From positions 1 to 40,375 of IMG/VR virus record IMGVR_UViG_3300018080_000310: a stretch of 40,375 nt of DNA. One strand, 5' to 3'. The position numbers were made by a program, and so were the translations under genes. Positions 1 through 40,375 of the stretch are shown piece by piece. The notes beneath the pieces are model-generated. The model was given only the letters and a program-made list of their open reading frames with translations, made no database searches and had not been told where the DNA came from. How positions within the stretch are numbered: the stretch's first letter is position 1; each line of letters starts with the position of its first letter. The stretch comes from a virus.

Positions 1-69
1 AGACGCTTTTCAAGAGCTTTATAACAAAATCAATGACAATATCGAGAACAGTCGAGGTAAGTCATTAGC
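1..69. repeat. Terminal direct repeat, left copy
   Basis: These 69 bases are identical to 40307-40375. An open reading frame runs through the joint without a break once one copy is removed. This is what a circular assembly with a fixed overlap looks like. A real short terminal repeat is less likely, because the repeat lies inside a coding sequence. Confidence 0.95.
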
Positions 70-130
70 TCTTACGAAGCTAGAAGAAGCTTCTATGTGG
101 CTCAACAAGGGAATTACGAACAACTCCTAG
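1..130 (+). CDS. acb2: Acb2-like anti-CBASS protein, 3' part (gene continues from 40245-40375)
   Basis: This is the C-terminal part of a 63-residue protein that begins at 40245 and crosses the contig joint. With one copy of the 69-base overlap removed, the frame is continuous and stops at TAG 128-130. Bases 2-70 encode the overlap part, and the unique part starts at base 70. The C-terminal half carries the signature S38-R39, then S42-L-A-L-T-K-L-E-E-A51 and W54, which I recognise as the Acb2/Tad1 hairpin domain. Acb2 proteins are known to form small hexamers that sequester cyclic di- and trinucleotide signals and so block CBASS defence. Function here is inferred from the motif only. See the entry at 40245 for the start and leader. 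Confidence 0.8.
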   Translation, partial: DAFQELYNKINDNIENSRGKSLALTKLEEASMWLNKGITNNS

Positions 131-175
131 TTAGTCACCATGGGGCAGTTCATCGGACTGTCCTTGGGGGCTAAC

Positions 176-183
176 AAAGGAGG
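176..183 (+). promoter_or_regulatory. Strong Shine-Dalgarno site AAAGGAGG
   Basis: AAAGGAGG lies 5 nt before the ATG at 189. Similar purine-rich sites precede the next three genes (GGGAGG 419-424, GAGGAGG 601-607, GGAGG 686-690). Most other genes in the window lack one, so this fixes the starts here and marks the cluster as different. Confidence 0.85.
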
Positions 184-188
184 CTACC

Positions 189-434
189 ATGCTCACCCAC
201 TGGCACATCACGGACGAGAGTTCTGTATGCAGTTGCCCTTGTGGTGCGTATGCAGTTCTCTACTTCGCCCTTCCTACTAGCGATCGAAAGCTCAAGGTAT
301 TTGGGACTTGTCCCTCATGCTACGAGGCAGGTCGTGAACCTACAACAGTAGCCACATCACTCATTGACTACGAAGACTGGAAGTCTCTCAAGGACGCCAT
401 CGGATTCGTTGTCATCATGGGAGGAACATCATGA
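189..434 (+). CDS. Small cysteine-containing protein of unknown function
   Basis: This 81-residue protein starts after an ideal Shine-Dalgarno site. It has two close cysteine groups, C-S-C-P-C near residues 14-18 and C-P-S-C near 40-43, which could hold a zinc ion as in zinc-ribbon proteins. The rest is mixed, with a hydrophobic tail. I do not recognise a family. The stop overlaps the start of the next gene (ATGA at 431-434), so the two are translationally coupled. It is the first of four tightly packed small cistrons downstream of the Acb2-like gene and probably shares its transcript. Accessory or anti-host proteins are often found in such clusters, but nothing in the sequence assigns a role. 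Confidence 0.75.
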   Translation: MLTHWHITDESSVCSCPCGAYAVLYFALPTSDRKLKVFGTCPSCYEAGREPTTVATSLIDYEDWKSLKDAIGFVVIMGGTS

Positions 435-616
435 AGCTCTACAAGGCAAGCGGAACATGCAACAAGTGCGGACAGTATGACGAGGCTATCGGCTCAACAG
501 CTGAGGACGCTGTCATGCTACTCAAGCACAACCACGAAGGTCATCCCTTCCAAGGAGAAATCAAGACGGAACTCGTCTACATCTCCGAGAAGGACGCCAA
601 GAGGAGGAAGCCATGA
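431..616 (+). CDS. Small protein with CxxC motif, unknown function
   Basis: This 61-residue protein starts inside the stop region of the gene before it and has GGGAGG 6 nt upstream. A single C-N-K-C pair near residues 10-13, followed by histidines in the N-H-E-G-H segment around residues 34-38, could form a small zinc site. The C-terminus is basic (KRRKP). No family is recognised. Its stop overlaps the start of the next gene at 613-616. Length, coupling and ribosome binding site support a real gene. Confidence 0.75.
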   Translation: MKLYKASGTCNKCGQYDEAIGSTAEDAVMLLKHNHEGHPFQGEIKTELVYISEKDAKRRKP

Positions 617-702
617 CCCTGCTCTGGGACATGCTCCTGTGCATCATCTTTCTCGCACTGTACGGACTACTTCTGTACGCTCTCTGGAGGTCAGGCGAAT
701 GA
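613..702 (+). CDS. 29-residue single-pass membrane peptide
   Basis: The peptide begins MTLLWDMLLC and is almost one hydrophobic helix of about 22 residues, ending with the short polar tail WRSGE. It has the Shine-Dalgarno site GAGGAGG at 601-607 and overlaps its neighbours at both ends (start at 613 inside the previous stop; stop TGA 700-702 overlapping the next ATG at 699). These couplings argue for a real gene despite the size. It should insert in the host inner membrane. Possible roles include a small holin-like or superinfection peptide; none can be chosen from sequence. Confidence 0.6.
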   Translation: MTLLWDMLLCIIFLALYGLLLYALWRSGE

Positions 703-872
703 TGTACCGCATCACTATCAAGTACACTGACCGCACGGAAGCCAGTGAGGTATGGCACGACATCGTGGAAGGAATCGAAAAGCTACGAGACCCCCACAAG
801 ACCGTTGTGTCCATCGTGGTTCTGAAGCTACTCGTTCCCAGCCCCGACCAGCTCACGCTCCCTCTCACTTGA
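699..872 (+). CDS. Small protein of unknown function
   Basis: This 57-residue protein starts at the first of two adjacent ATG codons (699 or 702), with GGAGG at 686-690. The same frame is open further upstream, but that part is out of register with the coupled cistrons and is not the gene. The N-terminal half (YRITIKYTD) looks like a beta strand followed by a charged helix. No family is recognised. The last codons form the left arm of the hairpin at 856-879, so the end of this operon and its probable terminator overlap. Confidence 0.65.
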   Translation: MMYRITIKYTDRTEASEVWHDIVEGIEKLRDPHKTVVSIVVLKLLVPSPDQLTLPLT

Positions 873-879
873 GGGGGCG
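856..879 (+). terminator. Terminator-like hairpin at end of small-gene operon
   Basis: The 9-bp arms 856-864 (CGCTCCCTC) and 871-879 (GAGGGGGCG) pair fully with one G-U, around the loop TCACTT. The run after it is only TTCTC, so intrinsic termination may be weak. The stop codon TGA 870-872 lies at the loop edge. Confidence 0.55.
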
Positions 880-912
880 TTCTCATCAATAAAACTAATT
901 AACCTCGCAATT

Positions 913-2421
913 ATGAAGAAAGAAAAATCAAAAGCAAAATCGTACGCCGAGATCGCTGAAGAGCATCAGGAAAAAAAGAAGGCCAAGAGAGCGCCGAAGG
1001 TGTATGAAATGCGTGATGCTTTCTTCGAAGACGAGGTGAGCGATGGTCTTCTCTACAACGAGAACGACAAATCGTTTTATAAATATTCAGAAGGGGCATA
1101 TCTCATTTTCCCCATTGATGAGTTCGAGACAATGCTCGATGAGTTCTTGCTAAGGAGATACAACGGACGCGTCGACGTGACAACACAAACAATCCGCGAG
1201 CTTACACGCGCAGTCATCCGTGTCAACGATGAAGATAAACTCATGAAGGTAACCGGCGATTACCGATCGCCAAGGTCAGCATTCAAGGACAAGACCTTCA
1301 ACTTCGAAACCTTCAAGGTAGAAAAGCATGATCCAAAGAAGCCGTGCTTTCACAAGTTCGACTTCGATTTACCGACTAAGCCTCATCAGACCCCAGCCTT
1401 AGACAGCTACTTCGACAATACATTCATAGACGTAGAAGCAAATGAAGATAAGGAACTTAAGGAATTCATGCTGGATGTTCTCGCCTACTACATATCGCCG
1501 GTGCATAGTCCTGTCCCAGTTGCGGTTATTCTCCACGGCTCGGGATCAAATGGTAAGTCTATATTCCTGAAGCTCGTAAGGTGGATTGTCGGGGAGCAAT
1601 TCTGCTCAGCGCTCTCGATGGAAGATTTGTCAGAAAAGTTTGGCGCGGCTGAGCTTATTGGTAAGAAGGTAAACATCGTAGACGAAGATCAGTCGCGCTA
1701 TGTGAGACCAGATAAGATCAAGGCCCTCATCACGAGAGATATGATCAAAGCTGAGCGTAAGTTCGAAGCACCGTTCTTCTTCACGCCTCAAGCGAAGCAC
1801 ATCATCTCTACAAACAAGGAGCTGAAGTTCGAGGACATTGACTATGCGATCACGAGGCGACTCAATGTTGTGCCGTTCCTCCGGACCTTCGTCCCGCCGA
1901 ACTCAAATGATCCAAGTGTACCAAGGCCGGACGGGAAGTTTGTCGTCGAAGGTAACATGGATCTTGAAGATCAGTTAAAGAAAGAGCTGCCCGCTATCGT
2001 GTATAAACTCATTCAAAGGTTGAAAGCACTTCAGGCAAATAAGTATATTCTTAAAATGCCAAAGACACTTTCCTCTACGAAGAGACAGCTGGAGATCTCA
2101 AGTTCATCTGCCCTTGAGTTCTTCCACGAATACTATGAATACAATCCGGATTATGAGGAGCTTGTCTCTACTGAAATGGTTTACGAACAATATAAAAGTT
2201 GGTACGAGTTCAGTGGAAAACCGGAACGATTCATGATGCAGTCGAGGCATTTCTGGGACGTGATCAATAAGAACTTCCCGTCTACAAAGACAGAGAAGAA
2301 AACCTACTATATGCAGAAGCGCACAGGCGCCAAGCAACACATGTACCCCATCAGGTTCAACAATGGAGGGGACCCCGGACAACCTCAGATGGAGCCAGGA
2401 TTTGAAGACCGGATTCTATGA
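913..2421 (+). CDS. D5/P4-type superfamily 3 replicative helicase
   Basis: This 502-residue protein is the helicase half of a phage/plasmid P4-family initiator. A variable N-terminal region is followed by the SF3 ATPase core: Walker A G-S-G-S-N-G-K-S at residues 209-216, an acidic Walker B region (IVDEDQSRY) near 254-262, and motif C with S-T-N near residue 298. A C-terminal helical or winged-helix region is likely. Related proteins are hexameric 3'-5' helicases that load at the origin. No primase domain is present; a separate primase-polymerase lies at 35480. The start ATG 913 has no Shine-Dalgarno but follows ACCTCGCAA at 902-910, which matches the 5' arm of the RNA at 3068. The stop overlaps the next start (ATGA 2418-2421). 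Confidence 0.9.
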   Translation: MKKEKSKAKSYAEIAEEHQEKKKAKRAPKVYEMRDAFFEDEVSDGLLYNENDKSFYKYSEGAYLIFPIDEFETMLDEFLLRRYNGRVDVTTQTIRELTRAVIRVNDEDKLMKVTGDYRSPRSAFKDKTFNFETFKVEKHDPKKPCFHKFDFDLPTKPHQTPALDSYFDNTFIDVEANEDKELKEFMLDVLAYYISPVHSPVPVAVILHGSGSNGKSIFLKLVRWIVGEQFCSALSMEDLSEKFGAAELIGKKVNIVDEDQSRYVRPDKIKALITRDMIKAERKFEAPFFFTPQAKHIISTNKELKFEDIDYAITRRLNVVPFLRTFVPPNSNDPSVPRPDGKFVVEGNMDLEDQLKKELPAIVYKLIQRLKALQANKYILKMPKTLSSTKRQLEISSSSALEFFHEYYEYNPDYEELVSTEMVYEQYKSWYEFSGKPERFMMQSRHFWDVINKNFPSTKTEKKTYYMQKRTGAKQHMYPIRFNNGGDPGQPQMEPGFEDRIL

Positions 2422-2756
2422 TAGTAAAAAAAGAAAAGTTTCCCCCTTGGAAACCTGTTCGCCTGCATGCAAAGGGTAGCACTGCAGCCTTCGGGAAGGA
2501 CAAGGAATACTCAAGGTCCCTTTGTTGCAGTGCTCAGATCGAGCGTCGCCGGGGGAACTTTAGAAAACAAGTAGTGGAATTCCCTGTCTGCACCAATTGC
2601 CATAACTTCTGTGTTGACGATGGAAAAATGCACGAAGCTTTCAAGCACTTTGATCCACAGTTTAGGCTGGCTCTAAAACGCTGGAGCGGGAAAATGAATA
2701 GTCTCGTTAAAGAGATTCACCCGAGCGCTTTATCCCCAGGCTTAGACAAAAAGTAG
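2418..2756 (+). CDS. Putative zinc-binding protein, unknown function
   Basis: This 112-residue protein overlaps the helicase stop by 4 nt, so it is translationally coupled to it. A C-C pair near residues 36-37 and C-T-N-C near residues 59-62, followed by another cysteine, suggest one zinc site. The N-terminus is basic. Coupling to the SF3 helicase suggests a role in replication, perhaps helicase loading or DNA contact, but this is inferred from position only. No family is recognised. Confidence 0.75.
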   Translation: MIVKKEKFPPWKPVRLHAKGSTAAFGKDKEYSRSLCCSAQIERRRGNFRKQVVEFPVCTNCHNFCVDDGKMHEAFKHFDPQFRLALKRWSGKMNSLVKEIHPSALSPGLDKK

Positions 2757-2757
2757 C

Positions 2758-2786
2758 TGTACTTCATGTTACACATGTTGTACAAT
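2758..2786 (+). promoter_or_regulatory. Promoter with overlapping 9-bp tandem operator
   Basis: TACAAT at 2781-2786 is a good -10 box for the regulator gene that follows. Three 9-bp units in a row, TGTACTTCA (2758-2766), TGTTACACA (2767-2775) and TGTTGTACA (2776-2784), overlap it. The same box type recurs at 31273-31290, 35030-35041 and 35401-35436. A protein bound here would block the -10, which fits autoregulation by the adjacent ribbon-helix-helix gene. Confidence 0.6.
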
Positions 2787-2821
2787 AGGGGTGTGACACC
2801 TTTAAAATTAACTCGTTGTAT

Positions 2822-3058
2822 ATGCCACACGATGAACAAGATAGGAGAGGCGCAACAGAGAATGGATACAATCTTGATACACGGTTTAAAGAGCCGCGTG
2901 TTCGAGTCACAATGTTCTTTGAACCTGAAATTATAAAACAAATGGATGAGGTTATGCTCAAAGAAGGGCATCAAAGTAACCTCAGCCGTGGGAGAACTAA
3001 GTTTTTTCAAGAGATGTTTCAGTTCTATGTAGAAAAGAAAGGATTCACTTTCGATTAA
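2822..3058 (+). CDS. Ribbon-helix-helix transcriptional regulator
   Basis: This protein of 78 residues is chosen from ATG 2822; a TTG two codons earlier (2816) is possible but less likely. The central and C-terminal part has the ribbon-helix-helix pattern: a basic strand P-R-V-R-V-T-M-F-F, then helix EIIKQMDEVMLKEG, a short turn and a second helix (KFFQEMFQFYVEKK). Such proteins bind DNA as dimers with the beta strand in the major groove, often on tandem short boxes, and act as repressors or copy-number regulators. The 9-bp tandem boxes at its own promoter and at three other sites are the obvious target. The polar N-terminus of about 25 residues is probably disordered. Confidence 0.8.
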   Translation: MPHDEQDRRGATENGYNLDTRFKEPRVRVTMFFEPEIIKQMDEVMLKEGHQSNLSRGRTKFFQEMFQFYVEKKGFTFD

Positions 3059-3067
3059 GCGCCCAAA

Positions 3068-3240
3068 ACCTCGCAACTCCACCGTCCGTTAGATCCATCT
3101 AACGGACAACCTGATAATTTAAAGTCAGGTTAGTCTCTGGTTAGCCGCGAAAGCGGCATCACATAAAACTGCATGCGAATGCAGCTCTCTCCTACCGTCT
3201 GCTGCGTGACTTCGGTCGCGCCGGGCGGTGGGGTTGCGAG
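3068..3240 (+). ncRNA. Structured RNA element: closing stem with five internal hairpins
   Basis: A 15-bp closing stem (3070-3084 with 3226-3240, one G-U) encloses five perfect hairpins. They are 3085-3093/3098-3106 (loop TCCA), 3108-3114/3125-3131, 3144-3148/3153-3157 with a GAAA tetraloop, 3169-3174/3179-3184 with a GCGA tetraloop, and 3204-3210/3215-3221 with a TTCG tetraloop. Two GNRA loops and one UUCG loop show that the RNA, not the DNA, is what folds. It sits between the regulator and the OB-fold gene on the same transcript. I cannot match it to a named RNA class. An alternative pairing of 3194-3199 with 3224-3229 could open the closing stem. Confidence 0.75.
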
Positions 3241-3296
3241 AAATCAAAAGCTCACGAGAGCTATTAAGTCAATTACAATTAAGGCGTAAGCCATTC

Positions 3297-3734
3297 ATGA
3301 CTATGACAAAAGATTTATCGGAAAAATACGCAGCACTCGAGAACGATGACGAGTTTGCTGCACCCCCTTCGAACTGGTTTAAGTTCGGAAAGATCGGGAA
3401 TGTAATTCGCGGAACCCTAGTAGGTGTTCAAGAACGTGAAGACGCATACGACCCAACAAAGAAGCAGAAGATCTATGAGATCAAAGCAGAACTTGGATAC
3501 TTTAATGACATTGTCAGCAAAGTAGTACAAGACGATGCGACTGAACTTACTGCTGGCGAGGTCTACCTCGTAGGTGGTAAGACAATCATTGATCGTAACA
3601 TGCGCCATGCCGTTGTCGGACAGCGTGTGGAGCTACGGTACACTGACGACTTCGATGTCGGCGGTGGAAATGTAGCTAAGACCATTGAGGTAAAACTTGG
3701 TGGCATGGATCCTGACTACTCAGCTGCTGAGTAG
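3297..3734 (+). CDS. Probable OB-fold ssDNA-binding protein
   Basis: Starting at ATG 3297 gives 145 residues (ATG 3303 is an alternative). The frame is open back to 3228 but that part is the 3' arm of the structured RNA and is not coding-like. The protein has an acidic linker, then a core rich in short beta strands (W-F-K-F-G-K-I-G-N-V-I-R-G-T-L) and an acidic C-terminal end. This architecture, the length and the place in the replication cluster resemble phage ssDNA-binding proteins with an OB fold. I see no specific signature, so the call is tentative. It is flanked by the RNA element and by the 11-nt sequence at 3753-3763 that can pair with that RNA. Confidence 0.7.
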   Translation: MTMTKDLSEKYAALENDDEFAAPPSNWFKFGKIGNVIRGTLVGVQEREDAYDPTKKQKIYEIKAELGYFNDIVSKVVQDDATELTAGEVYLVGGKTIIDRNMRHAVVGQRVELRYTDDFDVGGGNVAKTIEVKLGGMDPDYSAAE

Positions 3735-3750
3735 TTGGACCACGGACCAT

Positions 3751-3764
3751 ACCTCGCAACCCCC
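3751..3764 (+). promoter_or_regulatory. Copy of the RNA 5' arm, complementary to its 3' arm
   Basis: ACCTCGCAACCCCC repeats the 5' arm of the RNA closing stem (3068-3080). CTCGCAACCCC at 3753-3763 is the perfect complement of GGGGTTGCGAG at 3230-3240, with no G-U, so it could compete with the native closing stem. It lies in the 61-nt gap between the OB-fold and MoxR genes. Confidence 0.5.
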
Positions 3765-3795
3765 AGACCCTATTAAAATTAACACTAAGATACTT

Positions 3796-4806
3796 ATGAC
3801 GATTTTTGGTAACGAAAGAAATTTAGATTTAATTAATTTTGCTGTAGACAAAGACCTATCCGTGCTGCTTGTTGGTGAAACCGGAACGGGTAAGACTACC
3901 ATGATTCGCGAAGTCGCGAAGAAAAAGAAGCAGAAGCTTGTACGTTTCAACCTCACAGGTGAGACAACAGTGGATGACTTCGTTGGTAAGTACACCCTAA
4001 AGGACGGTGAAACTGTTTGGCAGGACGGTGTTTTATTACAAGCAATGAAAGAAGGTAAGTGGCTTGTCGTTGACGAGATCAACTCAGCACTTCCCGAGAT
4101 CCTGTTCGTTCTCCACTCTTTGCTTGACGATGATAAGTATGTCGTCGTTCCACAGCATGAAGGTGAGATTGTGAAGCCTCATAAGAATTTCCGGTTCTTC
4201 GCAACGATGAACCCAACGGACGAATACTCTGGAACAAAAGAACTCAACAAGGCGTTCAAGTCTCGTTTCGATATTACGATTCAGACTGAGTATGCGACTA
4301 ATGAACACGAGGCTCAGATTATTATGGAGCGTACGGATAACGCAGTTGATGAGGGAGTATGCGTGACGATGATCGGTGTGGCTAATGAGATTCGAAAGAT
4401 GAAAGCTCGCCACGAGATCTTCTTCACCCTGTCTACTCGAGACCTTATTCAGTGGGCGCGACTCGTACCTAAGTTTGGACTTAAGGAATCGTTCGAGTTT
4501 GCTATTCTCAACAAGGCGAACGGGGATACTGAGAAGGTTAGGCAGATAGCTGAAAATACTTTCGGCGCATTTGAAAACCTTGAAGGTAAGGAAGACCTAT
4601 ACTCTCCAAAGAACTGGCTCAAGACTGTAAAGATGTTTGAGGAAGCGAACCTTGCAAGAGAGAAAGCTCTTGATAGCCGAGAGGAGCAGCTACAGAAATA
4701 CGAGAAGCGTATTCTTGGTGGCTTCGGTGAAAAGATTATTAATGCATTGGGTGAGTCGTTTGAAGAAAAGACTGAAGAAGAAACTGCCGACGAACCAAAA
4801 AAGTAG
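3796..4806 (+). CDS. MoxR/CobS-like AAA+ ATPase
   Basis: This 336-residue ATPase starts at ATG 3796; the open frame upstream to 3697 overlaps the previous gene and is not used. The AAA+ motifs are clear: Walker A G-E-T-G-T-G-K-T at residues 27-34, Walker B L-V-V-D-E-I-N near 91-97, sensor 1 F-F-A-T-M-N-P near 134-140, and an arginine-finger segment K-S-R-F-D near 155-159. The C-terminus is charged and coiled-coil-like. MoxR-family proteins act as hexamers that remodel a partner recruited by a VWA-domain protein, and the next gene, 6 nt downstream, is exactly such a partner. Phages often carry this CobS/CobT-like pair; its role in infection is not established. Confidence 0.88.
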   Translation: MTIFGNERNLDLINFAVDKDLSVLLVGETGTGKTTMIREVAKKKKQKLVRFNLTGETTVDDFVGKYTLKDGETVWQDGVLLQAMKEGKWLVVDEINSALPEILFVLHSLLDDDKYVVVPQHEGEIVKPHKNFRFFATMNPTDEYSGTKELNKAFKSRFDITIQTEYATNEHEAQIIMERTDNAVDEGVCVTMIGVANEIRKMKARHEIFFTLSTRDLIQWARLVPKFGLKESFEFAILNKANGDTEKVRQIAENTFGAFENLEGKEDLYSPKNWLKTVKMFEEANLAREKALDSREEQLQKYEKRILGGFGEKIINALGESFEEKTEEETADEPKK

Positions 4807-4812
4807 CGGCGT

Positions 4813-6045
4813 ATGTCAAAGAATCTTTATGAAGAAATAAAAAAAGAGTTGGAAAGAGAATCATGGACGACAAGGCTAACTGCGCCACCAATCTCAAAGA
4901 TGGTTGAGGTGGACGTGAAACATGGTGACCATCACCACACTGAATACATCGACGTACCGGGTGATGCCACTTACCAAGAGATCCAAAATGAAATCGCTCG
5001 TAACTTAAATAATGACCAAATAAAAAACATCCTCTCTGTCCGTGTACCTAATCTGGACGCTGAAGAAGGTGGCGGAAGTTCCGGCTCAGGTTCCGGCTCA
5101 GGTTCAGCACCAGGAAAATCCGGGGTTCGTTTCGCTAAAGGACCAGGTTCTCCGAAGGTTGAGATGGGTGAGGACGGTGAGCTTAAAGTTGTGGGTGTTC
5201 CTACCCGTGGAGGGATTGAGAAGGTCGAGAAAGAACAAAAGGACTCTGAACTGGGTCTAAGTGATTCTGTCCTCGCTCAGAAGGTGAAGTCAATCATTGA
5301 AGACAACCGCATGAAGCGTGTGATTCCTAATACTAAATCAGGGAAGCTTAACACTCGGAGCCTTTGGCGGGCAAAGACAGGACGCGAAAACCTTTTCAAG
5401 AAAGCGAAAGAACGAAAGGGGAAAGACTACCATGTGACTATCATGGTCGATCAGTCGGGGTCTATGACTGACTGGGCGGAGGACGCACACCGAGCATGTG
5501 TTCTTGCAGCTAACTCTCTCATATCTGCCGGATGTGATGTCGAAGTATTCGGGTTCTATCTCGAGACCGAGAAAAATGAATACTGGTTTAAGAGCGCCTA
5601 CGGTGAGGACCCGCTAACGATTGATGAGACCCTTAGCAAGCTTCCTGTAGAAAAGCACTTGAGACAGTACCTGAGAGACAACGAGAAGCACTTCAATTCT
5701 GAGGCGCTTCTTGAAGAGATGAACAATACGTTCTCGGGTACGGGTAACGCTGACTACGAGTCACTGTCCTACATGTACCGTCGCCTAGCGAAGATCGACA
5801 ATAAGGAAAAGATACTCTTGGTTATTACAGATGGAGAACCCGCTTCCCCTAACCATAGCTTTAGAGATCCAGCCCTTCTACGCTCTCTTATCACGAATAA
5901 CAAGGGCGTGAAGACAATGGCACTGTCTATTGGTAGTTGGCACGTAGAGGATATTTATCCTCAGTATGCTATCGTTAATGATGTAGATGAATTCAATGAA
6001 GAGTTCATTAAACTTCTTGAGAGAAACATTAAACGAGGCCTATGA
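4813..6045 (+). CDS. CobT-like VWA-domain protein, partner of the MoxR ATPase
   Basis: This 410-residue protein has a mixed N-terminal region, a low-complexity Ser-Gly linker around residues 87-100 (built from a 12-bp repeat at about 5078-5105), a basic middle part and a C-terminal von Willebrand factor A domain. The MIDAS motif D-Q-S-G-S-M starts at residue 213, and T-D-G-E-P near 338-342 supplies the later metal ligand. The layout matches CobT-type VWA proteins, which pair with CobS/MoxR ATPases. The acidic, flexible N-terminus may bind the substrate. The gene lies 6 nt after the ATPase and overlaps the next gene by 4 nt. A cobalt-chelation role is unlikely because no large CobN-like subunit is present. 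Confidence 0.85.
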   Translation: MSKNLYEEIKKELERESWTTRLTAPPISKMVEVDVKHGDHHHTEYIDVPGDATYQEIQNEIARNLNNDQIKNILSVRVPNLDAEEGGGSSGSGSGSGSAPGKSGVRFAKGPGSPKVEMGEDGELKVVGVPTRGGIEKVEKEQKDSELGLSDSVLAQKVKSIIEDNRMKRVIPNTKSGKLNTRSLWRAKTGRENLFKKAKERKGKDYHVTIMVDQSGSMTDWAEDAHRACVLAANSLISAGCDVEVFGFYLETEKNEYWFKSAYGEDPLTIDETLSKLPVEKHLRQYLRDNEKHFNSEALLEEMNNTFSGTGNADYESLSYMYRRLAKIDNKEKILLVITDGEPASPNHSFRDPALLRSLITNNKGVKTMALSIGSWHVEDIYPQYAIVNDVDEFNEEFIKLLERNIKRGL

Positions 6046-6206
6046 TAAAAAAACCGCTCATCGCAACTGACTCAGAGTCGATCCGTAGGGCGGAGAAAAT
6101 CAAACTGCGGCGTCGTAAAATGACGAAGAAGGAGAAAGAGGAACGTGAAAAACTGGAGAAGCTCGCCGAGTTCTTCGGCGGTAAAGTAATTGAAGACGAA
6201 TTATGA
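6042..6206 (+). CDS. Small basic helical protein, unknown function
   Basis: This 54-residue protein is coupled at both ends: its start overlaps the VWA stop (6042-6045) and its stop overlaps the next start (6203-6206). It is rich in Lys, Arg and Glu, with a long predicted amphipathic helix (residues about 12-43), and ends EDEL. It could be a small nucleic-acid-binding or adaptor protein. I recognise no family; the evidence for the gene is the double overlap and the codon pattern. Confidence 0.65.
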   Translation: MIKKPLIATDSESIRRAEKIKLRRRKMTKKEKEEREKLEKLAEFFGGKVIEDEL

Positions 6207-6535
6207 AACAACGAAAAACAGACTTCTTCGAGATAGCCGACATGCTCCTCGACGGGTGGGAAATCAGACAGTCTAGGTCAACTGGTGCTGTCTGGCTAAC
6301 TCATCCCGCTAAACTCTTCCGTCCCAACATGTCTATTGATGTGTTTGATCGGATGCTTGAAGAAGGAAATATCAAAAAGAATTGGACAGTCTCAGATGTA
6401 GAAGAATATAGACTGACCGACAAGGGGCAAGCCTTCCTTGAACAAGAACTATTAAATCATCAAGACAAATTCTATGCCGAGCAAGAAAACAAAAGAGTTC
6501 ATCCTAACAAACGAGAACTATTACGACGAGGATAG
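6203..6535 (+). CDS. Hypothetical protein, possibly winged-helix-like
   Basis: This 110-residue protein overlaps the previous stop by 4 nt. Two helices, a strand pair and the segment EEYRLTDKGQAFLEQEL resemble the end of a winged-helix domain (the pattern L-T-x-K-G is common in MarR/PadR-like folds). The similarity is only by eye. The gene overlaps the following nuclease by 62 nt, which is long but acceptable in a compact phage. Position suggests a recombination or replication role. Confidence 0.7.
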   Translation: MKQRKTDFFEIADMLLDGWEIRQSRSTGAVWLTHPAKLFRPNMSIDVFDRMLEEGNIKKNWTVSDVEEYRLTDKGQAFLEQELLNHQDKFYAEQENKRVHPNKRELLRRG

Positions 6536-7310
6536 GCCGCATGTCAGCAACTCGATGATCTCAACCTATCTCAAGTCGCCCGCTCTCTACGAGGGGCGCT
6601 ACATCACGAAGACCGTTGAGCGTATCAAGACAACGAACCCGATGAAGAAGGGACTGATCGTTGATCATATCCTCACGCAACCTGACGAGTTCCCGTTCGA
6701 AAGAAAGACACTTAAGAAGGACGATCCCGAGGCTTATGAAAGGCAGAAGGACATGAACGACCGTTTCCTTGCGCCGCCCGCCATTTACGACGAGGCCACT
6801 GAGATAGCCCAAGGTTTTATCGAACAACCCTTCTGGCAAGACGGGCTAGAAGAAGCTCAGTTCCAGCTTGTTCTCGAGGGGACGATTGATGACGTGCTTG
6901 TATGCGGGCTGCCTGACAGGGTGGACCGTACAGGTGAACAGCACTGGCGAATCACGGATGTAAAGGTTGTTGCCCCTCGTAAGATGCAGTCACCAGCAGC
7001 ATGGTATAGGAACGCGAAAGAGATGGGCTACCTTCGCCAAGCTGCTATGTACCGACAGCTCTTTGCAGATATGCAGGGGGTACCGGTTGAGAACGTTACG
7101 TTTACCTTTGCGGTTGGCTCACGACCAGATAAAGGTTTCGTTGACATCAGGCTCTTTGACGTACCTCCTCACCTTATGGACATGGCAATGCTTGAAATCC
7201 GTGAAGCTCTCGATGGAATCAAAAAAAAACGTTTCCAGAAGAAGCTCCTAACTTGGAAGGACTCTGTCTACATCAGTGCTCCTGATGCGCCCGGCGTATT
7301 AAAAGATTAA
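6474..7310 (+). CDS. PD-(D/E)XK exonuclease (RecE/DUF3799-like)
   Basis: This 278-residue nuclease opens with the family hallmark V-S-N-S-M-I-S-T-Y-L-K-S-P-A-L-Y (residues about 24-39), seen in RecE-type and Cas4-like phage exonucleases. The catalytic core follows: G-L-P-D-R-V-D near 144-150 gives the first acidic residue and I-T-D-V-K-V near 158-163 gives the D-x-K pair. A conserved Y-x-x-Q-A-A-M-Y helix near 184-191 completes the fold. Such enzymes resect DNA 5'-3' for single-strand annealing recombination or host DNA degradation. The start at 6474 is needed because the S-N-S-M motif begins only about 25 codons later. No annealing protein is recognised beside it. Confidence 0.85.
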   Translation: MPSKKTKEFILTNENYYDEDRPHVSNSMISTYLKSPALYEGRYITKTVERIKTTNPMKKGLIVDHILTQPDEFPFERKTLKKDDPEAYERQKDMNDRFLAPPAIYDEATEIAQGFIEQPFWQDGLEEAQFQLVLEGTIDDVLVCGLPDRVDRTGEQHWRITDVKVVAPRKMQSPAAWYRNAKEMGYLRQAAMYRQLFADMQGVPVENVTFTFAVGSRPDKGFVDIRLFDVPPHLMDMAMLEIREALDGIKKKRFQKKLLTWKDSVYISAPDAPGVLKD

Positions 7311-7326
7311 CAAACGTAAAAACAGT

Positions 7327-7854
7327 ATGAAAAACAAAGAAAAAAAACTTACCATAACAATAACCACTACAGAAGGCGAAGTCCTTCACGAAGTGCATGA
7401 CGTCACGTCTGCTCAGCTGAGCGTCATATCTGACGGCGAACGCGAGAATATCCAATCAATATGCGTCGGAAAGATCTCAGAGCAAGTACATCATATTGCT
7501 ATGAGCTTTATACAACAAATGCAATTTCTTAAGCAGGTAACTGAAAGCGCTTTTAAGGACCATGGGAAAAGGGCTGAGTACCTTGAGGCTATGGTAGACG
7601 AAATTGCCGCAGCATCTTTCGGAGACAGGGCTGCTGATGGGGTGCATAAAGTGCTAGAGCTCTATATTGAGAGTCGCGCAGGAAGCGGCAAGGGAGTTCC
7701 AAGTGAAAGTCAGCTCATAAAAATAATTGAGAATCTATCTTATTTCCAGGCGGCAGCTGTCGCTATACGAGAGCTCGAAGAGCGCTACAAGAAAGAACTA
7801 GCCACAGCAAAGAAGCCTCTCGAGATGAAGGTCTTAGGAGAAGACGGAGAATAG
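7327..7854 (+). CDS. Hypothetical helical protein between two DNA-processing enzymes
   Basis: This 175-residue protein has a short beta-rich start (LTITITTTEGEVLHEV) and then mostly helices, ending in a charged coiled-coil-like segment around residues 145-170. No family is recognised. It sits 16 nt after the exonuclease and 1 nt before the SF2 helicase, so it belongs to the same operon. A role with either enzyme, for example as an annealing or accessory protein, is possible but not shown. Confidence 0.75.
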   Translation: MKNKEKKLTITITTTEGEVLHEVHDVTSAQLSVISDGERENIQSICVGKISEQVHHIAMSFIQQMQFLKQVTESAFKDHGKRAEYLEAMVDEIAAASFGDRAADGVHKVLELYIESRAGSGKGVPSESQLIKIIENLSYFQAAAVAIRELEERYKKELATAKKPLEMKVLGEDGE

Positions 7855-7855
7855 T

Positions 7856-9217
7856 ATGAAGATTCTTGTAAAAGGAAAAGCTGCTATAGATACAACTAAG
7901 GAAAGTGCTGCTGAGGTGGAAGCCTTGAAGACAGCGCTTTCCTTAAGAAATCCGGATTATGAGAAGGCGATTCGCCGGAACCCGAGAGCCCGGTTCGCCC
8001 TCTCTCCGTACACTTCTTATTACGAAGAAAAAGAAGGGGTGATGTTCTTCCCTCGGGGTGCTGTAGACTACCTCCCGGAACTCGCTTCATCCTCGGTCGA
8101 TTATAAGCTTGTCGAGAGCCGATCTAGGGTGAAGACTAAAATTAAGTTGCGTGACTACCAAGAAGGTATCGCAGAGGGGATCGTAGAAGCTGGCGATAAT
8201 GGAGTCATCAAACTCTACACTGGCTTTGGTAAAACAATCATCGCACTTAAACTGGCAGAGATGTTAGGGCAGCGTACCCTTATCATCGTGAAAGATAAGA
8301 AAGGATTTAACCAGTTCGTTAAGGACATTGAGCACTTCGTTCATCCAGACGCAGTTGGTAAGATTAAAGGTAAAACGGTTGAGATCGGGCAGATCACTGT
8401 CGCCACGATCCAGACATTGCAGCGCGACACGGCAAAGATCCGTAGTGACTACAGGAACAAGTTTGGTCTTGTGATCGTAGACGAATGCCATGAGTTCGTG
8501 ACGGATAAAAGGCGTGAGACCATCTCGGCCTTTGCGCCTAAGTATCTTTATGGGATGACAGCAACTGACAGGCGAACAGACGGACAGGGTGAGGCCATCT
8601 TCTTCATGTTCGGAAAGAAGCTCATCGAAAGAAACCTTGACGTGACGCCTCCTCGTATAGAGGTCCTCGAGTACCGGAACCCGTCAATGGTTGGCGAGTA
8701 CCATGAGATGGTCGCTGAGATGATTGACGACGAAGAGCGTAACGAACTCATTACGAGGGCTGCTGAGGAAGATGTAAAGGAAGGGCGTAAGATACTTATC
8801 CTCACCAAACGCATTGACCATTTCATGACTATATCAGAAATGCTTAAAGAAAAAGGCGTGAAGGCTGTACACCCTGTAAGGTCCGACGCCCCGGAGAAAG
8901 CTCAGGCTGATCTCATGCAGGCTCTGCGTAAGAACAAGATTGATTATGATGTTATTCTGGGGACGTACTCAATGCTCTCAACTGGTGTAGATGTACCTTC
9001 TCTTGATACACTGTACCTAGCCGGAGACATTAAGTCAGACGTACTCATCGAACAATCTGCTGGACGAATCCTGAGACTCTTCGAGGGCAAGGACGACCCA
9101 AAGGTTGTCGACGTACAAGACACAGGGAACGCAATATTCAAACGCCAAGCCAAGAGCCGTATGAATTTTTACAGCGACCAAGGTTGGCTGATAACGCATA
9201 GAGATTATGAGCTATAG
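7856..9217 (+). CDS. Superfamily 2 DNA helicase (UvsW/RecG-like DEAD/H box)
   Basis: This 453-residue helicase has an N-terminal accessory region (about 95 residues), then the Q-like segment I-K-L-R-D-Y-Q-E, motif I Y-T-G-F-G-K-T at residues 121-127, motif II D-E-C-H at about 209-212, motif III G-M-T-A-T near 237-241, and motif VI Q-S-A-G-R-I-L-R near 400-407. The order and spacing match SF2 helicases such as T4 UvsW, which rewind or branch-migrate recombination and fork structures. It lies at the end of the early operon, after the exonuclease, which fits a recombination or fork-repair role. Confidence 0.88.
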   Translation: MKILVKGKAAIDTTKESAAEVEALKTALSLRNPDYEKAIRRNPRARFALSPYTSYYEEKEGVMFFPRGAVDYLPELASSSVDYKLVESRSRVKTKIKLRDYQEGIAEGIVEAGDNGVIKLYTGFGKTIIALKLAEMLGQRTLIIVKDKKGFNQFVKDIEHFVHPDAVGKIKGKTVEIGQITVATIQTLQRDTAKIRSDYRNKFGLVIVDECHEFVTDKRRETISAFAPKYLYGMTATDRRTDGQGEAIFFMFGKKLIERNLDVTPPRIEVLEYRNPSMVGEYHEMVAEMIDDEERNELITRAAEEDVKEGRKILILTKRIDHFMTISEMLKEKGVKAVHPVRSDAPEKAQADLMQALRKNKIDYDVILGTYSMLSTGVDVPSLDTLYLAGDIKSDVLIEQSAGRILRLFEGKDDPKVVDVQDTGNAIFKRQAKSRMNFYSDQGWLITHRDYEL

Positions 9218-9274
9218 ATTAATTGCCAACATCAAAAGAAGCAGCTAAAGAAGAAACGAGATGAGCAGCGCGAG

Positions 9275-9478
9275 ATGATCTCATCAGCATTTGCTAGGTA
9301 CTGCAAAGAAGAAGGCGAGATTGATATTGATGAGCGCGTCGTCATGAGCATCAGCGAGATGAACCGTAAGTTCCGGTTCTTTGAGAACGAGGACGAGGTC
9401 ATTGAGACAGTTAAGAAGCTCACTGAGCTTTACGAAAAAGTAGATAAAGCTCACGAAGAAGAAAAGGACACCAACTAG
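9275..9478 (+). CDS. Small acidic helical protein, last gene of rightward arm
   Basis: From ATG 9275 this gives 67 residues: charged, mostly helical, with an acidic C-terminus ending EEEKDTN. The frame is open back to 9218 with coding-like basic content (KKQLKKKRDEQRE) but no standard start codon there, only an ATT directly after the helicase stop. The true start could therefore be upstream and unusual. No family is recognised. The stop codon lies in the loop of the shared terminator at 9462-9489. Confidence 0.65.
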   Translation: MISSAFARYCKEEGEIDIDERVVMSISEMNRKFRFFENEDEVIETVKKLTELYEKVDKAHEEEKDTN

Positions 9479-9489
9479 GGTGTCCTTTT
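9462..9489. terminator. Bidirectional terminator between converging arms
   Basis: The 11-bp perfect stem 9462-9472/9479-9489 has the loop AACTAG. It has A-rich bases on the left and a T-run on the right, so it works on both strands. It ends the early (+) arm at 9478 and the virion (-) arm at 9491. Confidence 0.9.
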
Positions 9490-9490
9490 T

Positions 9491-12400
9491 CTATTGTGTG
9501 CGTACTGCATCAAGAGCACCTTCAGATGTTGTTTTCTTTAGTGCCTCTGTCATCGCTTTCGCGGCGCGTTGTTTCGCTTCATACGGAGCGTCATCGAACA
9601 ACACGGCGCCCGTTGGTCCTTTTACACTAAGCACTTCATTAATAGTTTGAAGCTGCTCGAGGCTTAATCCTTCAGGGTCAGCACCAAGAGCATCGAGTAC
9701 AGAGTATGTTTTAAGTGCTGTGTTTACTGGACTGATGGCACGGTCAATTGCGTTTACCAGCTGTGTAGGATCTTTATCCGCATTGCTCGGGTCTAATACT
9801 TCAGAGGTGAACGCTTGGAGAGTAGCTTCTCCAAGTATTTTTTGCTGTCTTGTTATCTCCTTATTGTCCAGCGAGTACGACACACCACGCCAACTTGATT
9901 CCCGATCAATCTTTCTAGGAAGAATTGATGAGTCCCCTGTGAGGTCGTAAAGTTTCCGTTGGATTGACTCAAGATTAGACTGCGTAACTCTTCTAGGTAG
10001 GATGCCCCCGAATACTCGTGTCGGAGCTTCAAGCCCCGGAAGCGCTCCAGCATCACGCTTCTGCGTCTTACCCTCAAGGTCAACACGCTCAGGAAGGGTC
10101 TTCGATAGGAACGGCGTACGAGATGCAAACCGATTCCAGATCTCTTCAAGCGGTCCGCCTCCGAGCGTCTCACGTACATTTTCATCGAACACTTTAGCGA
10201 AGTCATTGGCGATGGATGGAGAAATAAGACCAAGGGTAATGTCTCTTCCGAGGTCCGTGAGGGCTCCTATAGGACGATCCTTGATTTGAACAAGCCTATT
10301 AAGCGTTGTGAACGCTGGGTTTTCTAGTGCTACGCCTAAAGCAGACTCAACCCCTGCTTCGAATTTTTCAAAAGCAGATAGAGACCGAGCCTCTTCTCGC
10401 GCCCACTCCCAAGATGCTCCGAGTGACAGCGCTATCCCAACTGGCTGGAGTGGTGCGATGTCTTGGACAAGATCGTTAGGACGAAGTTGCCCCGCTTTTT
10501 TGAGCTCCTCGCTTGTTGTTTCTCCGGGCTCAAAAGACTTCTGAACGACACGCTTCAAAGCGTCTATGTTAATCCCTAGGGTGGGTAAGTTCTTAGAGCG
10601 TTGAAGGTTCGTTTCACGTTCACCTCCTCCTACATTTGAAACAATTACACCATAAGTCGCACCCGCTGCCCCGAGGCCAATATAACCAGAACCTACAAGG
10701 CTTCTCGCGAGTGACTCATCTATTTTCCTTTGTCGTAAAAGTTTCGTTAGTTCGTCTCCGCCCTTTCGAGCCTCAAGAATATAACTGAATGTTTTTGCAA
10801 GCCCGAGCGGTGTGAAGTCTACAAGCCCCTGACTTAAAATATTTGCCGGTACTCCAACAATAGGTGTTGTCATCTTTCCAATCACATCTAAGAACGAGTT
10901 CTTCCCCGCTACGGACTCCCCTAGATTTTGCACTTTAGCGAATGCGCGCTTAATCACTGAGTCATTAATAAAAGTTCTAAATGCCGCTTCAAGATCAGCT
11001 ATAGCCTCAAGCCTTTCCAGTACATCTGGTGTTGGCTCAATCCCACGACGACGCGCAAGCTCAGCGAGTTCTTCTCGGGCTTGAGCTTTAATCCTCATGA
11101 ACTGAGCGTTATCGAGAGACGAAGTTGTGAGCTGCGACAAACGCCTGACCCCCTCTGGTACAGCAAGAGCTGCTTTTAGAGCAGGATCATCAGACTCACG
11201 AATGAACCGCTGTGTTCCAACTGTCATGGTGTCAGTTTGGAAACTATTAGTTCCGTTCACGAAGTCATCCCAAGACATCTTAAGAGACTGTCCCGCTTCA
11301 TCGAGACCTGTACGAATATTGCGAGGAAGTGCTGTTGGCCCTCCACCTGCCGCTTGTCTTAATGCAGAAAGCCCTCGTTGAACGCCGCGTACTGGAAGGT
11401 CAAGCAACGGTGCACGTGCCAAACCAAGGACATTACGAGCAGCTGTTGAAAGACCTGAGAGAATAGATGCGCGGAACCAGTCAAAGGCGAGCTTACCAGC
11501 TTCTCGAGGAATATAGTTCTCGATGATCTTAGTGGCTTGGCCGGCAATGCGTCCCTTTGCTAGTTCGTCATCAGCCTTCTGGAATTGATCTCCAAGTTTT
11601 AGAAGCGTGTCCCTATCTTTTTTTGTGAAGTCTTTTACGTCTACACCGGAGCGCCGAGCTCGTTCGATAAGAGTATTTCCTTCGAACAAAAACTTTACAG
11701 GTGACTCCTTAATGAGCTCTTGGTAAACACGAAGATTACGACCAGAGTTGCTGGCCGCCTTTGTCGCCTCTTCAAGAAAAGTAGCGTACGCTGGAATAAT
11801 TTCTTTTTCAGTTCCCTTAGAAACTGCACTTGCGAATTCATCAAGTAAGCGGTTGTTGATTGCAACTGCACGATAGAACGCGCTGTCGGCCGCGTTCCCC
11901 GCGTCCGCTGATTCAGACGCGATTCTTCTAGCATTAAAATCCACCGCTTCTTTCACAGGGTCATCAATACGCGACTCAATTTTCTTGACTGTACTCTCGA
12001 TAGGAATTTGAACACGAGGGAGTTCACGTTGAGCGTTACGCACGGCTTGGGGGATAGCTGCATTAGCCTGAACAGACTGGAACGCCTGAGATGTAGGACG
12101 CCCTGTTCGTGGTGCGGCTTGTCCTAGGTCACGCCTGATAGCCGGCAGTACATCCTGAGCGCCTTCACGCATGACGCTTGAAGTAAGATTATCAACGCCT
12201 CGAGGCGCTTGCTGAGCGAAATCACCGAGGACGTTGCGGGCTGCACGCTGTGATGCTGTTTCAGCGGTCTCACGAAGACCGGCTCGTAACGGACCGGTTA
12301 CTGCTTTACCTCCGGGAATATAGTCAGCACCTGCAATAATCCCTCCAAACGCGAAGCCTCCTAGTCCCTTCACATAGTCACCAACAGTCTCAGCAGTCAG

Positions 12401-13000
12401 CGCTTTCTGTACACCGCTTTCCATTGCCTGAGCACCAAAACCAATTGGCCCTCCTGAGCGAAGGCCTTGCCTGTCGGCAACAAGAATATCTGAAAGTACG
12501 TTTGGTTTATTAATCTGTTGAGGTTGTTCAAAAAGATCACGACCCAAGCGACCTTGTTCGTTCCTACCGAAAGCACGGGAACTAAAGTAATCAAGGCCCT
12601 GAGCTATAGGGCGTACAGGCAGAATGTCTGCCGCAGTTCGAGTAGCTGCAAGTGGTAATGCATTTGCCGCTGCACGATCACGACCTTGTCTAATAAGTTC
12701 GTCTCGAAGACCAGTTGTTCGAAGCGGGTCCTGAACAACGCTCTGTAATGGAGCCTCTTTAAATGTTGGCGCAACTGGATAAACAGTTTCAAATCTTCCA
12801 CTTCTTGAAGGAATCACAACGCCGGCCTCCGTTGAACGGGGACCTCCTTGCGACGGGCGAGGCATTCTAAAAGGTTGTGGCGTTAGAGAACTCTGAAGAG
12901 CGCTCAATGCCCCTTGGAAGTTCGTTGAAGGCTCTTGCTCTTCAACTCGCCCCTGCCGTCCCGGTAAGAGATTACTCAAGAAGTCGAAGACTGAAGCCAT
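9491..13000 (-). CDS. Very large internal virion / DNA ejection protein candidate
   Basis: At 1169 residues this is the largest protein in the phage. The N-terminal ~150 residues are Gln/Arg/Pro-rich and probably unstructured. The middle is largely helical, with a glycine-rich hydrophobic stretch near residues 210-225 (GGFAFGGIIAG), an amphipathic segment near 503-525 (FDWFRASILSGLSTAARNVL) and a strongly hydrophobic glycine/alanine stretch near 765-780. Its size, position at the distal end of the tail operon and membrane-prone segments resemble podovirus ejection proteins that form a channel across the cell envelope. No lytic transglycosylase motif is seen. The name is inferred from context; a structural protein is near certain. 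Confidence 0.75.
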   Translation of the reverse strand: MASVFDFLSNLLPGRQGRVEEQEPSTNFQGALSALQSSLTPQPFRMPRPSQGGPRSTEAGVVIPSRSGRFETVYPVAPTFKEAPLQSVVQDPLRTTGLRDELIRQGRDRAAANALPLAATRTAADILPVRPIAQGLDYFSSRAFGRNEQGRLGRDLFEQPQQINKPNVLSDILVADRQGLRSGGPIGFGAQAMESGVQKALTAETVGDYVKGLGGFAFGGIIAGADYIPGGKAVTGPLRAGLRETAETASQRAARNVLGDFAQQAPRGVDNLTSSVMREGAQDVLPAIRRDLGQAAPRTGRPTSQAFQSVQANAAIPQAVRNAQRELPRVQIPIESTVKKIESRIDDPVKEAVDFNARRIASESADAGNAADSAFYRAVAINNRLLDEFASAVSKGTEKEIIPAYATFLEEATKAASNSGRNLRVYQELIKESPVKFLFEGNTLIERARRSGVDVKDFTKKDRDTLLKLGDQFQKADDELAKGRIAGQATKIIENYIPREAGKLAFDWFRASILSGLSTAARNVLGLARAPLLDLPVRGVQRGLSALRQAAGGGPTALPRNIRTGLDEAGQSLKMSWDDFVNGTNSFQTDTMTVGTQRFIRESDDPALKAALAVPEGVRRLSQLTTSSLDNAQFMRIKAQAREELAELARRRGIEPTPDVLERLEAIADLEAAFRTFINDSVIKRAFAKVQNLGESVAGKNSFLDVIGKMTTPIVGVPANILSQGLVDFTPLGLAKTFSYILEARKGGDELTKLLRQRKIDESLARSLVGSGYIGLGAAGATYGVIVSNVGGGERETNLQRSKNLPTLGINIDALKRVVQKSFEPGETTSEELKKAGQLRPNDLVQDIAPLQPVGIALSLGASWEWAREEARSLSAFEKFEAGVESALGVALENPAFTTLNRLVQIKDRPIGALTDLGRDITLGLISPSIANDFAKVFDENVRETLGGGPLEEIWNRFASRTPFLSKTLPERVDLEGKTQKRDAGALPGLEAPTRVFGGILPRRVTQSNLESIQRKLYDLTGDSSILPRKIDRESSWRGVSYSLDNKEITRQQKILGEATLQAFTSEVLDPSNADKDPTQLVNAIDRAISPVNTALKTYSVLDALGADPEGLSLEQLQTINEVLSVKGPTGAVLFDDAPYEAKQRAAKAMTEALKKTTSEGALDAVRTQ

Positions 13001-13005
13001 ACATT

Positions 13006-14391
13006 TTATCCATCAGAATTTAGAGTGTCTATTAGAATTTGCTGTAGAGCAGCATTACCTCCATCAGCCCCACCTCCACGAGACGGATAGCTGAATGGGT
13101 TGTCAATTGCGTAAGGGTCGACTGGCATGAATGCTGGTCCGTAGCTTCCAAAGTCCCTCGGATCAGCTTGGTTGTACGCTGATAGGAACGCATTCACCAC
13201 ACCTGGTTGACTTGACTCAGCAGGAATTGTTCCTGTCGCTTGCTGGTAACGAAGAAGAGCAAGACCTTCGAGCCCCGCTGGAGCTCCTGAAGAACTTGAG
13301 GAACCTCCGCCACCTCCACCTGACGAAACAGGTCGTGCGTAGTTTCCGATCTCCACGAAGTTTGGTGTTTCGCCTGAGAAGTCCCAGTATCCAACTGTTC
13401 CATCCGCGAACTGCTGAGGTGAGAACCCAGAACGTCGAGCGGCTTCTACATCGAGAGCGAGCTGCTCATTCGCGCGTTCATTCTGAGCGTATGCAAGGTC
13501 AGTGTCGACAGCGAACTGGTCACGCGACAACCCGAGACGTAGAGCGTCCAGTGTTTGATTGCCTCCAACGTTCCCTGTAGCAAGAGCTTCTTGAAGTGCG
13601 ATCTGACGAAGGTTCTGTTCTTCAGCCTGATTGAGTCCATACACCTGGACAAGATCATCAACGATAGCCTGCGTCTGCTGAAGCTGACGAGCAGCATCTT
13701 CTCTGTAGTAACCAAGGTTTTCATTCTGCTGACCAGTGATTGCTTGCTGGAGAGCAGCTGCTCGAGCGCGTTCAATGGCTGAAATAGCCGCTTGCCCTTG
13801 AGCCTCGACGTCGTCCATACGTGCGTCGCCCGTTGGATCGTAAAGATTCCCGGAAGCTACGTTTAGCCCCTGAGTTCTTCCTGTTTGACGCTGGATGTTC
13901 TTACGAGCGTTAGCGAGTTCCTCATCATACGAAGCATTGATCGCATCAAGACGAGACTGCAAATACTGCTGACCTGCATCCATCATGTCTTTTGCGGTTG
14001 GTCCTTCATTAAGGTTCGCATAGCGACTTTCAATAAGTGATGAAAAGTCTGAGCCCGTTACATCTCGACCGTTGGTAGGTGGAAGGGCTCCTCCGCGCGG
14101 GGCTAACTTATCTGTAACTCTTTTGTCCATTATCGTTGTAGGAGAGCCAGTGGGTCTTAGCTGCGAACGTGGTTGAGGGCTTATCTGATTACCTTGAGCC
14201 TGACGCTGTCGAGCTCCCTGAGAAGTGATTGCTTGTTCAGCAAGGAGACTTTGAAAAGCCTCCTGTTGTCGCTGAGCACCAGCTACATCTCCCTTTGAAA
14301 GTAAATCAGCCACGGTCGCTTCTGACCGTGTCGCACCTCGGCTTAATTCTTCTGGCGAGGAAAGGTACTGTGTTTTTGCTTGTATTGCCAT
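13006..14391 (-). CDS. Gln/Ala-rich coiled-coil virion protein candidate
   Basis: This 461-residue protein is rich in Gln, Ala and Arg with long helical stretches (residues about 1-75 and 125-300), a Gly/Ser linker near residue 355 and a Pro/Tyr/Gly-rich C-terminus. It lies 5 nt upstream of the 1169-residue protein and its start sits in a TAATATG overlap with the previous gene, so the three are coupled. In podoviruses the gene before the largest ejection protein often encodes another ejected coiled-coil protein, so that role is inferred. No enzyme motif is visible. Confidence 0.72.
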   Translation of the reverse strand: MAIQAKTQYLSSPEELSRGATRSEATVADLLSKGDVAGAQRQQEAFQSLLAEQAITSQGARQRQAQGNQISPQPRSQLRPTGSPTTIMDKRVTDKLAPRGGALPPTNGRDVTGSDFSSLIESRYANLNEGPTAKDMMDAGQQYLQSRLDAINASYDEELANARKNIQRQTGRTQGLNVASGNLYDPTGDARMDDVEAQGQAAISAIERARAAALQQAITGQQNENLGYYREDAARQLQQTQAIVDDLVQVYGLNQAEEQNLRQIALQEALATGNVGGNQTLDALRLGLSRDQFAVDTDLAYAQNERANEQLALDVEAARRSGFSPQQFADGTVGYWDFSGETPNFVEIGNYARPVSSGGGGGGSSSSSGAPAGLEGLALLRYQQATGTIPAESSQPGVVNAFLSAYNQADPRDFGSYGPAFMPVDPYAIDNPFSYPSRGGGADGGNAALQQILIDTLNSDG

Positions 14392-14392
14392 A

Positions 14393-16384
14393 TTAGAATT
14401 GACTTACAGGAATTAGTTTATGAAGCCATGCGTCATTTGAAGAACCGTTAAGAAACCGTGTGGTGAACAGGCCATAGATCTGAGCATTGATAATACAAAC
14501 GCCAGAAATAGTAATGTCTTCAACATCAAGACTTCCGCCATATGAGAACACATTAGCGACCGTGAATCTTCGTGATCCGGTTGATGATCCGCCAGCCGTT
14601 GAGTATTTCTCTAGCGTTCCATCGCTAGTGAATAGCAGCAGATCTGTCCCATCATAACCGAGGATCCCCTGAGCGACTGTAATATCAGAGCCTCTTGTTG
14701 CGGTTGTTCCGCTGATCGTGTAAACGGCAACTGTTGAGCTTCCTGTTAGCCCCACATACAGCGTGTTGTCATCTCCAGCGGCACTAATAACTGCGGCTGT
14801 TGTCAGAGCAGTTCCAGAAATAGTCATTACCTGAGGATTTGTAAGGTCTTTGTCGAGACGTGTAATTTCAACATCTGGCCCAGTTGATCTTCCAATAATC
14901 CATAGGTAGTTTTCACCTGCTACTGCACCGAAGCTATTGTCTACATAGTTGTAAGTCGGCTCTGACAATGTAGTCCCTCCCACATAATATAGGGCGTTAG
15001 TCCTCTGGTCTACCTGATAACGGTAAATCTGAGCGGTACGGTTTGGTGCAGTACCTCGACCAAGAACAACATAAACATTCTCGAAATCCGGATCAGCAAT
15101 AATCTGAATACTTCCAAGATCTGCTGTAATCGTACTGATTCCTACCCATTCATAAGGGTTCATTGAATTGTGGTAGTGGAGAGAGTCGGCATTACTTGTT
15201 GGGCCAACTGTTAGCGTTTCAGCCTCTGATGCCGTAAAGTCCGTATTAGCAAAGAATGTCAGCGCTTCATTTAAGTTAGCTGGCGTTGAGTCTGAGTTAC
15301 CTCCTGAAAGCTGTCCAACTGAAGGCGTCGGAGCGAGTACGATTGATGTTGCGTTTGGCGCAAATCCAACATTGCGTCGCCATGTTCCTGGAGAGTTCGA
15401 AATCTCCCCTGCTGTGTCAGAGATATATTGGTAGCCGGCTGTGAGACCTGTAAGGCCTGTCACGACTCCTGCGATCTGTACTCGCTTTCCTGTGTCTGTG
15501 TCGACTCCTGCCTCAAGCGCTACGCCGATAAGTCCGACGGCTGTAGCTTCAGCGCTCGCATCGGCAAGCTTCCACTTAGAGTCTGATGTATCAAGATAAA
15601 CAAAATCTCCCACGGCAATTGTGTCGCCGAAGGTATAGTCGTCTGTAACTGTACTGTCTGAAATCGGAACTGTAATAAGTCCTCGATTGAGCGAGATAGA
15701 TGAAATGTCTCCAGATGCTGTGATGACTTTAGAGAGCGGTACATTTCCTTCCGTCCATCCCGTTGTGTTCACCGCAAGGTTTCCGTTCTCATCAAGCTCA
15801 ATATAGTTAGTCGCATTGTCTGTAAGCGTCTGACCTGACACTCCAGCAAACTCAATTGTTCCGGTTGCTGTGACGAGCGTACCTGACTGGACATCTACAT
15901 CAAGACCTCCAGCGTCTACTGTCGCAAAGTCTGGGAACGAGGCAACGGTAAGTGACTCGGCAAACTCTTTATCGACAAGATCCTGAGCGCCTGAGATTGT
16001 GCGCCCCGGGTCATATTTTAGCGTACCACCGAGAACATCTGTTCCGTTCAGCATGCGGGATACTAATGTAAGATAAGGGAACGATGTAACTTTGACTGGA
16101 CTCTTCGCATCATGTTCTTCTCCTGTACTGTTCGATGTTGCTCCGTCATTGAAATCAACGTCTCGAATACAGCTCGTAAGCGCACCACTTGAGGTGTTTA
16201 CTGTACCAACGACTAACTCTTCGTTTGACTGCCCTGAGTTGATTGTAACTCCCATGATCCTTCCGTTGAGGTCGTTGCCCTGATCGTCTGTGGTCGAGTC
16301 AATATAAATAGTAGTATCGCCTTTTGCGACTGGTTGACTCAAGGTCGTATTAAACGAAGGAACTGCGATTGGTATTGCTGACAT
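14393..16384 (-). CDS. Beta-rich tail protein with propeller-like C-terminal half
   Basis: This 663-residue protein is rich in Thr, Ser, Gly and Val, as expected for tail fibres and spikes. Residues about 245-350 (V-G-D-F-V-Y-L-D, then A-V-G-L-I-G-V-A-L-E-A-G) resemble the short beta-barrel domain of DUF2190-type phage proteins. The C-terminal half contains repeated W/Y-G and strand-turn units (such as AVYTISGTTATRG and GILGYDGTDLLLF) that look like beta-propeller blades. A receptor-binding or fibre role is likely. It follows the nozzle candidate by 8 nt and precedes the coiled-coil protein with overlap. Confidence 0.75.
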   Translation of the reverse strand: MSAIPIAVPSFNTTLSQPVAKGDTTIYIDSTTDDQGNDLNGRIMGVTINSGQSNEELVVGTVNTSSGALTSCIRDVDFNDGATSNSTGEEHDAKSPVKVTSFPYLTLVSRMLNGTDVLGGTLKYDPGRTISGAQDLVDKEFAESLTVASFPDFATVDAGGLDVDVQSGTLVTATGTIEFAGVSGQTLTDNATNYIELDENGNLAVNTTGWTEGNVPLSKVITASGDISSISLNRGLITVPISDSTVTDDYTFGDTIAVGDFVYLDTSDSKWKLADASAEATAVGLIGVALEAGVDTDTGKRVQIAGVVTGLTGLTAGYQYISDTAGEISNSPGTWRRNVGFAPNATSIVLAPTPSVGQLSGGNSDSTPANLNEALTFFANTDFTASEAETLTVGPTSNADSLHYHNSMNPYEWVGISTITADLGSIQIIADPDFENVYVVLGRGTAPNRTAQIYRYQVDQRTNALYYVGGTTLSEPTYNYVDNSFGAVAGENYLWIIGRSTGPDVEITRLDKDLTNPQVMTISGTALTTAAVISAAGDDNTLYVGLTGSSTVAVYTISGTTATRGSDITVAQGILGYDGTDLLLFTSDGTLEKYSTAGGSSTGSRRFTVANVFSYGGSLDVEDITISGVCIINAQIYGLFTTRFLNGSSNDAWLHKLIPVSQF

Positions 16385-16392
16385 ATAAAGAG

Positions 16393-18252
16393 CTATCTAA
16401 ATTTTTTCGCCACTCGTTTGAGGACGTACCTAATATCTCTGAAGATATAGGTATTAACATTGATGTAACCGATTGACTCGGTTCTGAACCGTACCTTTAC
16501 TCGCGAGAACTTTACCCCACTTGGAATGCGGAACTCTCGCACGTAGCGGAAGGCTTCAACTGTTTCGCCCGAGCCGTAAGTACCTCCGCCATAGAGAGTC
16601 GTCCCGTATGTCTCGACATCTGATTCGATGACATACTCACTGTCTCCAGCGATACGACCGATCTCTACGAAGTCGCCATTATCGTAGGCAGCTTCGACGA
16701 TAAGTTCTTGGCTGCGGGCCATACGCCCCTCAACGACGAACCGTTTGCACTTCTTCAGACGGGTAGTGTCAAGCGGAGTATTAGCTCCTTTAATGTCTGC
16801 TCGAATGGCCGAGGAACCATTGTTCGAGTACCCTGAAAAGATCTGATACGCATCCTCCGTTACGGATGAAGCGCCATGCAAAATATCCCCGTAGATGGCA
16901 TAAGCATTGAAGAGTCCACGACGAATGTCGTACGTCTTCCACTTCCTATTATACAGGAATTGGACGCTATTGTAAGAGTCTCCATTTTCGCGACACGTGA
17001 AAATCACATAATCCCCGAAAACAAAGACGTTTCCTCGGGTGAAATCGTAGCCGGATAGGTCAAGCTGCTCTGACACCGACTCTGGTTTAATGACATCTCC
17101 CTCAATATTGTACTTAAGAAGTTTGAATTCAGGGTCGAGATTTGTTGTATCAATATAGTAAATACCTTCCCCTGTTGAGTTCACGGCCCCTAGAGATTTA
17201 ATTCCTGTTCGTCTTCGGTAAATCTGGTTGTCGAAACTTTCATCGTCGGCCGATGGGCGGACTGTCCAGATTGATTCTGTGTGGTAGCAGTAGACAACAT
17301 TGTCGTAAATCACAACATCTACGATTTCATCAGTCGTGTCCCCTTGGAAAAGGAAAGTCCCCTCGCCTGCAACGCGCGTCGCTGAGTATCCAAAATCAGT
17401 GATACCCCCATTATTCGGCTGCTCATACGAATAGTCACCGGTGATGGCTCCTGAGCCTGGAGGGGTTCCGCCGAATGTTATCTCCCATGCTCCTGTTGTG
17501 TAGTTCACGGTTCCGCTTCCGCCATTGTCGCCTGAAAGCACACCTGATCCATTATCAATGAATGTTTCTTGCGAGTGTTCAATCTTTACAGTTCGTGCGA
17601 CCTGAAGAGTTTCAGCAAAGGTCCCGCTGTAAGTAGCGCTTCCATCTGCGGTGTCGAGGGCTTCACTAGATATGTTTGTATAAGGCCAGTCGGAGTCGAG
17701 GTAGCTAAGACGAAGAATAGCAGAGTTACCAACCTGGTCTTGGTTGACGCGAGAGACATCTCCCCATAGATACATACGGTTCTTTGTGATCGTGATGTAG
17801 CCACGGTAGTTCACCGAGTCATCGTACAAATCAACGTAGCTCGTAGGATTCGCGAGGTTGATGCGGTAAAGTCCTGAGTTTGGCGATGACATAAAAACAA
17901 AAGATCCTGCCGGGGTTCGGTAGGTGGCAAATGCAACACGCTCATCTGGAAGCCCCGTGATGACATCTGTATATGTTTCAGTAGACGCATCCCAGTATTT
18001 CAACTTCGTGGCTGTTTTAACAAATAAATGTTCTGTGCCGTCGAGCGCTGTACCTACGGCCATATTGTCGAGCGCAGTAGAGACGCCAGACGCTGCGCCT
18101 AAGAGACGATCCCCACGAGTAAGCTCAATACGGTCTCCGAGAGTTAGCCAATTCAAATTATAAGAAGCTGCATTCTTCTCAATAGACTCGGGCTCAAGTT
18201 CAGTGATAAGCCCTTTGTCAAAAACATCAATGATCTCTTCTCGGTATGGCAT
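16393..18252 (-). CDS. Tail nozzle / stabilisation protein candidate
   Basis: This 619-residue protein begins with D-V-F-D-K-G-L-I-T-E-L-E, then N-W-L-T-L-G-D-R-I-E-L-T-R-G, a pattern typical of podovirus beta-propeller tail proteins (T7 gp12 and P22 gp10 type). Repeated strand-rich blades fill the rest, ending with a basic tail (VLKRVAKKFR). Such proteins attach below the adaptor ring and form the tail tube or nozzle. The adaptor candidate lies 3 nt upstream in the operon, the usual order. The start ATG 18252 has no Shine-Dalgarno site. Confidence 0.75.
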   Translation of the reverse strand: MPYREEIIDVFDKGLITELEPESIEKNAASYNLNWLTLGDRIELTRGDRLLGAASGVSTALDNMAVGTALDGTEHLFVKTATKLKYWDASTETYTDVITGLPDERVAFATYRTPAGSFVFMSSPNSGLYRINLANPTSYVDLYDDSVNYRGYITITKNRMYLWGDVSRVNQDQVGNSAILRLSYLDSDWPYTNISSEALDTADGSATYSGTFAETLQVARTVKIEHSQETFIDNGSGVLSGDNGGSGTVNYTTGAWEITFGGTPPGSGAITGDYSYEQPNNGGITDFGYSATRVAGEGTFLFQGDTTDEIVDVVIYDNVVYCYHTESIWTVRPSADDESFDNQIYRRRTGIKSLGAVNSTGEGIYYIDTTNLDPEFKLLKYNIEGDVIKPESVSEQLDLSGYDFTRGNVFVFGDYVIFTCRENGDSYNSVQFLYNRKWKTYDIRRGLFNAYAIYGDILHGASSVTEDAYQIFSGYSNNGSSAIRADIKGANTPLDTTRLKKCKRFVVEGRMARSQELIVEAAYDNGDFVEIGRIAGDSEYVIESDVETYGTTLYGGGTYGSGETVEAFRYVREFRIPSGVKFSRVKVRFRTESIGYINVNTYIFRDIRYVLKRVAKKFR

Positions 18253-18255
18253 AGT

Positions 18256-18906
18256 TTAGTAGCTATCACTAAGATCAACCCATTGAGGTGGGTCCCATGC
18301 ATTATCAAGTGTTGAGTCTAAGCGATCATCCCACTCTTCCATCTTGTTCTTGAGATCATCGTACTCACGTCGGATGTCTCGAGACCAAGTGCCATCTTCC
18401 TGCTGGTCGTTAAGCCAGAAGATTCGAGCGCCTTCCATCGAGAGAAGCCTATGGAACGCTTTATTAAAGACAGGCTCAGTTGCTTCTTCAATATCTGCCG
18501 GCATGTACTGGTAGGAAATCAGGAGTGTTTTGCCTGAATTCGCTCGAACTTGTTCCGTAGATAGGAAGATAAGATTGTTATTCGCAGAGTCAATATAACA
18601 ATAACCATTAGTATTTTGATATTGCATACGACGCTGAAAAGGGACGATAGTGACTTCTTCATAGTTGTTTTCAGTAGGATCGAAAATGTAAACCTTGTTC
18701 AAGTAAGTAAAGTCAGTCGGCAGGCTGTATGATGTTGTCCCTGCAGCAAGAGTGTTAGAGCTGTCTTCCTTAACTAAAAAATTCCAATACTTCTCAGTGC
18801 AAATAGTCTGATAAGCTTGGTTTATAAGAAGTAGTTCACGAGACGCTGATAGCCCCTCGTCATCTACATAGAATTGTAGCTGCTCTCGCAGATCTTTTCC
18901 TGTCAT
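18256..18906 (-). CDS. Head-to-tail adaptor protein (P22 gp4 / T7 gp11 type)
   Basis: This 216-residue protein has an N-terminal helical segment (TGKDLREQLQFYVDDEG, then LLLINQAYQTICTEKYWNFL) and a central strand region with S-L-P-T-D-F near residues 60-66, a pattern common in tail adaptor proteins. A helical C-terminal region follows, ending in an acidic, Trp-containing tail. It should form the ring between portal and nozzle. Size and gene order support this. The leader carries the conserved sequence GTTCTTTCAAAATT just 3 nt from the ATG (minus strand, 18910-18923), also found before the capsid genes. Confidence 0.75.
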   Translation of the reverse strand: MTGKDLREQLQFYVDDEGLSASRELLLINQAYQTICTEKYWNFLVKEDSSNTLAAGTTSYSLPTDFTYLNKVYIFDPTENNYEEVTIVPFQRRMQYQNTNGYCYIDSANNNLIFLSTEQVRANSGKTLLISYQYMPADIEEATEPVFNKAFHRLLSMEGARIFWLNDQQEDGTWSRDIRREYDDLKNKMEEWDDRLDSTLDNAWDPPQWVDLSDSY

Positions 18907-18909
18907 ACA

Positions 18910-18923
18910 AATTTTGAAAGAAC
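18910..18923 (-). promoter_or_regulatory. Late-gene leader motif GTTCTTTCAAAATT
   Basis: This is one of four near-identical 14-nt sequences (consensus GTTCWTTMAMAATT on the minus strand) directly upstream of virion genes: 18906, 24286, 25058 and 26319. Here it ends 3 nt before the ATG. Its role is unknown. Confidence 0.5.
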
Positions 18924-18935
18924 ATCAATTTATTT

Positions 18936-18971
18936 AAAGGTAGGGCGCTATTGACGTGACGCCCTACCTTT
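18936..18971. terminator. Strong hairpin terminator inside the virion operon
   Basis: The 12-bp perfect stem 18936-18947/18960-18971 has a 12-nt loop, with T-runs on both strands. On the minus strand it follows the gene 18977-19354 and precedes the adaptor, splitting the late arm into two transcription units unless antiterminated. Confidence 0.85.
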
Positions 18972-18976
18972 TTGAG

Positions 18977-19354
18977 CTACTTAGAAGATTTCTTCGAAGA
19001 TTTCTTCTTTGTGCCCCTTGGCTCCGCAAGGGTTCCTCGCTTGCGTGAGGCCGCTGCGTGCTTTCGTTGTGAGGCTGTTTCCTTTCCGATCTTTTCATGG
19101 ATCTTCTTGTCATCCTCATCATAGTCACCGTCACCATCGAGATCTCCGGCTACTGCTCGGCGGAAGTCTTCATACTCTTCCTTTGATCCTTGGTAGTAAC
19201 CACGTTTCTTATAGATGTTCACCATGTAATCAGCTTCCGCTTTGTCCCCAAATTTTGGGTCATAGATGAACTGATAGGCAGACTTGATCGGCCCTATGCG
19301 GCCGTTTTCTCCTTCTCGTTTAATGAGATAGATGAATCCTGGTACTTGAGACAT
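18977..19354 (-). CDS. Small protein with EF-hand/dockerin-like calcium loop
   Basis: This 125-residue protein has an N-terminal part of about 60 residues, then D-L-D-G-D-G-D-Y-D-E-D-D near residues 71-82. That fits a calcium-binding loop of EF-hand or dockerin type (Asp at loop positions 1, 3, 5, 7 and an acidic residue at 12). The C-terminus is a lysine/serine tail (KKKSSKKSSK). A calcium-dependent structural or cell-wall role is possible. It is next to the lysis genes and is followed by a strong terminator. No phage family is recognised. Confidence 0.7.
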   Translation of the reverse strand: MSQVPGFIYLIKREGENGRIGPIKSAYQFIYDPKFGDKAEADYMVNIYKKRGYYQGSKEEYEDFRRAVAGDLDGDGDYDEDDKKIHEKIGKETASQRKHAAASRKRGTLAEPRGTKKKSSKKSSK

Positions 19355-19380
19355 AAATAGTATTTATTAATCTTGAGTTA

Positions 19381-19389
19381 ATTGTATCA
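19381..19389 (-). promoter_or_regulatory. Extended -10 promoter for the EF-hand-like gene
   Basis: On the minus strand TGATACAAT fits the TGn-TATAAT extended -10 pattern with one change. It overlaps the stop of the upstream gene and lies 26 nt before the ATG at 19354, giving a leader of about 20 nt. Confidence 0.45.
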
Positions 19390-19608
19390 CATCCCTAGAG
19401 GTCTATTGTCTTGAAACCATTTCTTCATACCAACAAGCACTGTGTTGATAGTCGGCGCAAGCCAAGTGACCTCTGGAGGAAGTTCCCCACTGGCTATCCA
19501 GTAGGATAGGCCAGCTACAAGCGCTGAGCCGAAGGACCATGTGAACACTTTCATGATGTTCGCAAGGTCCGCTTTGCTTAGTCGTCCTGGTTTTGATTGT
19601 TTCTCCAT
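19387..19608 (-). CDS. Two-helix membrane protein, holin candidate
   Basis: This 73-residue protein has a basic N-terminus, a hydrophobic helix at about residues 20-40 (VFTWSFGSALVAGLSYWIA) and a second, weaker one at about 47-62 (VTWLAPTINTVLVGMKKWF). Size and topology match class II holins. It lies 10 nt after the M23 peptidase on the same strand, consistent with a lysis cassette. Its leader contains AGATTAATAAA, which also precedes the next gene at 19354. Confidence 0.65.
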   Translation of the reverse strand: MEKQSKPGRLSKADLANIMKVFTWSFGSALVAGLSYWIASGELPPEVTWLAPTINTVLVGMKKWFQDNRPLGM

Positions 19609-19618
19609 ATGCTTTTTA

Positions 19619-20302
19619 TTAATCTGAATTATTCCCTCTGATTGGGATCTTTTCCAGATCTTCGTCAGAGATACCTACAGCCTCACGACGCATCATCTGG
19701 ATGATTTCGTCAGGATGCATGTAAACACGCTCACCTTCCGGCGTGACGTACCACAACTCCCCGTGTTGTTCGGCCTGTAAGAAGAACGGCCACGGGCGTT
19801 TAGCCACGCTTTGCGCGAACTCTTCGTCGATAGCGTTTTCAGTCTCTTCGATCCAACAGTGGTTACCCCAGCCGTGGTTATATTTACTGTCGTGTTTTTC
19901 GAAGGCGATTACACCATCGCAAGGGGCGAGGACAGGTGAGCGAAAATCAGCCCATCCTGTCTTCCCGTGGTTCAAATCAATACCTGGGTGGTATACGCCA
20001 TTAGACGTTTTACTGAGCCATGAGTAGCCCGTAAACCTGTCATACGCACACGGAATATTCTCCAGAGTATCAATGTACTTGAGCCGAGGGTCGATGTAGA
20101 GAGCTTCAACTTCCTCCCTTGTCATTCCTTGCGTATAGATGTTCCAGTTTGATGGTTTCTCACGCATGATTTCGTAATGAACATGGGGTCCGTTTGAAGC
20201 ACCTGTAGTCCCTAGGTAGCCGAGAAGCTGCCCGCGCTTGACTCGCTGACCTTTCCTAACGATCAGCTCATCAAAGTGCGCTAAATGGTGATGATTATTC
20301 AT
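19619..20302 (-). CDS. M23-family endopeptidase with circularly permuted halves
   Basis: This 227-residue protein contains all recognisable LytM/M23 elements, but in swapped order. Residues 6-45 hold what is normally the C-terminal half (H-L-A-H-F-D-E, then V-K-R-G-Q-L-L-G-Y-L-G, then G-P-H40-V-H42-Y-E). Residues 104-151 hold what is normally the N-terminal half (Y-H105-P-G-I-D109-L, then A-P-C-D-G-V-I-A-F and G-W-G-N-H-C-W-I-E). Each zinc ligand set occurs once. In-frame stops just upstream (TGA, TAA) fix the start, so no N-terminal part is missing. M23 enzymes cut peptidoglycan cross-bridges, so this is likely the endolysin. The linker (residues 46-103) and acidic tail are unknown. Confidence 0.8.
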   Translation of the reverse strand: MNNHHHLAHFDELIVRKGQRVKRGQLLGYLGTTGASNGPHVHYEIMREKPSNWNIYTQGMTREEVEALYIDPRLKYIDTLENIPCAYDRFTGYSWLSKTSNGVYHPGIDLNHGKTGWADFRSPVLAPCDGVIAFEKHDSKYNHGWGNHCWIEETENAIDEEFAQSVAKRPWPFFLQAEQHGELWYVTPEGERVYMHPDEIIQMMRREAVGISDEDLEKIPIRGNNSD

Positions 20303-20310
20303 ACGCTTTC

Positions 20311-20319
20311 ATTATACCA
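20311..20319 (-). promoter_or_regulatory. Extended -10 promoter giving a leaderless peptidase mRNA
   Basis: TGGTATAAT on the minus strand is a perfect extended -10. Only 8 nt separate TATAAT from the ATG at 20302, so transcription should start at or within about two bases of the start codon. Confidence 0.65.
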
Positions 20320-20332
20320 AATTTATCTGAAG

Positions 20333-20644
20333 TTAGCTCTTTTTGATAAACTCTTGAATTGTATTAGTGAGCAGTGCCACGAGCGTATCCTGCTGTTTTG
20401 CCACGCTTTTCAGGGTCGCTTCAATGGCGCTTAGTCGTTCACTGTGGTAGCCGTGAAACTCATTATTTTTTTTTAGCTCCTGCTGAGCATTTGAAACATC
20501 TTTCTCTAGCTCTGAAATCTTTGTCTGGTTTTGTGAGGCGATTGTGTAGATTCGTGTAATCCAGCCAATGAAAGCCCCAACGAGACCTACCACGGTTGCG
20601 ATAAGTCCTACCGACACTGCTGTTGACTGGCTGATAACGTTCAT
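20333..20644 (-). CDS. Membrane-anchored coiled-coil protein, lysis-associated
   Basis: This 103-residue protein has an N-terminal hydrophobic helix (residues about 10-32, VGLIATVVGLVGAFIGWITRI), then a long heptad-like coiled coil (about 40-95). This layout is seen in phage i-spanin-like or holin-like proteins of the haemolysin XhlA type. It lies just upstream of the M23 peptidase on the same strand. A lysis role is inferred from topology and position. Confidence 0.7.
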   Translation of the reverse strand: MNVISQSTAVSVGLIATVVGLVGAFIGWITRIYTIASQNQTKISELEKDVSNAQQELKKNNEFHGYHSERLSAIEATLKSVAKQQDTLVALLTNTIQEFIKKS

Positions 20645-20660
20645 AACACCGAAAGAAAAA

Positions 20661-20798
20661 TCAAAGCTTTAGAGCTTCTTTTAGGGATCTAACAGATACC
20701 AAAACCCCCTCGACCTCAGTCTCGGTCATTTCGGGCTTTACGGTTGACTCGATGTGTTCGAGCCATTCTTTCAATGCTTTTTTTGCTAAGTTATTCAT
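20661..20798 (-). CDS. 45-residue helical protein, unknown function
   Basis: The peptide begins MNNLAKKALKEWLEHIES and ends KEALKL. It is charged and probably two helices. The start at 20798 follows an A/T-rich leader (AATAAAGTAT), a context shared with other genes here. It fills the gap between the spike gene and the lysis genes on the same strand. No family is recognised. Codon pattern and lack of any other gene in the gap support it. Confidence 0.55.
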   Translation of the reverse strand: MNNLAKKALKEWLEHIESTVKPEMTETEVEGVLVSVRSLKEALKL

Positions 20799-20807
20799 AT
20801 ACTTTAT

Positions 20808-22652
20808 TTAGTAGAGTCTTGTGTATTCAAGGTGAACAGATAGGATTACCGGCTCCGCTGTTGGGCTATTACCCCCATCGAGCGCAACACGAGAAATCTT
20901 TGCCCCAATGATGTCTAGCCTTTCAATATCGGCTGCATCAATTACTAGGCTTGTTGTATGTACGACATCGTTTGCCGTAGCAGGAATATCAATATCTCCT
21001 GTCACCTCTGTTCCTGACGCCGTAGGAGAGGCTGCGTTTCCTGTATACGAGCTGAAGGTTGTCCAGTCGAGCTGCCATTGCACCTCCCCACTATTTGTTG
21101 CGTAGGCTTCATTAATCCCCCATACAATGTGAAGTGATACATCCTTTGTTGTATCTACATCGTGATCAAGTTCGACAGTAAGAACGCTGTCATCACCAAT
21201 CGTGTATCGCCAACCAGTAAGGTTGTTATAGATAATCTGTGTAGGTGGCGTAGAGCCATTGCCCAGATCCCCGTTTGAGAACGAGTAGTGGGCATGGAAG
21301 TCTTCACTTGGACTTCCGCCAAGAATAAGAGTTCCATCTGGTGCTGACCAGTTGTTCGTTGTACCTCCATCTGCTGATACTGTGTTTGTTCCAAGATCAG
21401 TGTCGACATCACATGCAGAATCAAGTGTAGCCTGCGTACCACGCTGACCAGTTACGACGTAATCCCCGTCGATCGTACCTACGGCTTCTGCAAGATATAC
21501 CTGAGAAGCTACTGTTCTATATGTATCGAAATCTCCAAGAGAACGATCTGTCTCACAGTTAATTCCACCTTCGCAGCTTCCTGATCCGAGATCGTCATCG
21601 AAGTAAATTGGCGATTGGCTTCCGACGAACCACCCTGCTTGAGCAACAATTCCAGCGTTTACATCAATACCGAGAGAGTTCATTCCGACAATATCTAGGC
21701 CGCCAACAACGGTGAACTCCCCACCCGGAGCAACAGATAGGTAGTAACCGGTACCGGTAATGTTTCTGTCTGTAATCACACATCCAGCGTAGAACCGCAC
21801 ACGGTTTCCTCCGTATGACTGAATGAATGGCAAGTCACCACCGTCATTAGGGTTAAGAGAAGATGAAATGTAGAACACCTCACCACCGATCTGAGTTAGA
21901 TCATCAACCTCAGAATACTGGATCGTCATTCGTCCAGATTCGATATAGAGGTTATCACCAGTGATCTTTACCTTGCTCAAAGTAAACTCAAGGTTCGCTG
22001 TGGCGATAGTAGATCCAGAACCGCAAGCGAGCTCGGGGAACTTCATGAGGTCTACTGTACCTCCTGCTGGAGAGAACTGAGCAGAGTCAATCCCCGTTCG
22101 AGAAGACATACGACCGTAGATTGTGTTTCCATCATTATGACGCACAATAATTTGCCGCTGGTTTCCGAGAACATCATTGACATAAAGAATACGCCCTTGC
22201 CACTCTTCGTCTGTCAGCGTAGCACCGTCTACATCAAATACGATTCCACGGGCAGTAGTGGTAGAAGAAACGCTGCTGATGTTTCGGGTTTCCTCAACTT
22301 CTGGCACACCTTCAATAGTGACGAAGGTCGCATTGTGAACTGTGAAGTCTAGGTCGTGAGGGGCATCTGTATTTTTAAGAACAATCTTATGCGTAGCCTC
22401 GCTACCCATTGGAATATCCATGTAAGCCCTACCAATGGTCTGATACGGATTTCCTGTTGTCCCGTCTCCCGTGTCATTGTCACCGTTCGTACTATCAACA
22501 TATATATTGGTCATTGCTGACCCTAAGTTAAAATAAGTACGAGAAGCTGCTACTGCTGCCTTAATATATTCGTTCAAAGTGCTAGGATCGCCAAGTAGTC
22601 GGTAGGGCTCCGCGATGCGCGCACTTAGATTTTTTGGTCCGAAGCTATTCAT
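20808..22652 (-). CDS. Tail spike candidate with beta-helix-like fold
   Basis: This 614-residue protein starts MNSFGP, shared with the next gene upstream. After a short helical head, residues about 48-75 contain the motif I-Y-V-D-S-T-N-G-D-N-D-T-G-D-G, then P-Y-Q-T-I-G-R-A, which is the usual entry into right-handed beta-helix phage spikes. Repeated short strands and Asn/Gly turns continue to about residue 370, followed by a beta-sandwich-like C-terminal domain. It probably recognises or degrades surface polysaccharide; no catalytic residues can be assigned by eye. Confidence 0.75.
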   Translation of the reverse strand: MNSFGPKNLSARIAEPYRLLGDPSTLNEYIKAAVAASRTYFNLGSAMTNIYVDSTNGDNDTGDGTTGNPYQTIGRAYMDIPMGSEATHKIVLKNTDAPHDLDFTVHNATFVTIEGVPEVEETRNISSVSSTTTARGIVFDVDGATLTDEEWQGRILYVNDVLGNQRQIIVRHNDGNTIYGRMSSRTGIDSAQFSPAGGTVDLMKFPELACGSGSTIATANLEFTLSKVKITGDNLYIESGRMTIQYSEVDDLTQIGGEVFYISSSLNPNDGGDLPFIQSYGGNRVRFYAGCVITDRNITGTGYYLSVAPGGEFTVVGGLDIVGMNSLGIDVNAGIVAQAGWFVGSQSPIYFDDDLGSGSCEGGINCETDRSLGDFDTYRTVASQVYLAEAVGTIDGDYVVTGQRGTQATLDSACDVDTDLGTNTVSADGGTTNNWSAPDGTLILGGSPSEDFHAHYSFSNGDLGNGSTPPTQIIYNNLTGWRYTIGDDSVLTVELDHDVDTTKDVSLHIVWGINEAYATNSGEVQWQLDWTTFSSYTGNAASPTASGTEVTGDIDIPATANDVVHTTSLVIDAADIERLDIIGAKISRVALDGGNSPTAEPVILSVHLEYTRLY

Positions 22653-22653
22653 A

Positions 22654-23616
22654 CTAAGTCAGGTAAGGTAATCGTTCGTTAGATGTTCTAAGGTTCACAT
22701 TCTGACCACCTGTCATATTAGCGACAAAAGAGTAGCCGACAGGACTTCCGGACTTAAGGTAAATCTTTGATCCTTTAGCGCCTGTAGAGTCATACTTGAT
22801 TTTCAAGTACCTGTTCCCACCATAGATTCCCCGTACAAACACATCGGCGGGTGCATTAGAGTTTCTGTGCCATAGGTTTTCACCGGGATCATCACTGTCA
22901 TCAACATAAATAGCAGAAGATCCTTCAATCAACTTAGTGACATCACCTTCGACATTTGCGCCCCCGAAAGTGAACTCAAGGTCTGTACCAGTTCCTGTGT
23001 TATCACAAACAAACTTATTCTGATTAACACCGGAAGTTTCTACAAACAGGTCATACCTAGCACCACCATTATTATCTATCTCAAAGAACCCACCAACAGT
23101 AGACGGGATACGCACAGAGTTCTGCCCAAGCTCAGGGCTGATCAGTTCTCCGCTCGCAGTATTGGCTCCTACTGGGTAGTAATCAGCGGCATTTGGATCA
23201 TCATCAACCATGATCGTTTGCTCACCAATATCCACGAAGATTGGGCCATTACCGCCATTATCACAGACAAGCATCCCCATTCTTGTTCGTTTTGGAAGCG
23301 ATCCATAGTGGCCATAGATTGGCTTAATGTAAACCTGCTTAGCGCTGGCCGTAAGCGAACCGTCGTGGATGATGTCTACTTTAGTTTCGTACATCGGCTC
23401 AGTATGAAACAGAAGCGTATTAAAAGACGCATTGAATAACACCCCGATCTCGCTGTCGAGCGTGATCCCTAAGAGCATTTGTTCGCCACGATAGTAGTCT
23501 GTCTGCCACCTCAAATCCCCCAGCTCGCCTGAGTCGGCATTAGCATCGTGGACGATAGGAAACTCAAAGTCTGTCCACGGACGCACTCTTGAGGCTTGTG
23601 GTCCGAAGCTATTCAT
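22654..23616 (-). CDS. Fibre or spike-like protein sharing the MNSFGP N-terminus
   Basis: This 320-residue protein is strand-rich with many Gly, Asn and Asp. Its first six residues, and the start-proximal bases GGTCCGAAGCTATTCAT (plus strand, about 23600-23616), match the start of the downstream spike gene (about 22636-22652). The shared N-terminus could be a common docking peptide. Segments such as V-D-D-S-D-D-P-G-E-N-L-W-H-R-N-S recur with variation in the protein. A tail fibre, capsid fibre or spike head is likely; the family is not recognised. Confidence 0.7.
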   Translation of the reverse strand: MNSFGPQASRVRPWTDFEFPIVHDANADSGELGDLRWQTDYYRGEQMLLGITLDSEIGVLFNASFNTLLFHTEPMYETKVDIIHDGSLTASAKQVYIKPIYGHYGSLPKRTRMGMLVCDNGGNGPIFVDIGEQTIMVDDDPNAADYYPVGANTASGELISPELGQNSVRIPSTVGGFFEIDNNGGARYDLFVETSGVNQNKFVCDNTGTGTDLEFTFGGANVEGDVTKLIEGSSAIYVDDSDDPGENLWHRNSNAPADVFVRGIYGGNRYLKIKYDSTGAKGSKIYLKSGSPVGYSFVANMTGGQNVNLRTSNERLPYLT

Positions 23617-23620
23617 AGGC

Positions 23621-24286
23621 CTATCTAAATGTTGCAGTGAACTCCCCTGTGCCTGAAGGAGCTGAGACCTTTAATGTGTAAACACTAAGACCAGTGAAGT
23701 CAAAAGACCCACCAGCCTCAACTGTAGTATCGTCTCCAAACCCACCGCCATCAGATTCGGTTTCCATTGCGATAGTAAGGTTTACTGTTCCCGTATTAAC
23801 AAGCGCGCCAGAAATCGAGGCGCGACCAAGGTCGACAGCTACGTCATATTCAGTAGGTGACGAGCTAATAGCTGCGCTCTCATAAGTCTTGTAAGAATCC
23901 GTAACAATATTTGAAACTTCACCCATGTCAAAGCTGAGGTCGGTTGGCGCGAACATTTCTGACTCGTATGGATCAGAGCTTCCTACAACGACATTACATA
24001 TAACATTACTCGAACCTACGCGGATTAGGCGCAGATGCGCGACTGGACGATTTCTAAATTGATAAAATCCTGGCTTAAGCAGGAAGCCTTCTGTTGCTGT
24101 TGGAGCAACATTCGGATCCCAGCTGATCCGGATGTCTTCTGTAACATAAAGGTCCAGGGCATTTATCTTCCCGGGTACTTCTTGATCCGCTCCGCCTGCT
24201 GTATCTAGCAGGTCGAAGAGTTTTGTAGCAGTGTTTGTGACGCTGATCACGTGAGCTGCGGCGCTCTTGAGGTCTTTAATAATCAT
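23621..24286 (-). CDS. Virion structural protein, beta-sandwich-like
   Basis: This 221-residue protein starts after an extended -10 promoter and a 48-nt leader. The N-terminal half looks like a small beta-barrel head protein (DLYVTEDIRISWDPN). The C-terminal half (S-I-S-G-A-L-V-N-T-G-T-V-N-L-T-I-A and V-E-A-G-G-S-F-D-F-T-G-L) resembles an immunoglobulin-like or decoration fold. Its place just after the capsid genes suggests a capsid decoration or head-completion protein. No family is recognised. Confidence 0.7.
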   Translation of the reverse strand: MIIKDLKSAAAHVISVTNTATKLFDLLDTAGGADQEVPGKINALDLYVTEDIRISWDPNVAPTATEGFLLKPGFYQFRNRPVAHLRLIRVGSSNVICNVVVGSSDPYESEMFAPTDLSFDMGEVSNIVTDSYKTYESAAISSSPTEYDVAVDLGRASISGALVNTGTVNLTIAMETESDGGGFGDDTTVEAGGSFDFTGLSVYTLKVSAPSGTGEFTATFR

Positions 24287-24297
24287 AAGACTTATTG

Positions 24298-24311
24298 AAT
24301 TGTGAAAGAAC
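24298..24311 (-). promoter_or_regulatory. Late-gene leader motif GTTCTTTCACAATT
   Basis: This is the minus-strand copy of the shared 14-nt leader motif, ending 11 nt before the ATG at 24286. It lies downstream of the extended -10 at 24342, so it is inside the mRNA leader. Confidence 0.5.
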
Positions 24312-24341
24312 GTTAATAATATAACGCGAGGCTTTGCTTAT

Positions 24342-24350
24342 ATTATACCA
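24342..24350 (-). promoter_or_regulatory. Extended -10 promoter TGGTATAAT
   Basis: This is a perfect extended -10 on the minus strand, just after the terminator at 24356-24381. Transcription should start near 24335 and give a leader of about 48 nt before 24286. The leader contains CCTCGC at 24326-24331. Confidence 0.7.
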
Positions 24351-24355
24351 GAAAC

Positions 24356-24381
24356 AAAAAAGAGGCGCGAACCTCTTTTTT
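24356..24381. terminator. Bidirectional terminator after the capsid genes
   Basis: The 10-bp perfect stem 24356-24365/24372-24381 has the loop CGCGAA and T-runs on both strands. It ends the capsid transcript (gene 24396-25058) and is followed at once by a new promoter. Confidence 0.9.
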
Positions 24382-24395
24382 GTTTTTTGACGATT

Positions 24396-25058
24396 CTAGG
24401 TGAGAGGCCGGTAGACCACGATAGCGTTTAGCTTCGCCCCGTTAAGGTCTGTTGGGTTTGGAGAACCGTCGTCAAGAATATCTACACGAATAGCAAGAGC
24501 CTCATTCGATTCAATGACCTGATTCTGATCAACAGTAATTGCGTAAGGCGAGTTAGCTGTGATCTCCGTATCAGCGGTATTGGTCGTAGCGCTTGAGAGA
24601 GACTCTCCAGCAACCACGTTGTAGATCTCGAACTGGTACTGGCTAGTTGCATCTGAACCAGATGTACCGGTATCAGACACAAAGTAGACAGCAAGAATTT
24701 CCATGCTCTGAAGTTCTGGCGGGCAGAAGAACATGTTTAGATCTTGGTTCAGCTGATTACTCCCTGTTGGAGCAGGTAGCGACTGACCTGTGATTGTGAT
24801 TGGCTGGTAAGCCACAATCGAGTTCACAGCATCTAATAGCTTCGTAGCGTCAACAGCGTCGTCAGCAATCTTAGCAGTAGTCACAGCTTCATCAGCGAGC
24901 TCCGCTGTCCCGATTGAACCTGGGTCTGCCTGAATGTCGGCAACGATTACAACTTCGTTATTAACCTTGTCGTAATACGCTACCTTTACCCCTCCAATAT
25001 AGAGGGCCGCGTCCTTCGTAAGAAGAAGGTTACGGTTTAATACTTTACCTGTTGCCAT
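24396..25058 (-). CDS. Capsid-associated protein, possible decoration protein
   Basis: This 220-residue protein contains the repeat-like segment G-T-A-E-L-A-D-E-A-V-T-T-A-K-I-A-D-D-A-V near residues 49-68, a pattern (T-x-x-L-A-D-x-A-V-T-x-A-K-I) known from trimeric phage fibres. A beta-sandwich-like C-terminal domain of about 135 residues follows. It lies directly downstream of the major capsid protein and ends at a strong terminator. This suggests a capsid fibre or decoration protein; the combination of motif and position is seen, the role inferred. Confidence 0.72.
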   Translation of the reverse strand: MATGKVLNRNLLLTKDAALYIGGVKVAYYDKVNNEVVIVADIQADPGSIGTAELADEAVTTAKIADDAVDATKLLDAVNSIVAYQPITITGQSLPAPTGSNQLNQDLNMFFCPPELQSMEILAVYFVSDTGTSGSDATSQYQFEIYNVVAGESLSSATTNTADTEITANSPYAITVDQNQVIESNEALAIRVDILDDGSPNPTDLNGAKLNAIVVYRPLT

Positions 25059-25071
25059 ATAGTGTCGTTTT

Positions 25072-25085
25072 AATTGTGAATGAAC
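25072..25085 (-). promoter_or_regulatory. Late-gene leader motif GTTCATTCACAATT
   Basis: This is the third copy of the shared motif, 13 nt before the ATG at 25058 and right after the hairpin at 25098-25130. Confidence 0.5.
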
Positions 25086-25097
25086 AATTAAGCACGA

Positions 25098-25130
25098 GTA
25101 AGGGCGACAATTAAGCCGCCCCTCCCTTAC
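25098..25130 (-). terminator. Hairpin between capsid and decoration genes
   Basis: GTAAGGGCG (25098-25106) pairs with the G/C-rich block CGCCC...CTTAC (25117-25130), with a small bulge. There is no long T-run, so it may be an mRNA-stabilising or attenuating hairpin that lets capsid protein be made in excess, rather than a full terminator. Confidence 0.5.
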
Positions 25131-25134
25131 CTAA

Positions 25135-26319
25135 CTAGAACGAGGTAGCGTCGAGTTGAACGTCGACAAGTTGTTCTCCGCCTTCCTGGAAGGTCTTAAG
25201 ACCGTAAAGGGTCCAAGGCATTACGTTACGTCCAAGTTTAGTTGGAACGTCCTTGAAGACAACAGTTGGCTGCTTCTGAACAACGAGGTCCACAGCACCC
25301 TTCTGTCCGAACATAAGGTGAACAGTCTGAGCTGACCATGGGTCATTCGCTTCAGACGCAGCAACATCGATCTCACCAGCTCCTTCGAACTGAATAGTCA
25401 CGTTTGTTGCGTTGTCAGTGATCGCAAGACCTGCAAGCGCACGCTGACTAGCAGAAGTCACGGCTACACCTGTTGCAGTTGTAGTTGCAAGATCATCGAT
25501 GAGTGTCTTGAGGTTATCAAGCGTTTCAGCAAGCGTACCACCAATAAGTACATTACCAGCAGTTGAGCCAATAGAACTCACGAATGTAAACGTCACACCA
25601 TTAATAGTGATCGTGTCGTTATTCGTTGGGTTGTTAGCAGGTGTCCAAGTTGCAGAATAGTAAGTCTGGTTCGAAAGGTATAGTTCGAATCCTTGGAATC
25701 GACCCACGTACCCGTTCTCACCTACCTTGTCTGCCACATTTGTATCCTTACCGGCGAGGTATTCAACAAGAAGCTGATGAGTTGTTGGAGAGATCACAGC
25801 GAAACGATCCGCCATTGTGATGTTTCCACGGTTAAGCTTCTTAGCCGCAGCTGCGAAAACACGAAGAACGTTTGAAGTTGAAAGTGTAATCGGAGTTCCA
25901 GCTGTTCCGCCAACGTCACCATCATCGACAGTGTAGTCAGCGTTTACTACTTCACCGAGTACATCGGCATCAATAGTAAGTTCAAGTTCAGTACCAGCGT
26001 CATCTGCGAACCGATTCGCAGTGTCCCACTTGTTCTGAATCTGATCAAGATCATCCACGTAGAATGGAACGATCTTTGCAGTGTTTACAACGAGAGTCTC
26101 GTCGGTAGCACTTACGTCCTGAATCGATACATCAGTTCCACGAGAGTAGTTCTGAGTTACGAGACGAGAACGGTATGGTCGGTGTACGGTATCACCATCT
26201 TTTAGAAGAGAGCGCTCTTCCATGCTGGCGATCTTCATATACACTGGAATCTTGAAACGAATGACCTGCATTCGCTTCGACCAATATTCCGGGTTGAAGG
26301 CTGATAGATTGTTAGCCAT
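25135..26319 (-). CDS. Major capsid protein (HK97 fold, P22-like) with inserted domain
   Basis: This 394-residue protein starts A-N-N-L-S-A-F-N-P-E-Y-W-S, followed by E-E-R-S-L-L-K-D-G-D-T-V-H-R-P and a P-F-Y-V-D-D-L-D-Q segment near residues 86-94, typical of P22-like coat proteins. A-D-R-F-A-V-I-S-P near residue 170 and the end G-L-K-T-F-Q-E-G-G-E-Q-L-V-D-V-Q-L fit the P and A domains. Residues about 225-330 look like an extra domain (N-D-T-I-T-I-N-G-V-T-F-T-F-V, then a Thr/Ala-rich helix pair) inserted near the A domain. The scaffold lies immediately upstream. Identification as coat protein is firm from order and sequence pattern. Confidence 0.85.
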   Translation of the reverse strand: MANNLSAFNPEYWSKRMQVIRFKIPVYMKIASMEERSLLKDGDTVHRPYRSRLVTQNYSRGTDVSIQDVSATDETLVVNTAKIVPFYVDDLDQIQNKWDTANRFADDAGTELELTIDADVLGEVVNADYTVDDGDVGGTAGTPITLSTSNVLRVFAAAAKKLNRGNITMADRFAVISPTTHQLLVEYLAGKDTNVADKVGENGYVGRFQGFELYLSNQTYYSATWTPANNPTNNDTITINGVTFTFVSSIGSTAGNVLIGGTLAETLDNLKTLIDDLATTTATGVAVTSASQRALAGLAITDNATNVTIQFEGAGEIDVAASEANDPWSAQTVHLMFGQKGAVDLVVQKQPTVVFKDVPTKLGRNVMPWTLYGLKTFQEGGEQLVDVQLDATSF

Positions 26320-26329
26320 ATAAAGAACG

Positions 26330-26343
26330 AATTGTTAAAGAAC
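26330..26343 (-). promoter_or_regulatory. Late-gene leader motif GTTCTTTAACAATT
   Basis: This is the fourth copy of the shared motif, 10 nt before the capsid ATG. A partial second copy, GTTCTTTA, lies between it and the start codon, so the most expressed gene has the motif one and a half times. Confidence 0.5.
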
Positions 26344-26359
26344 AGTTTGTTAGAGAGTT

Positions 26360-27151
26360 TTACAGTTCTCCCTTTGCCATTTTGTTTGAGAATTCCTCAA
26401 ACTCCTTTGGTGACATATCACCAATTTTTGATAGGTCTGGCTCACCTGATCCGAATCCACGGCCGCCTCTACGAGCTGCACCTTCGGCGCTATATCCCGT
26501 AGCAGGACGCTTGTCGAAGTTCATGATGCGATAGATGTTCGTAAGAGGGATCTTCGCATACTCTGGCTTTGAAGCCAGTTTTTGAAACTCCTCGCGTTCC
26601 TCCTGAGACATTTCACGTGCCTCTGGATGGTCTTCGTAGAGTTTCTCGAACTCTTGCTTAAGTGCCAGCTGAGCTTGTTGCTGCTGGTACGGCTTGAGTT
26701 GCTCCTTCGTTTTTTCTTCAAAGGTCTGGGAAACTGCGGACATGAGATCGCGCAAGAAGTCTTCTTGAACATTGTACTGCTTTGAAAGCTTTGCAATGCC
26801 ATCTTCTTGAGCCGCGTCACTTCCTCCGGCTAATTGCATGAGTCCTTGCTTCATGCGATCTAATTCGCTTGAAGTATGGTTAGTAGAAGCCTCAAGTTCT
26901 TTGAGCTTGTTACTATCTGCAATTAACTTATTGAGTCGTTCTGCGTCAACGATCCTTTTGTCGTCGTCGCTCTTACCGGGAGACTTTACGGCGTCTCCTT
27001 CGCCCTGACGATTTCCATCACCCTCGGGAGCATCTGCTCCTTTAGCGTGACCGTCAACGTCCGGCAAGTTACGATCGGTTGGTTCTGGTGCTTGGCCTGC
27101 ACCCGGAGTACCTTCTCCGTTGTTTACGCCATTTTTATTTTCTTCACTCAT
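26360..27151 (-). CDS. Scaffolding protein
   Basis: This 263-residue protein has a polar, Gly/Asp/Pro-rich N-terminus (residues 1-65), a long helical and coiled-coil middle (about 68-190) and a short C-terminal region with glycine/arginine-rich and acidic helices (GDMSPKEFEEFSNKMAKG), as in many scaffolding proteins that bind coat through a C-terminal helix. It lies directly upstream of the major capsid gene. The long structured leader at 27168-27250 and its own extended -10 promoter suggest separate control of capsid assembly genes. Confidence 0.82.
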   Translation of the reverse strand: MSEENKNGVNNGEGTPGAGQAPEPTDRNLPDVDGHAKGADAPEGDGNRQGEGDAVKSPGKSDDDKRIVDAERLNKLIADSNKLKELEASTNHTSSELDRMKQGLMQLAGGSDAAQEDGIAKLSKQYNVQEDFLRDLMSAVSQTFEEKTKEQLKPYQQQQAQLALKQEFEKLYEDHPEAREMSQEEREEFQKLASKPEYAKIPLTNIYRIMNFDKRPATGYSAEGAARRGGRGFGSGEPDLSKIGDMSPKEFEEFSNKMAKGEL

Positions 27152-27167
27152 ACTACACTTTAGTTAC

Positions 27168-27250
27168 GCAGGTTGTCTCTGCCTGTATAAGCAGGGGGAT
27201 AATCCCCCTCCAGGCCAGGCGCTATCGACCTCGCGACGACAGCGACCTGC
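27168..27250 (-). ncRNA. Structured 5' leader of the scaffold-capsid transcript
   Basis: An outer stem pairs 27168-27177 with 27238-27241 and 27245-27250 (10 bp with a 3-nt bulge). Inside are a perfect 7-bp hairpin AGGGGGA/TCCCCCT (27193-27199/27203-27209, loop TAA) and a second, imperfect stem-loop around 27220-27243, which competes with part of the outer stem. No coding frame fits. It lies between the promoter at 27283 and the ATG at 27151, so it is an mRNA leader. It could be a protein-binding or translation-control element. I cannot match a known class. Confidence 0.6.
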
Positions 27251-27257
27251 ATGGAAG

Positions 27258-27269
27258 GGTATTAATACC
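27258..27269. promoter_or_regulatory. Perfect palindrome GGTATTAATACC near the capsid promoter
   Basis: This 12-bp perfect palindrome is just downstream of the expected transcription start (near 27276) of the scaffold-capsid unit. It is in a good place for an operator. I did not find a second copy. Confidence 0.4.
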
Positions 27270-27282
27270 ACCACTTAATTTA

Positions 27283-27291
27283 ATTATATCA
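27283..27291 (-). promoter_or_regulatory. Extended -10 promoter for scaffold and capsid genes
   Basis: TGATATAAT on the minus strand matches TGn-TATAAT exactly. It gives a leader of about 125 nt before the scaffold ATG at 27151 that contains the folded element at 27168-27250. Confidence 0.7.
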
Positions 27292-27314
27292 CATTTGTTT
27301 TACGACACACCGGA

Positions 27315-27632
27315 TTACTCTGGCACGTCTTCGATATGCTCCTCGATAATCTCTTCGACTATCTTCTCTGTACCCGTCCCTGCCATAGATCTCAGGACCT
27401 TATAGAGCGACTTGAGCTCTGGGTCGTCTTTAATAACCTCTGACATCCGAGTATGAAACGCTCCCTTCAGTCTATTAAGTAGGATTTGAAACCCTTCTTG
27501 ATTTCTGATCGCGTCTACCTTGGCATCTTCCTCAATGTCCGCGATGTAGGAGTCGAGCATTTCTTGCGAGCCGTCATTATAAAACTGCTCCTTAATTGCT
27601 TTTATTTTATCTATAACACTACGCATAGGCAT
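27315..27632 (-). CDS. Small helical protein between portal and scaffold
   Basis: This 105-residue protein is nearly all helix, acidic at the C-terminus (EKIVEEIIEEHIEDVPE). Its start shares a base with the portal stop (TAATG), so it is coupled to portal translation. MPM at the start allows a second ATG two codons later. Genes in this spot are often head-assembly accessories, but no family is recognised. Confidence 0.7.
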   Translation of the reverse strand: MPMRSVIDKIKAIKEQFYNDGSQEMLDSYIADIEEDAKVDAIRNQEGFQILLNRLKGAFHTRMSEVIKDDPELKSLYKVLRSMAGTGTEKIVEEIIEEHIEDVPE

Positions 27633-29593
27633 TAAATGATTGGTTGGTCAGCAAGTCCTGTTGGTGCTTGCCCCATCCCCATCACCGGGTTAGGTGGTGC
27701 GGGAGGCGAGCCTTGGCGAATTGCTTGGGGGTTAGGAACACCAGCTGCTTCTGCCGGGTTCATGTTGGCAGCAATCTTATTAGCGCCGCCTAGGAGGTCC
27801 TTAACCTGTCTTGCAGCGTTCTCTTGTGCGTACGGAATCTCGGCATCAACGTGTTTCATGATACGTGTACGCTGTTCATCCGTGAGCGCATCTGTTCGAG
27901 AGATGAAGTCCAAGTGTTTTTGGATGTGCGCTGTCGTTGCGGACTTGTTTGGATCAACATCCTTTTCAAGCATCTGTTCATTTTCACTTGCTGCTTCAGC
28001 AAGAGTTTCCCAATCGCCTTCAAGTTCTGGTGACAGCAACCGCTTAATCTCAGAGTCTTTGAAGCCTACAAGTTTAGCGATCTTCTCATCGAGGAACTTC
28101 TGGTTGACACGAGGGTTCTCAAGGTTCGCTGCACGGAAATCGATAAGTTGATCACGCATAACCTGCAACTCTTGCTCGTCGTCTACTCCAGCTTTCACAA
28201 CAATGTCAAACTTACAGTCCTTGAGTTCAGCTCCTTTGAACTTCACAAGCTCGTAGCCTTCTGAGCCAAGGAGTTTCACCTGAGTGCTCTCTGTCATGAA
28301 CTGTTCTACGTTTGAAATGAACATCTTCAAAATATCCTTCATCGCATATTTGTAACTCTTGTTTGTCGTAAGGAAACGATCGGTTACTTCATCAAGAAGT
28401 CCTACATACTCACGAGCACTCATACGCTTTGAGGTAGGGATACCTTTCGCGTTATCCGTCACACCTGTCTCACGAGCCCAAATAGTATCAACGGTTTGGT
28501 AAACACCAAGGGCATTATCAAGACTTGGGAATTGAATATCCATGATTACTTCCCGAGGATTTCCATTAACAGGAACCTTCCCCATAGGCCGCGGTGTAAG
28601 GTCGGCTGGATTGATGACTAGGTTTTTATCATACGCCTTCATTCCATAGTTCCGGTAGGCGTTGTTGTCGAGCATCTGGGAAAGAATAATATTCTGTACC
28701 TTGTTAGGTTCAGCTAGGAGTTCTCCAAGACCAGGTGTCCAGAATTCGTGTGCTCGTGGGAACGGAGCCCATGAGCGGAACGGGAATTCATTATGATCGA
28801 ATACATCTTTCAGTTTCTTCACACGGACCGCTTCCTTAAACTCGGGAGAGAAAAGCACCTGCCACTTCTCACCTTTGTAGTGCGTATACCATTCAACAAG
28901 TCGCACTGACTTCTGATCAATGTACACTGCGTCTGTAAGATTCAAGGCGCTTCGACGAAGAGCTTTCGACTCGTACCGATTATCAACATCTCTGTCAGAG
29001 TTCATCGTCTTCGCCATCCTCTTTACAGCAGCTTGGTCGTACTGGTCCTTATCCTTCAGCTCATAAATACTGCGAATAATATTATCTTGCCCGCAGTATC
29101 TTGCGTACTTAAACGGTCTTAGTCCACCAGCGAGTGGGTCAATAACAAAATCAAGTACGTCAACAAGCTCAAAGTAGTCGGTATATCCGCCTACGCTAGT
29201 TGCGTACTTTTTAAAGATAGCTCTTCCATAGAGCGCACCTTCTTTCTTCCCCATTAGGTCTACAAAGTTCCACTCCTCATTCTCCATCGTATTCATCAAA
29301 AAGACATTCAGCTTCTTCGCCTTCATGCTATCCGCTTCTGTCTGCGGCTTGAATTCCGCAAAGAAGTCATTGTCAATCTTCGACAGGAAAACATCTATCG
29401 TCCCTTGCATCTTCGGGACATGAATAACGCTCCTTGTAATGAGAGACTTTTTCTTTTTACCAAAATATAAATCCTCAACGGTATTCCACGCCGGCTCACG
29501 CTGCTCACGATACTTAAGACCGTGATTATATTCTTGGTAAGATTGCTCAACAATCTTAGCCGTTTCAGTTTTTGAAAGATCGATAGGGCTCAT
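27632..29593 (-). CDS. Portal protein (P22-like)
   Basis: At 653 residues it has the expected length for P22-type portals. The N-terminal region (Y-R-E-Q-R-E-P-A-W-N near 28-37) and the segments W-N-F-V-D-L-M-G-K-K-E-G-A-L-Y-G-R-A-I-F-K-K near 108-129 and D-V-L-D-F-V-I-D-P-L near 144-153 are typical of portal wings and stem. The Pro/Gly/Gln-rich C-terminus is probably a flexible barrel end. It overlaps TerL by 4 nt. It forms the dodecameric vertex through which the terminase packages DNA. Confidence 0.85.
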   Translation of the reverse strand: MSPIDLSKTETAKIVEQSYQEYNHGLKYREQREPAWNTVEDLYFGKKKKSLITRSVIHVPKMQGTIDVFLSKIDNDFFAEFKPQTEADSMKAKKLNVFLMNTMENEEWNFVDLMGKKEGALYGRAIFKKYATSVGGYTDYFELVDVLDFVIDPLAGGLRPFKYARYCGQDNIIRSIYELKDKDQYDQAAVKRMAKTMNSDRDVDNRYESKALRRSALNLTDAVYIDQKSVRLVEWYTHYKGEKWQVLFSPEFKEAVRVKKLKDVFDHNEFPFRSWAPFPRAHEFWTPGLGELLAEPNKVQNIILSQMLDNNAYRNYGMKAYDKNLVINPADLTPRPMGKVPVNGNPREVIMDIQFPSLDNALGVYQTVDTIWARETGVTDNAKGIPTSKRMSAREYVGLLDEVTDRFLTTNKSYKYAMKDILKMFISNVEQFMTESTQVKLLGSEGYELVKFKGAELKDCKFDIVVKAGVDDEQELQVMRDQLIDFRAANLENPRVNQKFLDEKIAKLVGFKDSEIKRLLSPELEGDWETLAEAASENEQMLEKDVDPNKSATTAHIQKHLDFISRTDALTDEQRTRIMKHVDAEIPYAQENAARQVKDLLGGANKIAANMNPAEAAGVPNPQAIRQGSPPAPPNPVMGMGQAPTGLADQPII

Positions 29594-31173
29594 AGGCCAA
29601 TTTCAGGGTAAAGGGCTTCGTAAGATTCGTCTCGCGCTAGACGTTCGTCTCGCGGTTTTAGACGAGGAGTCATGTGCATGTAACCATACGACAAGGCATC
29701 GATGAGGTCGTCATGCTGACCTCTTGGAAACATTATAAGCTGTTCTTGCAATTCTGTCATCCATTTGCGAATTTTGATACCTCCGAACTTGAACGGCGCC
29801 TCGAGTGCTGCGATCCTCATATACTTTCCATCGCTCATATTCCCACGCTTCTGACCACCGCTTCCTCTCGTCGGATTCACATAATCAATATTCAAATACA
29901 TCCCTCGCTTCTTCATCTCAATCTTGAGCGCTGACTTGATCATGTTCGTGGCCATCGTGTTTTCAATCGTGATCTTCGAAGGCTGATGTTTCCTTGCTAA
30001 GTCGAACATCGTGTTAATCATCGCATTCGTGTCCGTCCCAAATCTTCGGTTCACATAGTCATGCACGTAAAACGTATTTTCATTATCGAGCCCAATAACA
30101 ACCATGGCCGTAGGGTCGGCGTTCTCCTTGCTCGCGCCTCCTCCACCAAGGTCAACAAACATCTCAAGTGCAATCTCCTGTCTCGGTGGTAAGTCTTCGA
30201 AATACTGGAAATACTCCTGCCTGAACTTCGCCGCCTCGTCTGGAGCTGGATCGTTCTGATACTCCATGAAGAACTTCGACAGCTTCCCCTTAGTCATGTA
30301 GTTCTGCTTTTCCTTCTCAAGCTTCTCAGGTGGGTAGCGTTCCGGCCAAAGGGTACTCCCATCCTTCTGAATCGCTTGGTACTTCCGTGTCGTAAAGTCT
30401 GGATAGAGCTCAGGGTTCAGTAACCTATTAAGTAACGAGTCCATGTGAAGCACAGTCCCTACCAGAACAACTTTACCAACAATAGGGTCCACTGCTGGCA
30501 AGAGCGCTGAGACGAACCAGTTCTCGAGATCCATCCTTCGAAGCTCACTTAGGACCAGCTCATCGTCTTCAAGGTCATCACAGATAACCAAATCAGGACG
30601 CTTACCATGTTGCTGTAATCCACGGAGCTGCGCGCCTCGTCCCTTCGCAATCAGTGTCGCTTTATTCGTAATCGTAAACTCTGTCTCGCTCCACTTATCC
30701 GTCTTCAAGTCCCCAAACAACCATTTAATATCCTCATTGTATTCGAACTCGTCTCTCACGGTTCGTACGAATCTTTTCGCAATATCTTCACTTGCCGAAA
30801 TAATCACAATAAACTTGGCCTTCTCAAAAAGCATTGCATGCATCGTATAGATAAACGTCAAAAGCGTAGACTTCGCGTGGCCACGAGGCGCTGCGAGAGC
30901 AAATCTTTTCTCCTCCACTTCCTCATCATCAATAATATCCAGCATCTCCTGATGGAAGGCTGGCGATTCAAATAGCTCGCCGGTGCGTGGGTCCTTAAAT
31001 CTCTCAGGGCAATACTGCTTCGCGAAGCCAATTGGATCATTCTCATACCTCAGCTTAATTAAATCCTTCACCTCATCCGAATTCATATCAATCTCGCCGG
31101 ATTGAAGCTTTTCCTTCAATCTCTTCTTTTGCTTTGGTGTGAGGAATGCGAACTGGTCTTCGTATTTTGACAT
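29590..31173 (-). CDS. terL: Terminase large subunit
   Basis: This 527-residue packaging motor has the ATPase motifs A-P-R-G-H-A-K-S-T near residues 93-101 (Walker A) and L-V-I-C-D-D-L-E-D-D-E near 194-204 (Walker B), with G-T-V-L-H near 235 as the coupling region. The C-terminal RNase H-like nuclease has D-L-G-G-G near 338-342 and H-D-D-L-I-D-A-L near 487-494. The start ATG 31173 lies 3 nt after ACCTCGC on the minus strand and about 50 nt after the extended -10 at 31230. It overlaps the portal by 4 nt. Confidence 0.93.
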   Translation of the reverse strand: MSKYEDQFAFLTPKQKKRLKEKLQSGEIDMNSDEVKDLIKLRYENDPIGFAKQYCPERFKDPRTGELFESPAFHQEMLDIIDDEEVEEKRFALAAPRGHAKSTLLTFIYTMHAMLFEKAKFIVIISASEDIAKRFVRTVRDEFEYNEDIKWLFGDLKTDKWSETEFTITNKATLIAKGRGAQLRGLQQHGKRPDLVICDDLEDDELVLSELRRMDLENWFVSALLPAVDPIVGKVVLVGTVLHMDSLLNRLLNPELYPDFTTRKYQAIQKDGSTLWPERYPPEKLEKEKQNYMTKGKLSKFFMEYQNDPAPDEAAKFRQEYFQYFEDLPPRQEIALEMFVDLGGGGASKENADPTAMVVIGLDNENTFYVHDYVNRRFGTDTNAMINTMFDLARKHQPSKITIENTMATNMIKSALKIEMKKRGMYLNIDYVNPTRGSGGQKRGNMSDGKYMRIAALEAPFKFGGIKIRKWMTELQEQLIMFPRGQHDDLIDALSYGYMHMTPRLKPRDERLARDESYEALYPEIGL

Positions 31174-31176
31174 AGA

Positions 31177-31183
31177 GCGAGGT
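31177..31183 (-). promoter_or_regulatory. ACCTCGC box before TerL start
   Basis: ACCTCGC on the minus strand ends 3 nt before the ATG. The same box stands before the SF3 helicase (902-908), in the RNA 5' arm (3068), at 3751 and, shortened to ACCTCG, just before the SPFH start (39197-39202). Confidence 0.35.
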
Positions 31184-31229
31184 ACGCTTTGCGTTTAAAG
31201 GAACAAGGTGGCGCGTGGCCAATGGATTA

Positions 31230-31238
31230 AGTATAACA
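31230..31238 (-). promoter_or_regulatory. Extended -10 promoter for TerL
   Basis: TGTTATACT on the minus strand is an extended -10 with one mismatch. The tandem operator at 31273-31290 lies just upstream, where a bound protein would contact or exclude RNA polymerase. Confidence 0.55.
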
Positions 31239-31272
31239 GACTTTGAGCATTTTTTCGTGGGTTGGTGAAAGG

Positions 31273-31290
31273 GTTGTACATGTTGTACAA
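31273..31290. promoter_or_regulatory. Tandem 9-bp operator upstream of TerL
   Basis: GTTGTACAT GTTGTACAA is two 9-bp units. It is also a 7-3-7 palindrome (TTGTACA-TGT-TGTACAA). The same unit is found at the ribbon-helix-helix promoter and at both edges of the origin. Confidence 0.65.
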
Positions 31291-31323
31291 GAGTCTACCT
31301 TTGAAAATTGGCTAGTTGTTTAT

Positions 31324-31542
31324 GGGGTAGGTCGAAGGGGTACACGCCGCCGTCGGGGGGTGGGCATCCCCCCTACCCCCTCCCCCTGTGGTCATGGCTA
31401 TTCGCGTCCAGCTTTTCGCACGCCATAGCCCGCAGATTTCGCTAACCTTAGCCTTTTGGTGGGGTGGCTTTCGCTTTACGGTGGGGGGTTAGGCGTCGTA
31501 CAATATATGTTGTGCGACGCACCCACTCCGCTAACCTTAGCC
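31324..31542. other. Hairpin- and repeat-rich noncoding region between terminase genes
   Basis: This is the unusual core of a 377-bp gap without a supportable gene. An outer stem GGGGTAGG/CCTACCCC (31324-31331/31372-31379) encloses a G6/C6 hairpin. A weak 6-bp stem pairs 31396-31401 with 31424-31429. An 11-bp hairpin (31493-31503/31510-31520, one G-U) contains GTACAA. Two exact copies of GCTAACCTTAGCC lie at 31441-31453 and 31530-31542. Possible roles are a packaging (pac/cos-like) site, a transcript processing region or a terminator after the small terminase. Confidence 0.55.
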
Positions 31543-31550
31543 AAGTTTTG

Positions 31551-32003
31551 CTATTCGTCATCAAGCCCGAGGGCATCAATGATTTTTGCAGGGTCTCTTT
31601 CGCGTTCGTGTTGGTGTTTAACTGTTAGCTTCTTATCTCCGCGAATATCAGCCAATAAATTCAGGCCTTTCATCTGAATATCATAGTCAGGTGCGTCTGT
31701 AAGTTTGGCCTCACCTTTAAAGCTAACTACTTTCCGTGCCTCGAGTACCTCGTCTAACTTCTCTGCAATCCGCCGACTACCTAAATTTCTGCCATTCAAG
31801 GCAAGCTCAAGATAGGGGTCATCAGCGTCAATCTTGCCGGCTACCGCCTGAAGAGTGCGCGCCTCAAGTGGCTCACCCTCCGCTATGCTGCGTTCAAGAA
31901 GCGCGGCTGTCTGAACCGCGCGGAGCTTTTTCGCCGAGGCTGTGGACAACTTCAGCTTTTTAATCCTTTCTTCTTCTTTCTTTGTTTTTCTTTTTTCGCT
32001 CAT
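31551..32003 (-). CDS. Terminase small subunit candidate
   Basis: From ATG 32003 this is 150 residues; the open frame further upstream to 32123 crosses both divergent promoters and is not used. The N-terminus is strongly charged (SEKRKTKKEEERIKKLK), the middle is helical (A-L-L-E-R-S-I-A-E-G-E), and D-I-Q-M-K-G-L-N-L-L near residue 118 resembles the oligomerisation helices of phage small terminases. It is the first gene of the packaging arm. Assignment rests mainly on size and position. Its promoter is nearly leaderless (see 32013). Confidence 0.6.
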   Translation of the reverse strand: MSEKRKTKKEEERIKKLKLSTASAKKLRAVQTAALLERSIAEGEPLEARTLQAVAGKIDADDPYLELALNGRNLGSRRIAEKLDEVLEARKVVSFKGEAKLTDAPDYDIQMKGLNLLADIRGDKKLTVKHQHERERDPAKIIDALGLDDE

Positions 32004-32012
32004 ACTAGCTAA

Positions 32013-32021
32013 ATTATAGCA
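32013..32021 (-). promoter_or_regulatory. Extended -10 promoter for the packaging arm
   Basis: TGCTATAAT on the minus strand is a perfect extended -10. TATAAT ends 9 nt before the ATG at 32003, so the mRNA would have a leader of about 0-3 nt. Confidence 0.7.
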
Positions 32022-32037
32022 CAATAAGACAAAAAGC

Positions 32038-32066
32038 TTGACAACTTTCCCCCTATGTCTTATAGT
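32038..32066 (+). promoter_or_regulatory. Consensus sigma70-type promoter for the rightward arm
   Basis: TTGACA (32038-32043), a 17-bp spacer and TATAGT (32061-32066) form the best promoter in the window. The -10 is overlapped by ATGTCTTA (32055-32062), whose inverted copy TAAGACAT lies at 32094-32101, so an operator pair may control it. The leader also has a GGGC/GCCC hairpin near 32078-32091. Confidence 0.85.
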
Positions 32067-32113
32067 GCAACTAGCAGGGCAAGCTAGCCCCTGTAAGACA
32101 TAATAAAAAACAT

Positions 32114-32374
32114 ATGAAAACAAAAACTTACAAGGAACTGAAACAAGAGTTTCAGGAAATCAAAAAACTATGGAGGCAAGAGGTTAAAGAAAAACTCGAG
32201 GCTACATATAACGAAGCAGATAAGGAGCATAAAGAATATTACCTTGACAGATACGGAAGCCTTGAAGGGTACGGGGAATTTAATAATGATACCGACCATG
32301 AAAATTCAGCATGGGAGCAGGGTTATCTGTACGGACTAAGTGAAGCTATACGGCTATTAAATGAAAATAACTAA
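32114..32374 (+). CDS. Unknown small protein, paralogue of 32725-33024
   Basis: This 86-residue protein is the first gene of the rightward arm. The N-terminal half is a charged helix. The C-terminal half carries R-Y-G-S-L-E-G-Y-G-E-F-N-N, then A-W-E-Q-G-Y-L-Y-G-L, almost identical to the second small protein 600 nt downstream, and the DNA is also clearly similar there. The aromatic-rich block suggests a conserved compact fold. No family is recognised. Being first after the strongest promoter, it may act very early. Confidence 0.75.
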   Translation: MKTKTYKELKQEFQEIKKLWRQEVKEKLEATYNEADKEHKEYYLDRYGSLEGYGEFNNDTDHENSAWEQGYLYGLSEAIRLLNENN

Positions 32375-32375
32375 T

Positions 32376-32696
32376 ATGAACAAAAAAGAATTACTAACTA
32401 AATTCAAAAATAGCGAATACCTTAGCGGGATTGACTATGAATATATAATCAATGATTTGGACGGTGAAGACACCGAGAACTTAAAGGAGAAGTTTGAGGA
32501 AGCTATCTATCATGAAGAGATTATATATTACAACAGGGCTATTGAATTTCTTTCTGAAAACGATTACAGCCTTCAGAATAGCTTAGAACTTGCACAAGAA
32601 CTTGGTTATCAACCAGCGGATTTGAACAGCGAGATTTTAGCAACCTTGCTATTACAAAACTACATGCAGGAAGAATTAAATGAAATACTAAACTAG
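32376..32696 (+). CDS. Unknown acidic helical protein
   Basis: This 106-residue protein starts at ATG 32376 (TAATATG context); an in-frame ATG at 32361 overlaps the previous gene and is less like the local start pattern. It is Glu/Leu/Asn-rich and helical, with E-L-G-Y-Q-P-A-D-L-N-S-E-I-L-A-T-L-L near residues 80-97. No family is recognised. It stands between the two paralogues. Confidence 0.7.
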   Translation: MNKKELLTKFKNSEYLSGIDYEYIINDLDGEDTENLKEKFEEAIYHEEIIYYNRAIEFLSENDYSLQNSLELAQELGYQPADLNSEILATLLLQNYMQEELNEILN

Positions 32697-32724
32697 GAGA
32701 AGGTCGTACTGACAAAAAATAAAT

Positions 32725-33024
32725 ATGACAAAACTATCACAGGCAATCATTAAGATTGAACAGTTAGCAAGAACGCAAGCCTTAGGTTCATCAACTACTG
32801 ATGACATTATCAGGATAATCAAGGAGCTAAATAACAACAGCCTGAACGCCCTGAAAAAAGAATACAGGCAAGCAGACAAGGAATACGCCGTATACTACAA
32901 AAATAGATACGGAAGCCTTGAAGGGTATGGCGAATTCAACAACGAGACATACGGCGAAAATACAGCGTGGGAGCAGGGTTATCTGTACGGACTAAATCAA
33001 GCAATTCAACTACTAAATAAATAA
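32725..33024 (+). CDS. Unknown small protein, paralogue of 32114-32374
   Basis: This 99-residue protein has an extra N-terminal helix of about 35 residues. The second half, K-N-R-Y-G-S-L-E-G-Y-G-E-F-N-N and A-W-E-Q-G-Y-L-Y-G-L, is shared with the gene at 32114. The matching DNA segments (about 32240-32340 and 32905-33000) show a local duplication with later divergence. The function is unknown. Confidence 0.72.
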   Translation: MTKLSQAIIKIEQLARTQALGSSTTDDIIRIIKELNNNSLNALKKEYRQADKEYAVYYKNRYGSLEGYGEFNNETYGENTAWEQGYLYGLNQAIQLLNK

Positions 33025-33025
33025 T

Positions 33026-33634
33026 ATGAGCTACACTATCGCAAAAAACATAAAATTTAACAAAGACTTTACATCATACAAAGTTAATGGTGCTTGCTCC
33101 AATGTAGTGCCTAAAACATTTAGCTACTCGAAAGAGCATGATGACTTTTACGCCCTTTTGTCTGAACTATCAGGGCGAGGTATACAAATGCACAATACAA
33201 AAAAGGCGAGTATTATCATGTCCGCCGTAAGGGAGTTGGAGCAAAAAGCCAAAGCCATTGGTTCTGATATATGGCACTTGCACCTATACCGAAAGGCAAG
33301 TCTTGAAAGACTAAAAGAAATCTATGAAGAAAACAATTACAGGTCAAAAGAAGTTAAACCGATGATTGACAATTATGGCATGGTTGCAACCTTTAACCGT
33401 GAGGCTGGTGAGATGTTCAGGCGTGCTTTAATCAACGCCTTTGAAGAGAATAGAAGTGAAAACTATATCATTAAGCTTGGCAAGGCTTTAACTGTATACA
33501 TTTACGGACTATATAGAGGTGGAGCTAATACAACCGAGAACATAGAGCGAGCTAAGAGGTTTTGTAAAGCACAAGCCGAGGAGCTAAAAGACAGGTTTGA
33601 CCATGTCAATGCAGAAATAATTAAAGTAAACTAA
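33026..33634 (+). CDS. Unknown 202-residue protein
   Basis: A mixed start (SYTIAKNIKFNKDFTSYKVNG) is followed by helices. It is rich in Lys, Asn and Tyr and less G/C-rich than the virion genes. The start follows the previous stop in the TAATATG pattern used by the whole 32-34 kb cluster, which points to termination-reinitiation without Shine-Dalgarno sites. No family is recognised. Confidence 0.7.
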   Translation: MSYTIAKNIKFNKDFTSYKVNGACSNVVPKTFSYSKEHDDFYALLSELSGRGIQMHNTKKASIIMSAVRELEQKAKAIGSDIWHLHLYRKASLERLKEIYEENNYRSKEVKPMIDNYGMVATFNREAGEMFRRALINAFEENRSENYIIKLGKALTVYIYGLYRGGANTTENIERAKRFCKAQAEELKDRFDHVNAEIIKVN

Positions 33635-33635
33635 T

Positions 33636-34046
33636 ATGCACTATCTAGGACTATATATTCACGAGGGAGTAATCGAAGACGGGGAAGAATTCAACCCCAA
33701 AGGCTACAATTCATACGCTTATAACGACCTTGTTGACGGTGGATTTGCAAGCCAAAACACTTATAACAACGCAATAGCTGATTGGTTTGTAATTGGCGGA
33801 AGGTGGAGCGGACTATTTACGGAGCTATTAACAGGCGAAGAGCAACCAAATAGAGATACTTACGAAAACGAGGGCTATCCTGATGACAGCATTATATTGA
33901 CCGAGGAGCTATATAAAAAGATAAGAGAAAGGTTTAGAGAACTTACATTTATTGAAGAGGGGTATATGCCAGAAGAAGGCAAAAACACTACCCACCTTAA
34001 AGACCATATCGGAAAAGCTATAACTATTATTGACTATCACAACTAA
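33636..34046 (+). CDS. Unknown protein with D-W-F-V-I-G-G-R-W motif
   Basis: This 136-residue protein contains A-D-W-F-V-I-G-G-R-W-S-G-L near residues 48-60, a motif I have seen in small phage and plasmid proteins of unknown function. The rest has a beta start (YLGLYIHEG) and an acidic middle. It starts 1 nt after the previous stop. Antirestriction-like roles have been guessed for such clusters, but nothing here proves it. Confidence 0.7.
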   Translation: MHYLGLYIHEGVIEDGEEFNPKGYNSYAYNDLVDGGFASQNTYNNAIADWFVIGGRWSGLFTELLTGEEQPNRDTYENEGYPDDSIILTEELYKKIRERFRELTFIEEGYMPEEGKNTTHLKDHIGKAITIIDYHN

Positions 34047-34047
34047 T

Positions 34048-34233
34048 ATGCTACACGAAAAAATAACTTGCCCCCTATGTGGTGAAGATATACCACATAA
34101 AGAAACAAATTCAACTCACTTTTGGCCGTGTCCCGCTTGTCCCTTTGTAGGCGTCGAGTGGTACTCGGACGAGGATAGCATCAGTCTATCCAACTGTTTG
34201 CGTGAATTCCTTTACGGGAAAAAGAATAACTAA
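34048..34233 (+). CDS. Small zinc-ribbon protein
   Basis: From ATG 34048 (TAATATG context) this is 61 residues; the earlier ATG 34030 overlaps the previous gene. C-P-L-C near residues 8-11 and C-P-A-C near 28-31 form a classic zinc ribbon. A short tail follows with an acidic loop. Such proteins often bind nucleic acid or act as adaptors. No partner can be named. Confidence 0.72.
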   Translation: MLHEKITCPLCGEDIPHKETNSTHFWPCPACPFVGVEWYSDEDSISLSNCLREFLYGKKNN

Positions 34234-34253
34234 CTTATCACCTAGAAAATTTT

Positions 34254-34439
34254 ATGACTATCGAATTTTACACAGCTAATGTTTACGGGAATCACCTCGA
34301 GTACATTAAAGACCCTGAACTCGCGAAGTCCTTCTATACTATAGCAGGACGCAAGACGCTCACCCCTTCTATAAAACAAGCGTTCCGTTCATTCGGCGTG
34401 GAGTTTTCAGAAGCTCTGCCTCCTCGTCCTGTGGCGTAG
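34254..34439 (+). CDS. Small protein of unknown function
   Basis: This 61-residue protein begins TIEFYTANVYG, then a helical segment and A-G-R-K-T-L-T-P-S-I-K-Q-A-F near residues 31-44. This pattern is familiar from small phage proteins of unknown function. The last codons run into the hairpin 34425-34449, so the gene end and its terminator overlap. Confidence 0.65.
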   Translation: MTIEFYTANVYGNHLEYIKDPELAKSFYTIAGRKTLTPSIKQAFRSFGVEFSEALPPRPVA

Positions 34440-34449
34440 CTACAGGACG
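34425..34449. terminator. Hairpin at end of the 32-34 kb small-gene cluster
   Basis: The perfect 8-bp stem CGTCCTGT/ACAGGACG (34425-34432/34442-34449) has a 9-nt loop. There is no T-run directly after it, so termination strength is uncertain. It separates the rightward cluster from the oppositely directed nuclease gene. Confidence 0.5.
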
Positions 34450-34478
34450 CAGGGCGGGACGCGTAGCGACGAGCTCTG

Positions 34479-34970
34479 TTAAAGCTGAATAACACAACGG
34501 GCGTTCTCTTCACAAAAGGCACGGGAAAAACTCCCGCGTCTTTTCTTTTCTCCACTTTTCGTGAACCGCTCTTGAAATGCTACCTCAATATCCACCACAT
34601 AGACCACCCATTTACTATCACCCGCATAATTTTTAAAGCCAAACACCAGATACGCACCAGCGTTATCAAACCAAACATAGTCGCACGGCTTTGTGTCCAC
34701 CGACATATCACTAATCTTATGCCCCGTGGGGCGTACAGCTTTCCGGATTAACTTTAACTCTTCACGCGCACCACAAGCCCGCAAGCCTTCTACCCACTGC
34801 TGATCTTTTACCTCGCTAAACGGGACAGACTCACCACCTCGAGAACTTTTTAATTCAAACATGCCACTCACCACGCCAGTGTTTCTCATCATACTAATCC
34901 CCTCGGGAGTTTTCATAAACCGCGAGAACCTTCCCTGCAATTCCTTCTCTTTAAATGAACCATTAGACAT
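34479..34970 (-). CDS. RecU/VRR-type Holliday-junction resolvase-like nuclease
   Basis: From ATG 34970 this is 163 residues. It has the PD-(D/E)XK pattern of RecU-like resolvases: G-M-F-E-L-K near residues 35-40 gives the E-x-K pair, P-F-S-E-V-K-D-Q-Q-W-V-E-G-L near 50-63 gives the conserved Q-containing helix, then H-K-I-S-D-M and P-C-D-Y-V-W-F and a final strand (AYLVFGF). The enzyme would cut branched DNA before packaging. It reads against its neighbours and starts beside the origin, where the operator at 35030 could control it. The call is by motif; remote nuclease families are possible. Confidence 0.7.
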   Translation of the reverse strand: MSNGSFKEKELQGRFSRFMKTPEGISMMRNTGVVSGMFELKSSRGGESVPFSEVKDQQWVEGLRACGAREELKLIRKAVRPTGHKISDMSVDTKPCDYVWFDNAGAYLVFGFKNYAGDSKWVVYVVDIEVAFQERFTKSGEKKRRGSFSRAFCEENARCVIQL

Positions 34971-35035
34971 ATAAAAGATCCAACTATTACCACAAAAATA
35001 TACCACCAAAAGCACCCCCTCTTATAGTCGTACAT

Positions 35036-35041
35036 GTTGTA
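35036..35041. promoter_or_regulatory. Regulator box GTTGTA at left origin edge
   Basis: GTACATGTTGTAC (35030-35042) carries the same box as the ribbon-helix-helix promoter. It overlaps the first iteron and lies upstream of the leftward nuclease gene. Confidence 0.5.
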
Positions 35042-35121
35042 CGGAACTGACATCTTTTTTGAAGATACCACATTTTAAGCCAGCCTTAGCCAATTCTTAC
35101 CAAAAGCACCTCAAAAACCAA

Positions 35122-35158
35122 TCTCAGTTCCGTCCCAGTTCCATCTCAGTTCCATAAG
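35122..35158. repeat. Iteron triplet, left arm
   Basis: Three CAGTTCC boxes begin at 35125, 35136 and 35147, an 11-bp spacing that keeps them on one DNA face. The mirror copy is 35341-35377 (boxes at 35346, 35357, 35368), identical at 34 of 37 positions. Confidence 0.85.
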
Positions 35159-35162
35159 ATTC

Positions 35163-35180
35163 TTAGCCAACCTTAGCTAA
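35163..35180. repeat. GCTAACCTTAGC-type palindrome inside the origin
   Basis: TTAGCCAACCTTAGCTAA is one of five related sites (31441, 31530, 35079-35091, here, 40010-40027), all noncoding. This one lies between the outer and inner iteron groups. Confidence 0.55.
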
Positions 35181-35190
35181 AAAACGCATT

Positions 35191-35214
35191 TATGGAACTG
35201 GGGAACTGAGAAAA
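35191..35214. repeat. Inner perfect inverted repeat, left arm
   Basis: This carries two GGAACTG boxes at 35194 and 35202. It is an exact reverse complement of 35285-35308, with 70 bp between the arms. Confidence 0.9.
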
Positions 35215-35284
35215 GGGGTATTATTAATATAAATATTTTTTTTACGCTTTTTCTCTATTATTTTTTTTCTCCACCAATATAGTG
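35215..35284. other. AT-rich core of the origin
   Basis: These 70 bp between the inner repeats consist mostly of A and T with long T-runs. It is the probable DNA-unwinding element. Confidence 0.7.
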
Positions 35285-35308
35285 TTTTCTCAGTTCCCCA
35301 GTTCCATA
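35285..35308. repeat. Inner perfect inverted repeat, right arm
   Basis: This carries two CAGTTCC boxes at 35291 and 35299 and is the exact reverse complement of 35191-35214. Confidence 0.9.
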
Positions 35309-35340
35309 ACTCAACTTTAAGCTGTACCTACAGCCTAAAA

Positions 35341-35377
35341 CCTATGGAACTGACATGGAACTGGGACGGAACTGACA
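35341..35377. repeat. Iteron triplet, right arm
   Basis: Three GGAACTG boxes at 11-bp spacing mirror 35122-35158. Both triplets are separated from the inner repeats by exactly 32 bp, so the design is symmetric. Confidence 0.85.
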
Positions 35378-35380
35378 ACT

Positions 35381-35389
35381 TTATCCACA
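35381..35389 (+). promoter_or_regulatory. DnaA box TTATCCACA
   Basis: This is an exact match to the strong bacterial DnaA box, lying between the right iteron triplet and the right outer repeat. It suggests host DnaA helps open the origin. Confidence 0.75.
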
Positions 35390-35400
35390 ATCTCAGTTCC

Positions 35401-35436
35401 GTACAACATGTACAACCTTTACAACCTTTACAACAA
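35401..35436 (+). promoter_or_regulatory. Four tandem 9-bp TACAAC operators
   Basis: TACAAC begins at 35402, 35411, 35420 and 35429, exactly 9 bp apart. The array overlaps the right outer repeat and ends about 30 bp before the primase -10. It is the longest array of the regulator box in the window. Confidence 0.7.
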
Positions 35437-35467
35437 ATGTTATTATATTTGTATAAAAGATAACACA

Positions 35468-35473
35468 TATAAT
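35468..35473 (+). promoter_or_regulatory. TATAAT box 6 nt before the primase start
   Basis: A perfect -10 sits six bases before the ATG at 35480, so transcription should begin at the start codon. A second candidate (TATAAA 35452-35457) would give a short leader of about 16 nt. Confidence 0.6.
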
Positions 35474-35479
35474 AACCAT

Positions 35480-36331
35480 ATGAACGACACTCTGGAGCAG
35501 GCTCTCCTCTACCACAAAACTGGTCTCTCCGTCATACCCATTAGAGAGAAAGACAAGCGTCCCGCAGTCCCCTCTTGGAAAACCTTTCAGACGACAAGAG
35601 CTGACGCTAAAACGATTGAAAAGCATTTCACAGATCATCCGGACGATAACATTGGTATTGTCACGGGACGCATTTCTGGAATCACAGTCATCGATATAGA
35701 TATTAAAGGAATACCGGAAGGCGAATTGGATGAGAACCTCACGAAAATCGTGAACGCTATCTGCGGAACGGATAATGTCTCACGCGAACGCTTTGCCGTC
35801 GTGCTAACTGGCTCCGGTGGACTTCACATCTACACGAAATACATTGATATGAAGACTCAGCTTCAAATCCCAGCGAGCCAGCTTGTTCCGGGCGCACTTG
35901 GCATGATTGACGTGAAATCAGACGGGGGATATGTTCTCGCACCACCCTCTACCCACCCAAATGGCCGGCTGTACACGCACCATCCTGCCTTTCCTGAGCT
36001 TTCTACACTCTTACATGACAAGAACCTCGCAACACTCTCAAAACATCTCCTACGAGCTCTCAGAAGCTCTGACGAGGCCAACAGAACAGTCGACTGGGAC
36101 AAAATCATGAAAGAAACCACCGCAGGAAACAGAAACGAGAACACAACACGGCTTCTCGGCCTCCTCATTGGTTCACTTCCACCCTCTGAATGGGAAACAG
36201 TCGCTCTTCCATGCGCCGTTGCATGGAATCTACAATTCGTAAAGCCCGATCCGCTCACCTATAAAGAAGTGGAGCGCATATTCCGGTCCATCGCCGACAC
36301 ACACATTAAAAAATATACTTTAGAAGATTAA
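35480..36331 (+). CDS. Primase-polymerase (bifunctional prim-pol domain)
   Basis: From ATG 35480 this is 283 residues; the open frame before it (from 35408) is the operator array. It has the prim-pol pattern: A-L-L-Y-H-K-T-G-L-S-V-I-P-I near residues 8-21, the catalytic acidic strand V-I-D-I-D-I-K-G near 71-78, T-G-S-G-G-L-H-I-Y near 112-120, and K-S-D-G-G-Y-V-L-A-P-P-S near 149-160. The enzyme makes primers and extends them. The helicase half of the usual P4-type protein is separate, at 913. Both should act at the origin directly upstream. The C-terminal third is helical. Confidence 0.88.
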   Translation: MNDTLEQALLYHKTGLSVIPIREKDKRPAVPSWKTFQTTRADAKTIEKHFTDHPDDNIGIVTGRISGITVIDIDIKGIPEGELDENLTKIVNAICGTDNVSRERFAVVLTGSGGLHIYTKYIDMKTQLQIPASQLVPGALGMIDVKSDGGYVLAPPSTHPNGRLYTHHPAFPELSTLLHDKNLATLSKHLLRALRSSDEANRTVDWDKIMKETTAGNRNENTTRLLGLLIGSLPPSEWETVALPCAVAWNLQFVKPDPLTYKEVERIFRSIADTHIKKYTLED

Positions 36332-36332
36332 T

Positions 36333-36614
36333 ATGTCATCACTATTAGAAAAAGCTAAAAAAGAGCAAAAACAAAGAAAGAATAATGTAAAAGTGGCTAT
36401 TGAAAATGAGCACATTGAGCTTGCACTCGCCTGGGCGTTAGGTGAAGTTAAGCAAAAAGAAGTAGCGAGAGTCCTTGACTATCAAGGGCCATCTACCTAT
36501 GTAGTCCTCGCTCGCGCACTCGCTGAACATATCCGCCGGCAAGAAAAATACAAAAAAGCCGACGAATTGTACGACCGAAACACTGACTCCATACTTGATA
36601 AATTTATTGATTGA
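36333..36614 (+). CDS. Small basic helical protein, possible helix-turn-helix
   Basis: This 93-residue protein starts 1 nt after the primase stop. A basic N-terminus is followed by E-L-A-L-A-W-A-L-G-E-V-K-Q-K-E-V-A-R-V-L near residues 29-48, which resembles the first part of a helix-turn-helix (Lys-Glu-Val-Ala). It may bind DNA and regulate the origin or the operon. No family is recognised. Confidence 0.68.
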   Translation: MSSLLEKAKKEQKQRKNNVKVAIENEHIELALAWALGEVKQKEVARVLDYQGPSTYVVLARALAEHIRRQEKYKKADELYDRNTDSILDKFID

Positions 36615-36615
36615 T

Positions 36616-36696
36616 ATGGAAAAGATCACAATCGCCTTCGATGACATCCACGAGTTCACCATGGCAGATAAGAATTTAATCGTAAGAATGAAATAA
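36616..36696 (+). CDS. 26-residue peptide, unknown function
   Basis: The peptide begins MEKITIAFDDIHEFTM and ends VRMK. Its start lies 1 nt after the previous stop in the TGATATG context used in this cluster, and the next gene starts 2 nt after its own stop. The spacing fits a real cistron; coding evidence is otherwise slight. No function can be proposed. Confidence 0.4.
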   Translation: MEKITIAFDDIHEFTMADKNLIVRMK

Positions 36697-36698
36697 AT

Positions 36699-36929
36699 AT
36701 GTTCATGTTTCTACTCAATACTCACATCCTCTTCGTAATCCTCTCCGGCCTCTTTGCCGTACTGGATTTCATTATGCACCTCACGGACCAGAAGCAAGCA
36801 GGACAGCTTGTGAGAACAGCTCTAGCCGCGTTCATAACAGCGGCGACCCTGTCAGCATATGGAGCAATTTGGTATTTTATATTCAAGGCCCTTCCTATAC
36901 TTAACGCTATTAATTACTTAAATAATTAA
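36699..36929 (+). CDS. Two-helix membrane protein
   Basis: This 76-residue protein has two strongly hydrophobic helices, at about residues 3-27 (LLNTHILFVILSGLFAVLDF) and 40-66 (VRTALAAFITAATLSAYGAI), joined by a short charged loop. It could be a holin, an anti-holin or a superinfection-exclusion protein. It lies in the early arm, away from the lysis genes, which favours a host-membrane or exclusion role over lysis. Confidence 0.7.
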   Translation: MFMFLLNTHILFVILSGLFAVLDFIMHLTDQKQAGQLVRTALAAFITAATLSAYGAIWYFIFKALPILNAINYLNN

Positions 36930-36933
36930 ATGT

Positions 36934-37167
36934 ATGCTCGAAGAAATTCAAGCGAAGATTCGTAAGGCTGTCGACCTCCCCGAAGATATATCCATAACTA
37001 TCGGGGACATAATCGAAGCCTGGATGACTCTTCCACAGAAACGAGAAATCATTTCAGAGAAAGAAATGGCACGCAGGCTCACAAAAGCGGGCTGGATCCT
37101 TAAGAAACCTCTCCCAGCTCAACCTCTAAAAGTCATTGCCTTACTTGATGAAGTCTTTAATAACTAA
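36934..37167 (+). CDS. Hypothetical helical protein
   Basis: This 77-residue protein starts M-L-E-E-I-Q-A-K-I-R-K-A and is helical throughout, with a charged middle (ISEKEMARRLTKAGW) that might be a DNA-binding helix pair. It lies 4 nt after the membrane protein. No family is recognised. Confidence 0.65.
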   Translation: MLEEIQAKIRKAVDLPEDISITIGDIIEAWMTLPQKREIISEKEMARRLTKAGWILKKPLPAQPLKVIALLDEVFNN

Positions 37168-37170
37168 TTT

Positions 37171-37233
37171 ATGAGCAATAAGAACCTCGCAGTTATTTTT
37201 CTGCTTAGCCTAATATCGCTTTGTGTGAGCTGA
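37171..37233 (+). CDS. 20-residue hydrophobic peptide
   Basis: The peptide is a short basic start followed by a hydrophobic stretch (AVIFLLSLISLCVS). It looks like a minimal membrane peptide or a bare signal sequence. It starts 3 nt after the previous stop. Coding evidence is limited to spacing and composition. Confidence 0.35.
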   Translation: MSNKNLAVIFLLSLISLCVS

Positions 37234-37268
37234 CCACTTCTTATTACACTTTACGTACTTGACCTAAT

Positions 37269-37640
37269 ATGAAGACCACAAATAAAAAGAAACTTACGCG
37301 TTCAGAACAGCGCAACCTAACCCCAGAAGAATTACTTCCTCATTTAGAGGAAGTACGTGACAAAGGGGGAAGATTAAGTAAAGACATTCTCCAAGCCACT
37401 ATAAGCGCGGTAGAAGAAACTATGGCAAACAAAGTTTATAAAGTCCAACTCGAAGTCTGCCGGAAAAAGACGGGTAAGCTAGGAGATAAAATCGGCAACC
37501 TGAAATTCCATAAAAGAGAAACTGAACTTAAAAACAAAGCACTTGTTAAACAAGTTAGACGCTTGCGAACCACAACAGTGCTCCAGTCGGCTACGATCAT
37601 CTTTATTACTCTTCTATACCTTATGACACAGTATGGCTAA
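37269..37640 (+). CDS. Coiled-coil protein with C-terminal membrane anchor
   Basis: This 123-residue protein has a charged, helical body and one hydrophobic segment at the very end (residues about 102-120, SATIIFITLLYLMTQYG). It should be a tail-anchored membrane protein with a cytoplasmic coiled coil. Similar layouts occur at 38603-39184. Its stop overlaps the next start by 8 nt. No family is recognised. Confidence 0.7.
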   Translation: MKTTNKKKLTRSEQRNLTPEELLPHLEEVRDKGGRLSKDILQATISAVEETMANKVYKVQLEVCRKKTGKLGDKIGNLKFHKRETELKNKALVKQVRRLRTTTVLQSATIIFITLLYLMTQYG

Positions 37641-38439
37641 AAAACATGGCAATGAAAAAGATAAATCAGAACGCCGTCTTGAAGCTCATGAGTCCAAATA
37701 TCCAGAAGAAGAGCGTAAAATACTTGATAAAGAACGCTTACTTAAAAACCCTCAGCTTAATAAAGAGAGAGGGGATCCGGATAAAGAGATCATCGGAGAC
37801 CAGATCACGGGTTATGATGAGGACATCAAGAAGCTGAGAGATGAACTTCTCGAAGAGGTACTAGACGACCTGTTGTCGCGAGTACAGAAAGCTACAAAAG
37901 AATTATTCCCTCGCATAGAACGTTTCGAAGCCTCACCACCCGGAACCTATCGTAATCGGATGGTTCTTAGACCTAGATTTCTTATCGAGCAAAACGCCTG
38001 GATATTAGCACTTAGGGATAATAAAGATATGGATGGCAATGTACCTGTTGCACTCAAGGAAAACCCCACATACTACTTAACTCTAGGAACGATGGAGTAT
38101 CTGGATGAGATGTATGAAGCAAGTATTCTCGCGGAACATCCCGATGAACAAAGGATAGACGAAACAGATCTGTGGTTTATGCCAAAGATCCTTCCACAAC
38201 AGTTACCCACTGTTCATCCACTGTCCGACGAAGAGATCGAGATCCTCTATGATATGGTTCTCGAAGAAAGGGAAGTGGCAAGCGGGCGTACCCTATGCGA
38301 CGACAAGTGGCTTGAGGTCGCGAAGTTAAAACGTAAACGCCTCAGGAAATATAAACAAATGTTTAAAGAAAAGACTGAGGAAAAAAGTCGTAAACAAAAA
38401 CACTATGACAGAAAACAACAAAGAAAAAAAAGTAAGTAA
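37633..38439 (+). CDS. Hypothetical charged protein
   Basis: This 268-residue protein has highly charged ends: a Lys/Glu-rich N-terminus (about 45 residues) and a basic C-terminus (residues about 240-268, KQKHYDRKQQRKKSK). The middle has P-P-G-T-Y-R-N-R-M-V-L-R-P-R-F near residues 102-116 and several short hydrophobic segments. No motif is recognised. It overlaps both neighbours, so it is part of one operon with the membrane proteins and the SPFH protein. Confidence 0.7.
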   Translation: MAKKHGNEKDKSERRLEAHESKYPEEERKILDKERLLKNPQLNKERGDPDKEIIGDQITGYDEDIKKLRDELLEEVLDDLLSRVQKATKELFPRIERFEASPPGTYRNRMVLRPRFLIEQNAWILALRDNKDMDGNVPVALKENPTYYLTLGTMEYLDEMYEASILAEHPDEQRIDETDLWFMPKILPQQLPTVHPLSDEEIEILYDMVLEEREVASGRTLCDDKWLEVAKLKRKRLRKYKQMFKEKTEEKSRKQKHYDRKQQRKKSK

Positions 38440-38593
38440 AGGTGAGATCATGCTCTTCAGCAAGGTCACATCTCTCGGTTATATCGACATGGATCAACTT
38501 AATGAATTCATGCGGGATAATAAATGGGAACTAACTCAGATTGAATTCAACCCATTTCATAAACCGGTAGTTGCCGTATTAAAAAAAATATAA
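38405..38593 (+). CDS. Small hypothetical protein
   Basis: This 62-residue protein overlaps the previous gene by 35 nt. A short charged start is followed by Y-I-D-M-D-Q-L-N-E-F-M near residues 27-37 and a strand-like end (KPVVAVLKKI). No family is recognised; a small regulatory or structural role is possible. Confidence 0.6.
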   Translation: MTENNKEKKVSKGEIMLFSKVTSLGYIDMDQLNEFMRDNKWELTQIEFNPFHKPVVAVLKKI

Positions 38594-38602
38594 CATTCAT
38601 TT

Positions 38603-39184
38603 ATGAAGACAAAAACATTTAACTCTATCATTGCGAACATTAAGGAGACAGCAGCTCACCAACAGGAGCTCATGGATCAGCTCGACGTCATCCTCAACGG
38701 GATTCCTGAAGGAGAGGTTCCAGGGAAGGAGATCATCGCTCAGATGGATGACATCACGAACGCGTTCGAAAAGGCAGACAAAGACCACGAAAAGTTCATC
38801 ACAAAAGAACAGGGCATGAAGAGTAAAGTTGAGATTGAAATTGAATACGGAGGCGAAGACTTTAACGAAGCCCAGATAGAGGCAAGCTTCACTCATCTCG
38901 AAAAGGGAGAGCTTACTAAGAAACAGCAGGAAGAGTTACTTGAAGAGGTGAAGGCTCTCGGAGTACAGGAACATCGTCATCATCACGCCATTATGAGGCT
39001 CGTGAAAATTGCGACAAGCAAGCTAACTAAAGATCTCAAAAAGCGGATTGAAGAAGAGTCAGAAAATATCAACAAGTTCCAGAAGCGCCTCCGTGGACTC
39101 GACATCCTAATGGTACTCATGACCGCGTCTATTATTACTTACTGTGGCCTTCTTATTTACGGACTGATCACAGGTAAATTCTAA
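38603..39184 (+). CDS. Coiled-coil protein with C-terminal transmembrane helix
   Basis: This 193-residue protein is mostly charged helices, with H-R-H-H-H-A near residues 126-131 and a hydrophobic anchor at about residues 166-188 (ILMVLMTASIITYCGLLIYG). The gene is 19 nt before the SPFH protein. It may be a membrane-bound partner of that protein. No family is recognised. Confidence 0.7.
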   Translation: MKTKTFNSIIANIKETAAHQQELMDQLDVILNGIPEGEVPGKEIIAQMDDITNAFEKADKDHEKFITKEQGMKSKVEIEIEYGGEDFNEAQIEASFTHLEKGELTKKQQEELLEEVKALGVQEHRHHHAIMRLVKIATSKLTKDLKKRIEEESENINKFQKRLRGLDILMVLMTASIITYCGLLIYGLITGKF

Positions 39185-39203
39185 GAATCATTAATAACCT
39201 CGT

Positions 39204-40004
39204 ATGTACACACAAAACACAGCATCCCCACTAAAAATTATCGGGCTTGCCATCGCAGGCTTTCTGCTCCTGTTCACACTGATTGGTTTCTTCTCATCAT
39301 TCACGATTGTGAACGCTGGTGAGCGTGGAGTTATTACAAGACTCGGTAATGTTCAGGATCGTATACTTGATGAAGGATTCCACCTAAAGACTCCATTCAT
39401 TGAACGCGTCATTCATGTCGATGTGACGACACAAAAGGCAGAGGTTGCCGCAGATGCAGCGAGTCGAGACCTTCAGTCAGTCGACACGACGATTGCCCTA
39501 AACTATTCCGTTAACCCAGACTCGGTGAACCTCTTGTACCAAGAGTATCGTCGTGACTATGTTTCACGCCTCATCTCTCCCGCTATTCAGGAAGCAGTAA
39601 AGGCTGGTACAGCTCAGTTCTCAGCAGAGGAGCTGATCACGAAACGTTCGGAAGTGCGTGATGCTATTAAGCAAGATCTTCATGAGCGTCTACAGCCTGA
39701 AGGAATCAATGTTCAGTCGTTCTCTATCGTGAACTTTACATTCTCACAGGCCTTCGATGATGCGATTGAAGCAAAGCAGGTCGCGGAACAGCGAGCACTC
39801 CAAGCAGAACGGGACTTACAGCGTATCGAAATCGAAGCGAAGCAGCGTATCGCACAGGCTGAAGCTGAGGCGGAGGCTATCCGCATCACCGCGCAGGCCC
39901 TTTCACAGAACGCTGACCTCGTAGAACTTGAAGCTGTGAAGAAATGGAACGGTGTACTCCCAAGTTATACTGGTGGGAACATCCCGTTCTTGAACATTAA
40001 GTAG
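39204..40004 (+). CDS. SPFH/prohibitin-like membrane protein
   Basis: This 266-residue protein has an N-terminal membrane helix (about residues 10-35), then the SPFH domain with the pattern A-G-E-R-G-V-I-T-R-L-G-N-V near 38-50 and E-G-F-H-L-K-T-P-F near 57-65. A long Ala/Glu-rich coiled coil (about 185-235) follows, and then W-N-G-V-L-P-S near the end. Prohibitins form large membrane rings and modulate proteases such as FtsH. A phage copy is unusual and may protect phage proteins or alter the host membrane. It starts just after ACCTCGT, and the Acb2-like gene follows. Confidence 0.88.
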   Translation: MYTQNTASPLKIIGLAIAGFLLLFTLIGFFSSFTIVNAGERGVITRLGNVQDRILDEGFHLKTPFIERVIHVDVTTQKAEVAADAASRDLQSVDTTIALNYSVNPDSVNLLYQEYRRDYVSRLISPAIQEAVKAGTAQFSAEELITKRSEVRDAIKQDLHERLQPEGINVQSFSIVNFTFSQAFDDAIEAKQVAEQRALQAERDLQRIEIEAKQRIAQAEAEAEAIRITAQALSQNADLVELEAVKKWNGVLPSYTGGNIPFLNIK

Positions 40005-40009
40005 AAAAA

Positions 40010-40027
40010 TTAGCTAACCTTAGCTAA
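40010..40027. repeat. Perfect copy of the TTAGCTAA-CC-TTAGCTAA palindrome
   Basis: The two halves are identical 8-bp palindromes separated by CC. It is the cleanest of the five GCTAACCTTAGC-type sites and lies directly after the SPFH stop. Confidence 0.6.
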
Positions 40028-40052
40028 AATATATCACAGGCTACTGTCTCTC

Positions 40053-40100
40053 CCCTAGCTTTTCCGAGATCCGGAACGAATGTCCTCGGCATGGCTAGGG
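40053..40100. other. Two-stage hairpin upstream of the Acb2 promoter
   Basis: The outer stem CCCTAGC/GCTAGGG (40053-40059/40094-40100) and inner stem CCGAG/CTCGG (40064-40068/40085-40089) lie between the SPFH gene and the promoter at 40114. It could end the SPFH transcript, although no T-run follows. Confidence 0.55.
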
Positions 40101-40113
40101 TGAGATGGTCCTA

Positions 40114-40122
40114 TGATATAAT
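40114..40122 (+). promoter_or_regulatory. Extended -10 promoter for the Acb2 operon
   Basis: TGATATAAT matches TGn-TATAAT exactly. Transcription from near 40129 would cover a structured leader of about 115 nt, the Acb2-like gene and the four small genes past the joint. Confidence 0.7.
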
Positions 40123-40127
40123 TAATC

Positions 40128-40217
40128 CAGTGTTCATTGTCAGTCCCACTCCCTTCGTAAGAAGGGGTAAGACACTGTTCGGTGGTGTCACTTTGCCCCT
40201 GTCCTTGTGACGGGGGC
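40128..40217 (+). ncRNA. Structured leader of the Acb2 operon
   Basis: The stem CAGTGT/ACACTG (40128-40133/40172-40177) encloses the hairpin CCCTTC-GTAA-GAAGGG (40151-40166), which has a GNRA tetraloop. A strong 9-bp hairpin follows (40195-40203/40209-40217, loop CTTGT). No T-run follows, so this is probably a leader structure or attenuator rather than a terminator. I do not recognise a known riboswitch. Confidence 0.55.
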
Positions 40218-40244
40218 TGGGGCTAATAAATAATAAATATCACT

Positions 40245-40375
40245 ATGCCAAAATTCGATTATGTGCCAGTAGATGAAGCTACTAAGGAACTCATGCAAGA
40301 GTACCGAGACGCTTTTCAAGAGCTTTATAACAAAATCAATGACAATATCGAGAACAGTCGAGGTAAGTCATTAGC
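40245..40375 (+). CDS. acb2: Acb2-like anti-CBASS protein, 5' part (gene continues at 70-130)
   Basis: ATG 40245 starts a 63-residue protein cut by the contig end. The first 43 codons and two bases are here and the rest is at 70-130. The N-terminus (residues 1-15) is followed by a helix, L-M-Q-E-Y-R-D-A-F near residues 16-24, then I-E-N-S-R-G-K-S-L-A-L-T-K-L-E-E-A and W54. This is the short two-helix Acb2/Tad1 hairpin that binds cyclic oligonucleotide messengers and blocks CBASS signalling. Length fits Acb2 better than the longer Tad1. There is no Shine-Dalgarno site before the start, unlike the four genes after it. It follows the SPFH gene and a structured leader. Binding has not been tested. 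Confidence 0.8.
   Translation, partial: MPKFDYVPVDEATKELMQEYRDAFQELYNKINDNIENSRGKSL
40307..40375. repeat. Terminal direct repeat, right copy
   Basis: This 69-base exact copy of 1-69 lies inside the Acb2-like coding sequence. It is best read as the overlap left by a circular assembly. Confidence 0.95.

Follow-up and report, generated by a model that had tools for sequence, protein, structure and literature searches.

A putative phage replication origin with opposed CAGTTCC arrays and its architectural counterparts beside SF3 helicase genes

What is the function of an intergenic region in which 12 copies of one heptamer are arranged around an A+T-rich core, and which protein reads them? The question is raised by a 465-bp region in a virus record of 40,375 nucleotides, referred to here in its full length as the window. 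The record looks circular, comprising 40306 bp and a 69-bp end repeat. This repeat is perfect (positions 1–69 are the same as 40307–40375) and may reflect either circular assembly or a terminal repeat. An earlier note on the sequence had proposed a replication origin with facing iterons, and the proposal is supported because opposed doublets of boxes recur with SF3 helicase genes and match both P4 crr and the descriptions of SaPI origins. As judged from sequence comparison, the 40.3-kb circular phage most likely begins its replication at this element, with its own SF3 helicase as the reader. The best joint explanation of the findings is an origin for a self-loading SF3 helicase, with helicase-read boxes, double loading, priming by a primase-polymerase (prim-pol) and operator flanks, and it is held with good confidence.

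A DNA similarity search with the window against phage records gave no matches, and viral contigs queried with the prim-pol, helicase and terminase yielded no close relatives carrying the origin region. A 9-kb fragment (L002) encodes a terminase identical to that of the window; the origin region is absent from it. Elsewhere in the window, a gene for a MoxR-type AAA_5 ATPase is followed by a CobT-like VWA-domain gene (3697–6045), an SPFH/band-7 (prohibitin-like) membrane protein is encoded at 39204–40004, and a related pair of small ORFs (32114–32374 and 32725–33024) carries a 152-bp duplication that is 77% identical.

Anatomy of the intergenic element

The region lies between a leftward ORF (34479–35015, minus strand), the divergent neighbor across the origin in the ORF list, and a rightward stand-alone prim-pol gene (35480–36331, plus strand). 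A primase-polymerase gene had been expected here, and Pfam matches to PF09250 (Prim-Pol) and, weakly, to PriCT_1 bear this out. The region holds 12 copies of CAGTTCC/GGAACTG. The window as a whole contains 20 copies against 4.9 expected (the largest number in 100 shuffles was 14), and 12 of the 20 fall within 35043–35400, with 0.04 expected per 384 bp. No second cluster was found anywhere in the genome.

With > denoting GGAAC on the plus strand, the order of the boxes is > <<< >> core << >>> <. The outer left box, CAGTTCC (35043–35049, minus strand), is followed by a plus-strand triplet at 35125–35153 (35125, 35136 and 35147, in 11-bp steps), which mirrors a minus-strand triplet at 35346–35374 (35346, 35357 and 35368, also in 11-bp steps) about position 35249.5. 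Inside the triplets, the left doublet (35194–35208, minus strand; 35194 and 35202, an 8-bp step) directs GGAAC toward the core and is opposed by the right doublet (35291–35305, plus strand; 35291 and 35299); this layout was used as a search pattern. The outer right box is at 35394–35400 (plus strand). The core (35215–35284) is 77% A+T and is presumed to be the melting region. The six-against-six arrangement of opposed boxes around it, as first described, was recovered in full, with all 12 boxes in place, and is far beyond chance.

The 24-bp arms (35191–35214 and 35285–35308) are perfect and reach 25 bp when 35190 and 35309 are counted. The 21-bp arms (35030–35050 and 35393–35413) are likewise perfect, the 37-bp pair (35122–35158 and 35341–35377) has exactly three mismatches and both inner gaps (35159–35190 and 35309–35340) measure 32 bp, all in agreement with the earlier note. 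In 1000 dinucleotide shuffles of 35015–35479 the longest inverted repeat was at most 18 bp, compared with 25 bp in the element, and the copy number of a 7-mer was at most 8, compared with 12. The description as triple nesting holds in part. All three repeats are present, and five inner box pairs share a single exact dyad at 35249.5. The outermost box pair, however, is centered on 35221.5, 28 bp off the inner dyad, and 13 of the 21 bp of the outer arm are taken up by a regulator-like palindrome with further copies in the phage genome. Since the outer pair is off the axis, the element consists of two concentric repeats and an offset outer pair.

An exact DnaA box, TTATCCACA, lies between the right triplet and the outer box (35381–35389, plus strand). 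It is the sole exact copy in the window, with 0.38 expected genome-wide and 0.004 per 384 bp. The suggested check of GC skew near 35250 gave no origin signal across the window that was separable from gene orientation, with which it is confounded. A weak sigma-70-like match, TTTACA-17-TATTAT (35418–35446, plus strand), which is no more than expected by chance, is a possible prim-pol promoter.

Further sites are superimposed on the array. The palindrome GTACATGTTGTAC (35030–35042; also at 31276 and 35401) makes up the bulk of the outer inverted repeat and is a probable operator on the left flank, as is GTACAACATGTAC (35401–35413) on the right. When up to three mismatches were allowed, TTGTACATGTTGTACAA gave six matches, both strands counted, compared with 0.1 expected. 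These fall in four intergenic places (2769–2785, 31274–31290, 35028–35044 and 35399–35415) that include both origin flanks; the palindrome is complete at 31274 and has two mismatches at 2769. A small ORF (2816–3058) begins just downstream of the site at 2769. By eye it looks like a ribbon-helix-helix regulator, and a Pfam search gave no family matches. The left 32-bp gap contains GCCAACCTTAGC (35166–35177), one of five phage sites of GCYAACCTTAGC (31441, 31530, 35079 with one mismatch, 35166 and 40013; 0.2 expected), two of which are inside the origin region. The right 32-bp gap contains a hyphenated palindrome, GCTGTA-CC-TACAGC (35321–35334), unlike the left-gap motif. The palindromes and gap motifs look like regulator sites overlaid on the origin.

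The element as a whole might instead be a transcription-control array between divergent genes, in which either a phage repressor or the host LexA would bind the boxes as its operators. Its location between divergent ORFs and the occurrence of the flanking palindrome at two other intergenic sites would suit this role, as would GTTCN7GTTC, which is found four times in the two triplets and corresponds to the alphaproteobacterial LexA box GTTC-N7-GTTC. Nevertheless, CAGTTCC forms a single cluster in the genome, an operator array needs neither an A+T-rich core nor 12-fold mirror symmetry, and the architecture follows replication helicase genes with diverse words, as described below. Transcription control is considered very improbable. 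An array for alphaproteobacterial LexA was rejected: only the triplets fit the spacing, the doublets having steps of 8 bp in the window and 7–12 bp, mostly 9 bp, in relatives, and the consensus, being alphaproteobacterial, may not be that of the host.

Opposed doublets at replication helicase loci

IMG/VR was searched for opposed GGAAC doublets flanking a 62–92-bp gap, with the pattern read backwards as the control. At least 119 viral contigs had the pattern, compared with 12 for the reversed control. Among 62 large neighboring proteins, each of which may match several families, the Pfam families were AAA_25 (15), DUF5906 (11), Toprim_3 (10), VapE-like (8), Prim-Pol (6), DUF927 and HTH_56 (5 each), D5_N (4) and a few others. 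In the main clusters the 3' end of the helicase gene is usually toward the element. Ten neighbors in the reversed-control set were mostly terminase, capsid, portal or other genes. Two intergenic control hits with opposed CCTTG/CAAGG doublets (L249, 3772–3880; L253, 1550–1668) adjoin AAA_25 primase-helicases; these could be origins that use a different word. For the two-box pattern CAGTTCC-N4-CAGTTCC, the matches listed were mostly due to chance, and the dense ones adjoin helicase or primase genes. A literature search, covering mainly papers outside subscription, found no description of CAGTTCC/GGAACTG phage iterons.

Because the GGAAC survey had been seeded with the word itself, a word-blind, protein-first test was made. 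SF3 loci were taken by protein patterns, the commonest 6-mer was identified in an interval running from 150 bp upstream of the helicase stop to 400 bp downstream of it, and its array was tested for the geometry doublet–gap (50–105 bp)–doublet. In the viral set of 46 SF3 loci below 80% identity, whose query seeds came partly from GGAAC-pattern loci, 23 had at least six copies of one 6-mer, compared with 8% of control windows. All 12 viral arrays matching the geometry were opposed (2000 orientation shuffles: mean 2.2, maximum 8), as against none in 561 control windows. An identical test, fixed beforehand, was applied to bacterial genome contigs from many phyla, representing the same family in a different collection. 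Here the geometry was found at 23 of 74 SF3 loci, compared with 6 of 870 control windows. Of these 23 arrays, 21 were opposed (shuffles: mean 4.9, maximum 12), as against one in 870 control windows. At least half of the SF3 loci had no clear array in the interval tested.

The box words vary by lineage (GGAACG, TGACAC, GTGAAG, GTGGAG, GGACAC, GGTGAC, GTAACT and others). Box steps in these relatives are 7–12 bp, mostly 8–10 bp, and the cores are 48–84 bp. An association of the architecture with SF3 genes was thus observed, and on these comparisons architecture rather than sequence is what distant relatives conserve. In this phage, origin function is proposed by analogy. Counted against it is the location of the array: whereas most relatives have theirs 3' of the helicase gene, here it is upstream of the prim-pol gene.

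Could DNA secondary structure be the key feature instead, with the arms extruding as a hairpin or cruciform recognized by a replication protein, as proposed for pRN1? In that plasmid a 21-nt stem with a 58-nt loop lies 3' of the prim-pol/SF3 gene and is required for replication (PMC4234260). A single strand of the present element folds at −82.5 kcal/mol, compared with −27.3 kcal/mol for shuffles, and its perfect arms are the longest among the 120 similar elements listed. In the relatives, however, the shared feature is the boxes and not continuous arms. Left and right spacings are unequal in 8 of 33 opposed arrays, and inter-box spacers are often unpaired, with 68% mirror identity in cases of equal spacing, part of which is box extension. 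Cruciform extrusion is also unfavorable with a 70-bp loop. Because pairing between the boxes is incomplete in relatives, a hairpin is less likely, and this reading is considered improbable.

Repeat arrays of similar size also serve as centromeres and cos sites, so that the element might act in partition, as centromere-like repeats, or in packaging, as a cos or pac site. No ParA/ParB-like gene was present among the ORFs scanned, the terminase genes are 4 kb away, and the neighbors of the related elements are replication genes; such a role is barely credible. An SF3-type replication origin is the preferred reading.

The candidate reader of the boxes

The proposed origin reader is an SF3 (D5/SaPI5-Rep-like) replicative helicase encoded at 913–2421 (plus strand) and assigned from Pfam, PDB and model comparisons. 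Pfam gave DUF5906 and Pox_D5, the latter a weak match at residues 403–469. The best PDB sequence match was 7ola, labelled 'Primase-Helicase in SaPI5' (profile E 8e-39); the D5-type primase-helicases of African swine fever virus and poxviruses came next. A model calculated by AlphaFold with 54 aligned sequences had a mean pLDDT of 72.5, the core and C-terminal region being mostly about 90. In the model, residues 384–482 (encoded at 2062–2358, plus strand) form, with good confidence, a helix-rich domain with a strand hairpin; this predicted C-terminal winged-helix-like domain is the proposed box reader. The fold matches were 7ola and the asfivirus and poxvirus SF3 primase-helicases, and since the global TM-scores are only about 0.5, the fold assignment leans mainly on the helicase core.

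Co-variation of box word and helicase C-terminus was observed in one lineage pair, from a phage group other than that of the window. L258 (4001–6451) and L261 (3989–6363) encode near-identical prim-pol/SF3 helicases apart from the last 70 residues; identity is 91% overall, 96% outside these residues and 51% within them. The two arrays have matching positions and a largely similar core between, and the boxes change from GGAACGC to TGACACA. Reading of the boxes by the C-terminal domain would predict such a switch. In the L258/L261 family, the last 70 residues align to the window helicase from residue 401, inside the predicted C-terminal domain. For SCCmec Cch2 the C-terminal domain has been shown to read the boxes, and the same is stated for SaPI Rep, which binds its iterons through this domain (PMC7581432).

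In the window, the array (35043–35400) is 5' of the prim-pol gene and not directly 3' of the helicase gene, and neither a 6-mer array nor a second array follows the helicase stop. Because about 5.8 kb of the circle separates the helicase gene from the origin and the adjacent gene encodes prim-pol, we infer rather than observe that this helicase is the reader. The boxes of an SF3-type origin might also be read by another protein (the prim-pol, a small DNA-binding protein or a host factor) that recruits the helicase. The adjacency of prim-pol would fit this, as would several small ORFs that have no family match. Moreover, GGAAC arrays also occur by AAA_25, Toprim, VapE-like and DUF927/HTH_56 genes. 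HHalign comparison of the C-termini of the GGAAC-array helicase families AAA_25, VapE-like, DUF927/HTH_56 and DUF5906 (L128–L245), for which the alignments are thin, gave no signal of homology. Since the GGAAC word adjoins unrelated helicase families too, it is insufficient to identify the reader, and a shared separate reader would account for these arrays. Nevertheless, among the 120 loci listed no small gene family has a constant place by the arrays, the recurrent neighbors at short distance being helicases, and in L258/L261 the word changes with the helicase itself. P4 alpha (PMC4234260) and SaPI Rep (PMC7581432) also read their own boxes. A separate reader is considered unlikely.

In the preferred reading, in which the helicase recognizes its own origin, the protein encoded at 913–2421 would bind the CAGTTCC boxes through its predicted C-terminal winged-helix domain. 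The opposed arrays would seat two helicase assemblies face to face on either side of the core at 35215–35284, and these would melt the A+T-rich DNA. The adjacent prim-pol (35480–36331) would prime synthesis both ways, and the flanking GTACATGTTGTAC palindromes may be operators of a phage regulator, tying the divergent promoters to the origin. The six boxes per side are suggestive of a hexamer; because relatives have fewer boxes, this count was given no weight. Loading from both sides, here by two hexamers, is plausible by comparison with P4 and SaPI origins, although it is not unprecedented.

The surveys suggest that SF3 helicases of phages and prophages in many phyla commonly have the opposed-doublet layout, that sequence alone suffices to recognize it, and that the C-terminus of the helicase determines its word. 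If true, origins would become findable in uncultured phages, and helicase–origin specificity would be directly testable using natural pairs such as L258/L261. A bolder proposal is that opposed doublets 50–105 bp apart form a general origin code across SF3, AAA_25, VapE-like and Cch/DUF927-like helicases, with words interchangeable via an exchangeable reader domain and the window as an extreme, helicase-uncoupled case with nearly identical arms; it is offered tentatively, as possible rather than probable. The word-independent layout beside SF3 helicases is a more interesting result than the single element of the window.

Comparison with described origins

The earlier note knew of no described phage origin with such symmetry. 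The symmetry has precedents in P4 crr and in the described SaPI origins. As in these systems, the replicon encodes an SF3/D5-like helicase and has short boxes in opposed arrays around an A+T-rich core. To our knowledge, origins loaded by two hexamers have been studied in depth in SV40, and bacterial documentation is mainly from P4 and the staphylococcal islands.

In the P4 record, crr lies just 3' of the alpha gene and has type 1 repeats in the order ++ (4314, 4323), gap, −− (4366, 4384), + (4398), present twice. Like the window, it has opposed doublets of short boxes (in steps of 9–18 bp) with a gap between and extra boxes outside; like the SF3 relatives, it is directly 3' of the SF3 helicase gene. 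P4 ori1 is also apart from the alpha gene, and an array 3' of the helicase is typical, not strictly defining. P4 alpha reportedly uses a winged-helix domain to bind the origin repeats (cited in PMC4234260). The P4 boxes, in contrast, are GGTGAACAG-like and point opposite to those of the window. Moreover, crr consists of a 120-bp sequence in direct duplication and lies apart from ori1; the P4 primase is Toprim-type and fused to the helicase, whereas the prim-pol is separate; and P4 does not have the 24–37-bp near-perfect arms.

SV40 large T-antigen is an SF3 helicase that forms two head-to-head hexamers at opposed recognition sites of the origin (PMC9894130). Unlike the phage, SV40 is a eukaryotic virus, and the DNA-binding domain of T-antigen is N-terminal (PMC7581432). 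The pRN1 system (ORF904) resembles the window in its inverted repeat with a loop of about 60 nt beside a prim-pol and SF3 replication gene, but pRN1 is an archaeal plasmid and its stem-loop is described without iterons. An iteron-plasmid origin of the Rep_3 kind (RepE or pi type, with one-way iterons of about 17–22 bp) was rejected, the window having 7-bp boxes in both orientations; no Rep initiator family was found among the ORFs scanned.

The staphylococcal systems (SaPIbov1, SaPI5 and SCCmec Cch2), as described, share with the window opposed iterons and an SF3/D5-like hexameric helicase. They have a C-terminal reader domain and a primase that is separate or fused, and two hexamers have been proposed (PMC7581432, PMC9894130). 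According to PMC9894130, two head-to-head hexamers are brought to SaPI origins by their oppositely oriented repeats, and the SaPI5 protein (7ola) is the closest solved structure to the window helicase. The origins of these systems are directly downstream of rep, whereas in the window the helicase gene is elsewhere and prim-pol is adjacent. The window is distinguished by the length of its arms, the overlaid operator-like sites, the separate adjacent prim-pol and a helicase gene 5.8 kb away.
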